Below are positions 1 through 64,000 of a DNA stretch of 64,000 nt, in pieces (within the stretch, counting starts at the first letter, position 1; every line of letters begins with the position of its first letter). This DNA comes from Fodinibius saliphilus. Its GTDB lineage: Bacteria > Bacteroidota > Rhodothermia > Balneolales > Balneolaceae. The notes under the pieces were generated by a model, which saw only the letters and a program-made list of their open reading frames with translations, was not told the origin of the DNA and did no database searches. The position numbers and the translations under genes were made by a program. The stretch is from positions 496,001-560,000 of the forward strand of contig NZ_VAWF01000002.1 of assembly GCF_005869845.1 (NCBI RefSeq). The letters run 5' to 3'.

Positions 1-128
1 GGAAAATCAATAGAGCCTAACTTGAGATTGGTACCACTATATTTGTTTTGGGCAAAAGCAGTCATAGATCCCAACATAAATAGTACGCAGAATAGCAAGG
101 AGAGCTTGAAGCTTTTAAGGTTTAGCAT
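1..128 (-). CDS. Secreted protein, N-terminal fragment (runs off the window)
   Basis: Reading leftward from an ATG at 128, the frame stays open to the window edge and encodes 42 residues. They begin MLNLKSFKLS, continue with a hydrophobic core (LLFCVLFMLGSM) and end the leader at TAFAQ, a typical signal peptidase I site after AFA. The mature part begins QNKYSGTNLKLGS. This is the start of an exported periplasmic or outer-membrane protein. Too little is present to name a family. It is divergent from the VOC gene that starts at 316, so the stretch 129-315 should carry both promoters. Confidence 0.6.
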   Translation of the reverse strand, partial: MLNLKSFKLSLLFCVLFMLGSMTAFAQNKYSGTNLKLGSIDF

Positions 129-315
129 AAGAAGTAAAGGTGAGATTTTGGTTTGGGCTACTGCTATTAATATACAATACTCAATGTACGGTAAAAAGGA
201 CAGTCGTATTCTAATGGTTAATAAGTCTGTTTTCTCATAGATTAATATTATGCTAGTGATAAGTAGTAAAGGAATCTGTGGTGCTCATATGATTAAACTA
301 TAAATAAGGGGAGTT

Positions 316-714
316 ATGGAATCAAAAATGATGGAGAAGATGAAAAATGCGGTAGCTTGGTTTGAAATTCCAGTTAATAACTTAGACCGTGCAAAAAGGT
401 TTTATGAAGGGATTTTAGATATTGAGCTTATTGATATGGATCTCGGAGATGAATTTAAGATGAGCATGTTTCCGGTGGTACCGGGGGGAGTAAGTGGAGC
501 TATCTGTAAGCATAAAGAATACTATAAACCCAGTAAAGAAGGGACATTAGTATATTTGAATGCAGAACCGAATTTGCAGAGCGTATTAGATAGAGTTATA
601 AATTTCGGTGGTAAGGTATTGCAGGAGAAAACGCCTATCAGTGATGAATATGGTTTTATGGCAATATTGCAAGATACAGAAGGCAATCGTATCGCTCTTC
701 ACTCCAGTAAATAA
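316..714 (+). CDS. VOC (glyoxalase/bleomycin resistance) superfamily protein
   Basis: A 132-residue protein with the vicinal-oxygen-chelate pattern. The opening strand is AVAWFEIPVNNLDRAKRFYEGIL (residues 13-35), the classic start of a single-module VOC protein, and the last strand AILQDTEGNRIALHSS carries the usual metal-ligand Glu. Members are often metal-dependent lyases, dioxygenases or resistance proteins, and this sequence does not let me choose a substrate. The start at 316 is preceded by AAGGGGAG a few bases upstream, a good ribosome binding site. It stands alone, upstream of hutG. Confidence 0.85.
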   Translation: MESKMMEKMKNAVAWFEIPVNNLDRAKRFYEGILDIELIDMDLGDEFKMSMFPVVPGGVSGAICKHKEYYKPSKEGTLVYLNAEPNLQSVLDRVINFGGKVLQEKTPISDEYGFMAILQDTEGNRIALHSSK

Positions 715-868
715 ATAAGATCAAATTATTTTAAAAGTTTTAAAATAAGATTGGTCGTTTATGTGTAGCTGAGGCTTATGTAAAAGGTGGGGTTCTACCA
801 CTTGCTCACCCTTCCGAATAATGTTATGCTTAGGGCTATTTTATAATTTGTAATTAAAGCAAAGAATT

Positions 869-1795
869 GTGTCTGAACTTAATCCTTCAGGAATTTCTAT
901 TTCTACAACAGCAGAAGGTGATCCCCGAATAGGTCATTGGTTGAGTGAGCAAAATAATGATCCTGAATATGTTATTGTGGGATTTCCATCTGATAAAGGT
1001 GTTCGTCGCAATGGAGGACGTCCGGGAGCTTCGGAAGCTCCTGATGCTATTCGAAAGCAGTTATATCGAATGACACCCAGTGCTGAGTACTATAAAACAT
1101 TTGTGAGTTTTTTGGAAAACTGTAAAGATGTAGGAAATGTGGAAGTAACCGGAGATCTGGAAAAGGACCACGAACGATTAGGTAATGTGGTTGCAGGTTT
1201 TTTAGAGCAAGGGGTACTGCCAATCATCCTGGGAGGAGGACATGAAACAGCATTCGGTCATTTTCTGGGATATGCAAAGTCTGAAAAGCGAACTTCAATT
1301 TTTAACCTGGATGCGCATTCTGATGTTCGTCCATTAAAAGAGGGGAAAGCCCATTCCGGATCACCTTTCAGACAAGCCCTTGAGCACGAGAGTAATTGCG
1401 GTGAAACATACCTGGTTGCAGGCTTACAGCCACATTCAGTTGCACAGTCGCACTTAACTTTTATCAATGATCACGATGGGCACTATAAATTTCGTGATGA
1501 AACCAATATCACAGCTATCTCTGGGTTATTTCATCGCCATGAAAGTGAGCAGTTAATGGTTACGTTTGATTTGGATGCGGTGGACCAGTCGCAGGCTCCG
1601 GGTGTTAGTGCTCCCTGTACTAATGGATTGCCTGCTGATTTATGGTTGACCTCGGCATACCTGGCAGGGCGAAATGAAAAGGTTACGTCTTTTGATATAT
1701 CAGAGTTGAACCCCAATTTTGATCGAGATGCGCAAACAGCCAAGCTTGCAGCTCTTACCGTATGGCATTTTATGTTGGGTTTAAGCCAGCGATAG
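869..1795 (+). CDS. hutG: Formimidoylglutamase-like ureohydrolase
   Basis: A 308-residue member of the arginase/agmatinase/formiminoglutamase superfamily. The two Mn ions would be held by His125 in LGGGHE, Asp148/His150/Asp152 in LDAHSD, and Asp234/Asp236 in TFDLDAVD; all are present. The opening GFPSDKGVRRNGGRPGA and the substrate loop KAHSGSPFRQAL resemble HutG, which hydrolyses N-formimino-L-glutamate to glutamate and formamide at the end of histidine degradation, better than arginase. No other hut gene lies nearby, so agmatinase-type activity cannot be excluded. The start is a GTG, and no strong ribosome binding site is visible. Confidence 0.8.
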   Translation: MSELNPSGISISTTAEGDPRIGHWLSEQNNDPEYVIVGFPSDKGVRRNGGRPGASEAPDAIRKQLYRMTPSAEYYKTFVSFLENCKDVGNVEVTGDLEKDHERLGNVVAGFLEQGVLPIILGGGHETAFGHFLGYAKSEKRTSIFNLDAHSDVRPLKEGKAHSGSPFRQALEHESNCGETYLVAGLQPHSVAQSHLTFINDHDGHYKFRDETNITAISGLFHRHESEQLMVTFDLDAVDQSQAPGVSAPCTNGLPADLWLTSAYLAGRNEKVTSFDISELNPNFDRDAQTAKLAALTVWHFMLGLSQR

Positions 1796-1837
1796 GGTAT
1801 AGTGTGTGCTGATCTTAGCTCAGTATCTCTAAGATCT

Positions 1838-1860
1838 CCCTCTTCTAATAGCTAAGAGGG
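1838..1860. repeat. Short inverted repeat after hutG
   Basis: Arms CCCTCTT and AAGAGGG (7 bp) enclose a 9-nt loop just downstream of the hutG stop codon. There is no U-tract on either strand, so at most it is a weak terminator or an RNA-stabilising hairpin. Confidence 0.35.
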
Positions 1861-1882
1861 GTAGATATATATGACTTTTAAG

Positions 1883-1911
1883 CTCCTTCCAGTGCTCTGA
1901 CCCGGAAGGAG
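1883..1911 (-). terminator. Possible terminator after mrp
   Basis: Arms CTCCTTCC and GGAAGGAG (8 bp) enclose a 13-nt loop. Read leftward, the stem is followed by CTTAAAAGTC, a poor U-tract. It sits 45 bp beyond the stop of the leftward mrp gene and between convergent genes. Confidence 0.35.
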
Positions 1912-1955
1912 GAGGGGTTAATAAGTCCACTGTAAACTGTTCAGCAGCCTAATAC

Positions 1956-3110
1956 TTAGGGTTTAATCTTAATGTCGATCTTCTCCGTAGGATCTTGCTC
2001 TTTGTTACGGATTGCCAACTGCTGAATCACATTGTTTGAAAGCTCAACAAATTTCTTGGCTGAGACCGAATCCAGCTCTTCATCGAGAACGATAGGCTTT
2101 CCTTCGTCACCACTCTCACGTACTTTTTGCTCTAATGGAATTTCTCCAAGGAAGTTTGTACCAATACGGTCAGCTAGATTGCGAGCCCCGTGTTTACCAA
2201 AGATATGGTATTTCTTTTCAGGCATATCTTCGGGTATAAAGTAAGCCATGTTTTCAACGATGCCCAGTACCGGCACATTCACTTTTTTAAACATCGCAAC
2301 TCCTTTTCGTGCATCGTCGAGTGCTACATCCTGTGGTGTAGAAACAATAACTGATCCCGTAAGTGGTACCGTTTGTACCAATGTTAACTGAATATCGCCG
2401 GTGCCGGGAGGTAGATCGAGAACCAAGTAGTCAAGTTCACCCCATTCTACCTCGTTCATAAACTGTTTAACAGCACTGGTCACCATGGGGCCCCGCCAGA
2501 TCATGGCCTGGTCGGGATCAACAAGAAGTCCCATAGAAAGAAAACGAACTCCATACTTTTCCATAGGGATAAGCTTCTTGCTCGTTGTAATATTGGGACG
2601 CTCGTGCGTGTCCATCATGGTTGGGATACTTGGTCCGTAAATATCGGTATCCAGCAGCCCCACTTTTGCTCCTGTTCGCGCCAAACCGCAAGCAAGGTTT
2701 ACCGCAACCGTAGATTTCCCAACCCCGCCTTTACCGGAAGCAACAGCGATAACATTTTTGACTCCTGAAAGAGCATCTGCCTCATCACTTTCATCCTCCT
2801 TCTTTTGACGATGTCCTTGTCCGGGAAACTCACCGTTATCTTCGTTATTTCGAAATTTAGAAATATTTACAGCAGTATTGATATCCAATACTGCGTCTTT
2901 ATCAACAAATTTATGGATAGCTTCCTTACACTTTTCTTTAAGGTCAGCTTCCAATTTTGCGTCTTTTTCGGGGAGGTCAATAGTAAATGTGATAAAGGTG
3001 TCTTGGACGATCAGATCCTCGATCATATCTAAAGAAACGAGGTCTTTATCCATCTGCGGGTGCATCACATGAGTAAGTGCTGTACGCACTTGTTGCTTAT
3101 TAATTGCCAT
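1956..3110 (-). CDS. mrp: Mrp/ApbC-type P-loop Fe-S cluster carrier
   Basis: From the ATG at 3110 the protein has 384 residues. An N-terminal MIP18/DUF59 domain (about 1-90) is followed by a charged linker and an Mrp/ParA-like ATPase with deviant Walker A GKGGVGKST (126-134), then DLPPGTGD and the Mrp signature GIVENMAYF. The family assembles or carries Fe-S clusters in the cytosol. The CxxC usually found just after ENMxYF is missing here (FIPEDMPEKKYHIFG), which from memory is normal for Bacteroidota homologues. The frame is open upstream to 3263, but those 51 residues look non-homologous, so I take MAINKQQVR as the start. Confidence 0.88.
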   Translation of the reverse strand: MAINKQQVRTALTHVMHPQMDKDLVSLDMIEDLIVQDTFITFTIDLPEKDAKLEADLKEKCKEAIHKFVDKDAVLDINTAVNISKFRNNEDNGEFPGQGHRQKKEDESDEADALSGVKNVIAVASGKGGVGKSTVAVNLACGLARTGAKVGLLDTDIYGPSIPTMMDTHERPNITTSKKLIPMEKYGVRFLSMGLLVDPDQAMIWRGPMVTSAVKQFMNEVEWGELDYLVLDLPPGTGDIQLTLVQTVPLTGSVIVSTPQDVALDDARKGVAMFKKVNVPVLGIVENMAYFIPEDMPEKKYHIFGKHGARNLADRIGTNFLGEIPLEQKVRESGDEGKPIVLDEELDSVSAKKFVELSNNVIQQLAIRNKEQDPTEKIDIKIKP

Positions 3111-3495
3111 CAGCTTAAAAATCTTGGTTGTTGCTTTATTGAATGAAGTCTTCAAAGATAAGGATTTAATACCAGATGCTAAATGTAGATTAGGGATAAA
3201 GAATTTGCCTAGAAAAGCTAGAGTAAAGCTTTGATTGCACTTTTTTTGAAGATATATTTGCAATAACAGCTGTCATAGGAGAAGCTAAGTCATTTCTATT
3301 CGATATTAGTAATGCCAACAATGAAAAGACATTCTCAATTCTATTGTTTAATCTGTATTTTGGCCCACTTATTTCTAAGACATAGCATTCTTTTCTAGTA
3401 AAGGATTTGTAGAAATCAGTCTTTCGAATATTATCAAATGTGCTGTAATAAAATACAGCTGGTAAAAGAAATTAAACGAAAAACAAAGATAAGCG
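3111..3495. other. Divergent intergenic region mrp / gcvT
   Basis: AT-rich spacer of 385 bp between the divergent mrp and gcvT starts. It should hold both promoters. I looked for a glycine riboswitch in front of gcvT and saw none, and no strong inverted repeat or tRNA. Confidence 0.5.
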
Positions 3496-4590
3496 ATGTT
3501 AACACGAACTCCTTTTTACGATCTTCATGAACAAGCCGGAGCAAAACTTATTAACTTTGGCGGATTTGAAATGCCCGTACAATATGACAGTATTCGCAAA
3601 GAACACAATGCGGTACGCGATCATGTGGGGATCTTTGATGTATCACATATGGGAGAGTTTTTTGTTTCCGGTGAAGAAGCAGAACAACTTATTCAATATG
3701 TAACTGTAAACGATGTATCAAAACTGGAGCCGGGCAAAGCGCAATATACTGCTATGTGTTACGAAGATGGTGGTATTGTTGATGATCTAATTGTATATAT
3801 GTTGGAAGAAAACAATTATATGCTTGTCGTAAATGCATCTAATATTGAAAAAGATTTCAACTGGATAAAAGAGCATAATACATTTGATGCGGAGCTTGAA
3901 AATAAGTCAGATGACTATTGTTTACTAGCTGTTCAAGGGCCCAACTCAGTGAAGACATTACAGAAAATCACAGATAATGATCTGGAAGGAATTGGATTTT
4001 ATCGTTTTGAGATTGGTAGTCTTGCAGGCTATGATGATGTGATCTTATCCGGAACGGGCTATACCGGTGAAAAAGGATTCGAACTGTATTTTAATAGAAA
4101 TGATGTTGATCCTGTTAAAATATGGAATGCTATTTTAGAGTCAGGACAGGAGTTTGATATTGAACCTTGCGGGCTCGGGGCGCGCGATACCCTGCGTCTG
4201 GAAAAAGGGTATGCCCTTTATGGTAATGATATCACCAAAGACACTCATCCGCTGGAAGCACGAATGGGATGGTTAACCAAGATAGATAAAGGTGACTTTA
4301 TCGGTCGTGATGCATTGAAAAAGGTAAAAGAGAATGGGTTGGAACGTAAACTGGTAGGGATTGTTATCGATGATAAGCGTTCTATTCCACGTAAGGGCTA
4401 TGCCATTTTAGATAGGGATGGTAATGAAATTGGTTTTGTGACAAGTGGGTCACGATCTATTACCCTTGGCAAAAATATTGGTATGGGATATGTGGCTATT
4501 GATCACGCCGAGGAAGAGAATACGGTTTTTGTTGAAATCAGAAACAAAAAAGCCGAAGCAACGGTAGTAAAACCCCCGTTTGTTAAATAG
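3496..4590 (+). CDS. gcvT: Glycine cleavage system T protein (aminomethyltransferase)
   Basis: A 364-residue protein of the usual GcvT length. It transfers the methylene group from aminomethyl-lipoyl H protein to tetrahydrofolate, releasing ammonia. Visible hallmarks are the start TPFYDLHEQAGAK, the strand FDVSHMGEF, GGIVDD (92-97, holding the conserved catalytic Asp), GYTGEKGFELY, GARDTLRLEKGYALYGND and the C-terminal barrel with GFVTSGSRS. The H and P proteins are not adjacent. It is followed after 59 bp by comB on the same strand. Confidence 0.95.
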   Translation: MLTRTPFYDLHEQAGAKLINFGGFEMPVQYDSIRKEHNAVRDHVGIFDVSHMGEFFVSGEEAEQLIQYVTVNDVSKLEPGKAQYTAMCYEDGGIVDDLIVYMLEENNYMLVVNASNIEKDFNWIKEHNTFDAELENKSDDYCLLAVQGPNSVKTLQKITDNDLEGIGFYRFEIGSLAGYDDVILSGTGYTGEKGFELYFNRNDVDPVKIWNAILESGQEFDIEPCGLGARDTLRLEKGYALYGNDITKDTHPLEARMGWLTKIDKGDFIGRDALKKVKENGLERKLVGIVIDDKRSIPRKGYAILDRDGNEIGFVTSGSRSITLGKNIGMGYVAIDHAEEENTVFVEIRNKKAEATVVKPPFVK

Positions 4591-4649
4591 AAGGCATATA
4601 GGTCTTATGGCCTGTAATTTTTTTAAAAGGTAATTGGTACGAGCTATTT

Positions 4650-5390
4650 ATGATTGATTCACTTGACGTTTTTTCATCTGCCCATTCGTTCCAGGAAGAA
4701 GACCTTCGGGATAAAGCGGTGGTAATGATTGATGTATTGCGAGCCAGCTCAACGATGGTTACAGCACTGCATCACGGTGCAAAAGGAGTTATCCCGGTTG
4801 GTGATATGGGTGATGCAAGTAAAATATCGCACAACCTTGACTCTGAGAGCTTTTTGATGAGTGGTGAAAAGAATGGGATAAAAATTGATGGGTACGATTT
4901 TACCAACTCCCCGCTGGAACATACGGGTGAAGAAATCGTTAATAAGACTGTAATATTAAATACAACTAACGGTACAAAGGCAATAAGACGTTCGGGGCAT
5001 GCTACTCAAATTATAGTAGGCGCCTTCCTGAATTTAAATACAATTGTTGATTACCTGCAGCAGATCGACGAAGAAGTAGTGTTGGTTTGTGCAGGCTGGC
5101 GTGGTCGACTCTCCTTTGAGGATTTACTTTGTGCTGGAAATATTATTTACGAACTTTGTTCGGGTAAGCTGCCTGTTAATGCACGCGATGCCGTAAAAGT
5201 GGCTTTTGGTCTTTATGAAAAATTTGCTGATGATATAGAAGGAAGTATTAAGTCATCAAATTACGCGGTGCGGTTGAAAGGTGTTGTCAGTGAAGAAGAT
5301 ATCTCTTATTGCTGTCAACGTAGTAAACTGCAGGTGCTTCCGATATTAAACGAAGGAATTATTTCAGATTTCAATGACAAAGAAAAATAG
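4650..5390 (+). CDS. comB: 2-phosphosulfolactate phosphatase family protein (ComB)
   Basis: A 246-residue protein with ComB signatures: VVMIDVLRASSTMVTAL near residues 24-40, MSGEKNGIKIDGYDFTNSP and ILNTTNGTKAI, where an acidic residue and a Ser/Thr-rich phosphate-binding region recur. ComB dephosphorylates 2-phosphosulfolactate to sulfolactate (Mg-dependent) in coenzyme M synthesis. It also occurs in many non-methanogens, where its product probably feeds other sulfonates. No comA or comC is visible here. The last 17 bp overlap the start of ftsK, so the two are probably translated from one message. Confidence 0.87.
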   Translation: MIDSLDVFSSAHSFQEEDLRDKAVVMIDVLRASSTMVTALHHGAKGVIPVGDMGDASKISHNLDSESFLMSGEKNGIKIDGYDFTNSPLEHTGEEIVNKTVILNTTNGTKAIRRSGHATQIIVGAFLNLNTIVDYLQQIDEEVVLVCAGWRGRLSFEDLLCAGNIIYELCSGKLPVNARDAVKVAFGLYEKFADDIEGSIKSSNYAVRLKGVVSEEDISYCCQRSKLQVLPILNEGIISDFNDKEK

Positions 5391-7908
5391 TTCGGGAAAT
5401 TTTTTGGGAGGTCTTTCAGAATCCCGGAAGATGGAAATATTGGGGATTTTGACCATGGCTGTAGGTGGTCTGATAGGGCTTAGTATCATTAGTTATGATC
5501 CGGCAGACTTCACACTTATACAATCTCTTTCGAGTGATAGCCTATTTATGCTTGATCAGGGACCTGCCCTGCGTATTCAAAACTGGTTAGGCGTTATCGG
5601 CGCATATCTGGCCCACTTTTTTGTATATCTCCTTTTTGGATATATGAGTATTATTGTGCCCCTTATTATTTTGGGATATGGGTGGTTTATCTTTCGTGAT
5701 CGCGATATTACCCAGATGCTGTGGCCCACCGTATATGGCATATGGAGTATGGTTTTGCTATCAAGCATACTCGGATGGTTTAATATCGAATATGATTGGT
5801 ATTCTTCGGTATGGAATGGTTCTGCCGGTATTGCTATATCGCGGATTCTTCAGAATATAACCGGTATTGGCTCCATTATTATCCTTTCCGTATTGTTGCT
5901 TACTACGCTATTGGCACTGTTGGATCGTGACCTGCAACATACTGTTGAGCGATTCAAAGAATGGATTGCTGGTATTAAAGAATCTTTTGCAGACTGGAAG
6001 GAACATAGACAAGCCAAGAAAGAAGCTAAACAGGAAAAGAAGAAGCAGAAAGCAAAAGAAAAAGAGATTAAGCGACAACGCAGAGCTGAAAAAAGGAGCA
6101 AAACAAATTCCACTTCTTCAAAGTCAGAAACTAATTCCACTCCTGCTAAACAAGAAGAGGAGGAGTCTAAGCCTAAATCTATTGATGAAATTGTAGAACA
6201 GTCGCAGCAACAAGATCTTGAACGTATGCGGCGTGAGGAGGAAGAGGTTCAGTCTCTTGACCAACGTCCGCGGGCTGATATCGAGAAAAAGAAAATTGCA
6301 GAAGACGAAGAGGATGATGTAGATATTTCGGTATACGTCGGAGAAGGTGACGAGCAGGCCGATGAGAAAGAACTAGATAAACAGAATAAGGACAAAGCAA
6401 AGGAGGTACCTCGTGTCAAGTATAAGTTTCCAACGATAGACTTGCTTGACTCTCCGCCCAATGAAGGTAACGAGGTTGACCTAGAGGAGATAAAAGAGAA
6501 TAAGCGTATTATTCTTGATAAGCTGAAACGCCACAATATTGAAATTCGAAGTATTAATGCTATTGTGGGCCCCACGGTTACACTTTATGAGTTGGACCCG
6601 GCTCCGGATGTAAAGATTAGTAAGATTGAAAGCTATGCCAATGACCTTAAGATGGCGACCGCGGCCAAAGGTTTGCGCATTATGGCACCCATACCGGGAC
6701 GTTCTGCGGTCGGTATTGAAGTGCCGAATGGCGCCCGAGAGACTGTATTTATAAAGTCTGTTATCAACACAAAGAAATTTGTTGAAAGCGATCATGAACT
6801 GCCCCTGGCTTTTGGTAAGACCATTGAAAATGAAGTATTCATGGTAGACCTTACTAAGATGCCTCACTTGTTGATTGCAGGGGCTACAGGCTCTGGTAAA
6901 ACGGTGGGTATGAATACAATCATTACCTGTTTGCTCTACAAGTGTCATCCGGATGATCTGAAATTTGTGATGATTGATCCTAAGAAAATTGAGCTTTCCC
7001 TATTCCAGAAGATAGAAGATCATTTTCTGGCCACACTTCCCGGGGCAGAAGAGCCTATTATTACAGAAACTTCTGCCGCCCAAGAAACGCTTGAAAGCCT
7101 TACTAAAGAGATGGATGAGCGCTATGATCTTCTTAAAGATGGGATGGTTCGTGATATACGAGCTTATAATAAAAAGTTTGATAACGGAGAGCTTAATGAA
7201 GAGGAAGGGCACCGGCACTTACCATATATCGTAGTACTTATAGATGAGCTGGCTGATTTGATGATGACGGCCGGGAAACAGATTGAAGAACCTATTGCTC
7301 GTCTGGCACAGCTGGCCCGGGCTGTTGGTATACATTTGGTAGTGGCGACGCAACGTCCGTCGGTAAATGTCATTACCGGTACTATAAAAGCGAACTTCCC
7401 GGGACGTATTGCCTATCAAGTAGCCTCTAAGGTAGACTCCAGAACAATTCTGGATACCGGAGGGGCCGACCAGCTGATTGGACGGGGGGATATGCTATTT
7501 ACCAATGGAGGCGGTATGACTCGTATACAAAATGCTTTTGTTTCTACGGAAGAGGTCGAAGAGATTACCGACTTTATTGGAAAACAAAAAGGATATAATA
7601 AAAAGTACGAATTGCCTGTTTTACAAGACGAGTCTTCTTCAAGTGGCGATATTCCCGATCCGCTTGAAGATATCGATGAACTTTTTGAGGCCGCAGCTAA
7701 AGTTATTGTTTTGCATCAACAGGGGTCCGTATCTCTGTTGCAGCGTAAGCTTAAGATTGGATATAATCGGGCCGGGCGTATTGTGGACCAGTTATTCAAC
7801 GCAGGTGTGGTAGGTCCTTACCAAGGGAGTACGGCGCGCGATGTATTGGTTGAAGATGAAGAAGAATTAGAACAGTTATTAGATGATCTGGACGAATTTG
7901 AACGGTAA
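5374..7908 (+). CDS. ftsK: DNA translocase FtsK/SpoIIIE
   Basis: An 844-residue divisome DNA pump. The N-terminal quarter has four or five membrane segments (about 22-42, 75-120, 125-145, 160-185), followed by a Lys/Glu-rich linker (about 195-330). The motor has Walker A GATGSGKT (503-510) and Walker B VVLIDELADLMM, and the C-terminal gamma winged helix (about 770-835, GSVSLLQRKLKIGYNRAGRIVDQL) reads polar chromosomal motifs. It clears and resolves chromosomes at the septum. It overlaps comB by 17 bp upstream and the lolA-like gene by 26 bp downstream, so the block looks like one operon. Confidence 0.96.
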   Translation: MTKKNSSGNFLGGLSESRKMEILGILTMAVGGLIGLSIISYDPADFTLIQSLSSDSLFMLDQGPALRIQNWLGVIGAYLAHFFVYLLFGYMSIIVPLIILGYGWFIFRDRDITQMLWPTVYGIWSMVLLSSILGWFNIEYDWYSSVWNGSAGIAISRILQNITGIGSIIILSVLLLTTLLALLDRDLQHTVERFKEWIAGIKESFADWKEHRQAKKEAKQEKKKQKAKEKEIKRQRRAEKRSKTNSTSSKSETNSTPAKQEEEESKPKSIDEIVEQSQQQDLERMRREEEEVQSLDQRPRADIEKKKIAEDEEDDVDISVYVGEGDEQADEKELDKQNKDKAKEVPRVKYKFPTIDLLDSPPNEGNEVDLEEIKENKRIILDKLKRHNIEIRSINAIVGPTVTLYELDPAPDVKISKIESYANDLKMATAAKGLRIMAPIPGRSAVGIEVPNGARETVFIKSVINTKKFVESDHELPLAFGKTIENEVFMVDLTKMPHLLIAGATGSGKTVGMNTIITCLLYKCHPDDLKFVMIDPKKIELSLFQKIEDHFLATLPGAEEPIITETSAAQETLESLTKEMDERYDLLKDGMVRDIRAYNKKFDNGELNEEEGHRHLPYIVVLIDELADLMMTAGKQIEEPIARLAQLARAVGIHLVVATQRPSVNVITGTIKANFPGRIAYQVASKVDSRTILDTGGADQLIGRGDMLFTNGGGMTRIQNAFVSTEEVEEITDFIGKQKGYNKKYELPVLQDESSSSGDIPDPLEDIDELFEAAAKVIVLHQQGSVSLLQRKLKIGYNRAGRIVDQLFNAGVVGPYQGSTARDVLVEDEEELEQLLDDLDEFER

Positions 7909-8518
7909 TATATTTCGATTCTTATTTGTAGTATGTTTTTTAACAGGATGTTCATTAACACTTAAAGCGCAAACCACTCATTTGGATAAGCTTAAACAAA
8001 AATTTGAGCAAGGTGATGTTTTTAAAGCGGCTTTTAGTCACGAATCCATAGATTCATATACGCAGGATACGGTATCAAGTCGCGGTAAAATATGGGTTGG
8101 TCAGCAACGGTATAAAATTAGTGGTAATAACCAGTTGGTAGTGGTTGACGGTCAAGTATCGATGGTGTATGATGACAGGAGAAACAGGGTGATTATAAGT
8201 AAATATGAACCCAAAGAAGACGATTTCGCTCCCTCTCGTATACTAAACGGCATTGATTCTACCTTTGCTATTAAAACTCAAGAAAAACAAGACAACCAGA
8301 TATATATCCGTTTGGCTTCCGACGATCCTTTTGCGATATACAAAAAAGTAGAAATTTATCTTTCGTTAGCACTTGTCCCTCAAAAGATTCGTGCAGTTGA
8401 TCCTGTTGATAATATTATTACAACTTGTTTTCGAAATGGGAAATTTATTGAAGCTCAAGAGGGGCTTTTCGTGTTGGATTATCCCCAGGGAGCAGAAGTT
8501 GTTGATATGCGTAACTAG
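7883..8518 (+). CDS. LolA-like outer-membrane lipoprotein carrier
   Basis: About 211 residues with a signal peptide (FRFLFVVCFLTGCSLTLKAQ) and a LolA/LolB-type half-barrel: HLDKLKQKFEQGDVFKAAFSHE, SSRGKIWVGQQRYKISGNNQLVVVDGQVSMVYD and NRVIISKYE. LolA shuttles lipoproteins across the periplasm. Sequence similarity in this family is low, so the role is inferred from the fold pattern and its place after ftsK, the usual lolA position in many genomes. The annotated ATG lies inside ftsK; a TTG at 7898 is a possible alternative start. The internal Cys does not make a convincing lipobox. Confidence 0.8.
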   Translation: MIWTNLNGNIFRFLFVVCFLTGCSLTLKAQTTHLDKLKQKFEQGDVFKAAFSHESIDSYTQDTVSSRGKIWVGQQRYKISGNNQLVVVDGQVSMVYDDRRNRVIISKYEPKEDDFAPSRILNGIDSTFAIKTQEKQDNQIYIRLASDDPFAIYKKVEIYLSLALVPQKIRAVDPVDNIITTCFRNGKFIEAQEGLFVLDYPQGAEVVDMRN

Positions 8519-8536
8519 CGTTCTAAAACGATTATA

Positions 8537-9568
8537 ATGTATAAACGACTACTAAAAATAGGGCTCGCACTAATGTTGGGAGCTCTATTCATGTGGCTGG
8601 CATTTCGAAATGTTCGACTTCAGGAAGTTTGGGAATATTCAAAAGATATCCAGTTTGGATGGATTATCCCTTTCGGTATTTCTGCATTATGCAGTCATGT
8701 CTTTAGAGCTGAGCGGTGGCGCCTGCTTATTGAGCACGACAAAAAAGAACTCGATCGGGTTACATTAATATCCGGGGTGTTGGTGGGGTATCTGATGAAT
8801 ATTGTCGGACCACGCCTTGGTGAGGTTTCCCGACCGGTTTATGTCGGTAAGAAAGAAGGCCTGAGTACTTCGAAGCTGATGGGGACTATTGTGCTGGAGC
8901 GGATAATTGATGTAGTTGTTATGGGCATTTTGATGGTGGTTGTATCGGTCTATTTGATTTCAGATCTAAACCTGCTTAAGCAGATTTTTGGAGACCAAAC
9001 GGTCAACTTTTTAACCAATGAATCTAGCCTAATCACTTATGGGTGGGTTGCTCTTTTTGTGTTGGTCATGATTGGCCTTGCTTATATTGGTCTAAAGTTG
9101 ATACTCTATTTAGGTACAAAGTTCGAAGTTCTTCAGGAATGGATCGACCGGGCTAAAAATGTACTTATTATGTTTAAGGATGGGGTGTTGTCGGCTCGGC
9201 AAGTGCAACGGTGGTGGCTTTTTATAACTTTTACAGTTCTTATCTGGTTTTGTTATACCTTAATGACCTATATTCCTTTCTGGATGTTTGACATGCAGGA
9301 AATATATGATCTCGATATGATCGACGCTCTGGTAATAACAGTAATTTCTGCTATTGGTATTGCCATACCCTCACCGGGAGGTATTGGGACGTACCATTAC
9401 TTTGTGAAACAATCGTTATTGGTACTTTTTGCAGTGCCCGCAGTAACAGGAGTTGCTTATGCTACTATAACACATGCAGGAATGGTGATTTTTGTGGCTA
9501 GTATTACTCCGATTTTCCTGTTTATTGACAAGTGGCGGTCGACTAAAGCCGGTGAACCGGTATTTTAA
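8537..9568 (+). CDS. Flippase-like / lysylphosphatidylglycerol synthase TM-region protein (UPF0104)
   Basis: A 343-residue integral membrane protein with about eight hydrophobic segments. It shows the family pattern: GALFMWLAFRNV at the first helix, RAERWRLLI, NIVGPRLGEVSRPVYVGKKEG (55-85 residues in from the start) and the late helix AIGIAIPSPGGIGTYHYF. UPF0104 proteins are distant relatives of the MprF flippase domain and are thought to move lipids or lipid-linked sugars. The substrate is unknown. It lies 18 bp after the lolA-like gene, which fits an envelope-lipid role. Confidence 0.85.
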   Translation: MYKRLLKIGLALMLGALFMWLAFRNVRLQEVWEYSKDIQFGWIIPFGISALCSHVFRAERWRLLIEHDKKELDRVTLISGVLVGYLMNIVGPRLGEVSRPVYVGKKEGLSTSKLMGTIVLERIIDVVVMGILMVVVSVYLISDLNLLKQIFGDQTVNFLTNESSLITYGWVALFVLVMIGLAYIGLKLILYLGTKFEVLQEWIDRAKNVLIMFKDGVLSARQVQRWWLFITFTVLIWFCYTLMTYIPFWMFDMQEIYDLDMIDALVITVISAIGIAIPSPGGIGTYHYFVKQSLLVLFAVPAVTGVAYATITHAGMVIFVASITPIFLFIDKWRSTKAGEPVF

Positions 9569-9710
9569 CAATGTTCTATCCTTTTTTACGTTTATTGAAA
9601 CAGATAGCAGCGGCTTTGGTATAAAACAGACAATTGAGGCATTAATCGTTGCAAAAAATTTGTACCTTAACACCGGATTTTCTTTGTATAAAATCATGCA
9701 TCAAAATTTC

Positions 9711-11432
9711 ATGAAACGCTCTTTTGTATCGGTATTTGTATTATTACTTACGTTAATAGCTGCAACAGCTGTTGAAGCTCAAGATCAGCAAGCCGAAGAG
9801 GGATCGCTCCTACCCGAAATTGACCCGCAAGATATTGAAATACGAAGTCAGTTTAAGGCAAGATTTCCGGGGTTACGTCGGCAGCCAATTCTCGGTTTTG
9901 ATCCTACTCCTCGGGTTTACCAGGTAGATCCTAACCGTACTCCTTTTATGGAGTCAGCCGAGCAGGTAGTAGCAGATATGCCGGTAAGCAGTCTTTCGCG
10001 ACCAGAAGCTCCGGGCTACGTACCCCTTCATTATTCTTCTGATATCAATTTATTTACTAGGGCTGGGATTGGCAGTTATATGAGTCCCGAAGTTGATTTT
10101 TGGGGGGTCAGCAGGCTTACCTCAAAAAGTTATATCGGTGGTGATCTAGACTATAGTTCATCGTCAGGTCATCTCGATATTCAAGAAAGTAGCTTCAGAT
10201 TTATGAATGCCACGGGGGAATATGTTACGAAATTTAGCAGTAAAGATCGGTTGGCATTACAGCTTGGCGTTGAAAATAGTTTTAACCACATGCCTAATGT
10301 GCAGTGGTTGGCAGGGGCAGATAATGGCCGAAAAAAATATGGTGGTTTTCAGCTGGATGCTGATTTTGAGCACCTTAATAACTCCATTGCAGGGTGGCAG
10401 TTGCAGGCCAATATGCAGTATTATAAGATTGAGCTTACCGATGCCGGAAGCCAATATTCAGGATCTAGCCAGGAGGAGGTCTATAATGGTACAATTGCCA
10501 AGCGCTGGACGGGAGCCCATGTTAATGAAACCTTTACGGTAAAAGTTAATGCGAAGACTGGGAAATATGATAATAACTCTACGAACCCTCAAAATTGGGT
10601 AACAGCGCAGGCAGGTGTGGTATATGATCGACTCTTTAATTACAGTACAAAGGTCCATGCTGATGCCAGTGTATATTATGTGCAGGATGGATTTACCGAT
10701 GGGATATATATCGGTCCCTCAGTGACAATTAAGCACCCATTTATGGAGATGTTGACGGTAACAATAAAGGCTGGAGCTGAACCATATCTGAATACCATAC
10801 AGGAATTACATTCTGCCAATAGATTCTTAGCAGTAAATAATAACCTTCGTCATTCCTACGAAATAAATGGTTCATTTGAGGCAGAATTCGAGTACAATGA
10901 AATAGGATCGGTGAACTTTGGTTTCCAATACAAGAATATGAGCGATCACCCTATCTTTATACGCCAAGACGGTGGAAGGACGTTAGCCGGGGGGACATCG
11001 TTATATGATTTTTATAGAATAACCTATCTTGATGCGTATAAAATTCGAGCCTTTATTGGGGCGAGTCATCAAATTGTGCCGGAACAACTCTGGGTTGATG
11101 CAAGATTTTATATGCAGTCTCCACAACTTGAGGGAGGAGACCGTATCCCTTATGAAGAGAAACTAGGTTTTAAATCAGGGATACATTTTCGTCCAGTTGA
11201 CCAGTTGTCAATAGAAGTTTGGGGCGATTATGTAGGATCACGGCAAACATTCCAAACGGATGAGAAATTAAGTGGCTACTTTATGCTGGGAAGTCGTGTT
11301 GATTATCAGATTACTGATCGTTTTGGTGCTTATGTTAAATTAGTAAATTTACTTAACCAAGAATATGAAGTTTGGCAGGGGTATGCCGAGCGTGCTTTTC
11401 AGGCGTATGGCGGTATAACAGTAAAACTATAA
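9711..11432 (+). CDS. Outer-membrane beta-barrel protein, TonB-receptor-like without plug
   Basis: From ATG 9711 the protein has 573 residues (ATG 9696 adds five). A signal peptide (KRSFVSVFVLLLTLIAATAVEAQ) is followed by about 120 residues with repeated Pro/Arg motifs, then alternating amphipathic strands. It ends YVKLVNLLNQEYEVWQGYAERAFQAYGGITVKL, the usual closing strands of TonB-dependent receptors. No plug domain or TonB box is visible and the length is short for a receptor. It may be a plug-less porin or assembly factor. The longer upstream frame overlaps the previous gene and has no signal sequence at its start, so I rejected it. It is followed directly by the HU gene. Confidence 0.75.
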   Translation: MKRSFVSVFVLLLTLIAATAVEAQDQQAEEGSLLPEIDPQDIEIRSQFKARFPGLRRQPILGFDPTPRVYQVDPNRTPFMESAEQVVADMPVSSLSRPEAPGYVPLHYSSDINLFTRAGIGSYMSPEVDFWGVSRLTSKSYIGGDLDYSSSSGHLDIQESSFRFMNATGEYVTKFSSKDRLALQLGVENSFNHMPNVQWLAGADNGRKKYGGFQLDADFEHLNNSIAGWQLQANMQYYKIELTDAGSQYSGSSQEEVYNGTIAKRWTGAHVNETFTVKVNAKTGKYDNNSTNPQNWVTAQAGVVYDRLFNYSTKVHADASVYYVQDGFTDGIYIGPSVTIKHPFMEMLTVTIKAGAEPYLNTIQELHSANRFLAVNNNLRHSYEINGSFEAEFEYNEIGSVNFGFQYKNMSDHPIFIRQDGGRTLAGGTSLYDFYRITYLDAYKIRAFIGASHQIVPEQLWVDARFYMQSPQLEGGDRIPYEEKLGFKSGIHFRPVDQLSIEVWGDYVGSRQTFQTDEKLSGYFMLGSRVDYQITDRFGAYVKLVNLLNQEYEVWQGYAERAFQAYGGITVKL

Positions 11433-11633
11433 ATGGTGATGGATAACGAATTTATAAAAGCATTTTCTGAAGTAGTACGCGAAGAAGTGATTCGCAAGAA
11501 TGAGGTACAGGTTGACGGTATCGGTTCTTTCCAATTCGAGCACAGAAAACAATTTCAAAAACAACACGAAAACGGAAGAGTAGTAATGATGCCGCCCAAA
11601 GATACCATCAACTTTGAGCCGGAAAATAATTAG
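11433..11633 (+). CDS. Small HU/IHF-like DNA-binding protein
   Basis: 66 residues: FIKAFSEVVREEVIRKNEVQVDGIGSFQFEHRKQFQKQHENGRVVMMPPKDTINFEP. The segment VQVDGIGSF followed by a basic arm and PPKDTINF is the HU fold core (beta-saddle, basic arm, last strand), although the N-terminal helices are shorter than in HU (about 90 residues). It starts directly after the stop of the barrel gene (ATG at 11433 or 11439) and ends 5 bp before the HU-SPOR gene, so it is probably co-translated with it. It may pair with the HU domain of that protein. Confidence 0.75.
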   Translation: MVMDNEFIKAFSEVVREEVIRKNEVQVDGIGSFQFEHRKQFQKQHENGRVVMMPPKDTINFEPENN

Positions 11634-11638
11634 GAAAC

Positions 11639-12721
11639 ATGATCATCGATAAAGCACAATTGATAGAATTGCTCGTTGAAAAAACTGGTCTTGCTCAAGA
11701 TCAGGTTGAAGGGCAGCTTTCACAATTAATCGAGCGTATCCAAGAAGCGGCCGAAGAAGGAAAGGCTTTTGAGATCGAAAATTTTGGTACTTTCGGTATG
11801 GAGGATGGGGTGCTACAGTTTACGCCAGCCGATAGGTTAGAAACGGAGATCAACAATAAGTATGCCGGTATGAAGCCTATAGAATTGATAGGTGCTTTTA
11901 AAGAACCGGAAGAGGGGGAGATACCTGATATTTCCGAGATGGCTCCCGAACAAAGTGAGAAAGCGTGGTCTTTTGACAAAGACAACGCAGAAGAAGAGAA
12001 ACAACAGAAAGAAACGGTTCGCGAGCCGGAGGAAACAGAGATTGAGGAGGTCCCGGAGCAGAAACCCGCAATGGAAGAAGCCCAGGAAGAGTTTGAAGAG
12101 TTGGTTAATGCCGGGGAAAAAGAGTCTCAAAAATCTTCTCAAGGTTCGGAGAAAAAAACGGAAGAGAAGATTGTGGAAGAAAAGAAAGAAAAAGACCCCA
12201 TTGGTCGTCTCTTAGTAGCTGCTGTAGTTATACTCGTAGTGGGCATAGGTAGCGTTTTAATGTACGATATGGGAATATTCCAAGAGTTGGGACGTAATAA
12301 TACCCGTTCCCATTCTGAAATAAGTGACAATACATTGCCTGCTGAAAAAACAAAAGTAGAACAACCTGTGATTAGTTCGGAACCTGAGAACAAAGATCTT
12401 GTATCTAATGATGAGGCTGCTGGGGAAGCGCCACAGGATACTCAGCAAGGGTATGGATTGAAAGGCAACTTCAATCCCTCTGTAGATAATGGATATATGA
12501 TTGTGGTACACTCCCTACAAAATAAGCAGCAAGCAGAGGCCAACAAACAACAGTTGGTAGAGAAAGGCTATCGAACATCCATTAATGAGGCAAATGTTAA
12601 GGGAACCCTCTATTATCGGGTAGGCATAGGGCAGTTTGAATCGATCGAAAATGCCCGGAAGGCAATTGAGAGAATTCCCGAGCCATATCGAAGCAATAAC
12701 TTTATCAAACGAATTCAATAA
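11639..12721 (+). CDS. HU-domain / transmembrane / SPOR-domain protein
   Basis: 360 residues in four parts. Residues 1-85 are an HU/IHF-like domain (IDKAQLIELLVEKTGLAQDQVEGQL, then FEIENFGTF). Residues 90-185 are a highly acidic, probably disordered segment. Residues 190-210 form one transmembrane helix (LLVAAVVILVVGIGSVLMYDM). Residues 284-360 are a SPOR domain (YMIVVHSLQNKQQAEANKQQL to NNFIKRIQ), which in other proteins binds denuded glycan at the septum. The topology puts HU in the cytoplasm and SPOR in the periplasm. From memory, HU-CCDC81/SPOR fusions are known in Bacteroidetes. It sits between ftsK and exbB. Confidence 0.88.
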   Translation: MIIDKAQLIELLVEKTGLAQDQVEGQLSQLIERIQEAAEEGKAFEIENFGTFGMEDGVLQFTPADRLETEINNKYAGMKPIELIGAFKEPEEGEIPDISEMAPEQSEKAWSFDKDNAEEEKQQKETVREPEETEIEEVPEQKPAMEEAQEEFEELVNAGEKESQKSSQGSEKKTEEKIVEEKKEKDPIGRLLVAAVVILVVGIGSVLMYDMGIFQELGRNNTRSHSEISDNTLPAEKTKVEQPVISSEPENKDLVSNDEAAGEAPQDTQQGYGLKGNFNPSVDNGYMIVVHSLQNKQQAEANKQQLVEKGYRTSINEANVKGTLYYRVGIGQFESIENARKAIERIPEPYRSNNFIKRIQ

Positions 12722-12744
12722 TTTCAGCAACTAGTCAACAAATT

Positions 12745-13485
12745 ATGCAAGCGTTATTTTTTATTCTGATACAATCTCAGTCAGACACCACAACAGCTGC
12801 TGACACTTTAGGTTTAGCTGCTCAAGAAGAAAGCATGTCGATGTTTGAGCTACTCGCGGAAGGTGGAGTACTGATGATACCACTTTTTATTTTATCATTG
12901 GTAGCAATTTTTGTAATTGCTGAGCGCTGGCGTTCACTGAATAATTCCCGTATAGAAGTGGATGGTTTTTTACGCACGGTTGGCAGTATGCTTAAGGATG
13001 GCGATCGCCAGCGTGCCCTTACCTATTGTGATGGTATTGATAAACCCTTGGCCCGTATTCTGAAAGCCGGTATCCGGAGGTTGGGTCGTTCTATCCGTGA
13101 TATCGAAGATGCTATTCATAATGCCGGGAAAAAAGAGATCTATCACTTAGAAAAACGAATGAACTGGTTGGCTACTATTGCCGGTGTTGCCCCTCTCATT
13201 GGTTTTACCGGAACGGTTACAGGGATGATTGAGGCCTTTATGGATATCCAGTCGCTACAGGGTAACGTAAATCCCAGCGTGTTGGCCGGTGGTATCTGGG
13301 AAGCACTTATTACTACCGCAACTGGGTTAATTGTTGGAATTATTGCATATGGATTTTATAACTTCTTGCTCGGTAAAATAAATAGGACGGTTCATGAGTT
13401 AGAAAATGCTTCGGCCGATTTTATTGATATGCTGCAGGCCCCTTCAAAAAATGAAAATAACAAAGAGCGACAGAAGGTAGGATAA
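12745..13485 (+). CDS. exbB: MotA/TolQ/ExbB proton-channel family protein
   Basis: 246 residues. Membrane segments lie near 37-57, about 140-165 and about 180-205. The family core ATIAGVAPLIGFTGTVTGMIEAF is followed by GGIWEALITTATGLIVGIIAYGFYN, with the conserved Gly and Thr residues that line the proton path. With the next two genes it forms a complete inner-membrane energy transducer. ExbB or TolQ cannot be told apart by sequence alone; the tonB-like third gene favours ExbB. The stop codon overlaps the exbD start (TAATG). Confidence 0.92.
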   Translation: MQALFFILIQSQSDTTTAADTLGLAAQEESMSMFELLAEGGVLMIPLFILSLVAIFVIAERWRSLNNSRIEVDGFLRTVGSMLKDGDRQRALTYCDGIDKPLARILKAGIRRLGRSIRDIEDAIHNAGKKEIYHLEKRMNWLATIAGVAPLIGFTGTVTGMIEAFMDIQSLQGNVNPSVLAGGIWEALITTATGLIVGIIAYGFYNFLLGKINRTVHELENASADFIDMLQAPSKNENNKERQKVG

Positions 13486-13895
13486 TGGATTTTAGAGAAG
13501 ATAATGATCGCATGGAGCCGTTGACGTTGTTTTCACAGTCGTCATTAACGGATATTGTACTATTGCTACTTATTTTCTTTCTATTGACATCCTCCTTTGT
13601 TACCAACTTTGGCATCAAAGTTGATATTCCTAAAGCTGAAACTGGAGCACAAACTGAATCTCAGATGATTACGGTGGCAGTAACAAAAGAAGGTGAGTTT
13701 TTTGTTAATGGAGAACTTACAAGCAGTGGTATGCTTGCTTCGGCTTTGCGCAAAGAAAAGTCAGATAAAGGACAAAGTACCCTTGTATTACGAGCCGATA
13801 AAGAAGCAATAATCGATAATGCTGTACGGGTAATGAATATAGCAAAAGCATTAGAGCTCAAAATTGTGATGGCTACCGAACAGGCTTCGAGGTAA
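13485..13895 (+). CDS. exbD: ExbD/TolR family protein
   Basis: 136 residues: a short cytoplasmic N-terminus, one transmembrane helix carrying the essential Asp23 (LTDIVLLLLIFFLLTSSF, the position equivalent to Asp25 of E. coli ExbD), and a periplasmic domain. It couples proton flow through the ExbB-like channel to the TonB-like partner. It overlaps exbB by one base and is followed by tonB after 18 bp. Confidence 0.93.
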   Translation: MDFREDNDRMEPLTLFSQSSLTDIVLLLLIFFLLTSSFVTNFGIKVDIPKAETGAQTESQMITVAVTKEGEFFVNGELTSSGMLASALRKEKSDKGQSTLVLRADKEAIIDNAVRVMNIAKALELKIVMATEQASR

Positions 13896-13913
13896 AAAGG
13901 AACGAGCTAGACT

Positions 13914-14735
13914 ATGAAGCTTCCAAAATTTAAAGAAGAAGATCAATTTGCCCTAACTGTAACAGGTGGGGTGCATATTATTCTGGTATTATTTTTTCTC
14001 TTTTATACTTTTTCCATAGAAGCTAATGTGCGTCCTTCCTTCATTGAGGTTGAATTTGGGGAGTTCCAGTCGGGTACGCCAACCCAAAACGCCGAACAAA
14101 AAGCGGAACAGGTAGAGACTCGTCCTAATCCTTCAGAGACAGAACCTGAAGAACCTGAGCCCGAAACCCCCGATCCCGTTGAAGAGCAAAAGTCAACTAC
14201 TGAAGAAACAACTAAACCGGTGGATGTTCCTGACCAAAAGGAGGAGGTGCAAGAAGAAGAGGTTAAAACCCCGGAAACGGATAAGGTAGATCCACAAAAA
14301 GAAACTTCTACAGAAGAAAAAGAAGAAGTGACCGTTCCGCCTAAAACTGAAAAAGATGAAGTACAACAAGAAGGAGTGAAGAGGAGCGGAGATAAAGAAG
14401 GGAATACCGGTGAACGGAACACAGACCAAGGGACCGGTAATGAACAGGAGAAGTCGGCTCCCTATGAATTGAAGTGGGAGGGAGATATCGAACGAAACCC
14501 GATGGTACAGCCGCTCCCTACTAATACAACGGATGCAGAGGCTACCATAACCATACGGTTTGAGGTCAAGCCTGATGGTACTGTTGGGCGTATCATTCCA
14601 CTCAAGAAGATGAATCCGGAATTGGAACGTGAAGTGATGAAAACCTTGCGTAGCTGGCGCTTTTCAAAACTACCATCCGGGGTACCGCAGCAATCTCAGT
14701 GGGGAACCATTACTTTCCGCTTTGTTTTAGAATAA
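13914..14735 (+). CDS. tonB: TonB-family energy transducer
   Basis: 273 residues. The N-terminus has a transmembrane helix (ALTVTGGVHIILVLFFLFYTFSI, about 14-36). A long Glu/Pro/Lys-rich linker (about 50-175) would span the periplasm. The C-terminus (ATITIRFEVKPDGTVGRIIPLKK to WGTITFRFVLE) has the TonB_C pattern, with VxPDGxV and a terminal strand. It would transmit ExbBD energy to an outer-membrane protein. No true TonB-dependent receptor with a plug is in the window, although a barrel lies 2.5 kb upstream. Confidence 0.9.
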   Translation: MKLPKFKEEDQFALTVTGGVHIILVLFFLFYTFSIEANVRPSFIEVEFGEFQSGTPTQNAEQKAEQVETRPNPSETEPEEPEPETPDPVEEQKSTTEETTKPVDVPDQKEEVQEEEVKTPETDKVDPQKETSTEEKEEVTVPPKTEKDEVQQEGVKRSGDKEGNTGERNTDQGTGNEQEKSAPYELKWEGDIERNPMVQPLPTNTTDAEATITIRFEVKPDGTVGRIIPLKKMNPELEREVMKTLRSWRFSKLPSGVPQQSQWGTITFRFVLE

Positions 14736-15265
14736 TATAAGTTCCAGCTTATCTTATTATTTGTTGTTCTAATTTGAAGTGATAAAAATATGTTGCTGCT
14801 GAAAAATAGTAGTTACTAGATATAGCTTTTTCCGTATAGCATAGTTGATGCAGGAAAAAGGTGTTGTTATGCACCTTTGCTAACAACAAGAAATTTGGAC
14901 CCTAAGGCAGATAAAAGTTGTATTCTGCCGCACTTGTAGCTTGAGTAAACTGAAGTGTTGACATAACCTACCTATTACAATGAGTATCTAATCCATACAC
15001 TGTATAATGCTTCTTTTTTTGACAATGATGCAAAAGTTTATCGTAAGAAGGTTGAAAGCTAATTTTTAAAAACCCTACCTATACCTTATCCTATTAAACA
15101 ACCTCTAATCCTTATTTTTTGCTATCAACTAGCGATTTTTTTTCTCTTAATTCGATAGTTGAGAAAGCGAGATATACTTTTACTGTTTTATATTGTAATT
15201 TTTGAGAACTAGTGTAATAACTTTAGAGCGTTGACCATTATAAATGCCCCCGTTGACTTTGTATA
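14736..15265. other. Long AT-rich intergenic region with several inverted repeats
   Basis: 530 bp with no supported gene. Just after tonB there is a weak TAAG/CTTA hairpin (14741-14754). Further on lie two better inverted repeats: CTTTTTCC at 14826-14833 with GGAAAAAG at 14853-14860, and GTTGTTA at 14863-14869 with TAACAAC at 14881-14887. They sit back to back but neither has a U-tract. A TTGACA at about 14957 and a TATAAT at about 15002 are too far apart to make a promoter. An unannotated small RNA is possible but not shown. Confidence 0.4.
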
Positions 15266-15454
15266 TTAAGCGTTTTGTTCTTCTAATTCTTCAATAGCTT
15301 TAATCAAGGGTTCTACACTTCCTCTTTTTAAACGATTATTAACTGCTTGAGGGGTGATGTCAAGATGTTCCGCAATCATTTTTTGAGATACATCCGCATC
15401 GATCATCATTTTCAATACCTTTTTTTCGGCTTTATTTCTATTTCTTTTTTGCAT
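15266..15454 (-). CDS. Small HTH regulator, divergent from CI-like repressor
   Basis: 62 residues from the ATG at 15454 (a TTG at 15472 would add six). A basic N-terminus (MQKRNRNKAEKK) leads into a helix-turn-helix: VLKMMIDADVSQKMIAEHLDITPQAVNNRLKRGS, in which IAEHLDITPQAVNNRL matches an XRE/homeodomain-like recognition unit, then a short acidic tail. It is the size of a Cro-type or phage excision regulator. It faces left, divergent from the CI-like gene, with a 17-bp palindrome between them, so the two probably repress each other or themselves. Confidence 0.7.
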   Translation of the reverse strand: MQKRNRNKAEKKVLKMMIDADVSQKMIAEHLDITPQAVNNRLKRGSVEPLIKAIEELEEQNA

Positions 15455-15505
15455 TTCTTTAAATTTAAACAAAGTTTATTAATAAATTAACATGTAAATT
15501 CATCA

Positions 15506-15522
15506 GTTCACACATTGTGAAC
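15506..15522. promoter_or_regulatory. Perfect 17-bp palindrome, likely operator
   Basis: GTTCACA-CAT-TGTGAAC, with 7-bp arms and a 3-bp centre, midway in the 94-bp gap between two divergent HTH regulators. Its spacing and symmetry fit a dimeric repressor site. Confidence 0.7.
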
Positions 15523-15525
15523 ATA

Positions 15526-15531
15526 TATAAT
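15526..15531 (+). promoter_or_regulatory. Candidate -10 box for the CI-like gene
   Basis: TATAAT in TATATAATAC, four bases downstream of the 17-bp palindrome and 18 bases before the GTG start. The transcript leader would be only about 10 nt. The palindrome would overlap the -35 region, so a bound repressor would block RNA polymerase. Confidence 0.4.
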
Positions 15532-15548
15532 ACAATTATTAAACGAAA

Positions 15549-16181
15549 GTGAATACTATATTAGAACGTATTAAGAAAGTCTATCGTTTGGAGACAGATG
15601 CAGATTTAGCGGATTTTTTAGGAATGAATCCGAGTACCCTTAGTATGCAGAAAAACAGGGGGCGAGTAAATTTGAGGCTAATCATCGATAAATGCCGGGA
15701 TATTAATCTGAATTGGCTTCTTCATGGTGAAGGTCCTATGCGATTGTCAGAAAATGGAAAGGGAAGCATACAGATACCCGTATTCTCAGAAGCAATGTTA
15801 CCTTTAGATGGGAATGGCTCTTTAAAAAATGAATACAAAATTGGTTGGCTTTCTGCAGGGGGGGAATTGTTAGAAAAGTTAAATATTGATAATTCTACTG
15901 AAAGCCTATTAGGGTACGTTATCTCAGATTATCCAATTCCTCCTATTCTTACTAAAAATGATATTGCAATATTTAATAAGACTGACAGAAGAATTGAAGA
16001 AGGAATTTATCTAGTTTCTATTAGTAATAAGTTGGTATGTGGTCGTGTCCAAAAGAGTTCATCGAATAATTATATCATACAGAACCCAAGATTAGAGGCC
16101 GATCCTGTTATTTTAGAAGCTGGAGAAAATAAAAGTAATATTTTAGGTAAAATGGTATGGGCTATGCAGAAGAAAACATGA
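15549..16181 (+). CDS. CI-like repressor with S24-type C-terminal domain, catalytic dyad absent
   Basis: 210 residues. The N-terminus (ILERIKKVYRLETDADLADFLGMNPSTLSMQKNRG to INLNWLLHGEGPM) is a phage CI-repressor DNA-binding domain (Phage_CI_repr type). The C-terminus (about 105-205) follows the LexA/CI S24 fold. At the place of the usual GDSMxP motif there is SDYPIPP, so the nucleophilic Ser is Tyr. The Lys segment LLVKRxQ reads LVCGRVQ, so the Lys is also gone. Self-cleavage is therefore unlikely. The start is a GTG with no clear ribosome binding site. No phage structural gene is near. Confidence 0.78.
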   Translation: MNTILERIKKVYRLETDADLADFLGMNPSTLSMQKNRGRVNLRLIIDKCRDINLNWLLHGEGPMRLSENGKGSIQIPVFSEAMLPLDGNGSLKNEYKIGWLSAGGELLEKLNIDNSTESLLGYVISDYPIPPILTKNDIAIFNKTDRRIEEGIYLVSISNKLVCGRVQKSSSNNYIIQNPRLEADPVILEAGENKSNILGKMVWAMQKKT

Positions 16182-16248
16182 TTCCACAGTTGATATTATC
16201 AATATTCTGGCATATTGTTTAGTTACCTGAATAAGGTTGTATTTTTGA

Positions 16249-16261
16249 GTTCATTATGAAC
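16249..16261. promoter_or_regulatory. 13-bp palindrome related to the upstream operator
   Basis: GTTCAT-T-ATGAAC, perfect, in the gap after the CI-like gene and about 100 bp before the secreted-protein gene. It shares the outer GTTCA/TGAAC half-sites with the palindrome at 15506 but with a shorter spacer (3 instead of 7), so common recognition is only a guess. Confidence 0.3.
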
Positions 16262-16358
16262 GTTGTTGAAAAGAGGTAGAGCTATAATTATTACAGGACT
16301 CTTTTCTATTCTTAACGAGGACAAATTAATTTACTTCTTATTAATAAAGGATATGCTG

Positions 16359-16976
16359 ATGGAATTTAAGCGGGTATTAATTATAGGATTACTGTTTTTT
16401 TCAGGTTTTGAAATTGGAAATACCCAACCAACAATATATTCGAAAGAAAAGCAGATTGATGCTGCTACAATTGTTGCTCCTGATGCTAAAAGGGGAAGTG
16501 CAACAATTTTCGGTTATAATAAAGCTGGTGAGCTCATCAAGCTTAGAGAAGGAGATAACTCATTAGTGTGTATAGCTGACGATCCTAAGCAGTCCAACTT
16601 TCATGTAGCATGTTACCATAAAGATCTTGAGCAATTTATGAAGCGGGGACGCGAGTTACGCGCCAAAGGTTATTCTCGGAAAAAAGTAGATAGCCTTCGT
16701 AAAGTTGAAATTGATAAGGGTAGTCTTTCTTTGCCTCGTAAGCCGATGGCATTGTATTCAATATCTGGTTCTGCAGATGCTTTTGATTATAATTCGGGGA
16801 CATTAAAAAAAGCTTCTCCTTTGTATGTAGTATATGTTCCCTACGCTACGGAAGAGTCAACGGGTTTATCGCAAAAACCTGCAATTAAGGGAGCTCCCTG
16901 GCTTATGGAACCAGGCACGCCGTGGGCACATATCATGGTTACTACAGGACGGAAGATTGGTAATGATATGGACTGA
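16359..16976 (+). CDS. Unknown exported protein
   Basis: 206 residues from ATG 16359 (MEFKRVLIIGLLFFSGFEIGNTQ), chosen because AAAGG lies 8 bases upstream; an ATG at 16353 is too close to it, and the longer frame starting at 16263 lacks a sensible N-terminus. A signal peptide is followed by a compact domain, with IYSKEKQIDAATIVAPDAKRGSATIFGY, LREGDNSLVCIADDP, a Cys-His segment FHVACYHKDLEQFMKRGRELRAKG, and a C-terminal GAPWLMEPGTPWAHIMV. I do not recognise a characterised family. It follows the CI-like gene, but the 180-bp gap makes co-transcription uncertain. Confidence 0.65.
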   Translation: MEFKRVLIIGLLFFSGFEIGNTQPTIYSKEKQIDAATIVAPDAKRGSATIFGYNKAGELIKLREGDNSLVCIADDPKQSNFHVACYHKDLEQFMKRGRELRAKGYSRKKVDSLRKVEIDKGSLSLPRKPMALYSISGSADAFDYNSGTLKKASPLYVVYVPYATEESTGLSQKPAIKGAPWLMEPGTPWAHIMVTTGRKIGNDMD

Positions 16977-17099
16977 ATGAATTAAGCGATTTATAAGAGA
17001 TGGTAAATTCATACTCATCCTAAATTCTGCTATCACAGTTGGTATTCTCCCAGATAGATAGTTTCCGTTTGATACAGAAAGGTTATAGCAATAATCATT

Positions 17100-17130
17100 A
17101 AAAAAGCGACCGGTAACCCGGTCGCTTTTT
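17100..17130. terminator. Strong bidirectional terminator
   Basis: GCGACCGG (17106-17113), loop TAAC, CCGGTCGC (17118-17125), with A6 before and T5 after. It serves the rightward secreted-protein gene and the leftward azurin gene, which converge here. Confidence 0.92.
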
Positions 17131-17157
17131 ATTTTTGAGAACTAAATAGAGAAGTGT

Positions 17158-17772
17158 TTAGCCTTCTTGACTAGTAGATTCTTCAGAAGACGCTCCAGAT
17201 CCTTCTACATTTAGCATTCCTTTCATGCCTGCTGCATAGTGTCCCGCAAAAGAGCAGATATATTCATAGTCGCCAGGCTCTTCAGGTGCGGTGAAAGTAA
17301 CTTCTACGGTCTCACCTCCTGCGGCAAGTCCGGTCTGAGCAATAATTTGATTTTCTTTATCAGCAGGGATGTAATCATTGTCTTTGGCTTGTGCTGCTGC
17401 TGTTGCAAATGCTTGTCCATCAGCTCCCATTGTAAGCAATATCCAGTTGTGGGCCATTGCGTTAGCAGGCAAACTACTTTTAGTAATCAGTCGAATGCGA
17501 ATTTCTTCACCCGGTTCAGCTGAGATGCTTTCAAGTAGTAACATTCCATCACCACCAACAGCATCACCAACCGTAATTCCTTCTTGGTTATCATCAACTA
17601 CAAATTTCATCTGATCAATGCCAGTAATTTCAATAGTACGGACATCGTCGGCCGCCATTTCGGTTGTTTCAGATTCAGTAGAAGTGTTGGTTTCCTTTTG
17701 ATCACTTGATTCTCCTCCGCATCCAATAAAGAGTATAAGGGTAAATGCTAAAAGTGTGTTTAATAACTTCAT
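17158..17772 (-). CDS. Azurin/plastocyanin-family copper lipoprotein
   Basis: 204 residues. A lipobox FIGC puts the lipidated Cys at 18, followed by an acidic, Ser/Thr-rich spacer (about 20-45). The cupredoxin domain has azurin features: QMKFVVDDNQEGITV, AHNWILL with His108, and ICSFAGHYAAGMKG with Cys173, His178 and Met183, the full type 1 copper ligand set. It would shuttle electrons in the periplasm, anchored to a membrane by lipid. A low-complexity tail (EESTSQEG) ends the protein. A symmetrical site lies 30-50 bp upstream of its start. Confidence 0.92.
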   Translation of the reverse strand: MKLLNTLLAFTLILFIGCGGESSDQKETNTSTESETTEMAADDVRTIEITGIDQMKFVVDDNQEGITVGDAVGGDGMLLLESISAEPGEEIRIRLITKSSLPANAMAHNWILLTMGADGQAFATAAAQAKDNDYIPADKENQIIAQTGLAAGGETVEVTFTAPEEPGDYEYICSFAGHYAAGMKGMLNVEGSGASSEESTSQEG

Positions 17773-17802
17773 AATATGTGTGCGTTGATTGATTTGAAAT
17801 TA

Positions 17803-17820
17803 TGTTATAGAATTATAACA
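17803..17820. promoter_or_regulatory. Palindrome upstream of the azurin gene
   Basis: TGTTATA-GAAT-TATAACA, 7-bp arms, 31-48 bp before the azurin start. It may be an operator or simply an AT-rich promoter region. It does not match the FNR consensus. Confidence 0.3.
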
Positions 17821-17921
17821 ACTGATTTTTACAAAGCATTCAAGTTACACAATATGTAATGAGGATACGAAATATTGTTCCCTTAAAAATTATGTTAATT
17901 TAAGGGAGTCTGAGGGTAGTA

Positions 17922-17956
17922 AGAAAAAAGAGACCAAGAGTTTAACTCTGGTCCCT
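17922..17956 (-). terminator. Terminator of the DUF4097 gene
   Basis: Read leftward: GACCAGAGTT pairs with AACTCTTGGTC (one bulged base; 17932-17953), followed by TCTTTTTTCTT. It lies 24 bp past the stop of the leftward gene. Confidence 0.85.
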
Positions 17957-17979
17957 TTGCAGTAAATGAGATTAATAAA

Positions 17980-18951
17980 TCAATTAAAGTATAGTGAAAC
18001 AGTACCTCCGGAAGTGTATGCAGAAACTTTGGGTCCACCACCGTTAAGCTTACCCTTGATTTCGTCTCTTTCAACTTCGCCGGAGAAGTTATTAAGATCA
18101 GTATGTACATAACTACCTCTAAGATCCAGATCTAACCCAATATTATTTGGAACGGATAGATCGATGTTGCCACCGCTGGTATGAAGGTCAACAAGTTGAT
18201 CGATGGAAGCTAAGTCTGCTGTAATACTTCCACCACTGGTACTTGCCTTAACTGGCCCTTGAATATTGGTAAGTTTAATATGTCCGCCACTGGTTTTGAC
18301 ATTTAATTTACCAATTGAGTTAATTGCATCAATATGTCCACCACTGGTTCGCGCTTTGAGGCCTCCTTTTGTATCGGAGATCTCTATATGTCCTCCTGAG
18401 GTTCTGGCATTTATACTCCCATCCAGATCTGCCAGTTCAAGATGTCCGCCACTGGTTGATATTTGTTGATCTCCTTTTAAACCTCTAATACTGATATGTC
18501 CACCACTGGTTTTAAGATCAGTACTCATTTCATGCGGGCTGTAAACAACAAATGAAATTGAGGGGTTGTTGTTACTACTAAATAGCTTCCACCCGGAGGA
18601 TCTTTTACGTTTGGCTATAGCTTGAAGAGAGTTTCCAGACTGGGAGACGTCAATATCCCAGTTTTCAAGGTCAATATCTTCTGGTAAAAGGTTATTTCCA
18701 TTTTTTGTCACGTACATCTCTATGCGAGCTTTAGTTGTAGAAGTACCCTTTACCGTAATGTGCCCCCCCGATGTCTTAACATTAAGCTCTCCGGGGGTAC
18801 TCACATTAAAGGTATCAACACGGTATGGTTCATTTTGAGTTTGTATTGATAGAGGAGTTGCAAAAGCGGCACTCATCAGAGTTAAGGTCAGGATGAGGGC
18901 AAAAAAGAATGCAAGAGCGACTTTTATAATATAATTTTTCCGACTAGTCAT
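17980..18951 (-). CDS. DUF4097-family protein with TSGGH repeats
   Basis: 323 residues from ATG 18951, preceded by AGGTGA at a good distance (an ATG at 18990 adds 13 residues and has no such site). A membrane/signal segment (IIKVALAFFFALILTLTLMSAAFA) is followed by at least nine copies of a short beta-strand unit with the core (T/S)SGGxI, roughly every 18-20 residues in the middle (KTSGGHITV, KTSGGHISI, STSGGHLEL and so on). This is the DUF4097 putative adhesin-like beta-solenoid, found in many bacteria and often next to regulators. It is probably exported; its function is unknown. The C-terminus ends YTSGGTVSLYFN. Confidence 0.85.
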   Translation of the reverse strand: MTSRKNYIIKVALAFFFALILTLTLMSAAFATPLSIQTQNEPYRVDTFNVSTPGELNVKTSGGHITVKGTSTTKARIEMYVTKNGNNLLPEDIDLENWDIDVSQSGNSLQAIAKRKRSSGWKLFSSNNNPSISFVVYSPHEMSTDLKTSGGHISIRGLKGDQQISTSGGHLELADLDGSINARTSGGHIEISDTKGGLKARTSGGHIDAINSIGKLNVKTSGGHIKLTNIQGPVKASTSGGSITADLASIDQLVDLHTSGGNIDLSVPNNIGLDLDLRGSYVHTDLNNFSGEVERDEIKGKLNGGGPKVSAYTSGGTVSLYFN

Positions 18952-19119
18952 AATATCACCTGGTGTAAATTGGTATCTGGTATTCAACACTAGACTACGG
19001 GTTTAATTGCAAATGTGTTTCATAAAATTGTTTTTAAGCTTGTTTTGGGTAGGAGAGATGCTTTCAATTCATTATTTTCTGACAGCTCCAAAATCAGATT
19101 AATATATAGATAGCACACA

Positions 19120-19971
19120 ATGAAGTTACCATTTGCTCTTGCAAAGCGATTTGTAGCCGGCGAATCATTTGAAGACGCCGCTCCGAAAGTTGAAAAGTTA
19201 AATAATAAGGAAATTAAAATTACGCTCGATCTTCTCGGAGAAAATGTAGAGGATCGTGATACCGCTGATGAAACGGTGGAAAGTTATATTGATCTGCTCA
19301 AAAGTATTAATGAAGCAGGTCTGGATAGTACAATTTCTATTAAGCTTACAATGATGGGGCTCGATATCGATTATGCCTATTGTAAAGATAACCTGTTTCA
19401 GTTACTGGAAGTAGCCCGAGAAAACGACCAGTTTGTCCGTATTGATATGGAGGGTACTGATTATACTCAGGTGACGATTGATCTTTTTAAAGAAGCTTTT
19501 GAAGAGTTTGGAAAGCATGTAGGAATTGTAATTCAGGCTTATCTGTATCGCACAAAAGAGGATATTGAGGATCTGGCTGAATTGGGGGCTGATGTTCGGA
19601 TCTGTAAAGGAGCATATAGTGAGCCGGCAGACCTGGCAATCCAGGATATGGACAAAATTCGGGAAGCCTATAAAGAGTATACCAAGGTTTTGCTCGAGAA
19701 AACCGATTACCCCAGAATTGCTACCCATGATGATGAGATTATTAACTGGGTCAAGAGATATACCAAACAGCATGACATTGGAAAAGATCGCTTTGAATTT
19801 CAGATGCTTTATGGCTTACGTCAAGAGACCATGGAAGAATTTGTAGAGGACGGCTATAATGCCCGAATTTATGTTCCCTTTGGTACCATGTGGTTCCCTT
19901 ATTTTAAGCGACGATTGATGGAAAGGAAAGAGAATATCTGGTTTGTTCTTTCAACAATGTTCAAGAAGTAA
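19120..19971 (+). CDS. Proline dehydrogenase
   Basis: 283 residues, a stand-alone monofunctional enzyme. It oxidises proline to pyrroline-5-carboxylate with FAD, passing electrons to quinone. Motifs seen include TLDLLGENV near 36-44, ISIKLTMMGLDID, VRIDMEGTDYTQVTIDLF, VIQAYLYRT, RICKGAYSEP, RIATHDDEIINWV, FQMLYGLRQE and the C-terminal YVPFGTMWFPYFKRRLMERKENI. These match the ProDH barrel of Bacillus/Deinococcus type. The P5C dehydrogenase partner is not nearby. The DoxX gene starts 3 bp after it. Confidence 0.93.
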   Translation: MKLPFALAKRFVAGESFEDAAPKVEKLNNKEIKITLDLLGENVEDRDTADETVESYIDLLKSINEAGLDSTISIKLTMMGLDIDYAYCKDNLFQLLEVARENDQFVRIDMEGTDYTQVTIDLFKEAFEEFGKHVGIVIQAYLYRTKEDIEDLAELGADVRICKGAYSEPADLAIQDMDKIREAYKEYTKVLLEKTDYPRIATHDDEIINWVKRYTKQHDIGKDRFEFQMLYGLRQETMEEFVEDGYNARIYVPFGTMWFPYFKRRLMERKENIWFVLSTMFKK

Positions 19972-19974
19972 ATT

Positions 19975-20349
19975 ATGGGTATTTCACCAGGAATCCATCG
20001 ATATGTAATAGCAGCAGCATTTTTTACAATTGGTATTTTGCATTTTGTAAGGCCTCAATTTTTTTTACGCATTGTTCCTGATTTTATTCCTTACCATTTG
20101 GCAATGGTTTATATCAGTGGGGCTGCAGAGGTGTTGGGTGGAATAGGAATATTGGTTACCCAAACTAGAACCTGGGCGGCATGGGGTTTGATACTGTTAT
20201 TGGTTGCCGTTTTTCCTGCTAATATAAATATGACAGTAATGTCGGTACAAGAGTCGGGCTATACATCATGGTATAGTGTTGCTACAATACTTCGACTGCC
20301 GTTACAATTCGTGCTTATGTATTGGGTCTATTGGGCTTGTTTGCGCTAA
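19975..20349 (+). CDS. DoxX-family membrane protein
   Basis: 124 residues with four hydrophobic segments. The pattern ILHFVRPQFFLRIVPDFIPYH, AEVLGGIGILV and AANINM-type helix (AVFPANINMTVM) is the DoxX/MauE family. These small membrane proteins are often linked to redox or thiol metabolism, but no activity can be assigned from sequence. Its 3-bp spacing from proline dehydrogenase suggests co-expression. Confidence 0.85.
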   Translation: MGISPGIHRYVIAAAFFTIGILHFVRPQFFLRIVPDFIPYHLAMVYISGAAEVLGGIGILVTQTRTWAAWGLILLLVAVFPANINMTVMSVQESGYTSWYSVATILRLPLQFVLMYWVYWACLR

Positions 20350-20397
20350 GAGTTTCTTGTTTTCGCTTCATAGTATTTATTCCGTTACATTTCGTCC

Positions 20398-22533
20398 ATG
20401 TTTGATTCCCATAAGAGCATATTGCCAAAAATACTAATTCCTGTCCTGGCTGGTATTGCATTATTATTTATACCCTTAGTGGGGGACTTTCACTTTGAAT
20501 CAGCATTATTGGCATCTTTGTCAGGGTGCTTTTGGGCTGGGTACAAAGGGGCTCAAAATGAAAATTTGAGATCTGATTTTTACGAGGCTCTATGGATTGG
20601 ATTCTACCTTTTTCTAGCAGCAACTCCCTTATTAATTAAGGCGCTGATTACAGGTTGTTTTAGTATTCATGGACTGGGATTTTGGCTTATCTTCCCTTTA
20701 CCCAGTGTTTTCTTTGGATTTGCACTAGGCCGGTTATTTCGGGAGTGGAAGCTTCCATTTGCCAGAAGCATAACGGTTATGGTTTTGGCAATAATAGCCA
20801 TTGGGTTTTTTATATATGAACTGTTAACCTATCCACAGGTTTACTTCTTTAATCATGTTTGGGGGGGATGGCCGGGCCCCATATATGATGAAGCTGTAGT
20901 TGTAACAGATGCAGCCGTTTTTTTTCGTATGCTTACCGTACTTTGGGCCATATTTATTTGGCATTTGCCCACCATGAGTAAAGACAAGTATTCGGCATGG
21001 ATTGTGGTATTATCTTGTTTTTCCATGGCACTTTTTTATCCCCAAATGCCAGAAATGGGAGTTGTTGCACCCCCTGCCCATATTCAAGCTGAACTGGGAG
21101 GGCATAAATCCACAAAGCATTTTGAGTTGTATTATGATCAAAATCGTTATAGTACCGATGAAATAAACCGTATAACTAAAGAACATGAGTTTTACTTTAG
21201 TCAGATTACGGATGAGCTTCAACTATCGTATCCCGATGGCCATAAAATTGAAAGCTATTTATATGGCCACCCGTGGCAAAAAAAGCAGTTAGTGGGAGCA
21301 AAGTTTACCAGCTATGTACCTATTTGGTTGCAACAAGATCAGCTGCATATCGCGAAACAACAGCTTGAAACAAGTCTAAAACATGAACTGGTGCATGTAT
21401 TGGCAAAACAGTTTGGCAATGATTTATTCAATGGCAGTTGGAGTATTGGTTTGATTGAAGGTATTGCGGTAGCTGTTGATGGCGGATCATCATCTACCTC
21501 AACGATTGACCAGATAGTGGTGTCTGAAAAGCCATATCCCTCAGCCAAACAGCTGGAACAATCATTTTCTTTCGAAGGATTTTATAGCGGTCGTTCGGGA
21601 GTGAACTATATCACTAGTGGGTCATTTGTGAGATTCTTAATGGATAACTACCCGGTAAAAAATCTAAAACGTGCATACAGTACGGGTAGTGTTGAAAAAG
21701 CATATAAGAAAGATTGGATGGCTCTTACGCAAGAATGGCACCATCAGCTAGATTCGGTACAGGTTGACTCACTTGATGAGCAGGCAGCGGCTCGAATTTT
21801 TAGTTATCCGTCGCTTTTTGAAAAAAAATGTCCGCATGTGGTGTCTTCTTTTATGGAGGATTGGGACCAGTACCGTCACGCTCTGGCAGTAAAAGATACC
21901 GCAAGAGCGTTGAAGTATATAGATGAAGCTGTTGCGGTGGGTGATAGTGTACCGCCCGTAAAAACGGAGTGGAGTTTTCGACATCTCGAAAATGGAGATT
22001 TTAAGCTGGTCCAGCAGGTGTCCTCATTACAAGATACAACAGTCGAGCTGCAATTATTGTATGCTGATGCCAATATGGCAATAGGAGATACCATAAGGGC
22101 CAGAAAACATCTTAAAAAAGGAAAAGCGTTATTCGTGCAAGAACCGGACTCACTACTTGGGGCGGCACTTGCAGTCCGGATGGACCAGCGGCAATGGGAA
22201 TTATACAGACGGATGCGATATAAAAACCAATTGCCTGATTCAGCAATTATCTCTCAAATGTACTACCGCAGTAAAATCCGGAGTCTTCAAAAAGCAATAG
22301 TACATGAACGTTGGCCACTACTTATTGTCTATGCACATGAGTTGCTGAGGCACCCGGTGCAACGCCGATATTTTGATGCCTATCAATTACTGATCCATCG
22401 GCTTGCTTTTTTAGGAGAAGGAAGGCTCGCTAAATCTCTGATAAAAAAAATCAAAGCATTGGAATTACGGGAGCGATATAAAGAGCGTCTATCTACAGAA
22501 AAAAATTGGATAACGTTTTTAGAATCATCCTAA
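20398..22533 (+). CDS. Membrane protein with gluzincin-like peptidase domain and C-terminal helical region
   Basis: 711 residues. The first 215 contain six or seven hydrophobic segments. Then comes a soluble domain (about 230-450) with HELVH at 329-333 and a downstream Glu354 (IEGIAVAVD), the gluzincin zinc set, which resembles the peptidase MA family. The C-terminal 250 residues are rich in helices and look like TPR-type repeats (for example ARALKYIDEAVAVGDSV, IRARKHLKKGKALF). I know no characterised protein with this full layout. It stands alone with 48 bp to the preceding doxX-like gene. Confidence 0.7.
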   Translation: MFDSHKSILPKILIPVLAGIALLFIPLVGDFHFESALLASLSGCFWAGYKGAQNENLRSDFYEALWIGFYLFLAATPLLIKALITGCFSIHGLGFWLIFPLPSVFFGFALGRLFREWKLPFARSITVMVLAIIAIGFFIYELLTYPQVYFFNHVWGGWPGPIYDEAVVVTDAAVFFRMLTVLWAIFIWHLPTMSKDKYSAWIVVLSCFSMALFYPQMPEMGVVAPPAHIQAELGGHKSTKHFELYYDQNRYSTDEINRITKEHEFYFSQITDELQLSYPDGHKIESYLYGHPWQKKQLVGAKFTSYVPIWLQQDQLHIAKQQLETSLKHELVHVLAKQFGNDLFNGSWSIGLIEGIAVAVDGGSSSTSTIDQIVVSEKPYPSAKQLEQSFSFEGFYSGRSGVNYITSGSFVRFLMDNYPVKNLKRAYSTGSVEKAYKKDWMALTQEWHHQLDSVQVDSLDEQAAARIFSYPSLFEKKCPHVVSSFMEDWDQYRHALAVKDTARALKYIDEAVAVGDSVPPVKTEWSFRHLENGDFKLVQQVSSLQDTTVELQLLYADANMAIGDTIRARKHLKKGKALFVQEPDSLLGAALAVRMDQRQWELYRRMRYKNQLPDSAIISQMYYRSKIRSLQKAIVHERWPLLIVYAHELLRHPVQRRYFDAYQLLIHRLAFLGEGRLAKSLIKKIKALELRERYKERLSTEKNWITFLESS

Positions 22534-23149
22534 CTTTTGAGACAGATTTCTAGCTGTACACTTATTTGGATACTAGATCTGGTATCTGGAGATATAAGCA
22601 TTTCACGATTAAAGTATGTGGGAAGCATTTTTTTAAGAGCTATTTTAGCATCCTAAAAAAAGAGAGGGAGAACGATCAAGTTCTCCCTCACGAGGGTATT
22701 GGTAGGTTACAAGTCTTAAAAAAGTTGGTTAAATCAATAAGTGTTAATAGGCCTTAGAAATGTTCAATTGCATGAATAATGTCGTTGAGATTCTTTATAA
22801 AATTATGAGATATTCAAACATCATTACACTTACTTCTAAATCACAGTAAATAGAAAATAAAATTTACTATATCTAAATTTGCTTTCAATTCGTTAGCTTT
22901 TATAAGATATATTTTGTGTTTGTTTATCTCGGTTAGATCCTTTTAACAAACCCCTTTATATGGGATTTATAATTTTCATTAAATTATATTAACAAAATGA
23001 AGTGATTTTTTTACTGACCTTATGGGCAGAGATGGTGATATTCGGTGTATTGTTATTTATAATGAAATAGCGATCGTTTAACTAGTAAAAGTTAGTCCGT
23101 GGAGAGTTGCCAAAAGGGTCAATATTTAAATGTATAAGTATATATAGCT
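22534..23149. other. 616-bp gene-poor region
   Basis: No convincing coding sequence; a 63-residue rightward frame (22566-22757) lacks a start with a ribosome site and resembles nothing I know. The region holds a strong hairpin (22664-22689) with a U-tract only on the leftward strand, although no leftward gene precedes it. The rest (22690-23149) is AT-rich and should include the ferritin promoter. No tRNA or repeat family seen. Confidence 0.4.
22655..22689 (-). terminator. Leftward terminator hairpin without an obvious gene
   Basis: Perfect 10-bp stem GAGGGAGAAC (22664-22673) with GTTCTCCCTC (22680-22689), 6-nt loop. Read leftward it is followed by TCTTTTTTTAGG; read rightward it lacks a U-tract. 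It is 120 bp after the 711-residue protein. Confidence 0.6.
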
Positions 23150-23653
23150 ATGATTAAGCAGAAGGTGCAAGACGAGATTAACGATCAGATACAAGCTGAG
23201 TTCCAGTCAGCATGGTTATACTTAGCCTACGCAGCATGGTTCGAAGATAAAAACCTAGAAGGTTTTGCTCATTGGATGCGGCTGCAGTGGCAAGAAGAAC
23301 AAGCCCATGGGATGAAATTTTATAACCATATGTTAAGTCGGGGAGGGAAGGTTGAACTGCAGGAGCTTGATAAGCCAATAGCAGATGCTGAAAATTCAGA
23401 AGAGGTGTTTGAAAAAGTTCTTGAACACGAGCGTTATATAACTAAGCGAATTCACAGTCTTTATGATCTTGCTAAAGATGAAGGAGATTATCCTTTGCAA
23501 ACGCTGTTGCATTGGTTTATAGATGAACAGGTTGAAGAGGAAGAAAATGCCGAGCGCATTTTGGAACGTCTTAAATTAATGGGGGATGATAATGCAAGCC
23601 TCTATATGTTAGACCAAGAGTTGGCAGGAAGATCGGCGGACGAAGATGCCTAA
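23150..23653 (+). CDS. ftnA: Ferritin (FtnA type)
   Basis: 167 residues, a non-haem ferritin. The ferroxidase centre residues of E. coli FtnA are all in place: Glu17, Glu50, His53, Glu94 and Gln127, with Tyr24 also present and Glu130 available for the third iron site. It stores iron as a ferric mineral in a 24-mer cage. The start codon directly follows an AT-rich stretch and no clear ribosome binding site is seen. Its last 8 bp overlap the DUF3267 gene, so the two are likely coupled. Confidence 0.95.
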   Translation: MIKQKVQDEINDQIQAEFQSAWLYLAYAAWFEDKNLEGFAHWMRLQWQEEQAHGMKFYNHMLSRGGKVELQELDKPIADAENSEEVFEKVLEHERYITKRIHSLYDLAKDEGDYPLQTLLHWFIDEQVEEEENAERILERLKLMGDDNASLYMLDQELAGRSADEDA

Positions 23654-24188
23654 AGAGTATACCTTATCTTTTGGCCAAGCTAACTGGTATGCCTTAATTC
23701 TCTTGATACCTATTGGTGTGTTATTATTAGTACCATATGCTAGTTTGTATAGTTGGTCAACGCTTGGAAAAGATTTAGTACTTTTTATTAAAGATTTCCC
23801 ACTCTTCATCCTTGCAGTAGTAGTCGGTACTTTCGCGCATGAACTTCTTCACGCGATAAGTTGGGTTTGGTTAGATGCTATTTCGTGGTCAAATATACAT
23901 TTCGGATTTAACTGGAATGCCTTGGCTCCCTATGTACATTGCTCGCAACCGATAGAAGTAACCCACTACCGCTGGGGGGTTGCGATACCTGGTATTGTGC
24001 TGGGCGTGGTACCCTACCTTTGTGCTCTTGTATTTCATTATGAGTGGCTATTAGGTTTTAGCCTCTTTTTTACCCTTGCCGCTGGTGGAGATATTTTGAT
24101 CTTATGGTTATTGCGAAAGGTTGAAAAAGGTAAAAAAGTACAGGATCATCCTGAACTTGTTGGTTGCCGTATAATAGAATCTGATTAG
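23646..24188 (+). CDS. DUF3267 membrane metalloprotease-like protein
   Basis: 180 residues with about four membrane segments and the zinc motif HELLHAISWVW (about 60-70), then HFGFNWNALAPYVHCSQPI and AIPGIVLGVVPYLCAL. This is the DUF3267 family of putative membrane zincins, related in layout to small site-2-like proteases. The substrate is unknown. The 8-bp overlap with ferritin is unusual for this family as far as I know and suggests shared transcription. Confidence 0.82.
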   Translation: MPKEYTLSFGQANWYALILLIPIGVLLLVPYASLYSWSTLGKDLVLFIKDFPLFILAVVVGTFAHELLHAISWVWLDAISWSNIHFGFNWNALAPYVHCSQPIEVTHYRWGVAIPGIVLGVVPYLCALVFHYEWLLGFSLFFTLAAGGDILILWLLRKVEKGKKVQDHPELVGCRIIESD

Positions 24189-24295
24189 AAAAATTTAAAC
24201 GGTAAATATTATAAACGCTTAACCACTGGAATAGTTACCCATCTCTAATTAGCTTATCAAACGTGTAAAAGAAAAATAAAACAGAAAGAGAAATT

Positions 24296-24964
24296 ATGAA
24301 GAGTAGTAACTTTGTTGTACATGAGGATTACGAAGAATACCCTGTAGAAGAGATGCGTGAGAGGGCCCGTTCTTTTTATGAACATATGAGCCGACGGCGA
24401 ACTGTACGGGAATTTTCAGAACGATCGGTGCCCCAAGAAGTTATTGAAAATTGTTTAAGAACTGCTGGTACTGCTCCAAATGGAGCAAACATGCAGCCGT
24501 GGCACTTTGCAGTTGTGAGGGATCCGGAGGTAAAAAAAGAAATTAGAGAGGCTGCAGAAGAAGAGGAACGTGAGTTTTACGAAAATAGAGCTACTGATGA
24601 ATGGTTGGAAGCTTTAGCACCGCTTGGTACCGATGCTAATAAACCATTCCTGGAAGAAGCACCGTATTTGATTGCAATATTTTCCCAAAGTTATGGAGTG
24701 GATGAGGAAGGGAACAGAGAAAAACATTACTATGTAAAAGAGTCTGTCGGTATTGCAACGGGGATGTTAATTACTGCAGTTCATAATGCTGGATTAGCTT
24801 CTCTTACCCATACGCCAAGTCCCATGGGCTTTCTGAATGAAATTTTAGGTCGTCCTGAAAATGAACGTCCATTTCTCTTACTCGTGGTGGGTTATCCCAA
24901 AGACGAAGTTAAGGTACCTGATATTACCAAAAAGCCCTTAGATAAAATTGCCAGTTTTATTTAG
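24296..24964 (+). CDS. Iodotyrosine deiodinase-like flavoprotein (nitroreductase fold)
   Basis: 222 residues. [18 protein letters not shown] and [19 protein letters not shown] bind FMN in the nitroreductase fold. The sequence is closest by eye to iodotyrosine deiodinase: the run EEEEREFY, then W103, then ANKPF. Using the human enzyme numbering from memory (Glu157, Tyr161, Lys182), the matching residues are Glu91, Tyr95 and Lys116, with identical spacing, and these hold the zwitterion of halotyrosine. The end [20 protein letters not shown] also matches. It probably dehalogenates halotyrosines reductively. AGAGAAATT precedes the ATG. Confidence 0.88.
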
Positions 24965-24981
24965 TGTTATTATAGTTTGTC

Positions 24982-25012
24982 AAAAAGCTAATTTTAAATA
25001 GCTTTATTTTTC
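24982..25012 (+). terminator. Terminator after the deiodinase-like gene
   Basis: AAAGCTA (24984-24990) pairs with TAGCTTT (24999-25005), followed by ATTTTT, 20 bp past the stop codon. Confidence 0.75.
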
Positions 25013-25171
25013 AGAGTGTAAACATTGTTATTTATTAGTAAACACGATAACTTTTGTGTTTGCTATTCAAATTGGTAGAAATTTGTATTGGGTGCGATAC
25101 TCAATGAGTTTTGTTTTACTAGCAGCATATAAAAATAAGCCAAGGTGAAACAAGTTATTTAATATCATATT

Positions 25172-27250
25172 ATGAATGAGCTAGAGAGTAAAACTTCATG
25201 GGGTAGTTGGGAGCTCAATATTACAACGGGTAAGTTTCAGTGTTCTTCCAAAGGATATAAGGTTTTAGGTATACCTTCTGATGGAATTGAAAAGAAGGAA
25301 GATCTGCTGGAGTATATCCCTGCTGAAGAACATGAGAAAATAATATCCGCTTTTGATAAAGCTGAAAGAAAAGGCGCTTTGGATACAGAAATATGTATCA
25401 GAGGGGAGGATTCTGCATTACGCCATATAAAATTCCAAGCTGATCTGATTGAGGATGAGAAGGATCAGCAAAAACGCTTGGTAGGCACAATGCATGAGTT
25501 AGTTAGCCCCGTAGAAGAAGTAAAACTGAATAAGTCACTATCAGATTCAATGATAGATGGCTATCTATTAATGTTGAGAAAGGATAATACAATTCTGGAT
25601 GTAAATCCTGCCTATTGCGAAATGATCGGTTATGAAGAAGAGGAGCTATTAGGTAAAAGTATTAGTGAGCTTGATTTGGATTTTGATCAAAAGAAGTTTA
25701 AGCAGAGAGCAAAAAAAATAATAGAGCAAGGGGGAGGCCGATTTAAAACGCGCCACGAACATAAAAATGGAAAGACTATCTATCTGGAGGTGAGTTTGGC
25801 GTTTGTAAGGAAGTGGGAAACCACCTTTGTAGTGGCTTTTCTGACTAACATTACAGATCGCATTGTTACAGAGCAGAAATTAAAAGAAAGTGAAGAGCGC
25901 TGGCATCGATTAGTCGAAAATATTCCACAGGGAGTTATTATAAGCGTCGATGGGGAATTACAGTATTTAAATCAGGCGGCTTCGAGTCTGGTAAATGTAG
26001 AAGAGTGTGAAACGTTGCTTGGTGAGCAGATTATCAATTTTGCAGATGATAAATATAAAAAAAGAATCGAAAATCGGCAGAAGAAATTAAAAAAAGTTGA
26101 AAAGCTTCCTCCGGCCGACTTTGAGATTTCTGTTGAGGGGAAGGGTAAAAAAATTATTAGAGCCTATCCGGTTACAATCACGTATAAAGGGCAAGATGCA
26201 ATACTAGCGGTTCTCAATGATATTACAAACCTTAAAAAGAAACAGGAAGAGTTAAGGCAGGGAGAGAGAAAATGGAGGCAGCTGGTAGAAAAAAACCCTC
26301 AGCCTGTACAAATTATTCAAGATGGTGAACTAGTATTTATTAATGAGGCCGGAGCAAAGCTTTTTGGAGGCGACTCTCCTGAGGAGTTAATAGGAAGATC
26401 GATATTTGACTTTAGTCATCCCAATAACATAGATCTTCTTAAAGAACGTAAGAGAAAATTAGAAGAAGATTTACCGGTAGAGCATGAACAGGAACAAAAA
26501 ATCATTGATTTGAATGGAAACGAAAAACATGTGTTAGTCCATTCTATATCAACGATCTACCAGGATGAGCCGGCAATACAAACTGTTCTTTATGATCTTA
26601 CAGAGCGGGAACGAGAACAACAAAAGATTCGAAGCTCATTAAAAGAGAAAGAAACCTTACTCAAAGAAATTCATCATCGTGTTAAAAATAATTTATCCGT
26701 GGTTTCCGGGCTTCTTGAGCTTCAGTCTATGAATACGGAAAAAGAATCCATTTTAAATACATTAAGAGATAGTCAGCAGCGTATTCAATCAATGGCTATG
26801 ATTCATGAAAAGTTGTACCAGACAGAAGCGTTGACGAATATTGGATTTGATACCTATTTGAAAGAACTAATAGAATCGATCAGTAAAACCTACAATACAG
26901 GGAACAGGAATATTGATGTAAGTTATAACTTAGAATCAACTTCTTTAGATCTAGATAATGCCATTCCTTGTTCACTTATTGTTAATGAGTTGATTGTGAA
27001 TTGCTATAAACACGCTTTTGACGGTAGGGAGAAGGGTAAAATTTTGGTCAATTCAGAGGTTAAAGGTTCTGAGTTGTCGATAGAAATAAAGGATAATGGG
27101 GAAGGGCTGCCGGAAGATTTTGCTCTTGAAAACCAACAATCTCTCGGGATGACTCTCGTTCAAACCTTGGCCCAACAGCTGGATGGTGAAATAAACTTTG
27201 ATTCAAATGATGGGCAAGGAACAACAGTTGAATTAAATTTTATTAAGTAA
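25172..27250 (+). CDS. Multi-PAS sensor histidine kinase, HisKA_2 family
   Basis: 692 residues with no membrane segment, so probably a soluble sensor. Four PAS-like modules precede the kinase: about 1-105 (WGSWELNITTGKFQCS), about 125-240 (DSMIDGYLLMLRKDNTILDVNPAY), about 245-355 and about 365-480. The phosphoacceptor stretch EIHHRVKNNLSVVSGLLELQ has His501/502 and is HisKA_2-like. The ATPase has an N box with VNELIVNCYKHAF and DNGEGLPEDF. No response regulator lies beside it. The gap of 200 bp to the next kinase holds no clear terminator. Confidence 0.92.
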   Translation: MNELESKTSWGSWELNITTGKFQCSSKGYKVLGIPSDGIEKKEDLLEYIPAEEHEKIISAFDKAERKGALDTEICIRGEDSALRHIKFQADLIEDEKDQQKRLVGTMHELVSPVEEVKLNKSLSDSMIDGYLLMLRKDNTILDVNPAYCEMIGYEEEELLGKSISELDLDFDQKKFKQRAKKIIEQGGGRFKTRHEHKNGKTIYLEVSLAFVRKWETTFVVAFLTNITDRIVTEQKLKESEERWHRLVENIPQGVIISVDGELQYLNQAASSLVNVEECETLLGEQIINFADDKYKKRIENRQKKLKKVEKLPPADFEISVEGKGKKIIRAYPVTITYKGQDAILAVLNDITNLKKKQEELRQGERKWRQLVEKNPQPVQIIQDGELVFINEAGAKLFGGDSPEELIGRSIFDFSHPNNIDLLKERKRKLEEDLPVEHEQEQKIIDLNGNEKHVLVHSISTIYQDEPAIQTVLYDLTEREREQQKIRSSLKEKETLLKEIHHRVKNNLSVVSGLLELQSMNTEKESILNTLRDSQQRIQSMAMIHEKLYQTEALTNIGFDTYLKELIESISKTYNTGNRNIDVSYNLESTSLDLDNAIPCSLIVNELIVNCYKHAFDGREKGKILVNSEVKGSELSIEIKDNGEGLPEDFALENQQSLGMTLVQTLAQQLDGEINFDSNDGQGTTVELNFIK

Positions 27251-27450
27251 GTATTACATACCATGAATGGTTAAAGTGTAATCAATACGACTTCTGTTCT
27301 GAGCTTATCTTAGTTCATTTATCCCATTCAGAATCGGAAGTTTCGCACTTAAATATTGTTATAAGAAAGTTTAAGAAAAGGTTGGCTTGATATTTGCACC
27401 TATTAAAGCAGGAGGACTAAATATTTTTCTGAATCTTAAACAATAGATCA

Positions 27451-29457
27451 GTGCTTACAACGGTTTCGGCTAATTCGGATAAAAAATCACAAGAAAACAG
27501 GTTTCGCCTGATGAATGATATTACGTCTCAGGCCAATATGAGCACTTCTCAGCAGTTTGAGAGGGCATTGAAGCTCACCTGTAAAATTTTAGATCTTGAT
27601 ATTGGTATTATAAGTCATATCGAAGATCAGCAATACATCATAGACTATAGTTGGTCAGAAGAAAATGTGTTAGAAGAAGGGCAAGTTTTTCCGCTGGGAG
27701 AAACATATTGCAGCATAACAATGGCGATTAATGATGTGGTAGCTATAGATAACATAAATCGTTCTCTGCATAAGCGGCATCCTTGCCACCAGGTTTTTAG
27801 TATGGAATCTTATATTGGCATTCCTCTCACAAAAGATGAACAGCTTTATGGGACTCTTAATTTTTCAAGTTCGGAAGCACAAAGTGAAAGTTTTTCCGAA
27901 CTTGATAAAGGGTTTCTGTTAATGCTGGGAAATTGGATCTCTGACACCCTGGAAAAAAAAGAGATGCAAGAAAAGCTAAAAGAGAGGGAAGAACTCTATG
28001 AAGTGGTAACGGTCAATGAAACAGATATGGTATGCTTACATGATCCTGATGGCACTTATCGTTTTGTATCTCCTTCAGTAGAAAAAATATTAGGATATAA
28101 GCCATCTGAACTTGTTGGCAGAAACGCGTATGAACTATTTCATCCGCATGATTTGCAAGATATTCGAACACAGTCATACCAAGCTTCCCAACAAGGGAAA
28201 AAGGTGAAGAACTTTGAGTATCGTATTTGTAAAAAAAATGGGGATTATATTTGGTTTGAGACTTCTACGAACCCTATTACTGATGATCGGGGAAAGATTA
28301 TTCAGCTACAAACTAGTTCTCGTGAAGTTACTAAACGGAAGAAATTAGAACTGTTGTTTAAAGAGTCTCAGCATTTATCCTCGACCGGTGGGTGGCAGTA
28401 TGACCTAGAAACGGAAAAACTATTTTGGACAGAAGAGACCTACCAGATTCATGAGCTTCCCATTGGTGAAGAAATAACCATTGATCAGGCAATAAGCTAC
28501 TTTCATGATTCTGCGCAACCTAAAATTAGGCAGGGACTCCGAGAAGCGATTGATAAGGGAAGAGAGTATGACGTGGAGCTTCCTATTGTTACTGCTAAAG
28601 GTAATAGGCGGTGGGTACGTGCTATTGGAAAAGTCCAAACCAATGAGAAAGGTGAGGTATACCAGTTATATGGTGTGTTCCAGGACTTAACGAACCGTAA
28701 GCGTATGGAGGATGAGCTTAGAGAACGTAACCAAGAGCTACAGGAACTTCATGAAACGAATAGTAAAATTTATTCGGTAATTGGCCATGATCTTAAAACT
28801 CCCCTTTCATCGATAGTAGGTTTTGCTGATCTTCTTATTAGTGATGCTGATAAATATGACGAAAGTGATGAGCTGAAAGAAAGCCTAGAGATTATTCATC
28901 AGTCTTCGGTAAATACCGCTTCTTTGTTGGAAGATCTTCTTGACTGGGCTCGCTTCCAGGGGGGCGATTTGAGTTTAAGTCTTAAAGAGTTTTCTATTGC
29001 AACGGCCATAAATCAGGTTATAAACCTGCTGCGAGTTTCTGCAAATCGCAAGGATGTTACTATTACTTTCGAGGCAGATAAAGATATCACAGTGCTAGGG
29101 GATCGACAGGTTATTACAACGGTGATTAGAAACCTGCTTAGTAATGCACTAAAGTTCAGTCATCGTGGTGATAATGTTATAATTATGCTTAAGTCTGAAG
29201 AAGAATACTGGCAGGTAAACGTTAAGGATGAAGGTGAGGGGATGTCCAAGGAAGTCCAGACACAGTTATTTGGGGATGAAAAATACTCAAGCAAAACAGG
29301 AACTGCCGGAGAACAAGGTACCGGTGTAGGACTCCGCCTCTGCAAGGAGCTGGTTGAGTCACATGACGGAATACTTGATTTTGAAAGCCAGCTGGGTGAG
29401 GGGACCACCTTTATGCTTAGTATCCCGTTTGACTCACCTGTTTATAACACTGATTAA
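27451..29457 (+). CDS. GAF/PAS sensor histidine kinase, HisKA family
   Basis: 668 residues, soluble. A GAF domain (about 20-165, with a CSITMAIND and HPCHQVFSMESYIGIPL pattern) is followed by two PAS/PAC modules (about 180-300 and 305-420), a coiled linker, HisKA with VIGHDLKTPLSSIVGF (His446), and HATPase_c with an N box LRNLLSNALKF and G boxes DEGEGM and GTGVGLRL. The start is GTG at 27451; ATG 27511 is the next choice. The stop codon interlocks with that of the convergent tyrA-like gene, leaving no room for a terminator between them. Confidence 0.92.
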   Translation: MLTTVSANSDKKSQENRFRLMNDITSQANMSTSQQFERALKLTCKILDLDIGIISHIEDQQYIIDYSWSEENVLEEGQVFPLGETYCSITMAINDVVAIDNINRSLHKRHPCHQVFSMESYIGIPLTKDEQLYGTLNFSSSEAQSESFSELDKGFLLMLGNWISDTLEKKEMQEKLKEREELYEVVTVNETDMVCLHDPDGTYRFVSPSVEKILGYKPSELVGRNAYELFHPHDLQDIRTQSYQASQQGKKVKNFEYRICKKNGDYIWFETSTNPITDDRGKIIQLQTSSREVTKRKKLELLFKESQHLSSTGGWQYDLETEKLFWTEETYQIHELPIGEEITIDQAISYFHDSAQPKIRQGLREAIDKGREYDVELPIVTAKGNRRWVRAIGKVQTNEKGEVYQLYGVFQDLTNRKRMEDELRERNQELQELHETNSKIYSVIGHDLKTPLSSIVGFADLLISDADKYDESDELKESLEIIHQSSVNTASLLEDLLDWARFQGGDLSLSLKEFSIATAINQVINLLRVSANRKDVTITFEADKDITVLGDRQVITTVIRNLLSNALKFSHRGDNVIIMLKSEEEYWQVNVKDEGEGMSKEVQTQLFGDEKYSSKTGTAGEQGTGVGLRLCKELVESHDGILDFESQLGEGTTFMLSIPFDSPVYNTD

Positions 29458-30587
29458 GCAAAACGATCAGCCAGTCGGTTAATTAAATATTCACTTTCTT
29501 GAAGTGCCTGGCTGGCAAACTTACCAAAGAAATCGGTTACCGATTCAAACTCTTTGACAAAACCCTCTTTGTCATCATCCTTAACCATTTGGGCAAGCTT
29601 ATCATTATGCTCAATAAATTTGAGTAAGAGTTCACGACGTTCCTCATTTGAAAAGACAATATCGGCATAAAGTTCAGCACTTTGGGCAAAAATACGCCCC
29701 GTCATCATCAGTTCAGCACGGTAGATGGGGGATGAGTAGTCGAGGATATCCTGTGGCTTTAGATCGTAGGTCTTCATAAAAGAGCCGTGTAGCAGTGCTA
29801 CGAAGTGACGCAGGCCTTGCACCATATGCATTACGTGATCATGCTTTTCTGCATCCGCTTCGATAACCCGCATACCCCATAACTTTGACTGCTGCACCAC
29901 CCACTGAGAGGCCTTGGCATCTTCAACCGGACAAACGACCATTAGCTGTTTAGAGAGGTTGTCTACGCCAGGACCATGCATTGGGTGAAGCCCAAGCACT
30001 GGTCCATCATGGCATTGTTTCATAGTTTCAATAGGTCCACTTTTATTACTAGTGAAATCGGCCAGAATGGTATCAGAAGAGAGCTTGGGTGCTAGTCGTT
30101 CAATCACGTCTTCTGTGGTGTTAATGGGCACCGACACGATAGCAAGGTCCAGTTTGGGAGCAACTTCTTCTAGCTCATGCCAGTTGTGTTTATCAATGGT
30201 ATAGAGATTATGCCCCGTTTGTTTAATGATACGTCCATACAGACTACCCATGCCTCCTTTGGCACCAACAATAAGAATATTCTTGGGTTCTTCGGTCGCA
30301 CGAGGGAACTCACTGGAGGACTGGCTGGCACGAGATGAAGCCATAATCATCCGTAAAAAATCTTCTGCCCAGTCAGGGTCTAAATTCTGATTACGAGCCA
30401 TTTCGCGGAACTTCTTTGTCTTTTCATCTTCTCGCTTTGGAGCAAAAATAGGCAGGCGATTTTGGATTTTTTTGTCAATCACTTCGTGCACAATCTCACG
30501 TCGCTCAGAAAGTAGTTCCAGCAATTTGGAATCAATTTCGTCAATACGTTTCCGCTGTGGATTGAGTTTCTTCTCTTTAGGGGTCAT
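29454..30587 (-). CDS. tyrA: Bifunctional chorismate mutase / prephenate dehydrogenase (T-protein)
   Basis: 377 residues. An AroQ chorismate mutase (about 10-90: IDEIDSKLLELLSERREIVHEVIDKK, then FAPKRED) is fused to a prephenate dehydrogenase with NILIVGAKGGMGSLYGRII (Rossmann GxGGxG, about 103-121), VSVPINTTEDVI, GPVLGLHPMHGP, QGLRHF and YADIVFSNEERRELL. It makes 4-hydroxyphenylpyruvate for tyrosine. The layout and motifs match the enteric T-protein closely, which is unusual outside Gammaproteobacteria and their relatives. The gene reads leftward and converges on the kinase with overlapping stop codons. Confidence 0.93.
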   Translation of the reverse strand: MTPKEKKLNPQRKRIDEIDSKLLELLSERREIVHEVIDKKIQNRLPIFAPKREDEKTKKFREMARNQNLDPDWAEDFLRMIMASSRASQSSSEFPRATEEPKNILIVGAKGGMGSLYGRIIKQTGHNLYTIDKHNWHELEEVAPKLDLAIVSVPINTTEDVIERLAPKLSSDTILADFTSNKSGPIETMKQCHDGPVLGLHPMHGPGVDNLSKQLMVVCPVEDAKASQWVVQQSKLWGMRVIEADAEKHDHVMHMVQGLRHFVALLHGSFMKTYDLKPQDILDYSSPIYRAELMMTGRIFAQSAELYADIVFSNEERRELLLKFIEHNDKLAQMVKDDDKEGFVKEFESVTDFFGKFASQALQESEYLINRLADRFA

Positions 30588-30957
30588 ACAATTACGGTGA
30601 TCATAAAATTGGATTCAATAATTTCGGCATAGATCATACGCTTAAAGCTATTCCAGCCATAAAAGCTACTAAAAATAATGAATTTGTCGTTTCTATCCCG
30701 AAAGGAATTTCAATTCCATTTATTTTAAAGGAATAGCAGTTTTCGGAAAATTAATTTGAGTCAGGACTGTCAATTCCCCTAAAATTATGGGATTTTTAGT
30801 GAATGATTAATACTAATATACGTTATCATAAGGCAGGCTAAATGTAGGAAGGCAAAATTCAGAAGTATATTTATGAGAGGGTAGTGCAATCTCCCCCTTT
30901 CTACCTTTATTCATTTACCAACATAACGACGAACGCTAAAAATCCATACTTATTTAG
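30588..30957. other. Divergent intergenic region tyrA / uvrB
   Basis: 370 bp, AT-rich, carrying both promoters. It contains a near-perfect palindrome GGAATT-TC-AATTCC at 30704-30717, 117 bp upstream of tyrA. I see no SOS-type box in front of uvrB and no RNA gene. Confidence 0.45.
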
Positions 30958-33009
30958 ATGTCCAATTTCGATTTGCAATCACCCTGGCCACCGGCCGGTG
31001 ATCAGCCTCAAGCTATTGAAGAACTGGTAGAAGGCATAGAAGACGGTGATAAATACCAAACCCTACTGGGAATTACCGGATCCGGTAAAACACGTACTGT
31101 TGCCGATGTGATCGATCAGGTAGAGCGGCCGACATTGGTAATGAGTCATAATAAAACATTGGCAGCACAGCTGTATCGTGAGCTAAGTGACTTTTTTCCC
31201 AACAATAGGGTAGAGTTCTTTATTTCCTACTACGATTACTATCAGCCTGAGGCTTATTTATCCTCGCAGGATAAATATATTGAAAAGGATCTGTCCATTA
31301 ATGATGAGATACAGCGACTACGACTGCGTGCCACCAGCTCACTGCTCTCGGGACGAAGAGATGTTATTATCGTTTCTTCAGTAAGCTGTATTTATGGAAT
31401 TGGTTCTCCATCAGAATACCAGAAATTGATTATTACCCTTGAGACAGGTACAGAGATCCCCAGAAACAAACTGCTTTATGATCTTGTAGACCTGCACTAT
31501 ACGCGGAACGATCGCGAGTTTAGCCGAGGGACCTTCAGGGTGCGGGGAGATGTCGTAGATCTTTATCCGGCCTATGCAGAAGATGGTTTGCGGATCTCAT
31601 TTTGGGGCGATGAGATTGAAAAGATGGAGATTGTAGATCCTGAAAGCGGGGATGTTCTGGATACGGTGCAGGAGTTCAAGATTTATCCTGCTTCCCACTA
31701 CGTAACCACCGAAGATCGGCTTAATGAAGCCATAGATCAGATTCGCGATGAGTTAAACTGGCGCATAGGGACTCTTAATGATGAAGGTAAGTACCTGGAA
31801 GCCAAGCGCCTTGAACAGCGAACCCTCTTTGATATTGAGATGATGCAAGAGATCGGCTACTGTTCCGGTATTGAAAACTACTCACGCTATCTCAGTAACC
31901 GTAAGCCGGGCGAACGCCCCTACTGCCTGTTCGACTACTTCCCTGATGACTTTATGCTCGTAGTGGACGAAAGTCACCAAACCGTGCCCCAAATATCTGC
32001 CATGTATGGCGGTGACCGCTCAAGAAAAGTAGAGTTGGTTGAAAATGGTTTTCGTTTGCCTTCAGCTATGGACAACCGGCCGCTTACTTTTGAGGAATGG
32101 GAAAGTGTAATAAACCAAGCGATATTTGTAAGTGCTACCCCCAGCGATTACGAATTGGAAAAAAGCGGGGGAGTCTTTGTAGAACAGATTGTACGACCAA
32201 CCGGCCTGATGGAACCAGAAATTGAAGTACGTCCGGTAGATAACCAGATCGATGATTTGCTGGAAGAGATTCAAAAGCGAATTGCCGATGGAGACCGCGT
32301 GCTCTGTATTACGCTTACCAAACGACTGAGCGAAGAGCTCAGTGAGTATCTTAAAAGTGTAGGGATTTCCGCAGCCTATATGCACAGCGAACTCAATGCC
32401 ATGGAGCGGGTAGAAGTACTTTTCAAATTCCGTCGTGGCGACTTTGACGTGCTTGTAGGTATTAATTTGCTACGAGAGGGAATCGATATTCCGGAGCTCA
32501 GCTTAGTGGCGATTCTCGATGCAGATAAGGAAGGTTTTCTGCGTTCCGAAACCTCACTATTCCAGATCATCGGTCGTGCAGCTCGTAACGTCGAAGGTAA
32601 AGCCATCATGTATGCTGATAAAATTACCGACAGCATGCAAACGGTGATCGACGAAACCGAACGGCGTCGTAAGATACAGAAAGAATACAACGAAGAGCAC
32701 GGTATCACGCCAAAAACCATCGAAAAAGAGCTTAAACCACTTGTTGATCCGGCATTGATTTCCAACAAGAGTTTTGACCTGAAAGATACCGGTGATGGAG
32801 AAGACGAGGATGCTCTTGAGGTGGTAAAGGTGGCCGAGGAGGGCATCAAATACAAAGCCAACCCAGCCATGAAAGAAGTAACGTTCGATAACAAAGAAGA
32901 GTTCATGGAATATCTGCAAGAGACCATGTATAATGCAGCTCAGAACATGGAGTTCGAAGAAGCGGCGCGCATCCGGGATCAAATCGAACAACTAAAAGAG
33001 GAACTGTAA
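30958..33009 (+). CDS. uvrB: Excinuclease ABC subunit B
   Basis: 683 residues, the usual length. It has Walker A GITGSGKT (38-45), the beta-hairpin that wedges DNA strands (YYDYYQPEAYLSSQDKYIEKD region, about 93-112), DEXX box VVDESH, the helicase motifs LLREGIDIPE and IIGRAARN, and a C-terminal UVR domain (about 645-683) for UvrC. It verifies damage in nucleotide excision repair. The start ATG at 30958 gives SNFDLQSPWPPAGDQPQAI, the normal N-terminus. It is followed by a small methyltransferase after 68 bp. Confidence 0.97.
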   Translation: MSNFDLQSPWPPAGDQPQAIEELVEGIEDGDKYQTLLGITGSGKTRTVADVIDQVERPTLVMSHNKTLAAQLYRELSDFFPNNRVEFFISYYDYYQPEAYLSSQDKYIEKDLSINDEIQRLRLRATSSLLSGRRDVIIVSSVSCIYGIGSPSEYQKLIITLETGTEIPRNKLLYDLVDLHYTRNDREFSRGTFRVRGDVVDLYPAYAEDGLRISFWGDEIEKMEIVDPESGDVLDTVQEFKIYPASHYVTTEDRLNEAIDQIRDELNWRIGTLNDEGKYLEAKRLEQRTLFDIEMMQEIGYCSGIENYSRYLSNRKPGERPYCLFDYFPDDFMLVVDESHQTVPQISAMYGGDRSRKVELVENGFRLPSAMDNRPLTFEEWESVINQAIFVSATPSDYELEKSGGVFVEQIVRPTGLMEPEIEVRPVDNQIDDLLEEIQKRIADGDRVLCITLTKRLSEELSEYLKSVGISAAYMHSELNAMERVEVLFKFRRGDFDVLVGINLLREGIDIPELSLVAILDADKEGFLRSETSLFQIIGRAARNVEGKAIMYADKITDSMQTVIDETERRRKIQKEYNEEHGITPKTIEKELKPLVDPALISNKSFDLKDTGDGEDEDALEVVKVAEEGIKYKANPAMKEVTFDNKEEFMEYLQETMYNAAQNMEFEEAARIRDQIEQLKEEL

Positions 33010-33020
33010 CATAGTTAACA

Positions 33021-33072
33021 ATTATTGGTTAATAGGAAGAATCCGAATAACCAATAGCGAATAACCAATAGC
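33021..33072. repeat. 14-bp tandem duplication plus inverted copy
   Basis: GAATAACCAATAGC occurs twice in tandem (33045-33058 and 33059-33072), directly before the methyltransferase ATG. ATTGGTTAAT at 33024-33033 is close to the reverse complement of its core. The block could fold as a hairpin just upstream of the start codon or bind a regulator. Confidence 0.7.
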
Positions 33073-33077
33073 TAAAA

Positions 33078-33629
33078 ATGAGTACACTAGCGTATCTAAA
33101 AAGCTTTTTTAAAGATAAAGATGTAGCCTCGGTAACGCCTACATCTCGATTTTGCGTACGAAAGGTGTGTCGGCCCATCGATTTTTCTAAAGACATTACC
33201 ATAGTTGAATACGGTGCCGGCGCTGGGGTGTTTTCGCGTTACCTGCTGCAGCATATGACAAACGATTCCCATCTTTACCTCTTTGAAACCAATGAAATCC
33301 TGTTCGAAAAACTGCAGCAGATTAACGATTCGCGTGTTACCAGTTACGACCAAAGCGTAGAATTTGCAAACCAACTGTTGCCCAAAGATATCGTTGGGAC
33401 AGTCGATTTTATTATTTCCGGTATCCCCTTTTCTTTTTTGGATCCGGATACGAAATCATCAGTGCTGAACCAGAGTTACCAGTTGTTGCGCGTCGGTGGA
33501 GAGTTCTTGGCCTACCAAACATCAGGCCATCTTAAAGATCCCCTGGAAGAGACCTTTGGTAATGTATCCACCAGGTGGGAGTGGCGCAATATCCCGCCCA
33601 TGACGGTCTATAGAGCAGAAAAGAGATAA
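33078..33629 (+). CDS. Small SAM-dependent methyltransferase (PmtA-like)
   Basis: 183 residues. A Rossmann methyltransferase with motif I IVEYGAGAGVFSRYLL (about 42-57), acidic strand end LYLFETNEI, and FIISGIPFSFL, where the usual SGLPF motif of phospholipid N-methyltransferases and rRNA dimethylases is nearly kept. Short length and no N-terminal extension resemble phosphatidylethanolamine N-methyltransferase of the PmtA group, so a lipid substrate is plausible but unproven. The 14-bp tandem repeat lies right upstream. Confidence 0.75.
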   Translation: MSTLAYLKSFFKDKDVASVTPTSRFCVRKVCRPIDFSKDITIVEYGAGAGVFSRYLLQHMTNDSHLYLFETNEILFEKLQQINDSRVTSYDQSVEFANQLLPKDIVGTVDFIISGIPFSFLDPDTKSSVLNQSYQLLRVGGEFLAYQTSGHLKDPLEETFGNVSTRWEWRNIPPMTVYRAEKR

Positions 33630-33648
33630 AAAAGTAGCATTTTCTGTT

Positions 33649-33680
33649 CGTAACGTTCTGTGTTATTTCTGTCTGTTACG
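33649..33680 (+). terminator. Weak hairpin after the methyltransferase gene
   Basis: CGTAAC (33649-33654) pairs with GTTACG (33675-33680), 20-nt loop, followed by TTTGT. A second pair, CCTTAC (33694) with GTAAGG (33713), lies further on. Both are weak. Confidence 0.3.
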
Positions 33681-33757
33681 TTTGTGCTATACTCCTTACG
33701 GTACGGAGCATTGTAAGGCGTACAGCTCGTTTCAAGTTTACCAGATATCCGATAAAC

Positions 33758-33793
33758 ATAAAAAAGCCATTCCACCCATACAGATAGAATGGC
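33758..33793 (-). terminator. Terminator of the ffh-rplS cluster
   Basis: Read leftward: GCCATTC (33793-33787) pairs with GAATGGC (33772-33766), followed by six T. It is 47 bp past the rplS stop. Confidence 0.85.
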
Positions 33794-33839
33794 CCTATAA
33801 AGTAGAATAATTCAAAAAAGAGAAATCAACGCAGGATTA

Positions 33840-34268
33840 TTACTCTTCTTCTGAAGAGTTTTCATTGTTTTCAGCAGCTTTTTGCTCTGCTTCTCGGTTG
33901 AGTTTCCTAACGGTTTCCTGGTTTTGATCTTTCTCTTTAATACGAGCCGACTTACCTCTTCGGTCACGCAGGTAATAAAGCTTAGAACGCTTAATATCAC
34001 CCTGTTTCTTAAGTTCTATTTTTGATACAAAAGGAGAGTACAGTGGAAAAATACGTTCCACACCAATATTGCCGGCAGAGATCTTACGTACCATAAATGT
34101 CTGGTTTGCACCTGATCCGCGACGTGAGATAACGAGTCCTTCAAACTTCTGGATTCGTTCTTTATCGCCTTCGCGAACTTTATAATGAACATTCACGGTA
34201 TCGCCGGTTTTAAACTCGGGATACTCATCCTTAATTAGTGTCTGTTCTGCTAGTTTTAACTTATCCAT
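33840..34268 (-). CDS. rplS: Ribosomal protein L19
   Basis: 142 residues. The core [32 protein letters not shown] and [33 protein letters not shown] are typical of bL19 at the 30S-50S interface. The last about 30 residues ([18 protein letters not shown]) are an extra charged tail beyond the usual 115 residues, echoing the acidic tail of S16 in the same cluster. It is the last gene of the leftward ffh-rpsP-rimM-trmD-rplS block, 12 bp after trmD. Confidence 0.96.
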
Positions 34269-34280
34269 GATTAATCCTTA

Positions 34281-34976
34281 CTACTGTTCGTTTCGAAATT
34301 TTTTGTAAATATCAGGACGTACTTTCTTTGTACGCTCAAGCGACTGTTCAAATCGCCATTCTTTCACTTTTTGATGATCACCAGAACGCAAAACTTTTGG
34401 CACTTCCATCCCTTCAAAGTCAGCGGGACGAGTATAAACAGGCCCTTCCAGCAAATCATTTTGAAAAGAGTCTGTCAATGCACTTTCGGAATCACCCAAT
34501 GCTCCGGGTAACAACCGCACGATGGCATCAACCATTGCTAAAGCCGGCAGTTCTCCGCCGGAAAGTACAAAATCGCCAATGGTATACGTTTTGGTGATTA
34601 GTGTGTCAATAACACGCTGATCTACACCTTTATAATGGCCGCACAAGAACATTAGATTTTTGCATATGGAAAGTTTATTTGCACTTTCCTGTACAAAAGG
34701 ATCCCCATTCGGAGCCGTAAAGATGATTTCATCGTACTCCCGCTGGCTCTGTAAATGCTTGACACAAGAGAATATCGGCTGTGGTGTTAACACCATGCCT
34801 GCGCCTCCGCCATAGGGGTAGTCATCAACCTTATTGTGTTTGTCCTCGGAATAGTCCCGCAAGTCATGAGTATGGATTTCAACCAAATCATTTTCCTGTG
34901 CATTAGCTACAATACTATGTTGTAGCGGACTTTCCAGGAGCTGTGGTACAGCTGATATTATATCAATGCGCATCAT
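34281..34976 (-). CDS. trmD: tRNA (guanine37-N1)-methyltransferase
   Basis: 231 residues. TrmD makes m1G37 next to the anticodon and prevents frameshifting. Seen are HTHDLRDYSEDKHNKVDDYPYGGGAGMVL at about 35-63, FLCGHYKGVDQRVI, and the knot segment GDFVLSGGELPALAMVDAIVRLLPGALG (about 131-160), the SPOUT deep trefoil knot that holds S-adenosylmethionine. It begins directly after the rimM stop codon. Confidence 0.97.
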   Translation of the reverse strand: MMRIDIISAVPQLLESPLQHSIVANAQENDLVEIHTHDLRDYSEDKHNKVDDYPYGGGAGMVLTPQPIFSCVKHLQSQREYDEIIFTAPNGDPFVQESANKLSICKNLMFLCGHYKGVDQRVIDTLITKTYTIGDFVLSGGELPALAMVDAIVRLLPGALGDSESALTDSFQNDLLEGPVYTRPADFEGMEVPKVLRSGDHQKVKEWRFEQSLERTKKVRPDIYKKFRNEQ

Positions 34977-35516
34977 TTATAAACCTCTCAGTTGGTCCAG
35001 ATTTTTGCATTGGATGTTCTCTGATTCCACATCAATATCAACAACATATTCGTCCACAAAAGGGACCAGCAGTTGTTCCTGTTCTGCGGTTTCTATTTCG
35101 AGAATCGGATGTGCCGGGTTTTCCAACAACGCTTTTACGGTACCGATGACTTCTCCATCTTCTAATATATCAAAAGATGTGAGGCTTAACGGTAAATCAT
35201 CCGAATCCAGCAGGCTTTCAACGATTTCGCGGTCTGCATAGACCGTGAAATTTTTCAGTTGTTCTGCCTGCGTGCGATCAGTTACGTGTTCAAATTTAAC
35301 AAAGAACGAAAGCCGGTTATTTTTTTCTTGCACCCGTACCGACTCAACTCGGGCAGGGACCAAGGCCCCCTTGGTATTTGCTATATGTACCAAGTCAAGA
35401 GCATCAAAAAGGGTTGGCGCGTACATGTCAGGGATGATTAATACATCGCCCTTTACGCCATGAGATCGAGAAATATACCCGATCTGTTTGTACTGGTTTT
35501 CTATTGGTTCCAGCAT
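34977..35516 (-). CDS. rimM: Ribosome maturation factor RimM
   Basis: 179 residues. The N-terminal RimM domain has IGYISRSHGVKGDVLI (about 13-28), and the C-terminal PRC-barrel includes FDILEDGEVIGTVKALLE and LLVPFVDEYVVDID. It binds S19 in 30S assembly. Located between rpsP and trmD as in most bacteria, with the trmD start abutting its stop. Confidence 0.94.
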   Translation of the reverse strand: MLEPIENQYKQIGYISRSHGVKGDVLIIPDMYAPTLFDALDLVHIANTKGALVPARVESVRVQEKNNRLSFFVKFEHVTDRTQAEQLKNFTVYADREIVESLLDSDDLPLSLTSFDILEDGEVIGTVKALLENPAHPILEIETAEQEQLLVPFVDEYVVDIDVESENIQCKNLDQLRGL

Positions 35517-35549
35517 AAGCTACCAGTTGTTAAACACCGGTATGGCTTT

Positions 35550-36434
35550 TTAACTATTTTCTTTCTTATCATCTAAAGCACGCTGAACGGTTACGCGATC
35601 TTCATCGTCGGTAACAAAGCCTTCGAGCTCATCAAGAGGAGTGTTTTCGATATGTTCGATAGCTTCTTTAGCTAACATATCGCTAGAGGTTTTAGCTTCA
35701 GAATCTTCATCCGAATCATTGTCCTCGTCTTCTTCCTCATCATCAGAAGCCTCAACTTCTTCCTCAGCGTCATCATCAGTTTTGTCTTCCTCTTCAGTTT
35801 CAGCAGCAGCTTCTTCAGTATCATCTTCTTTGTCTTCATCGGCTGTATCTTCTTGAGTTTCAACCTCTTCAGACTCTTCCTGTTCAGCAGCTTCTTGAGT
35901 TTCTTCTGTTTCAGCTTCTTCAGCCTTATCTTCTTCTGCTTCAACTTCCTCATCAGCCTCATCTTCCTCTTCTTCAGCAGCAAGAGCTTCTTGCTTTGCT
36001 TTCTCTCGGGCAGCTTCTTCAGCTTTCTTCTTAAGCTGCTTTTGGAATTCTTTTTCTTCGGCATCGAGCAGTGCTTGTTGGCGCTCTTTGCGTGTAGGAA
36101 CATCTTCTTCCTTTTCTTCACGCTTTTCACGCCATTCAGTGAGTGCTTCTTCAATCTCTTCTTCAGACTTCCCCCAACGGAGTAAGTGCATTTCGTACAT
36201 AATCCCTTGGTTCTTAAAAATGGACCGTACGGTATCACTTGGTTGAGCACCCTTTTTTAGCCAGTGGATTGCTCGTTCTCTGTTCAGTGTAAGCTGATTT
36301 TTGGGTGTTACATTATCAAAGCGACCTAAATCTTCAATAATTCGACCATCTCTGGGTTTACGGTTATCCGCAACAACAATGTGATGGATAGGTCGCTTTT
36401 TTCGACCTCTACGTTGTAATCTTATTCTTAACAA
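35550..36434 (-). CDS. rpsP: Ribosomal protein S16 with a very long acidic extension
   Basis: 294 residues, about three times the normal 80-90. The S16 core (LRIRLQRRGRKKRPIHHIVVADNRKPRDGRIIEDLG to about residue 85) is intact. It is followed by a basic/acidic helical segment (KEEDVPTRKERQQALLDAEEKEFQKQLKKKAEEA, about 110-145), then about 100 residues almost purely Glu, Asp and Ala, and finally a conserved-looking short module AIEHIENTPLDELEGFVTDDEDRVTVQRAL (about 256-286). Bacteroidota S16 proteins often carry extensions, but this is longer than I recall. The tail would be expected to stick out from the 30S body. Confidence 0.95.
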   Translation of the reverse strand: MLRIRLQRRGRKKRPIHHIVVADNRKPRDGRIIEDLGRFDNVTPKNQLTLNRERAIHWLKKGAQPSDTVRSIFKNQGIMYEMHLLRWGKSEEEIEEALTEWREKREEKEEDVPTRKERQQALLDAEEKEFQKQLKKKAEEAAREKAKQEALAAEEEEDEADEEVEAEEDKAEEAETEETQEAAEQEESEEVETQEDTADEDKEDDTEEAAAETEEEDKTDDDAEEEVEASDDEEEDEDNDSDEDSEAKTSSDMLAKEAIEHIENTPLDELEGFVTDDEDRVTVQRALDDKKENS

Positions 36435-36556
36435 TGGATTATCTCCTTAATTTAACTTTAATTTGCGTTGATTTTTCTATAGAGGATAATGTCGGAATCT
36501 TGCGCAATATATCAGTGATGCTGGGCTGGGCTAAACAGCGGTCAACATCAGCTTGG

Positions 36557-37912
36557 TTATCCAAATGGTAAATTTCCTTTCATTCCTTTCATGCCCTGCA
36601 TCATCTGGCCGATTTTACCCATGCCAGAGAAGGACTTCATCATTTTCTTCATCTGCTGAAACTGCTTTAGCAGATCATTAATATCTGAGACGCGTGTTCC
36701 CGAACCTTTGGCGATACGCCGTTTCCGGGTAGCATTTAAAATTTCCGGATTGTGTTTCTCCTCCGGAGTCATCGAGCAGATAATGGCCTCGATGGGTTTA
36801 AAAGAGTCTTCATCAAGTTCAGCATCGGCATCTTGTAAAGCTTTACCGGCACCCGGAATCATTCCAACCAGGTCTGAGATATTACCCATGCCTTTTACTT
36901 GTTGTAACTGTTGATAAAAGTCATCCAGATCAAAACTGTCAGACTTAATCTTCTTTTGTAGCTTCTGTGCTTCTTTTTCATCAAACTCTTTCTGGGCTTT
37001 CTCAACAAGAGAAACCACATCCCCCATCCCCAAGATTCGTTGAGACATCCGTTCTGGGTAAAATGGAGAAAGAGCATCAAGCTTTTCGCCGGTACTTACA
37101 AACTTGATCGGTTTTTGGACCACATTCTTAATTGAAAGGGCCGCCCCGCCGCGGGTATCACCATCAAGCTTTGTTAAAACGACACCATCATAATTGATGG
37201 TGTCATTAAATTCTTTGGCTGTGTTAACAGCATCCTGTCCGGTCATGGAATCAACAATAAACAATGTTTCATCGGGCTGGACAGCTTCTTTAATCTCAGC
37301 TACTTCGTTCATCATCTTTTCATCAACATGCATACGCCCTGCTGTATCAATAATAACAGTATCGAGCGCTAGGCTCTTCGCCATCGATACCGCTTCTTTT
37401 GCAACACGTACGGCATCTTTCTGGTCGATAGAATATACCGGGGTATCTATAGTGTTGGCCAGCGTTTTAAGCTGATCTATAGCAGCCGGACGATAAACGT
37501 CAGCTGCTGCTAAAATAGGATTCCGGTTATTTTCTTCTTTCAGGTACTTTGCAAGTTTGGCACTAAAGGTTGTTTTACCAGAGCCTTGTAGGCCGGCAAT
37601 CAAAATAACAGTAGGAGGCGTATGAGCAACTGATAAATCTACGCGTTCCTGTCCAAGAATTTGAGTCAGCTCATCATGTACTACTTTGGTAAACTGCTGA
37701 CCCGGGTTGACGGCTGAAAGCACGTCTTCGCCCATAGCTCGTTCTTTAATATCGTTCGTGAACTGCTTAGCAACTTCGTAGTTAACATCCGCATCAAGCA
37801 GGGCACGACGTATTTCTCTCACCGTCTCCGCAATGTTGACGTCGGTAATCTTAGATTCCCCTTTCAGCTTCTGAAAGGCATCATCCAGTTTTGATGAGAG
37901 ATCCTGAAACAT
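36557..37912 (-). CDS. ffh: Signal recognition particle protein Ffh
   Basis: 451 residues. NG domain with GTPase P-loop GLQGSGKTT (107-115), DTAGRMHVDE, TKLDGDTRGGA and GxKxD-type FVSTGEKLDALSPF. The Met-rich M domain (about 300-451) ends QQMKKMMKSFSGMGKIGQMMQGMKGMKGNLPFG and binds 4.5S RNA and signal sequences. It targets nascent inner-membrane proteins to FtsY. It heads the leftward block; 122 bp separate it from rpsP. Confidence 0.97.
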   Translation of the reverse strand: MFQDLSSKLDDAFQKLKGESKITDVNIAETVREIRRALLDADVNYEVAKQFTNDIKERAMGEDVLSAVNPGQQFTKVVHDELTQILGQERVDLSVAHTPPTVILIAGLQGSGKTTFSAKLAKYLKEENNRNPILAAADVYRPAAIDQLKTLANTIDTPVYSIDQKDAVRVAKEAVSMAKSLALDTVIIDTAGRMHVDEKMMNEVAEIKEAVQPDETLFIVDSMTGQDAVNTAKEFNDTINYDGVVLTKLDGDTRGGAALSIKNVVQKPIKFVSTGEKLDALSPFYPERMSQRILGMGDVVSLVEKAQKEFDEKEAQKLQKKIKSDSFDLDDFYQQLQQVKGMGNISDLVGMIPGAGKALQDADAELDEDSFKPIEAIICSMTPEEKHNPEILNATRKRRIAKGSGTRVSDINDLLKQFQQMKKMMKSFSGMGKIGQMMQGMKGMKGNLPFG

Positions 37913-38304
37913 GAGTGAATGTATATTCTATAGAGTTAATGCTAATAATTGCATGGCCGGTACAGTACCGGAACAAAGTCTCGCAAAATAAGGACATTTT
38001 ATTGGGTTATCAACAGAATTATTGAATTGAATGCTAAACCCTGACAAGGTCAAACCATGATGTGGATAATTATTGCCAATATATGCATTTAGCGATACTG
38101 TTTTGGGAGATCATTTATTTGCAATGATAGAATAAAGCCCCGGGTTCAAAAGAGAAACAAAATATATCGGGGTTTAGGGTACAGGAGGGATGCTTATTTT
38201 GGGTATTGGATATGTCAACACCTATGGGAACAAGAGTGCTTAAAGACCATATAAGGAATGTTGATAACTGGTATCTTTTATATCAAAAAGGGGAAGATAA
38301 TAAT
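37913..38304. other. Intergenic region ffh / DUF4398 lipoprotein
   Basis: 392 bp. It holds TGTGGATAA at 38061-38069 (a perfect DnaA box on the reverse strand) and TTATCAACA at 38007-38015 (one mismatch), too few for an origin. A hairpin AAGCCCCG (38135-38142) with CGGGGTTT (38168-38175) and a 25-nt loop lies in the likely leader of the downstream lipoprotein. A longer frame from 38206 reaches the lipoprotein but is not supported. No tRNA is present although CCCCGGGTTCAAA looks T-arm-like. Confidence 0.4.
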
Positions 38305-38697
38305 ATGGAAATAATGAAAGGCAGTTTTAAAGAGTTATGTGCTCGATTTTTGGTTAGTTCTTTTATCTTGATACTGGCAGCTTGTGCGAGCAGTAAACCC
38401 CCGACCCAAGAGTTGGCAACAACAGAAGCTGCGATCAATCAGGCAGATCAGGTTGGTGCAAAAGAGTATGCACCTCTCGAAATTCGGGAAGCTCGAAAGA
38501 AGCTTCAGAAAGCAAAAGAGCTGGTTGAGAAAAAAGAGCATGAAAAAGCAAAACGGCTTGCTTCGCGTGCAGAAATCGATGCAGAGTTGGCAGAAGCAAA
38601 AGCGCTTTCTGAGAAATCTCAAAATGCTGTTGAGCAGTTGAGGGAAAGTATTAGGCTATTGGAAAAAGAGATTAAGAGAAATCAAAAAAAGCAATAG
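38305..38697 (+). CDS. DUF4398-family lipoprotein
   Basis: 130 residues from ATG 38305, chosen because GGGGAAG ends 8 bases upstream; the longer frame from 38206 is poor. A signal peptide with lipobox LAAC (about 28-31) is followed by a helical DUF4398 domain: AINQADQVGAKEYAPLEIREARKKLQKAKELVEKKEHEKAKRLASRAEIDAELAEAKA, with a repeated charge pattern typical of a coiled coil. It is likely anchored to the outer membrane. It precedes by 4 bp a larger DUF4398/OmpA lipoprotein with the same motif, which suggests that the two work as a pair. Confidence 0.85.
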   Translation: MEIMKGSFKELCARFLVSSFILILAACASSKPPTQELATTEAAINQADQVGAKEYAPLEIREARKKLQKAKELVEKKEHEKAKRLASRAEIDAELAEAKALSEKSQNAVEQLRESIRLLEKEIKRNQKKQ

Positions 38698-38701
38698 CAT
38701 C

Positions 38702-39562
38702 ATGTCTTATACAAGGCTGGCATTATATAAAATACTGGTTGTTTTCTTATTAATAGGTTGTGGCGGCCCACCGGAGAAAAATCCATTGCTGCAAGAGGCC
38801 AGTAGTGAGTATCAAAAGGCTGAAAATGACTCCCTTATTGTAACTAAGGCACCGGTAGCATTAAAAGAGGCCGAGGAGGCCTTAGAGCAGAGTCGAGAGT
38901 TTTGGAAAGAAGGCGCTGATAAAGAATTGATAGAACATCACGCCTATATTTCAAAACAAAAAGTATTTATAGCCCGAGAAACTGCTGAACTGAATGCTGC
39001 TCAGGATGAAGTGAAGCGAGCCGAGGCTGAGCGGCAGCGAGTATTGATCAAAGCACGTAAGGCTGAAGCCAGGGCAGCAGAGCATCGCGCAGAAGAAGCG
39101 TTATCACGTGCACAAAAGGCGCAGAAACGGGCCGAACAGCTTGCCAACAGGGTCAGTGAGCTAGAGGCACAGCGTACAGAACGTGGCTTGGTATTAACAT
39201 TGGGAGATGTCCTTTTTGATTTCGATAAAGCGACATTGAAACCTGGTGGGGAACGGGCTGCTAATAATCTTGCCCAGTTTCTAAAAGAATATCCTGAAAG
39301 AAATGTGATGATCGAGGGATTTACCGATATCGTTGGTTCAGCAGATTATAATAAGAAATTATCAAGGAGAAGAGCTAATGCTGTCAAACGGGAGCTCATT
39401 GGTCAGGGTATTAGTGCTACACGCATTCAAATACGGGGATATGGTGAAAAATATCCTGTAGCATCGAATGAAACAGAAGCAGGACGTCAGCAAAATCGTC
39501 GGGTTGAAGTCATCATTTCTGATAAGAACGGTACTATCGATGAGCGATCATTAGCAAACTGA
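38702..39562 (+). CDS. OmpA-family lipoprotein with DUF4398-like helical stalk
   Basis: 286 residues. Signal peptide with lipobox LIGC (residues 17-20), then a helical stalk (about 40-160, DELNAAQDEVKRAEAERQRV type repeats, ARAAEHRAEEALSRAQKAQKRAEQ). The C-terminal OmpA domain (about 165-280) has VLFDFDKATLKPGGERAANNLAQFL, GFTDIVGSADYNKKLSRRRANAVKREL and GYGEKYPVASN, the peptidoglycan-binding fold with its conserved Asp and Arg. It would tie the outer membrane to the wall. The upstream neighbour by 4 bp is the smaller DUF4398 lipoprotein. Confidence 0.9.
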   Translation: MSYTRLALYKILVVFLLIGCGGPPEKNPLLQEASSEYQKAENDSLIVTKAPVALKEAEEALEQSREFWKEGADKELIEHHAYISKQKVFIARETAELNAAQDEVKRAEAERQRVLIKARKAEARAAEHRAEEALSRAQKAQKRAEQLANRVSELEAQRTERGLVLTLGDVLFDFDKATLKPGGERAANNLAQFLKEYPERNVMIEGFTDIVGSADYNKKLSRRRANAVKRELIGQGISATRIQIRGYGEKYPVASNETEAGRQQNRRVEVIISDKNGTIDERSLAN

Positions 39563-39590
39563 TTTTTACCTCTTAAAAAATTATTCTACA

Positions 39591-39640
39591 ACTGTCATTC
39601 CGGTGAGTTTGCAGAATCTCATTGGGATGACAGTTTTTTA
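39591..39640 (+). terminator. Terminator after the OmpA-type gene
   Basis: ACTGTCATTCC (39591-39601) pairs with GGGATGACAGT (39624-39634) with one wobble; TGAG/CTCA extends the stem inward. Six T follow. Confidence 0.85.
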
Positions 39641-39701
39641 TTATGTTTTATTATCTTCAGGCAGAAGAAATTGAATTTTAAGAAATTGAAAAACATATTT
39701 T

Positions 39702-40541
39702 ATGGCTAATCAACAAGGATATGGGTTGCTGAAAGGCAAGAAAGGATTGATTTTTGGTGCGTTGGATGATCGAAGTATCGCATGGCGCATCGCACTGGCA
39801 TGTCAAAGAGAGGGTGCAGAATTTTCATTATCTAATGCCCCGGTGGCACTGCGCTTTGGTGAATTAGATGAGCTGGCAGAAGAAACGGGCGCAGAAGTAT
39901 TTCCTTGTGATGTATCAAAAGAGGAAGATGTTAAGGAGTTGATGGAGAAGGTAAAGGGTGAGCATGGGAAGATCGATTTTATGCTCCATGCAATTGGTAT
40001 GTCTCCGAATGTCCGAAAGAATAAGGGATATAACGAGTTGAACTATCAGTGGATGCAAAAAACGCTCGATATTTCAGCTATTTCTCTCCATAAGGTGATT
40101 CGTTATGCTGATGAAACTGACCTCTTGAATGATGGCGCCAGTATTCTAGCACTTTCCTATATAGGGGCTCAGCGTATTTTCTCAAAATATAGTGATATGA
40201 ATGATGCCAAGGCATTGCTTGAAAGTATCGCCCGTAATTATGGGAGTCGATTAGCTGATCGGGGCATTCGTGTCAATACTATCTCACAGGCTCCTACTAA
40301 AACATCGGCCGGTAGCGGAATTAAAGGTTTTGATGGTATGTATACCTTCGCCGAAAAGATTGCACCATTAGGAAATCCATCTGCTGATGAATGTGCCGAT
40401 TATTGTGTGACCTTATTCTCTGACCTCACACGGAAAGTCACAATGCAGAACCTCTATCATGATGGGGGCTTTGTTACGGCCGGTATTGATGAAGAGATGA
40501 TTAATGATTTAGCAGATATGTACGCCGATGAGGATGAATAA
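39702..40541 (+). CDS. fabI: Enoyl-ACP reductase FabI
   Basis: 279 residues, a short-chain dehydrogenase-type enoyl-ACP reductase. KGKKGLIFGALDDRSIAWRIALAC (11-34) is the NAD-binding N-terminus with the FabI DRSIAW motif; HAIGM follows. The catalytic set Tyr153, Tyr163 and Lys170 has the FabI spacing Y-x9-Y-x6-K. GIRVNTISQAPTKTSAGSGIKGF and DGGF complete the pattern. It reduces trans-2-enoyl-ACP in the last elongation step of fatty-acid synthesis. A terminator follows. Confidence 0.95.
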   Translation: MANQQGYGLLKGKKGLIFGALDDRSIAWRIALACQREGAEFSLSNAPVALRFGELDELAEETGAEVFPCDVSKEEDVKELMEKVKGEHGKIDFMLHAIGMSPNVRKNKGYNELNYQWMQKTLDISAISLHKVIRYADETDLLNDGASILALSYIGAQRIFSKYSDMNDAKALLESIARNYGSRLADRGIRVNTISQAPTKTSAGSGIKGFDGMYTFAEKIAPLGNPSADECADYCVTLFSDLTRKVTMQNLYHDGGFVTAGIDEEMINDLADMYADEDE

Positions 40542-40571
40542 AAGTAATCTTTTAAAATAATTAAGATATAT

Positions 40572-40604
40572 GCCTGATTGGTTAATAGCCGGTCAGGCTT
40601 TTTT
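40572..40604 (+). terminator. Terminator after fabI
   Basis: GCCTGATTGG (40572-40581) pairs with CCGGTCAGGC (40589-40598), two G-U pairs, then six T. 30 bp past the stop. Confidence 0.92.
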
Positions 40605-40702
40605 AATTAACGGATGTTAAAATATGTCCTCCCATTTTAAAATTTTGGCTAAAAATAGTTACTTACTAGCTGCATTCAACTACCATTAAAAATACCATCA
40701 TA

Positions 40703-43168
40703 ATGAAACGACTGGCATCTTTTTTATATCTATTACTATTCTCGGTAACGATTACTATTGCCCAGGATACACCTACGATAAGTGAAAAAACAGAAGGACT
40801 TGAAAAACAGCAGGGCTACTTCACTTTTTACTGGGATAAAGCGAAGGCTACGCTTTGGCTGGAGATCGACAAATATGATACGGAGTTTTTATATGTAAAT
40901 TCGTTAACAGCGGGGGTTGGATCTAATGACATCGGTTTGGACCGTAACCAGCTTGGAGATAGTCGAATTGTTTATTTTGAGCGTAGAGGACCCAAGGTGC
41001 TGATGGTACAACCAAATTATTCATATCGCGCCATAACAGATAATAGGAAAGAAAAGCAGTCGGTGCGTGATGCTTTTGCTAATTCAGTGTTGTGGGGCTT
41101 TGAGGTAGCTGCTGAGCAGGATGGAAAGGTATTGGTCGATATGACAAGCTTTTTGATGAGAGATGCCCATGGTGTGAGCAAGGTGCTACGACGCAACAAA
41201 GAGGGTACTTTCAGCGTCGATGAGAGTCGTTCTGCTGTTTACCGGAAAGCGACGATGAACTTCCCGCAGAATACAGAGTTTGAAGCTACATTGACTTTTA
41301 CCGGAAACAAGCCGGGACGCCAGGTACGTTCTGTAACACCTACAGCCGATGCCATTACGGTTCGCCAGCATCATTCTTTTGTTAAGTTACCAGATGATAA
41401 TTTTGAGCCGCGCCGGTTTGATCCCCGAGCCGGGTATTTTGGCATCAGTTATCAGGATTATAGTACGCCAATTTCAGAATCTATTGATAAGCGGTTTATT
41501 ACAAAGCATCGATTAAAGAAGAAAAATCCGGAAGCTGAAATGAGTGAACCGGTAGAGCCTATTGTCTATTATTTGGATCCGGGAACGCCCGAACCGGTAC
41601 GGGGCGCTTTGTTGGATGGGGCTCGTTGGTGGAACCAGGCTTTTGAGGCCGCGGGTTATAAGGATGCTTTCCAGGTTAAGATGCTACCTGACAGTGCTCA
41701 TCCCATGGATGTGAGGTATAATATGATTAACTGGGTGCATCGTTCAACGCGGGGGTGGTCTTACGGTAGCTCGGTAGTAGATCCGAGAACCGGTGAGATT
41801 ATAAAGGGACATGTATTGTTGGGATCGCTTCGGGTTCGTCAAGATTATTTGCTGGCTGAAGGGTTGCTTTCGCCTTACAAAGAGGGGGCAAGGTTTGATG
41901 ATAATAATCCAATGTTGGAGATGGCTTTGGCCCGAATCAGGCAACTTTCGGCACATGAGATAGGCCATACACTGGGGTTGGCTCATAACTTTGCGGCCAG
42001 TACAAATGATCGTGCTTCGGTGATGGATTATCCGGCACCTAAAGTTGAAATCAGTAAAGATAGCACGCTGGATCTTTCCAATGCCTATGACACAGGAATA
42101 GGAGAGTGGGACAAAGTTTCTGTTACCTATGGCTATAAGGATCTGCGAGCATTGCCAAGTGAAGACGCAGCCCTAGAAAATGTTATAGAGGAGGCTATTG
42201 ATAATGGGTTGTTGTTTATTTCAGATATGGATGCGCGTCCGGCAGGCGGGGCACACCCTAAAGCTCATCTCTGGGATAATGGGAAGAATGCAGTAGAGCA
42301 ACTGCATCATATTATGAAGGTAAGAGAAATAGCACTACAGAATTTTTCAGAATCAAATATTCCTTCGAGCACGCCAATGGCAGAGCTCGAAGATGTATTG
42401 GTGCCTATGTACCTGTTTCATCGTTTCCAGATTGAGGGTACGGTAAAGCTTGTGGGGGGGCTTGATTACAGTTATAAATTGCGAGGTGATAATCAGAGAG
42501 GACCGACGCCCGTAGCAGATTCAACGCAGCGTGCTGCACTTGACGCGATGCTGAAAACATTGACGCCGGATGCTCTGGATATGCCCGATCGTATTATTGA
42601 GCTTATCCCACCTCGACCTCTCGGACATTATGATTCCAGGGAGCTTTTTAATAGCTATACTGATCCGGCATTCGATCCTATTGGTGCAGCAGAAACGGCT
42701 GCTAGTATGTCGGCCGAGCTACTGCTAAATGTGAATCGGGCCGCTCGCCTGGTAGATTTTGAGGCTCGAAATACAGATAATCTTGGCTTGGGTGATATGC
42801 TGGATAAAATTATAAAGTATACGTGGCAACAAGAAGTCCAAAAAGGGTATAAGGGGGCGATCCAGAATACAATCAACCATGCTGTTTTATATGAGATGAT
42901 TAAATTGGCATCAAATGAAGATGCTCCTACTCAGGTTAAAGCTATTACAAATCTTAAGCTAGAAGGTCTGAGAGAGTGGATGAAGGTGAAGGCAGAGAAA
43001 GGCAAGGGCAACGCTCAACGCAAGGCTTCCTTGTTGTATGGATATCGAATATTGCAGAACTTTAAGGAAAAGGGGGACTCGTTTTTTCCAACTTCTCCGT
43101 TATCACCTCCACCGGGATCGCCGATCGGAAATGGTATATTACCGAATTTAGGTTGTAGTATTAACTAG
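40703..43168 (+). CDS. Zinc-dependent metalloprotease, DUF5117/DUF5118 type
   Basis: 821 residues. A signal peptide (KRLASFLYLLLFSVTITIAQ) is followed by a DUF5118/5117-like N-terminal half (about 30-290, WLEIDKYDTEFLYVNSL, ERRGPKVLMVQPNYSYRA) and a metzincin domain with HEIGHTLGLAHN (His418, Glu419, His422, His428) and a Met-turn SVMDYP. The C-terminal part includes PPRPLGHYDSRELFNS. This large family is common in Bacteroidota and is exported, probably for protein degradation. The tail ends with an unusual Pro/Ser-rich segment (PTSPLSPPPGSP). It stands alone, 88 bp before aat. Confidence 0.9.
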   Translation: MKRLASFLYLLLFSVTITIAQDTPTISEKTEGLEKQQGYFTFYWDKAKATLWLEIDKYDTEFLYVNSLTAGVGSNDIGLDRNQLGDSRIVYFERRGPKVLMVQPNYSYRAITDNRKEKQSVRDAFANSVLWGFEVAAEQDGKVLVDMTSFLMRDAHGVSKVLRRNKEGTFSVDESRSAVYRKATMNFPQNTEFEATLTFTGNKPGRQVRSVTPTADAITVRQHHSFVKLPDDNFEPRRFDPRAGYFGISYQDYSTPISESIDKRFITKHRLKKKNPEAEMSEPVEPIVYYLDPGTPEPVRGALLDGARWWNQAFEAAGYKDAFQVKMLPDSAHPMDVRYNMINWVHRSTRGWSYGSSVVDPRTGEIIKGHVLLGSLRVRQDYLLAEGLLSPYKEGARFDDNNPMLEMALARIRQLSAHEIGHTLGLAHNFAASTNDRASVMDYPAPKVEISKDSTLDLSNAYDTGIGEWDKVSVTYGYKDLRALPSEDAALENVIEEAIDNGLLFISDMDARPAGGAHPKAHLWDNGKNAVEQLHHIMKVREIALQNFSESNIPSSTPMAELEDVLVPMYLFHRFQIEGTVKLVGGLDYSYKLRGDNQRGPTPVADSTQRAALDAMLKTLTPDALDMPDRIIELIPPRPLGHYDSRELFNSYTDPAFDPIGAAETAASMSAELLLNVNRAARLVDFEARNTDNLGLGDMLDKIIKYTWQQEVQKGYKGAIQNTINHAVLYEMIKLASNEDAPTQVKAITNLKLEGLREWMKVKAEKGKGNAQRKASLLYGYRILQNFKEKGDSFFPTSPLSPPPGSPIGNGILPNLGCSIN

Positions 43169-43176
43169 TATATTTT

Positions 43177-43209
43177 GGCTTGTTTCACTTGTGTAGAGTG
43201 GAGCAAGCC
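43177..43209 (+). terminator. Hairpin after the metalloprotease gene
   Basis: GGCTTG (43177-43182) pairs with CAAGCC (43204-43209), inner CACT/AGTG pairs across a 3x3 internal loop. No U-tract follows, so it may only protect the 3' end or lead into aat. Confidence 0.4.
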
Positions 43210-43256
43210 ATACCTATTGGAGATAGGTTGTTGGTAATTTATAGTATCAATTTATT

Positions 43257-43850
43257 ATGATTTCCCCCCAAGAACTTCTTAGTGCGTACGCAAATGGTGC
43301 TTTCCCTATGGCGGATTCCCGGGATGATTCCGAAGCCAAGTGGTACACATCGAGTAGGCGTGGAATAATTCCTCTGGAACAGTTTAGGGTGTCTTCGAAT
43401 GTTAAACGAATAGTTCGAAACCACCATTATCATGTTAAGTTTGATTATGCCTTTAGAGATGTAATGGAGGGGTGTGCCGATCGAGATTCAACATGGATTT
43501 CGCACGATATCGTTAAATCCTATTGTCAGCTTCATCGCCTCGGATATGCCCATTCAGTGAGTGTATATAATAAAAAATGGGAGCTTGTAGGGGGGCAGTA
43601 CGGAGTGTCACTGGGGGCTGCCTTTTTTGGTGAATCGGTGTTTGGGTGGGCTAAAGAAGCGTCTAAGGTTGCTCTTTACTGGACACACAAAGCGTTAAAA
43701 GAGGGAGGTTTTGAATTATGGGACACCCAGTTCTGGACTGAGCATCTCTCACAATTTGGTTGTGTTGAGATACCGGCTAATGAATACGAAAAGCGACTGG
43801 ATTCGGCACTTAAGAAAGAAGCAGTATTTGAAGCAGTGCAGGTGCAGTGA
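43257..43850 (+). CDS. aat: Leucyl/phenylalanyl-tRNA-protein transferase
   Basis: 197 residues. It adds Leu or Phe to N-terminal Arg or Lys residues, marking proteins for ClpAP (N-end rule). The family pattern is visible: ELLSAYANGAFPMAD (about 6-20), RRGIIPLEQFRVSS, VGGQYGVSLGAAFFGESVF and the later WDTQFWTEHLSQFG. Most conserved residues are kept, with QYGVSLGAAFFGESVF in place of the common LYGVxLGxxFFGESMF. A ClpS homologue is not in the window. It converges on the gene ending at 43911. Confidence 0.93.
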   Translation: MISPQELLSAYANGAFPMADSRDDSEAKWYTSSRRGIIPLEQFRVSSNVKRIVRNHHYHVKFDYAFRDVMEGCADRDSTWISHDIVKSYCQLHRLGYAHSVSVYNKKWELVGGQYGVSLGAAFFGESVFGWAKEASKVALYWTHKALKEGGFELWDTQFWTEHLSQFGCVEIPANEYEKRLDSALKKEAVFEAVQVQ

Positions 43851-43859
43851 ACAGTTAAA

Positions 43860-43893
43860 CAGTTAACAGAAAAAACACGTTCTCTGTCAACTG
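43860..43893. terminator. Inverted repeat between convergent genes
   Basis: CAGTTAACAGA (43860-43870) pairs with TCTGTCAACTG (43883-43893), one mismatch, 12-nt loop, between aat and the leftward 407-residue gene. The U-tract is absent on both strands. Confidence 0.4.
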
Positions 43894-43910
43894 ATAACTG
43901 TTGAGCTGAA

Positions 43911-45134
43911 TCAGTATTCCCGGACTGAAATTTGACGTATAGCTTCATCACGGGAGCTGCTTTCCAGCACTGATTTACGGATTTGCAGATCAATGCGATC
44001 GGGGATTTCTTGGTAACGACTGTTCAAGTTGACAGAAACCATAATTTGTTGATTTGATTCAACAGAACGCAATGTCCGTCCGTAATCAGCAATAGTAGAT
44101 TTAAGATTTGATAAAAACTGCTCATACGCTCTTTGGATCTTTTCTTTTTCTTCAGCGCGATTGGCTTCAACTTCTTCCCGTTTATGTGCTCGAACGCTAT
44201 CTCTGACCTCAATATCGATATCAATATTTTCTTCTAATTCGGCGCGAGCTCTTTCCAGGTCCTCCCTGACTACTTTTAGGGAATTGTGAAGGTTTGATAG
44301 GTCAAATTTAAATCCTGAATGATTCGCATATCGAACATCAAAAGAGAATAGGGCGCCAAAATTATCCAGTTTTAGGTAATCTACAGTCCCCCTGATCTGG
44401 AAACTTGATTCCTCAGCATCAGCATCTTCAAAGGCCGTTTTAAATATATTGGCCATAACGCGCAAATCTTTTTCCTGTTGGGCGGATGCCTCAACAACAT
44501 TGCTATCAAGTCGATTTCGAAAGTCATCGTTACTCATATCGCCAGAACGATAGACCTTAAGATCGCTTACATTGGCGACAACCGAGATAGTGGGTAAAGA
44601 TTGTTGCTCGGTTTTTTGTTGAGAATCATCGCTACGGAAAACTCTGATTTCTCTATTGGTTTGATTTGCTTCATACATGACCATCACTTTTTGATCATCG
44701 GAGAGTTGTCCGATCGTTGAGGCATAATCTCTGAGAAATTCTACTATTCTATCAGTTATTGATTCTTGGGTCACCGACTTACCATTTTCTCCTTCCCCAT
44801 ATTGGAATTGGTAAGAGAATTGATTGTCATCACTTTGAAAAATGATGAATGGCCGCTGGCTGGTATTAATCTTAAAAATAATGCCGTAATTCGGTAAATA
44901 AGTACCGTTGATATTGTGTTGGCCGAATCTATTCGATCCGATAGCATGGATGTTAAGATTATCTCCGTTGCCTTCGAATTGTGTTTTGAACAATTCTTCC
45001 AACACATTTTCCATGATGTTGATATCACGGTTCATCCTGTTAGTGTCAATATCAGATTGTGCGGCAGCCTGTTGAATGGTACTCATCAACACAATGACCG
45101 TCGCTGTTGATAATATTTGTAAAACGTATTTCAT
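43911..45134 (-). CDS. Secreted coiled-coil protein of unknown function in an ECF sigma operon
   Basis: 407 residues. Signal peptide (MKYVLQILSTATVIVLMSTIQQAAA, cleavage after AAA). The mature part contains two similar halves: GSNRFGQHNINGTYLPNYGIIFKINTS (about 65-90) is echoed by RGTVDYLKLDNFGALFSFDVRYANHSGF (about 250-280), then a helical Glu/Arg-rich segment (LERARAELEENIDIDIEVRDSVRAHKREEVEANRAEEKEKIQRAYEQFL). It is probably periplasmic. It lies 14 bp after the anti-sigma gene and so is likely in the same operon, perhaps as a sensor or effector of the stress response. I do not recognise the family. Confidence 0.7.
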   Translation of the reverse strand: MKYVLQILSTATVIVLMSTIQQAAAQSDIDTNRMNRDINIMENVLEELFKTQFEGNGDNLNIHAIGSNRFGQHNINGTYLPNYGIIFKINTSQRPFIIFQSDDNQFSYQFQYGEGENGKSVTQESITDRIVEFLRDYASTIGQLSDDQKVMVMYEANQTNREIRVFRSDDSQQKTEQQSLPTISVVANVSDLKVYRSGDMSNDDFRNRLDSNVVEASAQQEKDLRVMANIFKTAFEDADAEESSFQIRGTVDYLKLDNFGALFSFDVRYANHSGFKFDLSNLHNSLKVVREDLERARAELEENIDIDIEVRDSVRAHKREEVEANRAEEKEKIQRAYEQFLSNLKSTIADYGRTLRSVESNQQIMVSVNLNSRYQEIPDRIDLQIRKSVLESSSRDEAIRQISVREY

Positions 45135-45148
45135 AACTCATCCTCAAT

Positions 45149-45817
45149 TTAATTTTCGTTTTGATAACTGACGGTTTGTAATACTTGCCCAAGGTATTCG
45201 TTGGTACGGTTGATACGGTAGTTGGTATTTTCTTGAAGCTGGCTTAGCGTTTTATTGACCAGCTGTAAATCCTGCATGCGCTGCTCTTCAAAGTATGCGA
45301 TTACCTGCTGCAGCTGCTCTCCATTTTGCTGGTCAATAGCATCGGCATAATCTGCCAACATTGTCGCATTTTCTTTTTTGATTTGAGCAATAAGAGCATT
45401 GGCTTCCTCCTGTGATAATCCTTGATTAACCGTAGGTGAATATCCCAGGCTAATAGCAAGTCCGTCGTTGGAAGTATCAATGTGGAGTTGGGCAAGAGAT
45501 CCCAAGAAAAAGAAAAAAATGAGCCCTGCGGCGGCTGCAAAAACCGTTTTGCCGAGCAGGGAATGCGGCCACAAATTTTTGGCTTGTGTCCACCAATGGC
45601 TTAACGGGCGTTCGTTTAGTTCCATCACCAGTAGTTGTTGGGCGGGATCTGGTTCCGGCATTTGCTGTAGCACGGTACGAGTCTGTTTCAGCTGTTCCAG
45701 TTCTTCGCGGATATCAGGATTTTTGTCCAGATATGTTTCCAGTTTTGTTTTATCGCTCTTAGAAATCTCATCATAGAGATAATCCATAAAGAGCGATCGG
45801 GCAAGTTGATCATTCAT
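45149..45817 (-). CDS. Membrane anti-sigma factor-like protein
   Basis: 222 residues from ATG 45817, which overlaps the sigma-factor stop (ATGAATGA, 8 bp); a start at 45853 would be deep inside it. Residues about 1-60 (SLFMDYLYDEISKSDKTKLETYLDKNPDIREELEQLKQTRTVLQQMP) are the helical anti-sigma domain, lacking the His-Cys-Cys zinc set. One transmembrane helix (TVFAAAAGLIFFFFLGSLAQL, about 98-118) is followed by a Gln/Glu/Asn-rich periplasmic coiled coil. The position right after an ECF sigma gene supports the role. Confidence 0.8.
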   Translation of the reverse strand: MNDQLARSLFMDYLYDEISKSDKTKLETYLDKNPDIREELEQLKQTRTVLQQMPEPDPAQQLLVMELNERPLSHWWTQAKNLWPHSLLGKTVFAAAAGLIFFFFLGSLAQLHIDTSNDGLAISLGYSPTVNQGLSQEEANALIAQIKKENATMLADYADAIDQQNGEQLQQVIAYFEEQRMQDLQLVNKTLSQLQENTNYRINRTNEYLGQVLQTVSYQNEN

Positions 45818-46385
45818 AGCGTAATGCCTCCAGTTCAATATTCCATTGGTCAAAAAGTGTTCTTATTTTGGTCAATCTGTAGTACATGCGTGATTTAACG
45901 GTGTTTTCCGGTTCGTCAAGGATTTCTGCAATTTCGCAAAATTTAAGTCCCTCATATTCTTTCATGATCACGACGATGCGTTGCTTGGGCGGCAGTTGAT
46001 CAAGTGCCAATTGTAAAATCGATTCAAGTTCTTCTTTCTGAACCTGCCGTTCTGGGTTAGCTGCAAAATCTTTTGCAGTAAGATGATTGGGCAATGACTC
46101 CAACGGAGCTGATCGCCTTCTGCCGGCTCGTTTAACTTCATCGAGACAGAGATTATTGGCAATGCGATAAATCCACGGAGGAAATTTGTCAGCATCGTCA
46201 AGCGTATTAAGTTTTTTATACGCTCTTATAAATGTTTTCTGGGTGATTTCAGTGGCCTCATCGTGACTCGAAAAATAGCGAAATGCAAAACGGTGAATGC
46301 GCTTTTGCCATCGATTAACGAGAGTGTTGAAGGCCTCGATATCTCCATTTCGAAAATTATGTATCAGTTGTGCATCAGTCATCAA
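45810..46385 (-). CDS. ECF-family RNA polymerase sigma factor
   Basis: 191 residues (MMTDAQ; the second ATG at 46382 is as likely). Sigma region 2 lies at about 22-85 (FRYFSSHDEATEITQKTFIRAYKKLN, WIYRIANNLCLDEVKR), and region 4 at about 125-180 (LDQLPPKQRIVVIMKEYEGLKFCEIAEILDEPENTVKSRMYYRL). It is followed by an overlapping anti-sigma gene and a secreted protein, the usual ECF arrangement. GGGAG, 10 bases before the start, is embedded in a perfect 12-bp palindrome ACTCCCGGGAGT (46390-46401). TACGA-A-TCGTA (46434-46444) further upstream may be a regulatory site. Confidence 0.93.
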   Translation of the reverse strand: MMTDAQLIHNFRNGDIEAFNTLVNRWQKRIHRFAFRYFSSHDEATEITQKTFIRAYKKLNTLDDADKFPPWIYRIANNLCLDEVKRAGRRRSAPLESLPNHLTAKDFAANPERQVQKEELESILQLALDQLPPKQRIVVIMKEYEGLKFCEIAEILDEPENTVKSRMYYRLTKIRTLFDQWNIELEALRYE

Positions 46386-46493
46386 AAAGACTCCCGGGAG
46401 TTACCAACTTAACACTGCCTTTCAGCAGCATGTTACGAATCGTACATTGTAATGACGATGCAGGAGGGGAAAAAGTTTTAAATTAATAGATAT

Positions 46494-47840
46494 TTACTTT
46501 TCGGATTTCAAGATAAGTCGTTCCATTGCTTTAAATAATTCCCGCACCTGGTTGGTATTATTGGGATCATTTAAAAAAATATATGCTTGATTCCCGGAGG
46601 GATGGTAAATATTAAAGAGTTCAAAGCCTCGAACTGAGCCGTCCAAATTTACGGTAGGGCTTTTAAATTGCTTGCGGTATTTAGCTTCAAATAATGCATC
46701 AGAACGAACATAATCGTAAAACTTCAACAGGTTATCGAGGTTAGAATACATGCCGCCACTCCCTTTTATGAGCCAGGATGTTGGCCCCCAGTTGGGTGGA
46801 ATGTTTGGTATTCCCACTTTTTGGGGACCTGCACCTACGGCAAAGTCTGTGAGTTTATGCCCTGATATTTTGCCATATTCATTAGTATGATTCATTTCCG
46901 CAGGCTCAAAAAAGTTCTGATATAGAAAATCGAAATAGGATTGTCCCGATATCTTTTCCACAAGAGCCGCCAGCAGTACAAAAGCCCCGTGAGAATGTTG
47001 ACGATCTTTGCCCGGTTCAAACAGTAGTTGTTGATTTAGGAGTCGATTAACAGCCTTTTCTCTGTCAATCCATTGCAGGTCGGGGTCCCAATCTTCCGCA
47101 GTATGGAAAAAGTCAGGAAGCCCTGATTGTCCCGTCATCAAATGTCGAAGGGTCATTGAGGCTTTATCAGCAGGAACATTATTGAGATAATGGTCGATGG
47201 TATTATCCTGGTCAAGGTTTCCTCGTTGTTCCAACAAATAGATAGCAGCCTTGGTAAAGTCGATGGGCCGCGAGCCAACACCAAAAATTGTTGATATTGT
47301 GTTGGGGATTTCAAGTTGCTTATTGGCCATCCCAAATCCTTTCTTTAAAAAGACTTTGCCATTTAGTTGAACGTATGCTATGCCAGCCATTCCTTCGGAT
47401 TCTAGCTTGGCAAATGTTTCATCGAGGTTGTTTCGGCTTAAGGTGATTGGCTCCGGGGGATCAGCAAGTCTCAGACCGTGAATTCCATCTTCTTCAAGTG
47501 CTATGTCGATATAAATGCTGTCATTATATCCTACTATAGATAGCTGGATACCTTCCGGTTGAGGAGTTACGTTGATGTCGTTCCATCGTGTGGGAACTTG
47601 CTGACGAATATTTTTCAAGTGATCAAAAACAGAAGAGCGATCGTTCATTTCTGGCAGAACCATTGATTCGTCAATAAATTGCTCTATTGCTGAATCGGAT
47701 TCACTTTTTAGCATATGCTCGACGGATTGAATGGCTTTCCGAACATGCTCTGGCGGCCCCTCTTGTGCGGTAATAGTATTCGTTATGCCGATACAAAGAA
47801 TAATAAATACAACCAATAACAAGTGATGTGATAGTTTCAC
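46494..47840 (-). CDS. Serine hydrolase-like protein (class C beta-lactamase fold), catalytic motifs degenerate
   Basis: 448 residues. Signal peptide to about residue 25, an N-terminal module (about 30-135) and a beta-lactamase/esterase domain (about 138-440). The overall pattern (FTKAAIYLLEQRGNLD, LRHLMTGQSGLPDFF, FEPGKDRQHSHGAFVLLAALVEKISG) is clear. The SxxK motif reads Ser190-Arg-Pro-Ile193, so the general-base Lys is missing, and the YxN motif reads His282-Ser-His284. Normal beta-lactamase-type catalysis looks unlikely. It may be a binding protein or use another mechanism. The gene precedes the ECF operon but is separated from it by about 110 bp. Confidence 0.82.
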   Translation of the reverse strand: MKLSHHLLLVVFIILCIGITNTITAQEGPPEHVRKAIQSVEHMLKSESDSAIEQFIDESMVLPEMNDRSSVFDHLKNIRQQVPTRWNDINVTPQPEGIQLSIVGYNDSIYIDIALEEDGIHGLRLADPPEPITLSRNNLDETFAKLESEGMAGIAYVQLNGKVFLKKGFGMANKQLEIPNTISTIFGVGSRPIDFTKAAIYLLEQRGNLDQDNTIDHYLNNVPADKASMTLRHLMTGQSGLPDFFHTAEDWDPDLQWIDREKAVNRLLNQQLLFEPGKDRQHSHGAFVLLAALVEKISGQSYFDFLYQNFFEPAEMNHTNEYGKISGHKLTDFAVGAGPQKVGIPNIPPNWGPTSWLIKGSGGMYSNLDNLLKFYDYVRSDALFEAKYRKQFKSPTVNLDGSVRGFELFNIYHPSGNQAYIFLNDPNNTNQVRELFKAMERLILKSEK

Positions 47841-47920
47841 GATATGTAAATTCTAAAATTTGGACTTTCTCGTGATGTTATGACGAGCTGACAAACAAAA
47901 AAGTTTTAAAATGATAGAAA

Positions 47921-47955
47921 TAAAAAGCCCTCAGGATTTTGAATATCCTGAGGGC
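47921..47955 (-). terminator. Strong terminator after dxs
   Basis: Read leftward: GCCCTCAGGAT (47955-47945) pairs perfectly with ATCCTGAGGGC (47937-47927), 7-nt loop, followed by TTTTTA. It lies 28 bp past the dxs stop. Confidence 0.93.
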
Positions 47956-47982
47956 TTGGAAACTAGTTAAAAAAAGTGAGAT

Positions 47983-49905
47983 TTATGCTTTCAGAGAAGC
48001 AGCTTCATGCACTTCTCGAACTTTCTTCTTGATCCCTTCCGAATCAAGGCCCACTTCGTGGTGAAGCTCTTCCTGTGTTCCGTGTTCTACAATACGGTCA
48101 GGAATACCCATAATGGTAGTCGGAGTATGATATGGTTTGTCTGCCATAAATTCTACGACTGCACTTCCAAAACCGCCTAACTTAGTACCATCTTCAATGG
48201 TAATAATATGATCATAGCTTTGGCAGACTTCTTTGATGAGCTCTGTATCCAGAGGTTTAGCAAATCGCATGTTAAAATGTCCCACACTGATGCCCTCTTT
48301 AGCTAAGTCATTGGCTGCTTTCATTACATAGTTGCCAAAGGGACCAAAGCTGAGTATTGCGATCTCATCACCGTCACGCAGTTTTTCGCCTTTCCCAATT
48401 TCCATTGCTTTAAAACCTTCAGGGATCTTCATGCCGGTTGCTCTACCCCTCGGATAACGTATAGCCCATGCGGCCTCATCATATTTTGAGGCGGTATACA
48501 TCATATCTCGTAACTCTTCTTCATTCATTGGGGAGGAGACGATCATGTTCGGGACTCCGCGGAGGTATGAAATATCATAGGCTCCGTGATGGGTAGGTCC
48601 GTCGGCACCAACCAAGCCGGCACGGTCAATACAGAACACAACGGGCAACTTTTGGATAGCCACATCATGTATTACTTGATCATAAGCTCGTTGCAGGAAG
48701 GTAGAGTAGATAGCAGCAAAGGCTTTTTTACCTTCAGCAGCTAAACCAGCAGCAAAGGTGATAGAGTGTTGTTCGGCAATTCCTACATCAAATGCTCTGT
48801 CAGGATATTTATCCATTAAGGGCCACAAGCTGGAACCACTGGGCATAGCCGGTGTAATACCGACAATATCTTCGTTTTTATCAGCTAGTTCTACTACAGC
48901 TTCTCCAAAAACGTGCTGATATTTGGGGGGTTTTGGGGCTGTGTCGGGATCCAGAGTTTTGCCGGTAATTTTGTCAAAGGGGCTACTCTGTGCATGCCAT
49001 TTCGTTTGTTCACGTTCGGCAGGAGCAAACCCTTTGCCTTTTACGGTAACCGCATGTAAAAGCTTTGGTCCGGGTATATCTTTAAGGTCTTCGAGGTGGC
49101 GGCGCATGGTATCTACATTATGTCCGTCGACAGGTCCATAATATTTAAAGCCTAAGGCTTGGAAAAGCCCTCCCGGTGTTATGGCAGCCGTTACTGCTTT
49201 TTCAAGCTTTGATGCCACTCTGCGCATCTTGTCACCGGCCGATTTAAAATGTCCGAGCATGTCATAGATTTCATCACGCAGTTTATTAAATGTTTTACTG
49301 GTGGTGATATCCGTTAAATATTCTTTGAGTGCTCCAACATTGGGATCTATAGACATACAGTTATCATTAAGGATAACTAAGATGTCAGAGTTCATAACCC
49401 CTGCGTTATTCATTGCTTCAAATGCCAGTCCCGCTGTCATCGCTCCATCACCGATAACCGAAACTACTTTTTTGTCGCTATCATCAAGGTCTCTGGCTAC
49501 TGCCATACCAAGACCTGCTGAAATAGAGGTGCTGGAGTGCCCTACTCCGAAGGTATCATATTCGCTTTCGCTACGTTTGGGAAATCCTGAGAGGCCGCCA
49601 TATTTTCTATTGGTATGAAAGTTGTCGCGGCGACCAGTGAGAATTTTGTGCCCATAAGCCTGGTGTCCAACATCCCATAATAAAAGATCTTTGGGCGTAT
49701 CATAGACATAATGTAGTGCTACCGTCATTTCAACCACGCCAAGACTGGCACCAAAATGCCCTCCATGGATAGATACAATATCAACGATGAAATCCCGAAG
49801 TTCGTCACAAACTTCAACGAGCTGATTGGGGTCTAGTTTTTTAAGATCTTCTGGAGAGTCAATATTGGCAAGTAGCGGTCCTGGCGTTATTTCTTCAAAT
49901 TCCAT
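47983..49905 (-). CDS. dxs: 1-deoxy-D-xylulose-5-phosphate synthase
   Basis: 640 residues. It makes DXP from pyruvate and glyceraldehyde-3-phosphate (thiamine diphosphate, Mg), the entry to the MEP isoprenoid pathway. Motifs: GGHFGASLGVVE (48-59), DVGHQAYGHK (78-87), the ThDP-binding GDGAMTAG (152-159) with NDNCMSID later, GIAEQHSITFAAGLA with the catalytic Glu, and FCIDRAGLVGADGPTHHG. Full family length. It starts 6 bp after xseB. Confidence 0.97.
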   Translation of the reverse strand: MEFEEITPGPLLANIDSPEDLKKLDPNQLVEVCDELRDFIVDIVSIHGGHFGASLGVVEMTVALHYVYDTPKDLLLWDVGHQAYGHKILTGRRDNFHTNRKYGGLSGFPKRSESEYDTFGVGHSSTSISAGLGMAVARDLDDSDKKVVSVIGDGAMTAGLAFEAMNNAGVMNSDILVILNDNCMSIDPNVGALKEYLTDITTSKTFNKLRDEIYDMLGHFKSAGDKMRRVASKLEKAVTAAITPGGLFQALGFKYYGPVDGHNVDTMRRHLEDLKDIPGPKLLHAVTVKGKGFAPAEREQTKWHAQSSPFDKITGKTLDPDTAPKPPKYQHVFGEAVVELADKNEDIVGITPAMPSGSSLWPLMDKYPDRAFDVGIAEQHSITFAAGLAAEGKKAFAAIYSTFLQRAYDQVIHDVAIQKLPVVFCIDRAGLVGADGPTHHGAYDISYLRGVPNMIVSSPMNEEELRDMMYTASKYDEAAWAIRYPRGRATGMKIPEGFKAMEIGKGEKLRDGDEIAILSFGPFGNYVMKAANDLAKEGISVGHFNMRFAKPLDTELIKEVCQSYDHIITIEDGTKLGGFGSAVVEFMADKPYHTPTTIMGIPDRIVEHGTQEELHHEVGLDSEGIKKKVREVHEAASLKA

Positions 49906-49911
49906 ATTCTG

Positions 49912-50136
49912 TTATTCATTATTATTATCATCATCATTGGCATGTTGCTCAGCTACATTTTTGATACGCAACTCTGCCTCTTCAAGTGTTTCTGTACAGA
50001 GGTTAGACAATTTAATACCCTCTTCATACAGTTTGATAGATTTTTCCAGTGAGATAGATTCACTTTCAAGCTCTTTTACCACTGATTCCAGTCTAGATAA
50101 AGCCTCTTCGAAGCTTGGTCGTTCCTTCTTACTCAT
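49912..50136 (-). CDS. xseB: Exonuclease VII small subunit
   Basis: 74 residues from ATG 50136 (MSKKERPSFEEALSRLESVVKELESESISLEKSIKLYEEGIKLSNLCTETLEEAELRI), the classic XseB helical hairpin. Ten more residues are open upstream (to 50166), but without homology. Exonuclease VII degrades single-stranded DNA into short oligonucleotides; the large subunit XseA is not in the window. An acidic tail ends the protein (DDDNNNE). The dxs start follows after 6 bp, an order seen in other bacteria. Confidence 0.93.
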   Translation of the reverse strand: MSKKERPSFEEALSRLESVVKELESESISLEKSIKLYEEGIKLSNLCTETLEEAELRIKNVAEQHANDDDNNNE

Positions 50137-50193
50137 AAAAAGAATTTTTAGGCGTGTAGTTCGCAATATAGAAAACCATAAAAATAAAAAGGT

Positions 50194-51510
50194 TTAACCG
50201 TCGGAATCCAATTCTTTTTCCATTTCCTGTTCTTTTTTCTTTTTCTGTTTTTGTGTTTCTCGGTCAAATTGTTGGATAAATGAGTCCAGTTCACTGCCAC
50301 TCAAAAAAGAAATTTTCTGTGTTTTCCGATATTGCTGGTAAAATACAGAAATTAATGCAACTGATGGAACAGCAATAAGTAATCCCAAGAGTCCAAACAT
50401 AAAGCCGAATAATAGCAATGATACCATTACCAATAAGGGGTGGAGGCCTACATGCCGTCCCACTACTCGTGGTACAATAAAACCGGACTCTAAAATCTGT
50501 TCGATGCCAAAAACGATATATATGCCGGGCAGGTACTCGTACCAAGGTTGCCCAGTGGAAATACCAACCAGTGTACATAACGTAACGCTAAACCATAGGC
50601 CAAATGTCGGGATGAAATTTGTAAGCCCGGCTACAATTCCTAGCACCAGGGCGTATGGAATGCCTACAAGGTAAAAACCGATACTAAGATTTATCGCACT
50701 AATCAGTACTACTATAAACTGCCCGCGCAGATATGATCCTACAATACGGCTAATTTCTGTGGTGTAATCTGTTGAAACATTGGAGGGAGTTATCAGGGAG
50801 CGTACAAATACGCCGATTTTTTCATAATCCCGAATCATAAAAAAGCATAGAAAAGGCATAAGTATGATAAGAAATGCTACCGTAACAATACTTCCGAGTC
50901 CTGAAACATAGGATGATGAAAGGGAAGTAAGGCCCTCATAAAATTCTTGGGTAAATAGATTAAGTTGTGTAACAAGTTTGGTTTTTATCGATGCGGTATC
51001 AAAACCAAGGTTTTCAAAAACGATTAAAATGCCTGAGTCTTCAACAACAGTTTCGGTATTGTTGGAAATTTCATAAACGAATGAGCCAAGCTTTGAAACC
51101 TGTTCAATAAGTGGGGGGATCGCTAAAAAGAGAATGAGAGCCAGTACGCCAAGACTGGCTACGGTAAAGATACCTGCGATAGCTCCCCGCGGAATGCGCC
51201 GACGTTCGAGCATCTCAACAAGTGGATTTATGATAAATGCAATAATATAGGCTAATACAAACGGAATAAGGAGGTGCCCCGAGTCATAAATAAGCCAGAG
51301 GCCTGCCGAAAAGAAGGTGGCATATAAGAGTGCACGTGCTACCGGCTGCTTCCGAATGGGGTACAGAATAATACCGATTAACAGTCCGTACCCCAATGGG
51401 TTGATTAAGTGTTCAAGCAGGTACATTAAAAAGAGCAGGCCGGCTACACCACCGCCTAATAAAATTAGCTGCCCACGTTCGTTAAGCCACGAATGAGGAT
51501 GTTTTGCCAT
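50194..51510 (-). CDS. AI-2E family transporter (UPF0118/PerM-like)
   Basis: 438 residues with seven or eight hydrophobic segments. The pattern IAFIINPLVEMLERRRIPRGAIAGIF, a long amphipathic middle (IPPLIEQVSKLGSFVYEIS), and late helices ALVLGIVAGLTNFIPTFG and FIVPRVVGRHVGLHPLLVMVSLLLFGFMFGLLGLLIAVP is the AI-2E transporter family. Members export varied small solutes, and AI-2 transport is proven only in a few. A basic/acidic C-terminal tail (KKKKEQEMEKELDSDG) follows. It sits between comEC and xseB on one strand. Confidence 0.9.
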   Translation of the reverse strand: MAKHPHSWLNERGQLILLGGGVAGLLFLMYLLEHLINPLGYGLLIGIILYPIRKQPVARALLYATFFSAGLWLIYDSGHLLIPFVLAYIIAFIINPLVEMLERRRIPRGAIAGIFTVASLGVLALILFLAIPPLIEQVSKLGSFVYEISNNTETVVEDSGILIVFENLGFDTASIKTKLVTQLNLFTQEFYEGLTSLSSSYVSGLGSIVTVAFLIILMPFLCFFMIRDYEKIGVFVRSLITPSNVSTDYTTEISRIVGSYLRGQFIVVLISAINLSIGFYLVGIPYALVLGIVAGLTNFIPTFGLWFSVTLCTLVGISTGQPWYEYLPGIYIVFGIEQILESGFIVPRVVGRHVGLHPLLVMVSLLLFGFMFGLLGLLIAVPSVALISVFYQQYRKTQKISFLSGSELDSFIQQFDRETQKQKKKKEQEMEKELDSDG

Positions 51511-51580
51511 AAAAATATCGGTTCTTTAATGAAAGACAATTTAATTGATGCATTGTAATTGTCCAACCTCTTCGTAATGG

Positions 51581-54004
51581 CTATTTAAGAGTACGTTTAG
51601 TTATCGTTTTTCCGTCAGAGCTAAATATAATACCCCCGTCAAGGCTGGTAAAATGGAGGTCGTTTATATACTTATGTAATCGCGATATAACTGTTTTGTG
51701 TGGGTGTCTGAATCTATTTTTTAAGGCGAGTGATACCACGCCGGTTTGGGCCGTAATATGCTGTAAAAGTAAAGGCGTGGAACTTGTTTTGCTTCCGTGA
51801 TGGGCAACTTTAAGAACATCTGTATCAGCTAGCATGGGATAGTCTTTAACAAGCTGTGCCTCTTGTTTTTGTTCAGCATCTCCGAGAAAAAGGAATTCAG
51901 TATTCCCATAGATTAGTTCCATAAGCAATGAACGGTTATTGACATTAGAGTTAGCCGTTTGCGTATCGGGCCCATATATGAATATTCGCATTGAGGGATC
52001 TATCATTACGATATCTCCGGCAGAAAGAGGTACTATGGGTATATTCTGTTCAGATGCTTTTTGATGATACTTCTGGTATAGCCCAGAGTTATATGGCGTG
52101 CCCGAATTATAGATGGTGTCTATAGGAATCTGGTTGATCAGCTCAGGGATGCCTCCAATATGGTCGGCGTGAGGATGAGAAAGGAAAACCCCATTGAGTT
52201 TGGTAATGTTTTCTGCTTTAAGGTGAGGCAGTAGAATATATTTTGCACTATTATATGTAAGTTGCCAGCGCCCTGTATCTATAAGAAAGTGTTTGTCGTT
52301 AGGGGTGCTTACAAGTGTTGCATCCCCCTGGCCTACATCAAATATGGTTATTTGTAATTCCTCTGGAGACAGTTTTTGAATAACAGATTTACCCTGGCCT
52401 ATACAGAGTAATAGTAGAAACAAGATGAGTATTTTCCAGCGTATTTTTGGGATGGTAAGCGTAGCAAGAAAAAATATGGAAATCGTCCAGATGCCAAAAA
52501 GCAGCAGGCTGTCTATATGGACTTGTATCCAGCTTCCCGGCCAATGAGCTGCCATAGTTACAAACTGTTCCAAGGCTCGCAGAAAATATTCAATGGGGAA
52601 GTTTAAAAAATTGGCAATACCAGGAGATGCCATCCCAATGGGTAGTATTAGCAAGGCAAGAGGTATAGCAATTCCTAAAAAAGGAATGACAAGAGCATTT
52701 GTGAAAGGTCCAACAATCGAAAACTCGCCAAAGTAATATGCAAGCAGTGGAAACAAACCCAGCTGGACAATAAATGAAATCATAACAATCATCAGAGGTT
52801 GCCCATACCACCGATACTGTATCCAAATGGGAAGTGGTTTTGTGAATACAGGTGCGAGCAGAAGTATGATATACACTGCACTGAAAGAAAGTTGAAATCC
52901 AATGGAGAATAGATCACTCGGGTTTATTATTAGGATAATAAGTGCTGCAACGGCAGTTAGATTTTTAGAATTTCGAACTTTGTAAAAGAGCTTACCATAA
53001 GCTAAAAAACCTCCTACCAAAGAAGCCCTTGTAACTGAGGCAGGGAAGCCGGTCAGGCCGGCATAAAAAAAGAGGAAGCCGATTAAGAATACCAGTCCCA
53101 GTTGTTTGCCGTAGCGAAAGGTCCAGAAAAAAGGAATAATAACCCAGAACGGTGCCAGGATAAAACCAACATGTAAGCCCGAAACTGCCATAATGTGAGA
53201 GAGTCCGGCACGTGAAAAAGCAACTTTGTTTTCGCGTTGCAATTCATTTTTGTATCCAATAAGCAGTGCTTTTGCCAGCGAAGTGGTTTGGTTGCTAAAG
53301 TTGGTATTTATTGCGTCTAATGCCTGTTGTCGTATATTGGTCCACCTAGGAAATACGCCGGTTTGTGGGCCAATATGGTCAATTTCGTTAATTCCGGCCT
53401 GTGAATAAATACCTATCGAAGCTAAATAATCTTTGTAATTAAATTGCGAGGGATTGCTGGGAGCTTCGAGAGGATAAATAGTAGCATTGAAGGCAATGTT
53501 GTTGCCTAGCTTTACATCCTCGGGTAATGGAAGATCATCCGGATTGAGTATTGCACGGAGTTTATAAGATTTATTCCATACTAAGTTATTGGGGAAGGAA
53601 GTGGTATCAATCTCTACATCAATCTGGAACTTACCGGTGCTTGTTTGTTTAAGTTGCTCTATGGTTCCATAAAATGTTAAATCTTGCCAGGTATAGCTAT
53701 TTATGATTTTTGCATGGGTGGGCGAGTCCCTATAGTCAAAAAGAGAGTGCCAGAAGCCGCCAAAGGCCACAACCAATCCCAAATAACAGCAGATGGCAAT
53801 GCGGAACGAAGAGGTACGCAAAGAGGATTGATGGTGCCACTCACTTACGATATAAATGGTGGCTATTATCCCAAAAGCTAGAGCCCAAATGAGCGTTGAG
53901 AGATGGGTATGGTAGTCTATTATGATACCGCAAGCCAGCAATAGTAGTAATCGTATTGCCGGGTATGAGGCAAAAGGGAAGTGATATGTTTGTCGGCTAT
54001 CCAC
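51581..54004 (-). CDS. comEC: ComEC/Rec2-type DNA uptake channel
   Basis: 807 residues. An N-terminal membrane region with an OB-like DUF4131 domain (about 60-185), then the Competence domain with many helices (about 240-540: GLSHIMAVSGLHVGFILAPF, GFPASVTRASLVGGFLAYG, SIGFQLSFSAVYIILLLAPVF), and a C-terminal metallo-beta-lactamase-like nuclease domain (about 555-790) with LNGVFLSHPHADHIGGIPELI, FLFLGDAEQKQEAQLV and VLKVAHHGSKTSSTPLLL. The complete HxHxDH set suggests an active nuclease that degrades one strand during uptake. ComEA is not here. Confidence 0.93.
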   Translation of the reverse strand: MDSRQTYHFPFASYPAIRLLLLLACGIIIDYHTHLSTLIWALAFGIIATIYIVSEWHHQSSLRTSSFRIAICCYLGLVVAFGGFWHSLFDYRDSPTHAKIINSYTWQDLTFYGTIEQLKQTSTGKFQIDVEIDTTSFPNNLVWNKSYKLRAILNPDDLPLPEDVKLGNNIAFNATIYPLEAPSNPSQFNYKDYLASIGIYSQAGINEIDHIGPQTGVFPRWTNIRQQALDAINTNFSNQTTSLAKALLIGYKNELQRENKVAFSRAGLSHIMAVSGLHVGFILAPFWVIIPFFWTFRYGKQLGLVFLIGFLFFYAGLTGFPASVTRASLVGGFLAYGKLFYKVRNSKNLTAVAALIILIINPSDLFSIGFQLSFSAVYIILLLAPVFTKPLPIWIQYRWYGQPLMIVMISFIVQLGLFPLLAYYFGEFSIVGPFTNALVIPFLGIAIPLALLILPIGMASPGIANFLNFPIEYFLRALEQFVTMAAHWPGSWIQVHIDSLLLFGIWTISIFFLATLTIPKIRWKILILFLLLLCIGQGKSVIQKLSPEELQITIFDVGQGDATLVSTPNDKHFLIDTGRWQLTYNSAKYILLPHLKAENITKLNGVFLSHPHADHIGGIPELINQIPIDTIYNSGTPYNSGLYQKYHQKASEQNIPIVPLSAGDIVMIDPSMRIFIYGPDTQTANSNVNNRSLLMELIYGNTEFLFLGDAEQKQEAQLVKDYPMLADTDVLKVAHHGSKTSSTPLLLQHITAQTGVVSLALKNRFRHPHKTVISRLHKYINDLHFTSLDGGIIFSSDGKTITKRTLK

Positions 54005-54182
54005 ATAAGTATGACCAATTGTAGGGAAGTTCCTTACTTAATAATTGCTAAATGATGTTTCAGGATTGAAGTTATGCTTTGAAATGGCATTGGCGGTGCT
54101 TATAATTTTAATAGTTAGAAGAGTTGTATTTCTACAATGTTTAGTAAGCATAACATATAATTGAAAATAAACTATAAGGGAT

Positions 54183-55220
54183 ATGAAATTTGGTAAAGCG
54201 CTAGTATTTGTTCTTGTCTTGGCCATCATTACAGGAGCTCTATATATTGGGAATGAACAGGAAAAGAAAACAGAGACGAAAAAGAAAGATTGGGCACTTG
54301 TAATTCATGGAGGAGCTGGTACAATATCGAAGGATAAGCCTGATTCTGTAGTAAAAGCCTATAAAAATGATCTCAGTGAAGCTCTTGCTGTAGGAGAGGA
54401 GATTTTAAAGAATGGTGGTTCAGCTTTGGATGCTGTTGAAAATGTAATTAACTACCTGGAAAATAACCCCAAGTTTAATGCGGGGAAAGGGGCTGTATTT
54501 ACCCACGATGGGGGACATGAGCTGGATGCTGCAATGATGGTTGGTAATACGCGCGAAGCCGGTACTATTACAGGGGTTAAAACAGTAAAAAATCCTATTT
54601 CATTGGCACGATTGGTAATGGAAAATTCTAAGCATGTTATGTTTGCTGGAGATGGGGCTGAGAAGTATGCTGATAAGTTTGAGCTTGAGCGTGTTAACCA
54701 AGACTACTTTTTCACCGAACACCGCCATAAAGCATGGAAGCGGGCTTTGAAACGTGAAAAGCAGGAAGATGCACAGTCTAGCGTAATAGATCTTAGCCCT
54801 GAGGAGCTTAAACAGAAATACGGGACGGTCGGTGCGGTGGCAGTTGATAAAGAAGGACAGATTGTCGCCGGTACTTCAACCGGTGGTATGACAAACAAAA
54901 AGTTTGGCCGTGTTGGTGATGTCCCTATCATCGGAAGCGGTACCTATGCCAGTGATGTAGTAGCAGTTTCTATGACAGGGTGGGGTGAGAAAATAATGCG
55001 GGCTGTTTCAGGCCATACGGTGAGTGCTTATATGAAGCATAAGCCTGCTTCAATTGAAGAGGCCGGTAATTATTTGCTCGAAGATGTGTTGGATAAAGGA
55101 GATGCAGGAATGATTGGCGTTGATAAAAAAGGTAATATATTTATGGGTATGAATACGCAGGGAATGTTCCGTGGTGCTTCTGATTCTGAAGGAAATAGAG
55201 AAGTGGCTATCTGGAAATAA
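54183..55220 (+). CDS. Isoaspartyl peptidase / L-asparaginase (Ntn hydrolase)
   Basis: 345 residues. An N-terminal hydrophobic segment (ALVFVLVLAIITGALYIG) suggests export or anchoring. The alpha part WALVIHGGAGTI (36-48), GGSALDAVENVINYLENNPKFNAGKGAVF and GGHELDAAMM precede the autocleavage site KYG-Thr215-VGAVAVD; Thr215 becomes the nucleophile of the beta subunit. GTSTGGMTNKKFGRVGDVPIIGSGTYAS forms the active-site loop. It hydrolyses beta-aspartyl peptides or asparagine. The two-subunit precursor length is normal. Confidence 0.94.
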   Translation: MKFGKALVFVLVLAIITGALYIGNEQEKKTETKKKDWALVIHGGAGTISKDKPDSVVKAYKNDLSEALAVGEEILKNGGSALDAVENVINYLENNPKFNAGKGAVFTHDGGHELDAAMMVGNTREAGTITGVKTVKNPISLARLVMENSKHVMFAGDGAEKYADKFELERVNQDYFFTEHRHKAWKRALKREKQEDAQSSVIDLSPEELKQKYGTVGAVAVDKEGQIVAGTSTGGMTNKKFGRVGDVPIIGSGTYASDVVAVSMTGWGEKIMRAVSGHTVSAYMKHKPASIEEAGNYLLEDVLDKGDAGMIGVDKKGNIFMGMNTQGMFRGASDSEGNREVAIWK

Positions 55221-55245
55221 CAGTAGTGGTAATTTTGTAATAGGA

Positions 55246-55280
55246 GGGCATAATGCGATGGCATTTATGTCCTTTTTCTT
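55246..55280 (+). terminator. Terminator after the isoaspartyl peptidase gene
   Basis: GGGCATAATGC (55246-55256) pairs with GCATTTATGTCC (55261-55272) with one bulge and one wobble, then TTTTTCTTTT. It may also serve as the end of the leftward PNP transcript. Confidence 0.85.
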
Positions 55281-55340
55281 TTACATAGGGTTTTGGAAAC
55301 CAGGAATATTAATCAAAATGATTGGTTTTATATTGATCTC

Positions 55341-56177
55341 TTAAAGCCGTTCCAATACGCCTGTAATAACTTGGGTCATTTGGGGCTCTGCAATACCTGC
55401 TGCTTCTAACACTTCTTCAATATTCACTGGTTCCAATGCATCAGGGAAGCATTCATCGGTTATTACTGAGATACCGAGTATATCCATACTCATATGGACA
55501 GCAGCAATAACTTCAGGCACGGTGCTCATACCTACCACATCAGCACCAATATTTCGTAAAAAGCGATATTCAGCTTTGGTTTCTAATGTAGGACCACTAA
55601 GGGCCAGGTAAACACCTTCGTGCATTTTTATACCTTTATCTAATGCCACTTGTTCAGCGACATCGCGAAGTTGTTCGGTATATGGATCACTCATATCCGG
55701 GAAACGGGGACCGAGCTCTTCGTCATTGGGGCCAATAAGCGGATTATCGCCCAGCATATTGATATGATCATTTATCAGCATAATTTCACCACGGCGAAAG
55801 TTCGTATTCATGCCACCGCTTGCATTACTGACTATGAGTGTATCAGCACTGAGTTCCTTTATCACCCGTATTGGGAAAGCAATTTCCTGCATAGAGTAGC
55901 CTTCGTAATAATGAAATCGTCCCTGCATGGCAACAACATCTTTTCCGCTCAGTGTACCAAAAAGCAGACGCCCGGCATGACTTTCAACTGTTGAGACGGG
56001 GAAATGGGGAATGTCGGAATAGGAGATGCTGTCTCGTATATCAATTTCATCTGCAAGGTCGCCAAGTCCTGTTCCAAGAATTATTAAGTAGTCAGGTTGC
56101 GCGTCTGTTTCTTGCTTAAGATATGTTATTGCTTCAGCACGTTTTTTTCGAAACTCTTCTACAGATTCCAGGTGCAT
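55341..56177 (-). CDS. Purine-nucleoside phosphorylase (trimeric type)
   Basis: 278 residues, the length of the trimeric PNP/PunA group. Motifs: LIILGTGLGDLADEI (30-44), FPVSTVESHAGRLLFG with the phosphate-binding His, MQGRFHYYEGY, NASGGMNTNFRRGEIMLINDHINMLGDNPL, LSGPTLETKAEYRF, DVVGMSTVPEVIAAVHMSMDILGISVITD. It splits purine nucleosides to base and ribose-1-phosphate. It reads leftward after the DivIVA-like gene, with a 147-bp gap. Confidence 0.94.
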   Translation of the reverse strand: MHLESVEEFRKKRAEAITYLKQETDAQPDYLIILGTGLGDLADEIDIRDSISYSDIPHFPVSTVESHAGRLLFGTLSGKDVVAMQGRFHYYEGYSMQEIAFPIRVIKELSADTLIVSNASGGMNTNFRRGEIMLINDHINMLGDNPLIGPNDEELGPRFPDMSDPYTEQLRDVAEQVALDKGIKMHEGVYLALSGPTLETKAEYRFLRNIGADVVGMSTVPEVIAAVHMSMDILGISVITDECFPDALEPVNIEEVLEAAGIAEPQMTQVITGVLERL

Positions 56178-56324
56178 GAATGGTGCTTTTTATTTAAGGT
56201 TGGCTATAAAAATGATTCAAAAATATAAAAAAGATGTAGCGAAAAGAATATCAAAATTAGTTGTTAATATAGATGACACACTGTGCTTGTCCTTTTTTAA
56301 CTATATAATAGTGCAATGATTCCG

Positions 56325-56951
56325 TTAATCCAGCTCATCAATAATGTCATCCATATTTTCGGCACCAGGGGGTAGGGGGTGAGCCTCTTCTTCAAATTCG
56401 GAGTTGTCTTCTTCGACTATACTCTTTGTCCGGCGTTCGGCTTTTTCGTTCAGTTTATCAGAAAACTTATCTTCGTCAGCAGGGAGATCAAAGAGGGCCG
56501 CTTCATCTTTTGAAAACTGTTCCAATGATTCTTGGGCCATTTCCAGGTATGAGCGGATGCCTCCGATAATTTCTTTTCGTCGGTCAAGTAATCGGATAAT
56601 ACTTTGGCGAACCTGTTGGCGCTGCTGTGTTGCTTCTCGTATAATGGATTCGGCTTCCATTTCTGCCTTTTCAATCTTGTTGCGGGCATCTTTTCGGGCG
56701 CCGGTTAGTTTTTGTTCGGCCGACTCCTTGGCCGTTTGCAGCGTTTCGTGTAATGCTTCTTCCACTCGTTCATAGTGTTTGAGCTTTTCTTCAAGCTCAT
56801 CAATGCGTTTTTCCAACTCTCGGTTTTTGGTAACCATATGTTCCCATTCGTTGGACATAAGGTTTAAAAAAGCCTGAACTTCGGCTTTGTCATATCCTCG
56901 TAAAGATTTTTCAAACTCCTGCTGTTTGATTTCAAGTGCGGTAAGTTTCAT
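56325..56951 (-). CDS. DivIVA-domain protein
   Basis: 208 residues. LTALEIKQQEFEKSLRGYDKAEVQAFLNLMSNEWEHM (3-39) is the DivIVA N-terminal domain, with the membrane-binding Arg in SLRGYD. A long coiled coil follows (about 40-120, KNRELEKRIDELEEKLKHYER and ARKDARNKIEKAEMEAESIIREA), then an acidic tail. DivIVA senses membrane curvature at poles and septa and recruits partners. Here it ends the cluster that begins with yggS and has four small membrane proteins between. Confidence 0.88.
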   Translation of the reverse strand: MKLTALEIKQQEFEKSLRGYDKAEVQAFLNLMSNEWEHMVTKNRELEKRIDELEEKLKHYERVEEALHETLQTAKESAEQKLTGARKDARNKIEKAEMEAESIIREATQQRQQVRQSIIRLLDRRKEIIGGIRSYLEMAQESLEQFSKDEAALFDLPADEDKFSDKLNEKAERRTKSIVEEDNSEFEEEAHPLPPGAENMDDIIDELD

Positions 56952-56996
56952 AGCTTGTGCCCTAAGTAATCAGATAAATTTGTGTAATCTAATGTA

Positions 56997-57365
56997 CTAC
57001 TCTCGCAGCATATTCTGTAAGTTGTTATCGTCCTTTGACCCAGATTGTTCCTTGGTTATTTCTCGATCTTCGATTTCGATATTTTCTTTGGGAGCTTCGA
57101 TCTGTTTGTTGCCCTCAGAAGATGAATACTGTTCTGAGGATTCATCAGTTGCTATTGTTTCTAAGTTTTTCAAGCGGTTTTCAGTTTTTTTCTTGTGTTC
57201 CATGAATGCTTTCGCCAGCCTGTTAAACTGTTCTTCTTCTATAGAACTGTTATTTCTGTTAATCCAGGCTTTAATTAATCCAAATGTTTTTGATGCCAGG
57301 TAGCCAACAAGGGCAAAGGCCCCCAGGGAACCTACCAAGGCAACTACCATTTCTTCAAAGCTCAT
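56997..57365 (-). CDS. Small PspB-like membrane protein 1
   Basis: 122 residues. One N-terminal membrane helix (MVVALVGSLGAFALVGYLASKTFGLI), a linker with Asn/Ser-Ile-Glu-Glu, then an amphipathic helix with the shared motif FNRLAKAFMEHKKKTENRLKNLETIA (about 46-71), and a disordered acidic tail. The motif RLxxxFxxHKKxxxxRxxNLExI recurs in three neighbours and resembles the C-terminal coiled coil of PspB (RMRERIQALESILD). It overlaps the previous gene by 4 bp (ATGA). Confidence 0.65.
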   Translation of the reverse strand: MSFEEMVVALVGSLGAFALVGYLASKTFGLIKAWINRNNSSIEEEQFNRLAKAFMEHKKKTENRLKNLETIATDESSEQYSSSEGNKQIEAPKENIEIEDREITKEQSGSKDDNNLQNMLRE

Positions 57366-57679
57366 AATTGGACTCCGTCTTTTGTATTAAGATCGTTAGT
57401 TAATCCTTCTTCCTTAACTTGTGGTGCTTCTAGTTCTATAAAAGATTCGTTGTCATCTTGCTGTCCAGCAATTGCTTCTTCAATATTTTGGACACGTTGC
57501 TCCATCTCTTTTGTATGTTGAATAAAAGCTCTTGCAAGTTTATCAAAATCTTCAACGTCAATGGTCGTCTTTTTATTTTTGTTTACGGATGATCGCACCA
57601 TGTCAAACAGCTTCCACATAATCAGACCACCGAGGAAAGTACCAAATCCTATAAAAATGAGTCCTATTAAGGTTTCCAT
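57362..57679 (-). CDS. Small PspB-like membrane protein 2
   Basis: 105 residues. Membrane helix LIGLIFIGFGTFLGGLIMWKLF, then FDKLARAFIQHTKEMEQRVQNIEEAIAGQ (about 45-73), then an acidic end. It is paralogous to its neighbours; KLARAFxQHxKEMxQRVQNxE is almost identical to protein 3. The helix-coil layout fits a membrane protein with a cytoplasmic coiled coil. Its stop overlaps the next start by 4 bp. Confidence 0.65.
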   Translation of the reverse strand: METLIGLIFIGFGTFLGGLIMWKLFDMVRSSVNKNKKTTIDVEDFDKLARAFIQHTKEMEQRVQNIEEAIAGQQDDNESFIELEAPQVKEEGLTNDLNTKDGVQL

Positions 57680-57739
57680 ACCATTCTTGTAGTGAAGTTA
57701 ATATCCTTTTTCTTTGTGGCTGATGTTGTTAGTAAAGAG

Positions 57740-58039
57740 TTATGACCTTGTTTTTTTGCGTTCCTGTAAGTCATTAGTTAATGTGCTGTTCCCTTTGCCA
57801 GGAGCCTCTATTTGAGAGTAATGTTCCTTGTCGTTGTTGTCTTCATAAGCAATGATTGCTTCCAGGTTTTGCACTCGTTCCTGCATATCTTTTTTGTGTT
57901 GTACAAAGGCTTTCGCCAGTCGGTCAAATTGATGCTCTAACTTCTCATTATTATTGTTTCCCCGATTTAGCCATGATTTAATAATGCCCGTTGTACATCC
58001 TATTGCTACAAGGATTATTACAAAAACTTCGCCTTCCAT
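57740..58039 (-). CDS. Small PspB-like membrane protein 3
   Basis: 99 residues. A membrane helix (FVIILVAIGCTTGII), then SWLNRGNNNNEKLEHQFDRLAKAFVQHKKDMQERVQNLEAIIAYED (about 22-67). This copy has the clearest likeness to PspB: Q(x)RLAxxxxxxxxxxERVQNLEAI against QRLAQLADEAKRMRERIQALESI of E. coli PspB, from memory. It starts one base inside the stop of the next upstream gene (TAATG). Confidence 0.7.
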   Translation of the reverse strand: MEGEVFVIILVAIGCTTGIIKSWLNRGNNNNEKLEHQFDRLAKAFVQHKKDMQERVQNLEAIIAYEDNNDKEHYSQIEAPGKGNSTLTNDLQERKKTRS

Positions 58040-58356
58040 TATTTGGTCCTCCGTTTATCAGCCATATTTGAGACTTCTTGTTGGTTCTGCTCTTTGATGG
58101 ATGGTTCCTCTTCAATTTCAATCTCTTCCATTCCACGCCCTGATCCGGTTGAAAACTCTTCCGGTTCGCCGGCAGCAATAGCTTCCAAGTTTTCAATGCG
58201 CCCTTTGAGAGCGTTGACAAGCTTGCGCAGGTCCTCAACTTCCTCTTCATTTTGGCGACTGCGATTCATCATCGATATTTTATTTTTTTGATACTCAATA
58301 ATAAAGCCGCCAATAATTGCTACCAGTGGTATAAGAACCCAGATCCAAGCTGCCAT
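58039..58356 (-). CDS. Small PspB-like membrane protein 4
   Basis: 105 residues. A membrane helix (MAAWIWVLIPLVAIIGGFIIEYQ) followed by a basic turn (KNKISMMNRSRQNEE) and VEDLRKLVNALKGRIENLEAIAAGEPEEF (about 40-68), then an acidic tail with MADKRRTK at the end. It is the closest of the four to PspB in shape (helix at the very start, short coil, LEAI). First gene of the paralogue array, 79 bp after yggS. Confidence 0.7.
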   Translation of the reverse strand: MAAWIWVLIPLVAIIGGFIIEYQKNKISMMNRSRQNEEEVEDLRKLVNALKGRIENLEAIAAGEPEEFSTGSGRGMEEIEIEEEPSIKEQNQQEVSNMADKRRTK

Positions 58357-58435
58357 AATAAACAGATTTTAAGTTATCTTTATGTAATGTACTAAATCTT
58401 AAAGAGATTGAAAGTACTTATAACGATAATTTGGC

Positions 58436-59140
58436 TCAGTAGTTACGTTCTCCAAAAATAGCACGTCCTACACGCACCATTGTTGATCCTTCTTCAATAG
58501 CGATTTCCATATCGTTGGTCATGCCCATCGACAATTCATCCAGCTGTACGTTGTCAGCTTCAAACTTGCGGTGATTATCTCTAATAGTTCGCAGCTTTTT
58601 AAATTGGGGGCGAACTTTTTCCACTTCATCGGGATCTACAAAAGTAGCCATTCCCATTAGTCCACGAATCCGCACATGATCCAATTCACGGGCATATGTA
58701 AGTATCTCTTCCAGATCTTCTTCTTTGCATCCACTTTTTTGATCTTCACCGCTGATATTTATCTGTACTAGCGTATTGATGGTACGGTCAATGCGAGAAG
58801 CCCGTTTCTCAATTTCCCTTAAATACTTGGGTTTTTCAATGGAATGGATCCAGTTAACCCGCTCAACCATATACTTTATTTTATTAGTCTGTAGGTTACC
58901 TACCATATGCCATTGAATCTTGTCTTCTTCGTAGGCTTCCATTTTGTCCTGAAGTTCCTTCGCACGGTTTTCTCCAAAGTGGATCTGTCCACACCCAAAT
59001 GCTTCTTTGATGTTTTCCAGCGGTTTCATTTTGCTGACTGCAACAAGGGTGATTTCATCAGGAGAACGCCCAGCTTGGTTACAGGCTTTGGTAATACGGT
59101 CATTTAAATCAGATAAATTTTGGCAAATATTCTCGGACAT
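58436..59140 (-). CDS. yggS: YggS/PROSC-family PLP-binding protein
   Basis: 234 residues. Single-domain PLP barrel: ITLVAVSKMKP puts the PLP lysine at Lys37; FGENRAKELQDKM, WHMVGNLQTNKIKYMV, VNWIHSIEKPKYLREI, VQINISGEDQKSGC and LSMGMTNDMEIAIEEGSTMVRVGRAIFG complete the family. It maintains PLP balance in cells. Its place before a coiled-coil membrane protein array and a DivIVA homologue recalls the ylmE location of Gram-positive bacteria. Confidence 0.95.
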   Translation of the reverse strand: MSENICQNLSDLNDRITKACNQAGRSPDEITLVAVSKMKPLENIKEAFGCGQIHFGENRAKELQDKMEAYEEDKIQWHMVGNLQTNKIKYMVERVNWIHSIEKPKYLREIEKRASRIDRTINTLVQINISGEDQKSGCKEEDLEEILTYARELDHVRIRGLMGMATFVDPDEVEKVRPQFKKLRTIRDNHRKFEADNVQLDELSMGMTNDMEIAIEEGSTMVRVGRAIFGERNY

Positions 59141-59360
59141 GCAGTTATAATACTTTTGGGTTTAAAAGGGTCATTCGACATCCGCTATTTTGAGGTTTGG
59201 ATGTAAGGTTATTGGATAAAAAAGTGCTTTGCATATTGTTAAAAATAAGCTTTTAAGAAAGGTATTAAAATGGTATTTTGTAAGTCTGAAACAAAAGACT
59301 CGAACATACATTGATCACTCTCACACTGAGTATTTTTTATTTCGACTCTGATATAATTGC

Positions 59361-59412
59361 TTATCGCCGAAGGTGCGATTTAACCGAAACTCCAAAGCAC
59401 GGAGGGCGATAA
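59361..59412 (+). promoter_or_regulatory. Foldable leader upstream of nif3 (possible pseudoknot)
   Basis: TTATCGCC (59361-59368) pairs perfectly with GGCGATAA (59405-59412). Inside, GTGC (59373-59376) can pair with GCAC (59397-59400) and CTCC (59390-59393) with GGAG (59401-59404); their order is interleaved, which would make an H-type pseudoknot. TATAAT at 59352-59357 would start RNA near the first strand. The second strand ends 5 bases before the ATG and includes the GGAGGG ribosome-binding-like run. Confidence 0.4.
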
Positions 59413-59417
59413 CCAGA

Positions 59418-60458
59418 ATGAATATTCAGGTCCGGCATATATCCACTTTTTTGCACCAGTGGGCTCCGCCCAGCACCAAGCTCGATTATGATAACGTTGG
59501 GTTACTTGTCGGAGATCCCAATCAAGAAATATCACGAGCACTTACTTGCCTCGATGTTACGCTAGATATTGTTGATGAGGCCATGCAAAAAAACTGTGAC
59601 CTCATCGTTGCTCACCATCCCCTTATTTTTAATAGTATTGATCGCATAAATCCAACGAATGAGCAGGGAAAGATCATTTTTAAGCTGATAAAAAATGATA
59701 TAGCGCTTATTGTAGCGCATACTAATCTCGATGCTGCCCTTGATGGTGTTTCTTTTGTATTAGGAAAGCAGTTGGGGCTTGAGAACATGAAGTTTTTGGA
59801 TAACAGCTATAATATCAGCAGGAAAATTGTGCTTACTACCAACCACAACGATAGTGAATCGGTGTTGAAGTTGTTGAATTATTACTCGGCTGAAGAAGCA
59901 CACTATCATAAGGTAGAGGGAAAAAAGGAGGGCCAGTTTACATACGAAGCTATTATGGATGAACATAATGTTTCGGACCTCAAAAAAGAACTCGACAAAA
60001 ATGGACTGTTACACACTGGTAGTTTTCAGGTAATGGATGTGGCAAGTGCCTCTAATAATGTAGGAATGGGAGTAGTAGGCTTTTATCGTGAAAAGGGTTT
60101 AACTCAACAACAGTTCCTCGATACCGTTTCAGAGGCCTTAGATGTAGATGCTATTCGTTTTTCAGGATCTGTTGAGCGTATTAAGAAGGTTGCTGTATGT
60201 GGAGGGGCCGGCGTTTCTTTGGTCCGAAAAGCAATAGCACAAGGGGCACAGGCATTTGTTACCGCAGATATTAAATACCACGATTATTTTACCGACACCG
60301 ATGATTTTTTATTGGTCGATGTAGGCCATTATGAAAGCGAAGTGCCAATGGTAGCGGCGCTTCAGCAAGAACTGTCTGAGGCATTTGAGCAGCTAGACGT
60401 TCTTGAAACAGAAGTAGTTACCAACCCAATGCAGGTTTTCATACCTGGTAATAAATAA
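59418..60458 (+). CDS. Nif3-like dinuclear metal protein
   Basis: 346 residues from ATG 59418 (MNIQVRHISTFLHQWAPPSTKLDYDNVGLLVG). A GTG at 59373 would put 15 unrelated residues in front and lies in the leader stem, so I reject it. ALTCLDVTLDIVDEAMQKNCDLIVAHHPLIF holds the His pair; AHTNLDAALDGVSFVLG and late GHYESE add metal ligands. A PII-like insertion domain fits residues about 120-230. Family members are sometimes called GTP cyclohydrolase I type 2 but the role is unclear. It is followed by the coiled-coil gene after 33 bp. Confidence 0.9.
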   Translation: MNIQVRHISTFLHQWAPPSTKLDYDNVGLLVGDPNQEISRALTCLDVTLDIVDEAMQKNCDLIVAHHPLIFNSIDRINPTNEQGKIIFKLIKNDIALIVAHTNLDAALDGVSFVLGKQLGLENMKFLDNSYNISRKIVLTTNHNDSESVLKLLNYYSAEEAHYHKVEGKKEGQFTYEAIMDEHNVSDLKKELDKNGLLHTGSFQVMDVASASNNVGMGVVGFYREKGLTQQQFLDTVSEALDVDAIRFSGSVERIKKVAVCGGAGVSLVRKAIAQGAQAFVTADIKYHDYFTDTDDFLLVDVGHYESEVPMVAALQQELSEAFEQLDVLETEVVTNPMQVFIPGNK

Positions 60459-60491
60459 AATCCGCAGGAATAAACGACGATACTGTAATTT

Positions 60492-61226
60492 ATGGAAGAA
60501 GTACTTCAACAATTAGCAAATCTTCAATATATCGACAGCAGAATAGACGAGCTAAAACAGCTGCGAGGAGATCTGCCGGAAGAAATCCTTGATATTGAGA
60601 CAGACATCAATCGATTCGAAGCCAAAATTGAGCGGCTTGAAAATGAACAAAAGGAGCTAAAGGTTGAGCAAGATAACCTTGAGCTTGAAATTAAAGACGC
60701 TCAGAATAAGATGGACAAATATGAGGAGCAGCAAATGTCGGTGCGAAATAATCGTGAATACGATGCGCTGACAAAAGAGATTGAGTCTCAAAAGCAGGTT
60801 ATTGAGAATGCAAATTCTCGCAAGGAAGAGATCGAACAGCGTTTAGAGCAGATTGGACCTGAAATTGAAAAATATCAGGAACAGCTCGATCAAACCAAGG
60901 AGCTGTATGAACAAAAGCAGGCTAACCTTGAAGAGGTGAAAAAGGACACCCAGAAAGAAGAGGATATGCTAGAAGACAAGCGGGCAGAGGTCGAAGAAAA
61001 TATCGACGACCGCTATCTGAGAAGCTATAATCGACTTCGTGATGGTTTGTCCAATGGCTTAGCTGTAGTGCCAATGGAGAAAGGAGCTGCCCTGGGAATG
61101 GCTTTACCGCCTCAAACACAGGTGGAGGTTCGTCATAAGAATAAGATTATTATTGACGAGAATAGTGGCCGTATTGTAGTTCATCCCTCTTTCTTTGAAA
61201 ATGCTCAAGAGCAACTGTCGCTGTAG
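60492..61226 (+). CDS. COG1579-like coiled-coil protein that has lost its zinc ribbon
   Basis: 244 residues. Long coiled coil (about 5-170: LQQLANLQYIDSRIDELKQLRGDLPEEI, QQMSVRNNREYDALTKEIESQK), then YLRSYNRLRDGLSNGLAVVPMEKGAALGMALPPQTQVEVRHKNKIIIDENSGRIVV. In usual members of this family the C-terminal part has four Cys (CGGCxxxLPPQ ... CxxCGRIL); here all are replaced, and I find no Cys in the protein. It lies directly after the nif3 gene, as in many Bacteroidota. Function unknown. Confidence 0.85.
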   Translation: MEEVLQQLANLQYIDSRIDELKQLRGDLPEEILDIETDINRFEAKIERLENEQKELKVEQDNLELEIKDAQNKMDKYEEQQMSVRNNREYDALTKEIESQKQVIENANSRKEEIEQRLEQIGPEIEKYQEQLDQTKELYEQKQANLEEVKKDTQKEEDMLEDKRAEVEENIDDRYLRSYNRLRDGLSNGLAVVPMEKGAALGMALPPQTQVEVRHKNKIIIDENSGRIVVHPSFFENAQEQLSL

Positions 61227-61251
61227 AGAACTAGCCAAATAAGGCTTTATT

Positions 61252-61298
61252 AAAAAGATGTACGCATCTAGATTGATGTGGTACATCTTTTTTGTTTT
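61252..61298 (+). terminator. Terminator after the coiled-coil gene
   Basis: AAAAAGATGTAC (61252-61263) pairs with GTACATCTTTTT (61281-61292); CATC/GATG extends the stem inward. T-rich run follows. It separates the gene from rnpB. Confidence 0.92.
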
Positions 61299-61341
61299 GA
61301 GGATATAATATTGCCACTTATAAAAGTGTTATATTTAAGTA

Positions 61342-61705
61342 GGATGGTTGGGTAATCGCTCATCTGCGCCTTACTTTAGGCGTAAGTGAGAGGAAAGTCC
61401 GAACACCAACGAGTACTGTGCTTCCTAACGGGAAGATCCGGCTAACCGGTTAGCTAGTGCCACAGAAAACAGACTACCCTGCCTTGTGCTGGGAAAAGGT
61501 GAAAAGGTGAGGTAAGGGCTCACCGCTCCGGTGGTAACATTCGGAGGCTTGGTAAACCTCACAGGGTGCAAGCTCACGCAGACCGTTGTGCAACTCGTCA
61601 CAATGCGGTCGGGTGGAGTGCTTGAGCCCCGAAGCAATTCGGGGACCAGATAAATGATTACCATCTGCCTGCGGGCAGTTACAGAATTCGGCTTACAGAC
61701 TATCC
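61342..61705 (+). ncRNA. rnpB: RNase P RNA (type A)
   Basis: Hallmarks in order: GAGGAAAGTCCG near 61389-61400 (the P4-proximal core), ACAGAAAACAGACTACC in the middle, AAGGTGAAAAGGTG(AGG)TAAGGGCTCACC, GGTAACAT, GGTAAACCT and the conserved 3' end ACAGAATTCGGCTTACAG. P1 is formed by GGATGGTT at the start and GACTATCC at the end. About 364 nt. It processes pre-tRNA 5' ends. A terminator follows after 16 bp. Confidence 0.95.
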
Positions 61706-61720
61706 TTTCATTAATATCAG

Positions 61721-61748
61721 AAGGCTACCCGAGCAGGGTGGCCTTTTG
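61721..61748 (+). terminator. Terminator after rnpB
   Basis: GGCTACCC (61723-61730) pairs with GGGTGGCC (61736-61743), one wobble, 5-nt loop, then TTTTG. Close to the convergent mtfA-like gene end. Confidence 0.85.
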
Positions 61749-61777
61749 TATTTTGGCCAGTAACTGCTTATTGCCGT

Positions 61778-62554
61778 TTATGATTCCAGGTATTTTGCCG
61801 GATCTTGCTGATAGAATCTTTTAAGCTGTTGGTACAGTTCCGGGTGTTTTTGTTGTAAAGCTTGGGGACGTTCAAAGAAGTTTTCAGTAACGACAGCAAA
61901 AAATTCGGCCAGATTAGTAGCTCCATACTCATCAATCAGGGTGTGTTGATTCTTTTTGATAGCTTTGAGTAGTTTATTGTACTCTTTTCCTACAACCCAT
62001 CCCCAAGACAAGAAGGTAGAGTCATTACTGTTGGCTTCTATCTCAGACGTTGCGCCATAGTCGTAATCAAGTTGATGGGCAAATTCATGGAATACCAGGT
62101 TTTGGCCATCATTAATGTCGGAGGCGCCTTTTTTGACCTCATCCCAGGCCAGTACTACATGACCGCGTGACCAAGCCTCGCCGTGCCGTCGTTGGTATCC
62201 TTCTTCTACAAAAAAGCTGTTACGATTGCTTTTGACTCTTGCAACATAGGTTTCGGGGTAGATAAGCACGGATCTAAGTCCTTCATAAAAAGAGGATAAG
62301 TCTTCAATTCCTAAAAGGAGAATGCAAGCTTGGGCCGCTACGGTAATACGTATCTCATCTGTAATTTTGAGGCCGGCACAACCCTCAAAGCTTTTTTCCT
62401 TGATGAAGATATTGATGAGTCCCTTTAGCTTTTGTTTAAGCTCTGGCGGAAGATGTTTTACATAAGGCACTTGCTGGCGAAGAATAGGGCGCCATTGCTC
62501 AGGAAAGTTTTTTTGCATCAAGCGTTTTCGCTGCCACTTCTTAAAGCTAAACAT
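61778..62554 (-). CDS. MtfA-like zinc peptidase (M90)
   Basis: 258 residues. Zinc motif HEFAH at 156-160 (VFHEFAHQLDYDYG) and a downstream acidic segment (NLAEFFAVVTENFFE) match MtfA, whose E. coli member titrates the glucose repressor Mlc and has aminopeptidase activity. FEGCAGLKITDEIRITVAAQACILLLG and RHGEAWSRGHVVLAWDEV are further conserved blocks. Regulation of Mlc is not expected here, so its role is open. It follows smpB by 11 bp. Confidence 0.9.
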   Translation of the reverse strand: MFSFKKWQRKRLMQKNFPEQWRPILRQQVPYVKHLPPELKQKLKGLINIFIKEKSFEGCAGLKITDEIRITVAAQACILLLGIEDLSSFYEGLRSVLIYPETYVARVKSNRNSFFVEEGYQRRHGEAWSRGHVVLAWDEVKKGASDINDGQNLVFHEFAHQLDYDYGATSEIEANSNDSTFLSWGWVVGKEYNKLLKAIKKNQHTLIDEYGATNLAEFFAVVTENFFERPQALQQKHPELYQQLKRFYQQDPAKYLES

Positions 62555-62565
62555 GAAAAAAGGTA

Positions 62566-63033
62566 TTACATATTTACTTTGTACGTGCCCTTGTATTTAC
62601 GATCCAGTTCACGCTTCATGTCACGTTCTTTAATATCTTCACGTTTGTCATGTTGTTTTTTACCCTTGCCAATACCGATAAGCAGTTTGGCGTATCCCTT
62701 TTTAAAATACAGCTTAAGGGGCACCAAGGTATACCCTTTTTTAGAGACCGCTTTATCCATATCCCGAATTTCTCGTTTATGGAGCAAAAGTTTACGGTCA
62801 CGTCGCTCATCATGGTTTTCAAAAGAAGCATGTTTATATGGTTTAATATACATGTCATGTAGCCATACTTCCCCATCTTTTAGGTAAGCAAAAGCCTCGC
62901 TGAGGCTTGCGTTTCCTTCCCGGAGAGATTTCACTTCTGTTCCCTTTAGCGCTATGCCCGCCTCGTAGGTCTCCTCAATACGAAATTCGTGACGTGCTTT
63001 CCTGTTTTTGATTGTTGGTGGTGAGTTGGACAT
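62566..63033 (-). CDS. smpB: SsrA-binding protein SmpB
   Basis: 155 residues. KNRKARHEFRIEETYEAGIALKGTEVKSLREGNASLSEAFAYLKDGEVWLHDMYIKPY, KLLLHKREIRDM and the basic tail KKQHDKREDIKERDMKRELDRKYKGTYKVNM are typical. It delivers tmRNA to stalled ribosomes. The ssrA gene is not in this window. Confidence 0.97.
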   Translation of the reverse strand: MSNSPPTIKNRKARHEFRIEETYEAGIALKGTEVKSLREGNASLSEAFAYLKDGEVWLHDMYIKPYKHASFENHDERRDRKLLLHKREIRDMDKAVSKKGYTLVPLKLYFKKGYAKLLIGIGKGKKQHDKREDIKERDMKRELDRKYKGTYKVNM

Positions 63034-63114
63034 TTGTTGAAGCGGTTAAAAGTATTGGTAGTTCGGAAGCCTTAAATATCAGTGCTGTTATATTTATCTA
63101 ACGTCAGGCTATCA

Positions 63115-63531
63115 TCAGTAATCAAAGCCCAGCTTACGCAGATCACTGACGATCTCTTCGCCAGGGGATTTGTCAGGCATAGTGCTGTAAATTCCCATAA
63201 TTTGTTTAATCTCTTTTCGGGCCTTTTGGTTTTTAGGATTTAAGTTAAGCACTTTAATGTACTGTTCCAGTGCTGACGTCATGCGATCACGCATTGAGCT
63301 ATCCTTTGGCCCCCTGTACTCAAGATATAAACCATAATTCAGGTACGTTTTTTCTTTAAGTCGATCCAGGTTATCAGTTTTGGTTGGATCTGAATCATTG
63401 AGCACTTGTATTGCCTGTGAATAATTATCTTCGGAAATAAGTTGATCAATATGTTCATTCAAGTTTTCGGGGGAATCACTAGAGCATGAAATAAACAGGA
63501 TTAATAATAATAGTAGGGAAAAATAACGCAT
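63115..63531 (-). CDS. Small TPR-like lipoprotein
   Basis: 138 residues. Signal peptide with lipobox FISC (residues 13-16), then helical repeats: EHIDQLISEDNYSQAIQVLND and MTSALEQYIKVLNLNPKNQKARKEIKQI, a TPR-like unit. It ends EEIVSDLRKLGFDY. Probably an outer-membrane-anchored adaptor. It lies 81 bp before smpB on the same strand. Confidence 0.75.
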   Translation of the reverse strand: MRYFSLLLLLILFISCSSDSPENLNEHIDQLISEDNYSQAIQVLNDSDPTKTDNLDRLKEKTYLNYGLYLEYRGPKDSSMRDRMTSALEQYIKVLNLNPKNQKARKEIKQIMGIYSTMPDKSPGEEIVSDLRKLGFDY

Positions 63532-63595
63532 GTGGTGGTACTGGTTAAAAGTTATGCTGGTTAGATTCTGTCAGTTAAAGATAAACAAAAGATTG

Positions 63596-64000
63596 CTAGA
63601 TTAAATACAGGGGATTGGGGCTTATGCAGAGAATGAAAATAGCCATACTTAGCCACCCCAGAAATTTTCGAGTCGAATCGAGTTCGCGTTCACGCAGGGC
63701 CGGAGGATGTTCAACGCCCACTAGATAGGCAATAAAGAATGACCAGACTACCCAAATTAAAGATCCTGAAGTAGAGATATTACCTACATAAAGATAGAGG
63801 TAACCGGCTGAGAGGGCCATACTGCTGCCTAATACTGGTAAAATCCATTCAAGCTCATTGTGGAAAGCTTTTCGTAACAGGGTATAAAGAATGCCGGCCC
63901 AAATAATCCAGCTTAAAACACCATAGCTGTTATCGAAGTCTGCCAGCGATAAATGAATGAAAGGGATAGCCTCAACACCGGCCAGGGTGATAAGAATACC
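63596..64000 (-). CDS. Site-2 protease-type membrane peptidase, C-terminal part (runs off the window)
   Basis: The frame is open from the window edge (64000) for 134 residues to a stop at 63596. It has three or four membrane segments: GILITLAGVEAIPFIHLSLAD, GVLSWIIWAGILYTLL, SLIWVVWSFFIAYLVG and FLGWLSMAIFILCI. The stretch VEHPPALRERELDSTRKFLGW is the C-terminal motif that I recall from bacterial M50 (S2P-like) proteases. The HExxH end is outside the window, so the call rests on this motif and the topology. Confidence 0.6.
   Translation of the reverse strand, partial: GILITLAGVEAIPFIHLSLADFDNSYGVLSWIIWAGILYTLLRKAFHNELEWILPVLGSSMALSAGYLYLYVGNISTSGSLIWVVWSFFIAYLVGVEHPPALRERELDSTRKFLGWLSMAIFILCISPNPLYLI

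Follow-up and report, generated by a model that had tools for sequence, protein, structure and literature searches.

Several described systems share parts of the locus considered in this study. The closest are the tandem proteins of other Bacteroidota, in which two HU-like domains of one chain (Pfam families HU-CCDC81_bac_1, PF18174, and HU-CCDC81_bac_2, PF18175) are followed by a membrane helix and a C-terminal SPOR domain. A tandem pair of HU domains is also present in eukaryotic CCDC81, as the Pfam family names euk_1 and euk_2 indicate; we know of no SPOR domain or membrane helix in these eukaryotic proteins. The nucleoid proteins HU and IHF belong to the same sequence family and fold, and a C-terminal SPOR domain is carried by FtsN, DamX and RlpA, of which FtsN and DamX have a single membrane helix. 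The Tol-Pal system is another partial parallel. The idea of an HU/SPOR tether seems, by the title of a 2017 paper, to be already in print, and the study reportedly covers HU-SPOR proteins. In that title, new clades of HU are connected with the partitioning of chromosomes (Cell Cycle, doi 10.1080/15384101.2017.1315494). Literature searches found no open paper on the gene pair described below or its operon, nothing relevant on HU plus SPOR, and none on Tol-Pal together with TonB and cell division in Bacteroidota.

The window (the whole stretch of 64,000 nucleotides of Fodinibius saliphilus that was analysed) contains two adjacent genes, A and B, which on sequence comparison are a split form of the tandem HU-HU-TM-SPOR protein (TM, membrane helix). 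In the tandem proteins both HU domains belong to one chain, whereas in the window the first is a separate gene of 66 amino acids; the membrane helix and the C-terminal SPOR domain are found in B likewise.

Architecture and linkage of the gene pair

The preliminary description of this DNA had proposed a 66-residue HU-only gene preceding a 360-residue protein with an HU domain, an acidic linker, one membrane helix and a SPOR domain, and both proposals were confirmed by the reading frames, Pfam and hydropathy. Gene A (11433..11633) and gene B (11639..12721) lie on the plus strand with a gap of 5 bp. The product of A matches the HU family PF00216 with E 4.5e-7 at profile positions 23-83 of 90; it lacks helix 1 and the C-terminal helix of HU and retains the beta-arm. 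A similar extent (from positions 17-26 to 80-87) is seen in 26 of the 28 genomes scanned, the other two being those in which A and B are fused, whereas the best HU match in each of the 28 genomes begins at profile position 1. Conserved within the A rows are His37, Gln40 and the proline pair PP54-55.

The HU domain of B (residues 1-84, 11639..11890, delimited by Pfam and profile comparison) matches PF00216 with E 2.7e-7 at positions 2-52 and has no beta-arm. The match spans positions 2-4 to 51-57 in 18 of the 28 genomes, and in the others the HU domain of B falls short of E 0.001. Hydropathy places the membrane helix at residues 191-209 (12209..12265), and the SPOR domain occupies residues 284-347 (12488..12679) with a Pfam E-value of 2e-10 and 41.3 bits against a cut-off of 21. 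Exactly one membrane segment after residue 60 is present in 55 of 56 B homologues, the exception (G026) being truncated by a contig end. The charges flanking this helix predict an internal N-terminus in 45 of 55 homologues, and the linker contains on average 33% Asp and Glu (n = 55).

Of 58 genomes that cover the genus, the family and the order (Balneolales) and include the own genome, 57 contain a match to B; the loci compared are those of the other 56, together with a second B copy of G055. In 52 of the 56 primary loci B is immediately preceded by a separate gene A, identified by blastp in 51 and from its reading frame in G025. With mechanically chosen starts, the distance between the two genes in those 51 loci ranges from -47 to +9 bp. 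At two more loci (G037 and G043) A and B form one protein in the same syntenic place; in G040, G045 and G048, which belong to the same genus, they are split. The two other loci are G026, interrupted by the contig end, and G046, which has a single hybrid HU domain and no separate A. Matches to A at E <= 0.1 occur in 56 of the 58 genomes, a figure that includes weak matches elsewhere (G046) and hence is not a count of adjacency. Similarly, the presence of some match in 60 of 60 genomes of the class mixes HU-only with SPOR-only matches and so gives no number for the full protein. The conservation of B in 57 genomes and of A beside it in 52 loci rules out that the two are chance open reading frames. 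Moreover, since A adjoins B in 52 loci and is fused to it in two, the suggestion that the small HU protein is the partner of B is well supported; it is also backed by the profile comparisons below, in which A and B each find their best match in a different HU domain of the tandem protein.

Two further variants were seen. The G046 protein (L068, 5699-6694) is an HU-TM-SPOR protein with a body like that of the first HU domain and a tail like that of the second, and thus looks hybrid. The second copy in G055 (L070, minus strand, 2949-5039 in the reverse-complement count) is a fused HU-HU-TM-SPOR protein of 697 amino acids, and no other neighbours of it were found on its 6.9-kb contig.

The relation to tandem proteins was assessed with 22 such proteins from other Bacteroidota, obtained in a phylum search of 25 loci from which three, of the class and with no HU domain before the match, were left out. 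In hhalign comparisons the A profile is closest to the first tandem HU domain, HU1 (4.3e-9, versus 4.6e-8 for canonical HU, 1.3e-7 for B and 4.4e-6 for the second domain, HU2), a modest margin of only about tenfold over ordinary HU. The B profile has its best match in HU2 (2e-12, versus 6.5e-10 for canonical HU and 3.7e-4 for HU1). The PP motif follows the same division, being present in 55 of 56 A rows, 21 of 22 tandem HU1 domains and none of 28 canonical HU proteins, although the motif occurs in one further HU of the own genome. By profile, A appears to be the counterpart of HU-CCDC81_bac_1 and B is that of HU-CCDC81_bac_2, with the same domains in the same order, an armless second HU and a first HU whose arm lacks the Asn-Pro (NP) tip. 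In Pfam, A in the window has no match to PF18174 at E <= 1, and a class relative scores 0.007, under the cut-off; PF18175 matches B in the window with E 1.6e-4, under its cut-off, and exceeds the cut-off in two genomes of the same family (G017 and G014) and in a class relative (L146). Neither family is matched at E <= 1 by the two fusions that occur naturally in the order, and the euk_1 and euk_2 matches on the window pair are under cut-off. Both tandem proteins scanned exceed the cut-offs for bac_1 and bac_2, and one of them has a SPOR domain just below its cut-off.

The structure predicted for residues 1-160 of L166, a natural fusion, has a mean pLDDT of 62, with HU2 well modelled and the beta part of HU1 below 50, and Foldseek returned no match to it at E <= 0.001. 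In structural alignment the model matches single-chain IHF (Z 6.0, 110 residues aligned, rmsd 4.6) and a chain of the Tetrahymena doublet microtubule, 8v3l_A (Z 6.7, 104 aligned, rmsd 4.3), and its HU2 matches E. coli HU (Z 6.0, 69 aligned, rmsd 2.7); entries other than HU/IHF and microtubule chains start at Z 3.5, and Z-scores below 8 are not strong evidence by themselves. We infer that the Tetrahymena chain is CCDC81b, for which a role as a microtubule inner protein of that doublet microtubule has been proposed.

Conserved neighbours of the pair

The preliminary description had placed the pair in an ftsK region followed by exbB-exbD-tonB. The downstream trio was verified: genes for an ExbB/TolQ-family proton channel subunit (12745..13485), an ExbD/TolR-family subunit (13485..13895) and a TonB-like protein (13914..14735) follow B on the same, plus strand. 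FtsK (5374..7908) ends 3.5 kb upstream, and between it and A lie genes, also on the plus strand, for a LolA-like protein (7883..8518) and a membrane protein of the LPG_synthase_TM family (8537..9568), both assigned by Pfam, and for a 615-residue outer-membrane barrel (omp; 9585..11432).

The barrel and the downstream genes are the most constant neighbours. The order and strand of omp-B-exbB-exbD-tonB are kept in 54 of the 56 loci, both misses being at contig ends, while the full set of nine, ftsK to tonB, stands in order in 42; the other 14 are mostly cut by contig ends or have no detected A. At four loci (G014, G020, G032 and G034) ftsK, lolA and lpg are missing from the sequence that precedes B, which is 5.8 kb or longer, the weak ftsK match of G034 being B itself. 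In the class outside the order, omp-A-B was found at eight of eight loci fetched, exbB-exbD at seven and tonB, by profile, at two; these loci were chosen by a PF18175 match, and six listed class genomes outside the order that have no such match were left out. Among 12 loci of other Bacteroidota, which hold tandem proteins, the barrel and ExbB-ExbD genes flank the tandem gene as they flank A-B at four (three of them with tonB), the barrel alone is present at one, and none of these neighbours at seven. No ftsK match was obtained by profile at any of the 20 fetched loci of the class and phylum; this absence, together with that at the four order loci, rules out FtsK partnership as a general feature.

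The barrel has the fold of a TonB-dependent receptor. A model built from nine sequences (mean pLDDT 70) contains 22 predicted strands and matches BtuB1, a TonB-dependent transporter, with a Foldseek E-value of 3.1e-18; no solved relative of the barrel was found by sequence at the thresholds used. This fold, together with the position of the barrel gene beside the ExbB-ExbD-TonB cluster, could indicate a dedicated TonB uptake system, in which the barrel would transport, ExbBD-TonB would energise it, and the HU-TM-SPOR pair would be an accessory that anchors or places the system on peptidoglycan. On the other hand, no plug domain was matched by Pfam in three barrels, and residues 59-152 fall below pLDDT 50 in the nine-sequence model. 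The HU-SPOR protein also occurs without barrel, Exb or TonB neighbours at the seven Bacteroidota loci, and an uptake accessory therefore seems doubtful to us. The same seven loci imply that the ExbBD-TonB motor is not obligatory; no Exb genes were seen beside Flavobacteriia-type loci, whose neighbours were read by eye, and this too limits the idea of a motor.

In the same barrel gene, the region that follows the signal region (window 9807-9995; LLPxIDPQDIEIR...PILGF...) forms a dense invariant run in nine Balneolales copies. It is a possible docking segment.

With the Tol-Pal system the locus has in common a possible division role and ExbB and ExbD proteins that lean toward TolQ and TolR: the TolQ/TolR models outscore the ExbB/ExbD models on both, with all scores below the equivalog cut-offs. 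In contrast to Tol-Pal, a barrel and a SPOR protein are present, and the set of TolQ, TolR, TolB and Pal was not recovered. TolB_N was found in none of 28 genomes of the order, while three control genomes, one of them a Bacteroides, match it. The own genome has three Pal-like matches, all under cut-off; an OmpA/Pal-like domain, likewise under the Pal cut-off, is encoded in the window at 39209-39514. Elsewhere in the window (61340-61711) there is an RNase P RNA of bacterial class A.

Contact residues of the HU and SPOR domains

A chromosome-to-septum tether was the main suggestion of the preliminary description: an HU heterodimer of A and B would hold nucleoid DNA, and the SPOR domain would hold denuded septal glycan. 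For the DNA side, the yardstick was the single best ordinary HU protein of each of 28 genomes, and the positions compared are taken to be those at which HU touches DNA. The NP tip was part of the motif by which the canonical set was first chosen; a second choice, by match position alone, gave the same 28 of 28. In canonical HU, ten columns from position 45 onward are basic in all 28 proteins. In A, basic residues remain at R45 in 8 of 56 rows (with Asp or Glu in 30), at K51 in 22, R55 in 16, R58 in 9 and R61 in 22; at K54 they remain in only two, His being found in the other 54, and further along the domain at K64 in 2 of 56, K80 in 1 of 56, K83 in 12 of 40 and K86 in 1 of 20. Columns 37 and 38 of A are basic in 9 and 23 of 56 rows. 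The NP arm tip, kept in 28 of 28 canonical proteins, is present in one of 56 A rows, and B has no arm at all.

The charges follow a similar course. The mean net charge of the arm is +3.5 in canonical HU (n = 28) and +1.8 in A (n = 52, four of the 56 rows being dropped as they lack the motif), and that of the matching stretch of B is -1.9 (n = 43 of 58). Over the whole domain A averages +0.2 (n = 56) and canonical HU +0.7, with -3 for A in the window, whereas the first 84 residues of B average -8.4 (n = 53). The HU1 arm of the tandem proteins resembles that of A, with no NP tip in 22 proteins and a mean net charge of +1.5. In the own genome, the NP tip is retained by two HU proteins of full length whose arms carry a net charge of only +1 and 0.

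DNA tethering thus receives no support from the sequences, A and B having lost most of the positions with which ordinary HU grips DNA; the loss of basic contact residues in both HU domains, named in the preliminary description as a refutation of the tether, is largely seen at the positions that ordinary HU keeps, though A still has a mildly basic arm. Because the conserved basic columns and the NP tip are lost in A, and the arm in B, canonical DNA bending by either protein is unlikely, another mode of binding being possible. The tether retains some favourable points, namely the HU ancestry of both domains, an overall charge of A near that of ordinary HU, the presence of the SPOR domain, the sharing of the cluster with FtsK in most loci of the order, and the title of the 2017 paper. 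Nevertheless, with the strongly acidic HU domain of B and the lack of FtsK at the 20 class and phylum loci and at four order loci, we regard a tether as unlikely. Compared with HU/IHF as a whole, A lacks helix 1, B lacks the arm and is membrane-anchored, and most of the conserved basic positions have gone.

Another pair of like plan lies outside the window, on contig C1 of the own genome (L181, 4840-5133 and 5126-6661). A 97-residue HU gene overlaps there with a gene for a 511-residue protein that consists of an HU domain, an acidic linker, a membrane helix and a LysM-like part, these last three being assigned by eye, with no Pfam LysM match at E <= 0.1. In each protein the HU domain matches almost the full length of PF00216 and retains the NP tip, though with arm charges of only +1 and 0, and this pair is a candidate DNA-to-wall tether.

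For the wall side, the proposed binding to septal glycan is plausible in part. The SPOR domain of B is clear, and the Arg of the glycan site is retained in 54 of 57 copies, as in FtsN, DamX and RlpA; unlike these proteins, B has replaced the glycan-site Gln in all 57 (Val in 52, Ile in four and Ser in one) and carries an HU domain predicted to be cytoplasmic. Both residues (Gln, RlpA Q270 and FtsN Q251; Arg, R309 and R285) were placed by motif rather than by structure, and no solved relative of the SPOR domain was found by sequence at the thresholds used. According to PMC6895207, the Gln of RlpA and FtsN contacts glycan, and contacts with the protein backbone dominate SPOR-glycan binding. Because of this stress on the backbone, glycan binding by the SPOR domain of B is still possible, although the missing Gln weakens the case. 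The own genome encodes five SPOR proteins; three of them retain the Gln, while B and one other lack it.

SPOR domains were also noticed in other settings. A secretin-like protein of the own genome, recognized by eye, has a terminal SPOR domain (L004, 1489-3204, minus strand). A Balneolaceae protein of about 750 residues (L170, 1494-3770) combines a PilN-like domain with a C-terminal SPOR domain just below cut-off, and similar frames are present in L173, L176 and L179.

Possible role of the pair

The reading we favour, and consider somewhat probable, is that A and B form a transmembrane adaptor of an envelope machine that includes the apparently plugless barrel and ExbB-ExbD-TonB. A and the HU domain of B would pair in the cytoplasm as an HU-like heterodimer, and B is predicted to cross the inner membrane once and to put its SPOR domain into the periplasm, where it may sense or grip the wall. 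The pair would act as an adaptor joined to the barrel and to the ExbB-ExbD-TonB motor, probably at or near the wall of the division site. As for its cytoplasmic ligand, the HU pair would most likely bind a protein, or else DNA weakly, outside the canonical bending mode; a protein ligand would be in keeping with the erosion of the DNA surface and with the acidity of B. That A is instead an independent nucleoid protein, standing beside B by chance, is very improbable: its HU homology by itself and its only tenfold nearness to tandem HU1 over ordinary HU would suit such a protein, but the adjacency in 52 loci and the fusion in two argue against it, and A lacks the helix 1 with which the best HU matches of all 28 genomes begin.

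The adaptor reading has a bolder extension. The apparently plugless barrel, ExbB-ExbD-TonB and the split HU/TM/SPOR adaptor might together be an undescribed envelope-spanning machine of a Bacteroidota group, a stand-in for Tol-Pal that would link division or chromosome cues in the cytoplasm to constriction of the outer membrane. We offer this as a long shot, with a probability well below that of the adaptor itself.

The occurrence of the two HU-like domains as a split pair and as natural fusions is of importance as independent evidence that they act jointly, and the split pair provides a two-component system amenable to purification and testing. The residue losses shift the question from the mode of DNA binding to the ligand that a pair of HU folds takes, and this question applies equally to CCDC81 in the cilia of eukaryotic cells. 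Finally, the conservation of the barrel and of ExbBD-TonB points to a function in the envelope, and a substitute for Tol-Pal could be tested in these bacteria, where TolB was not found.
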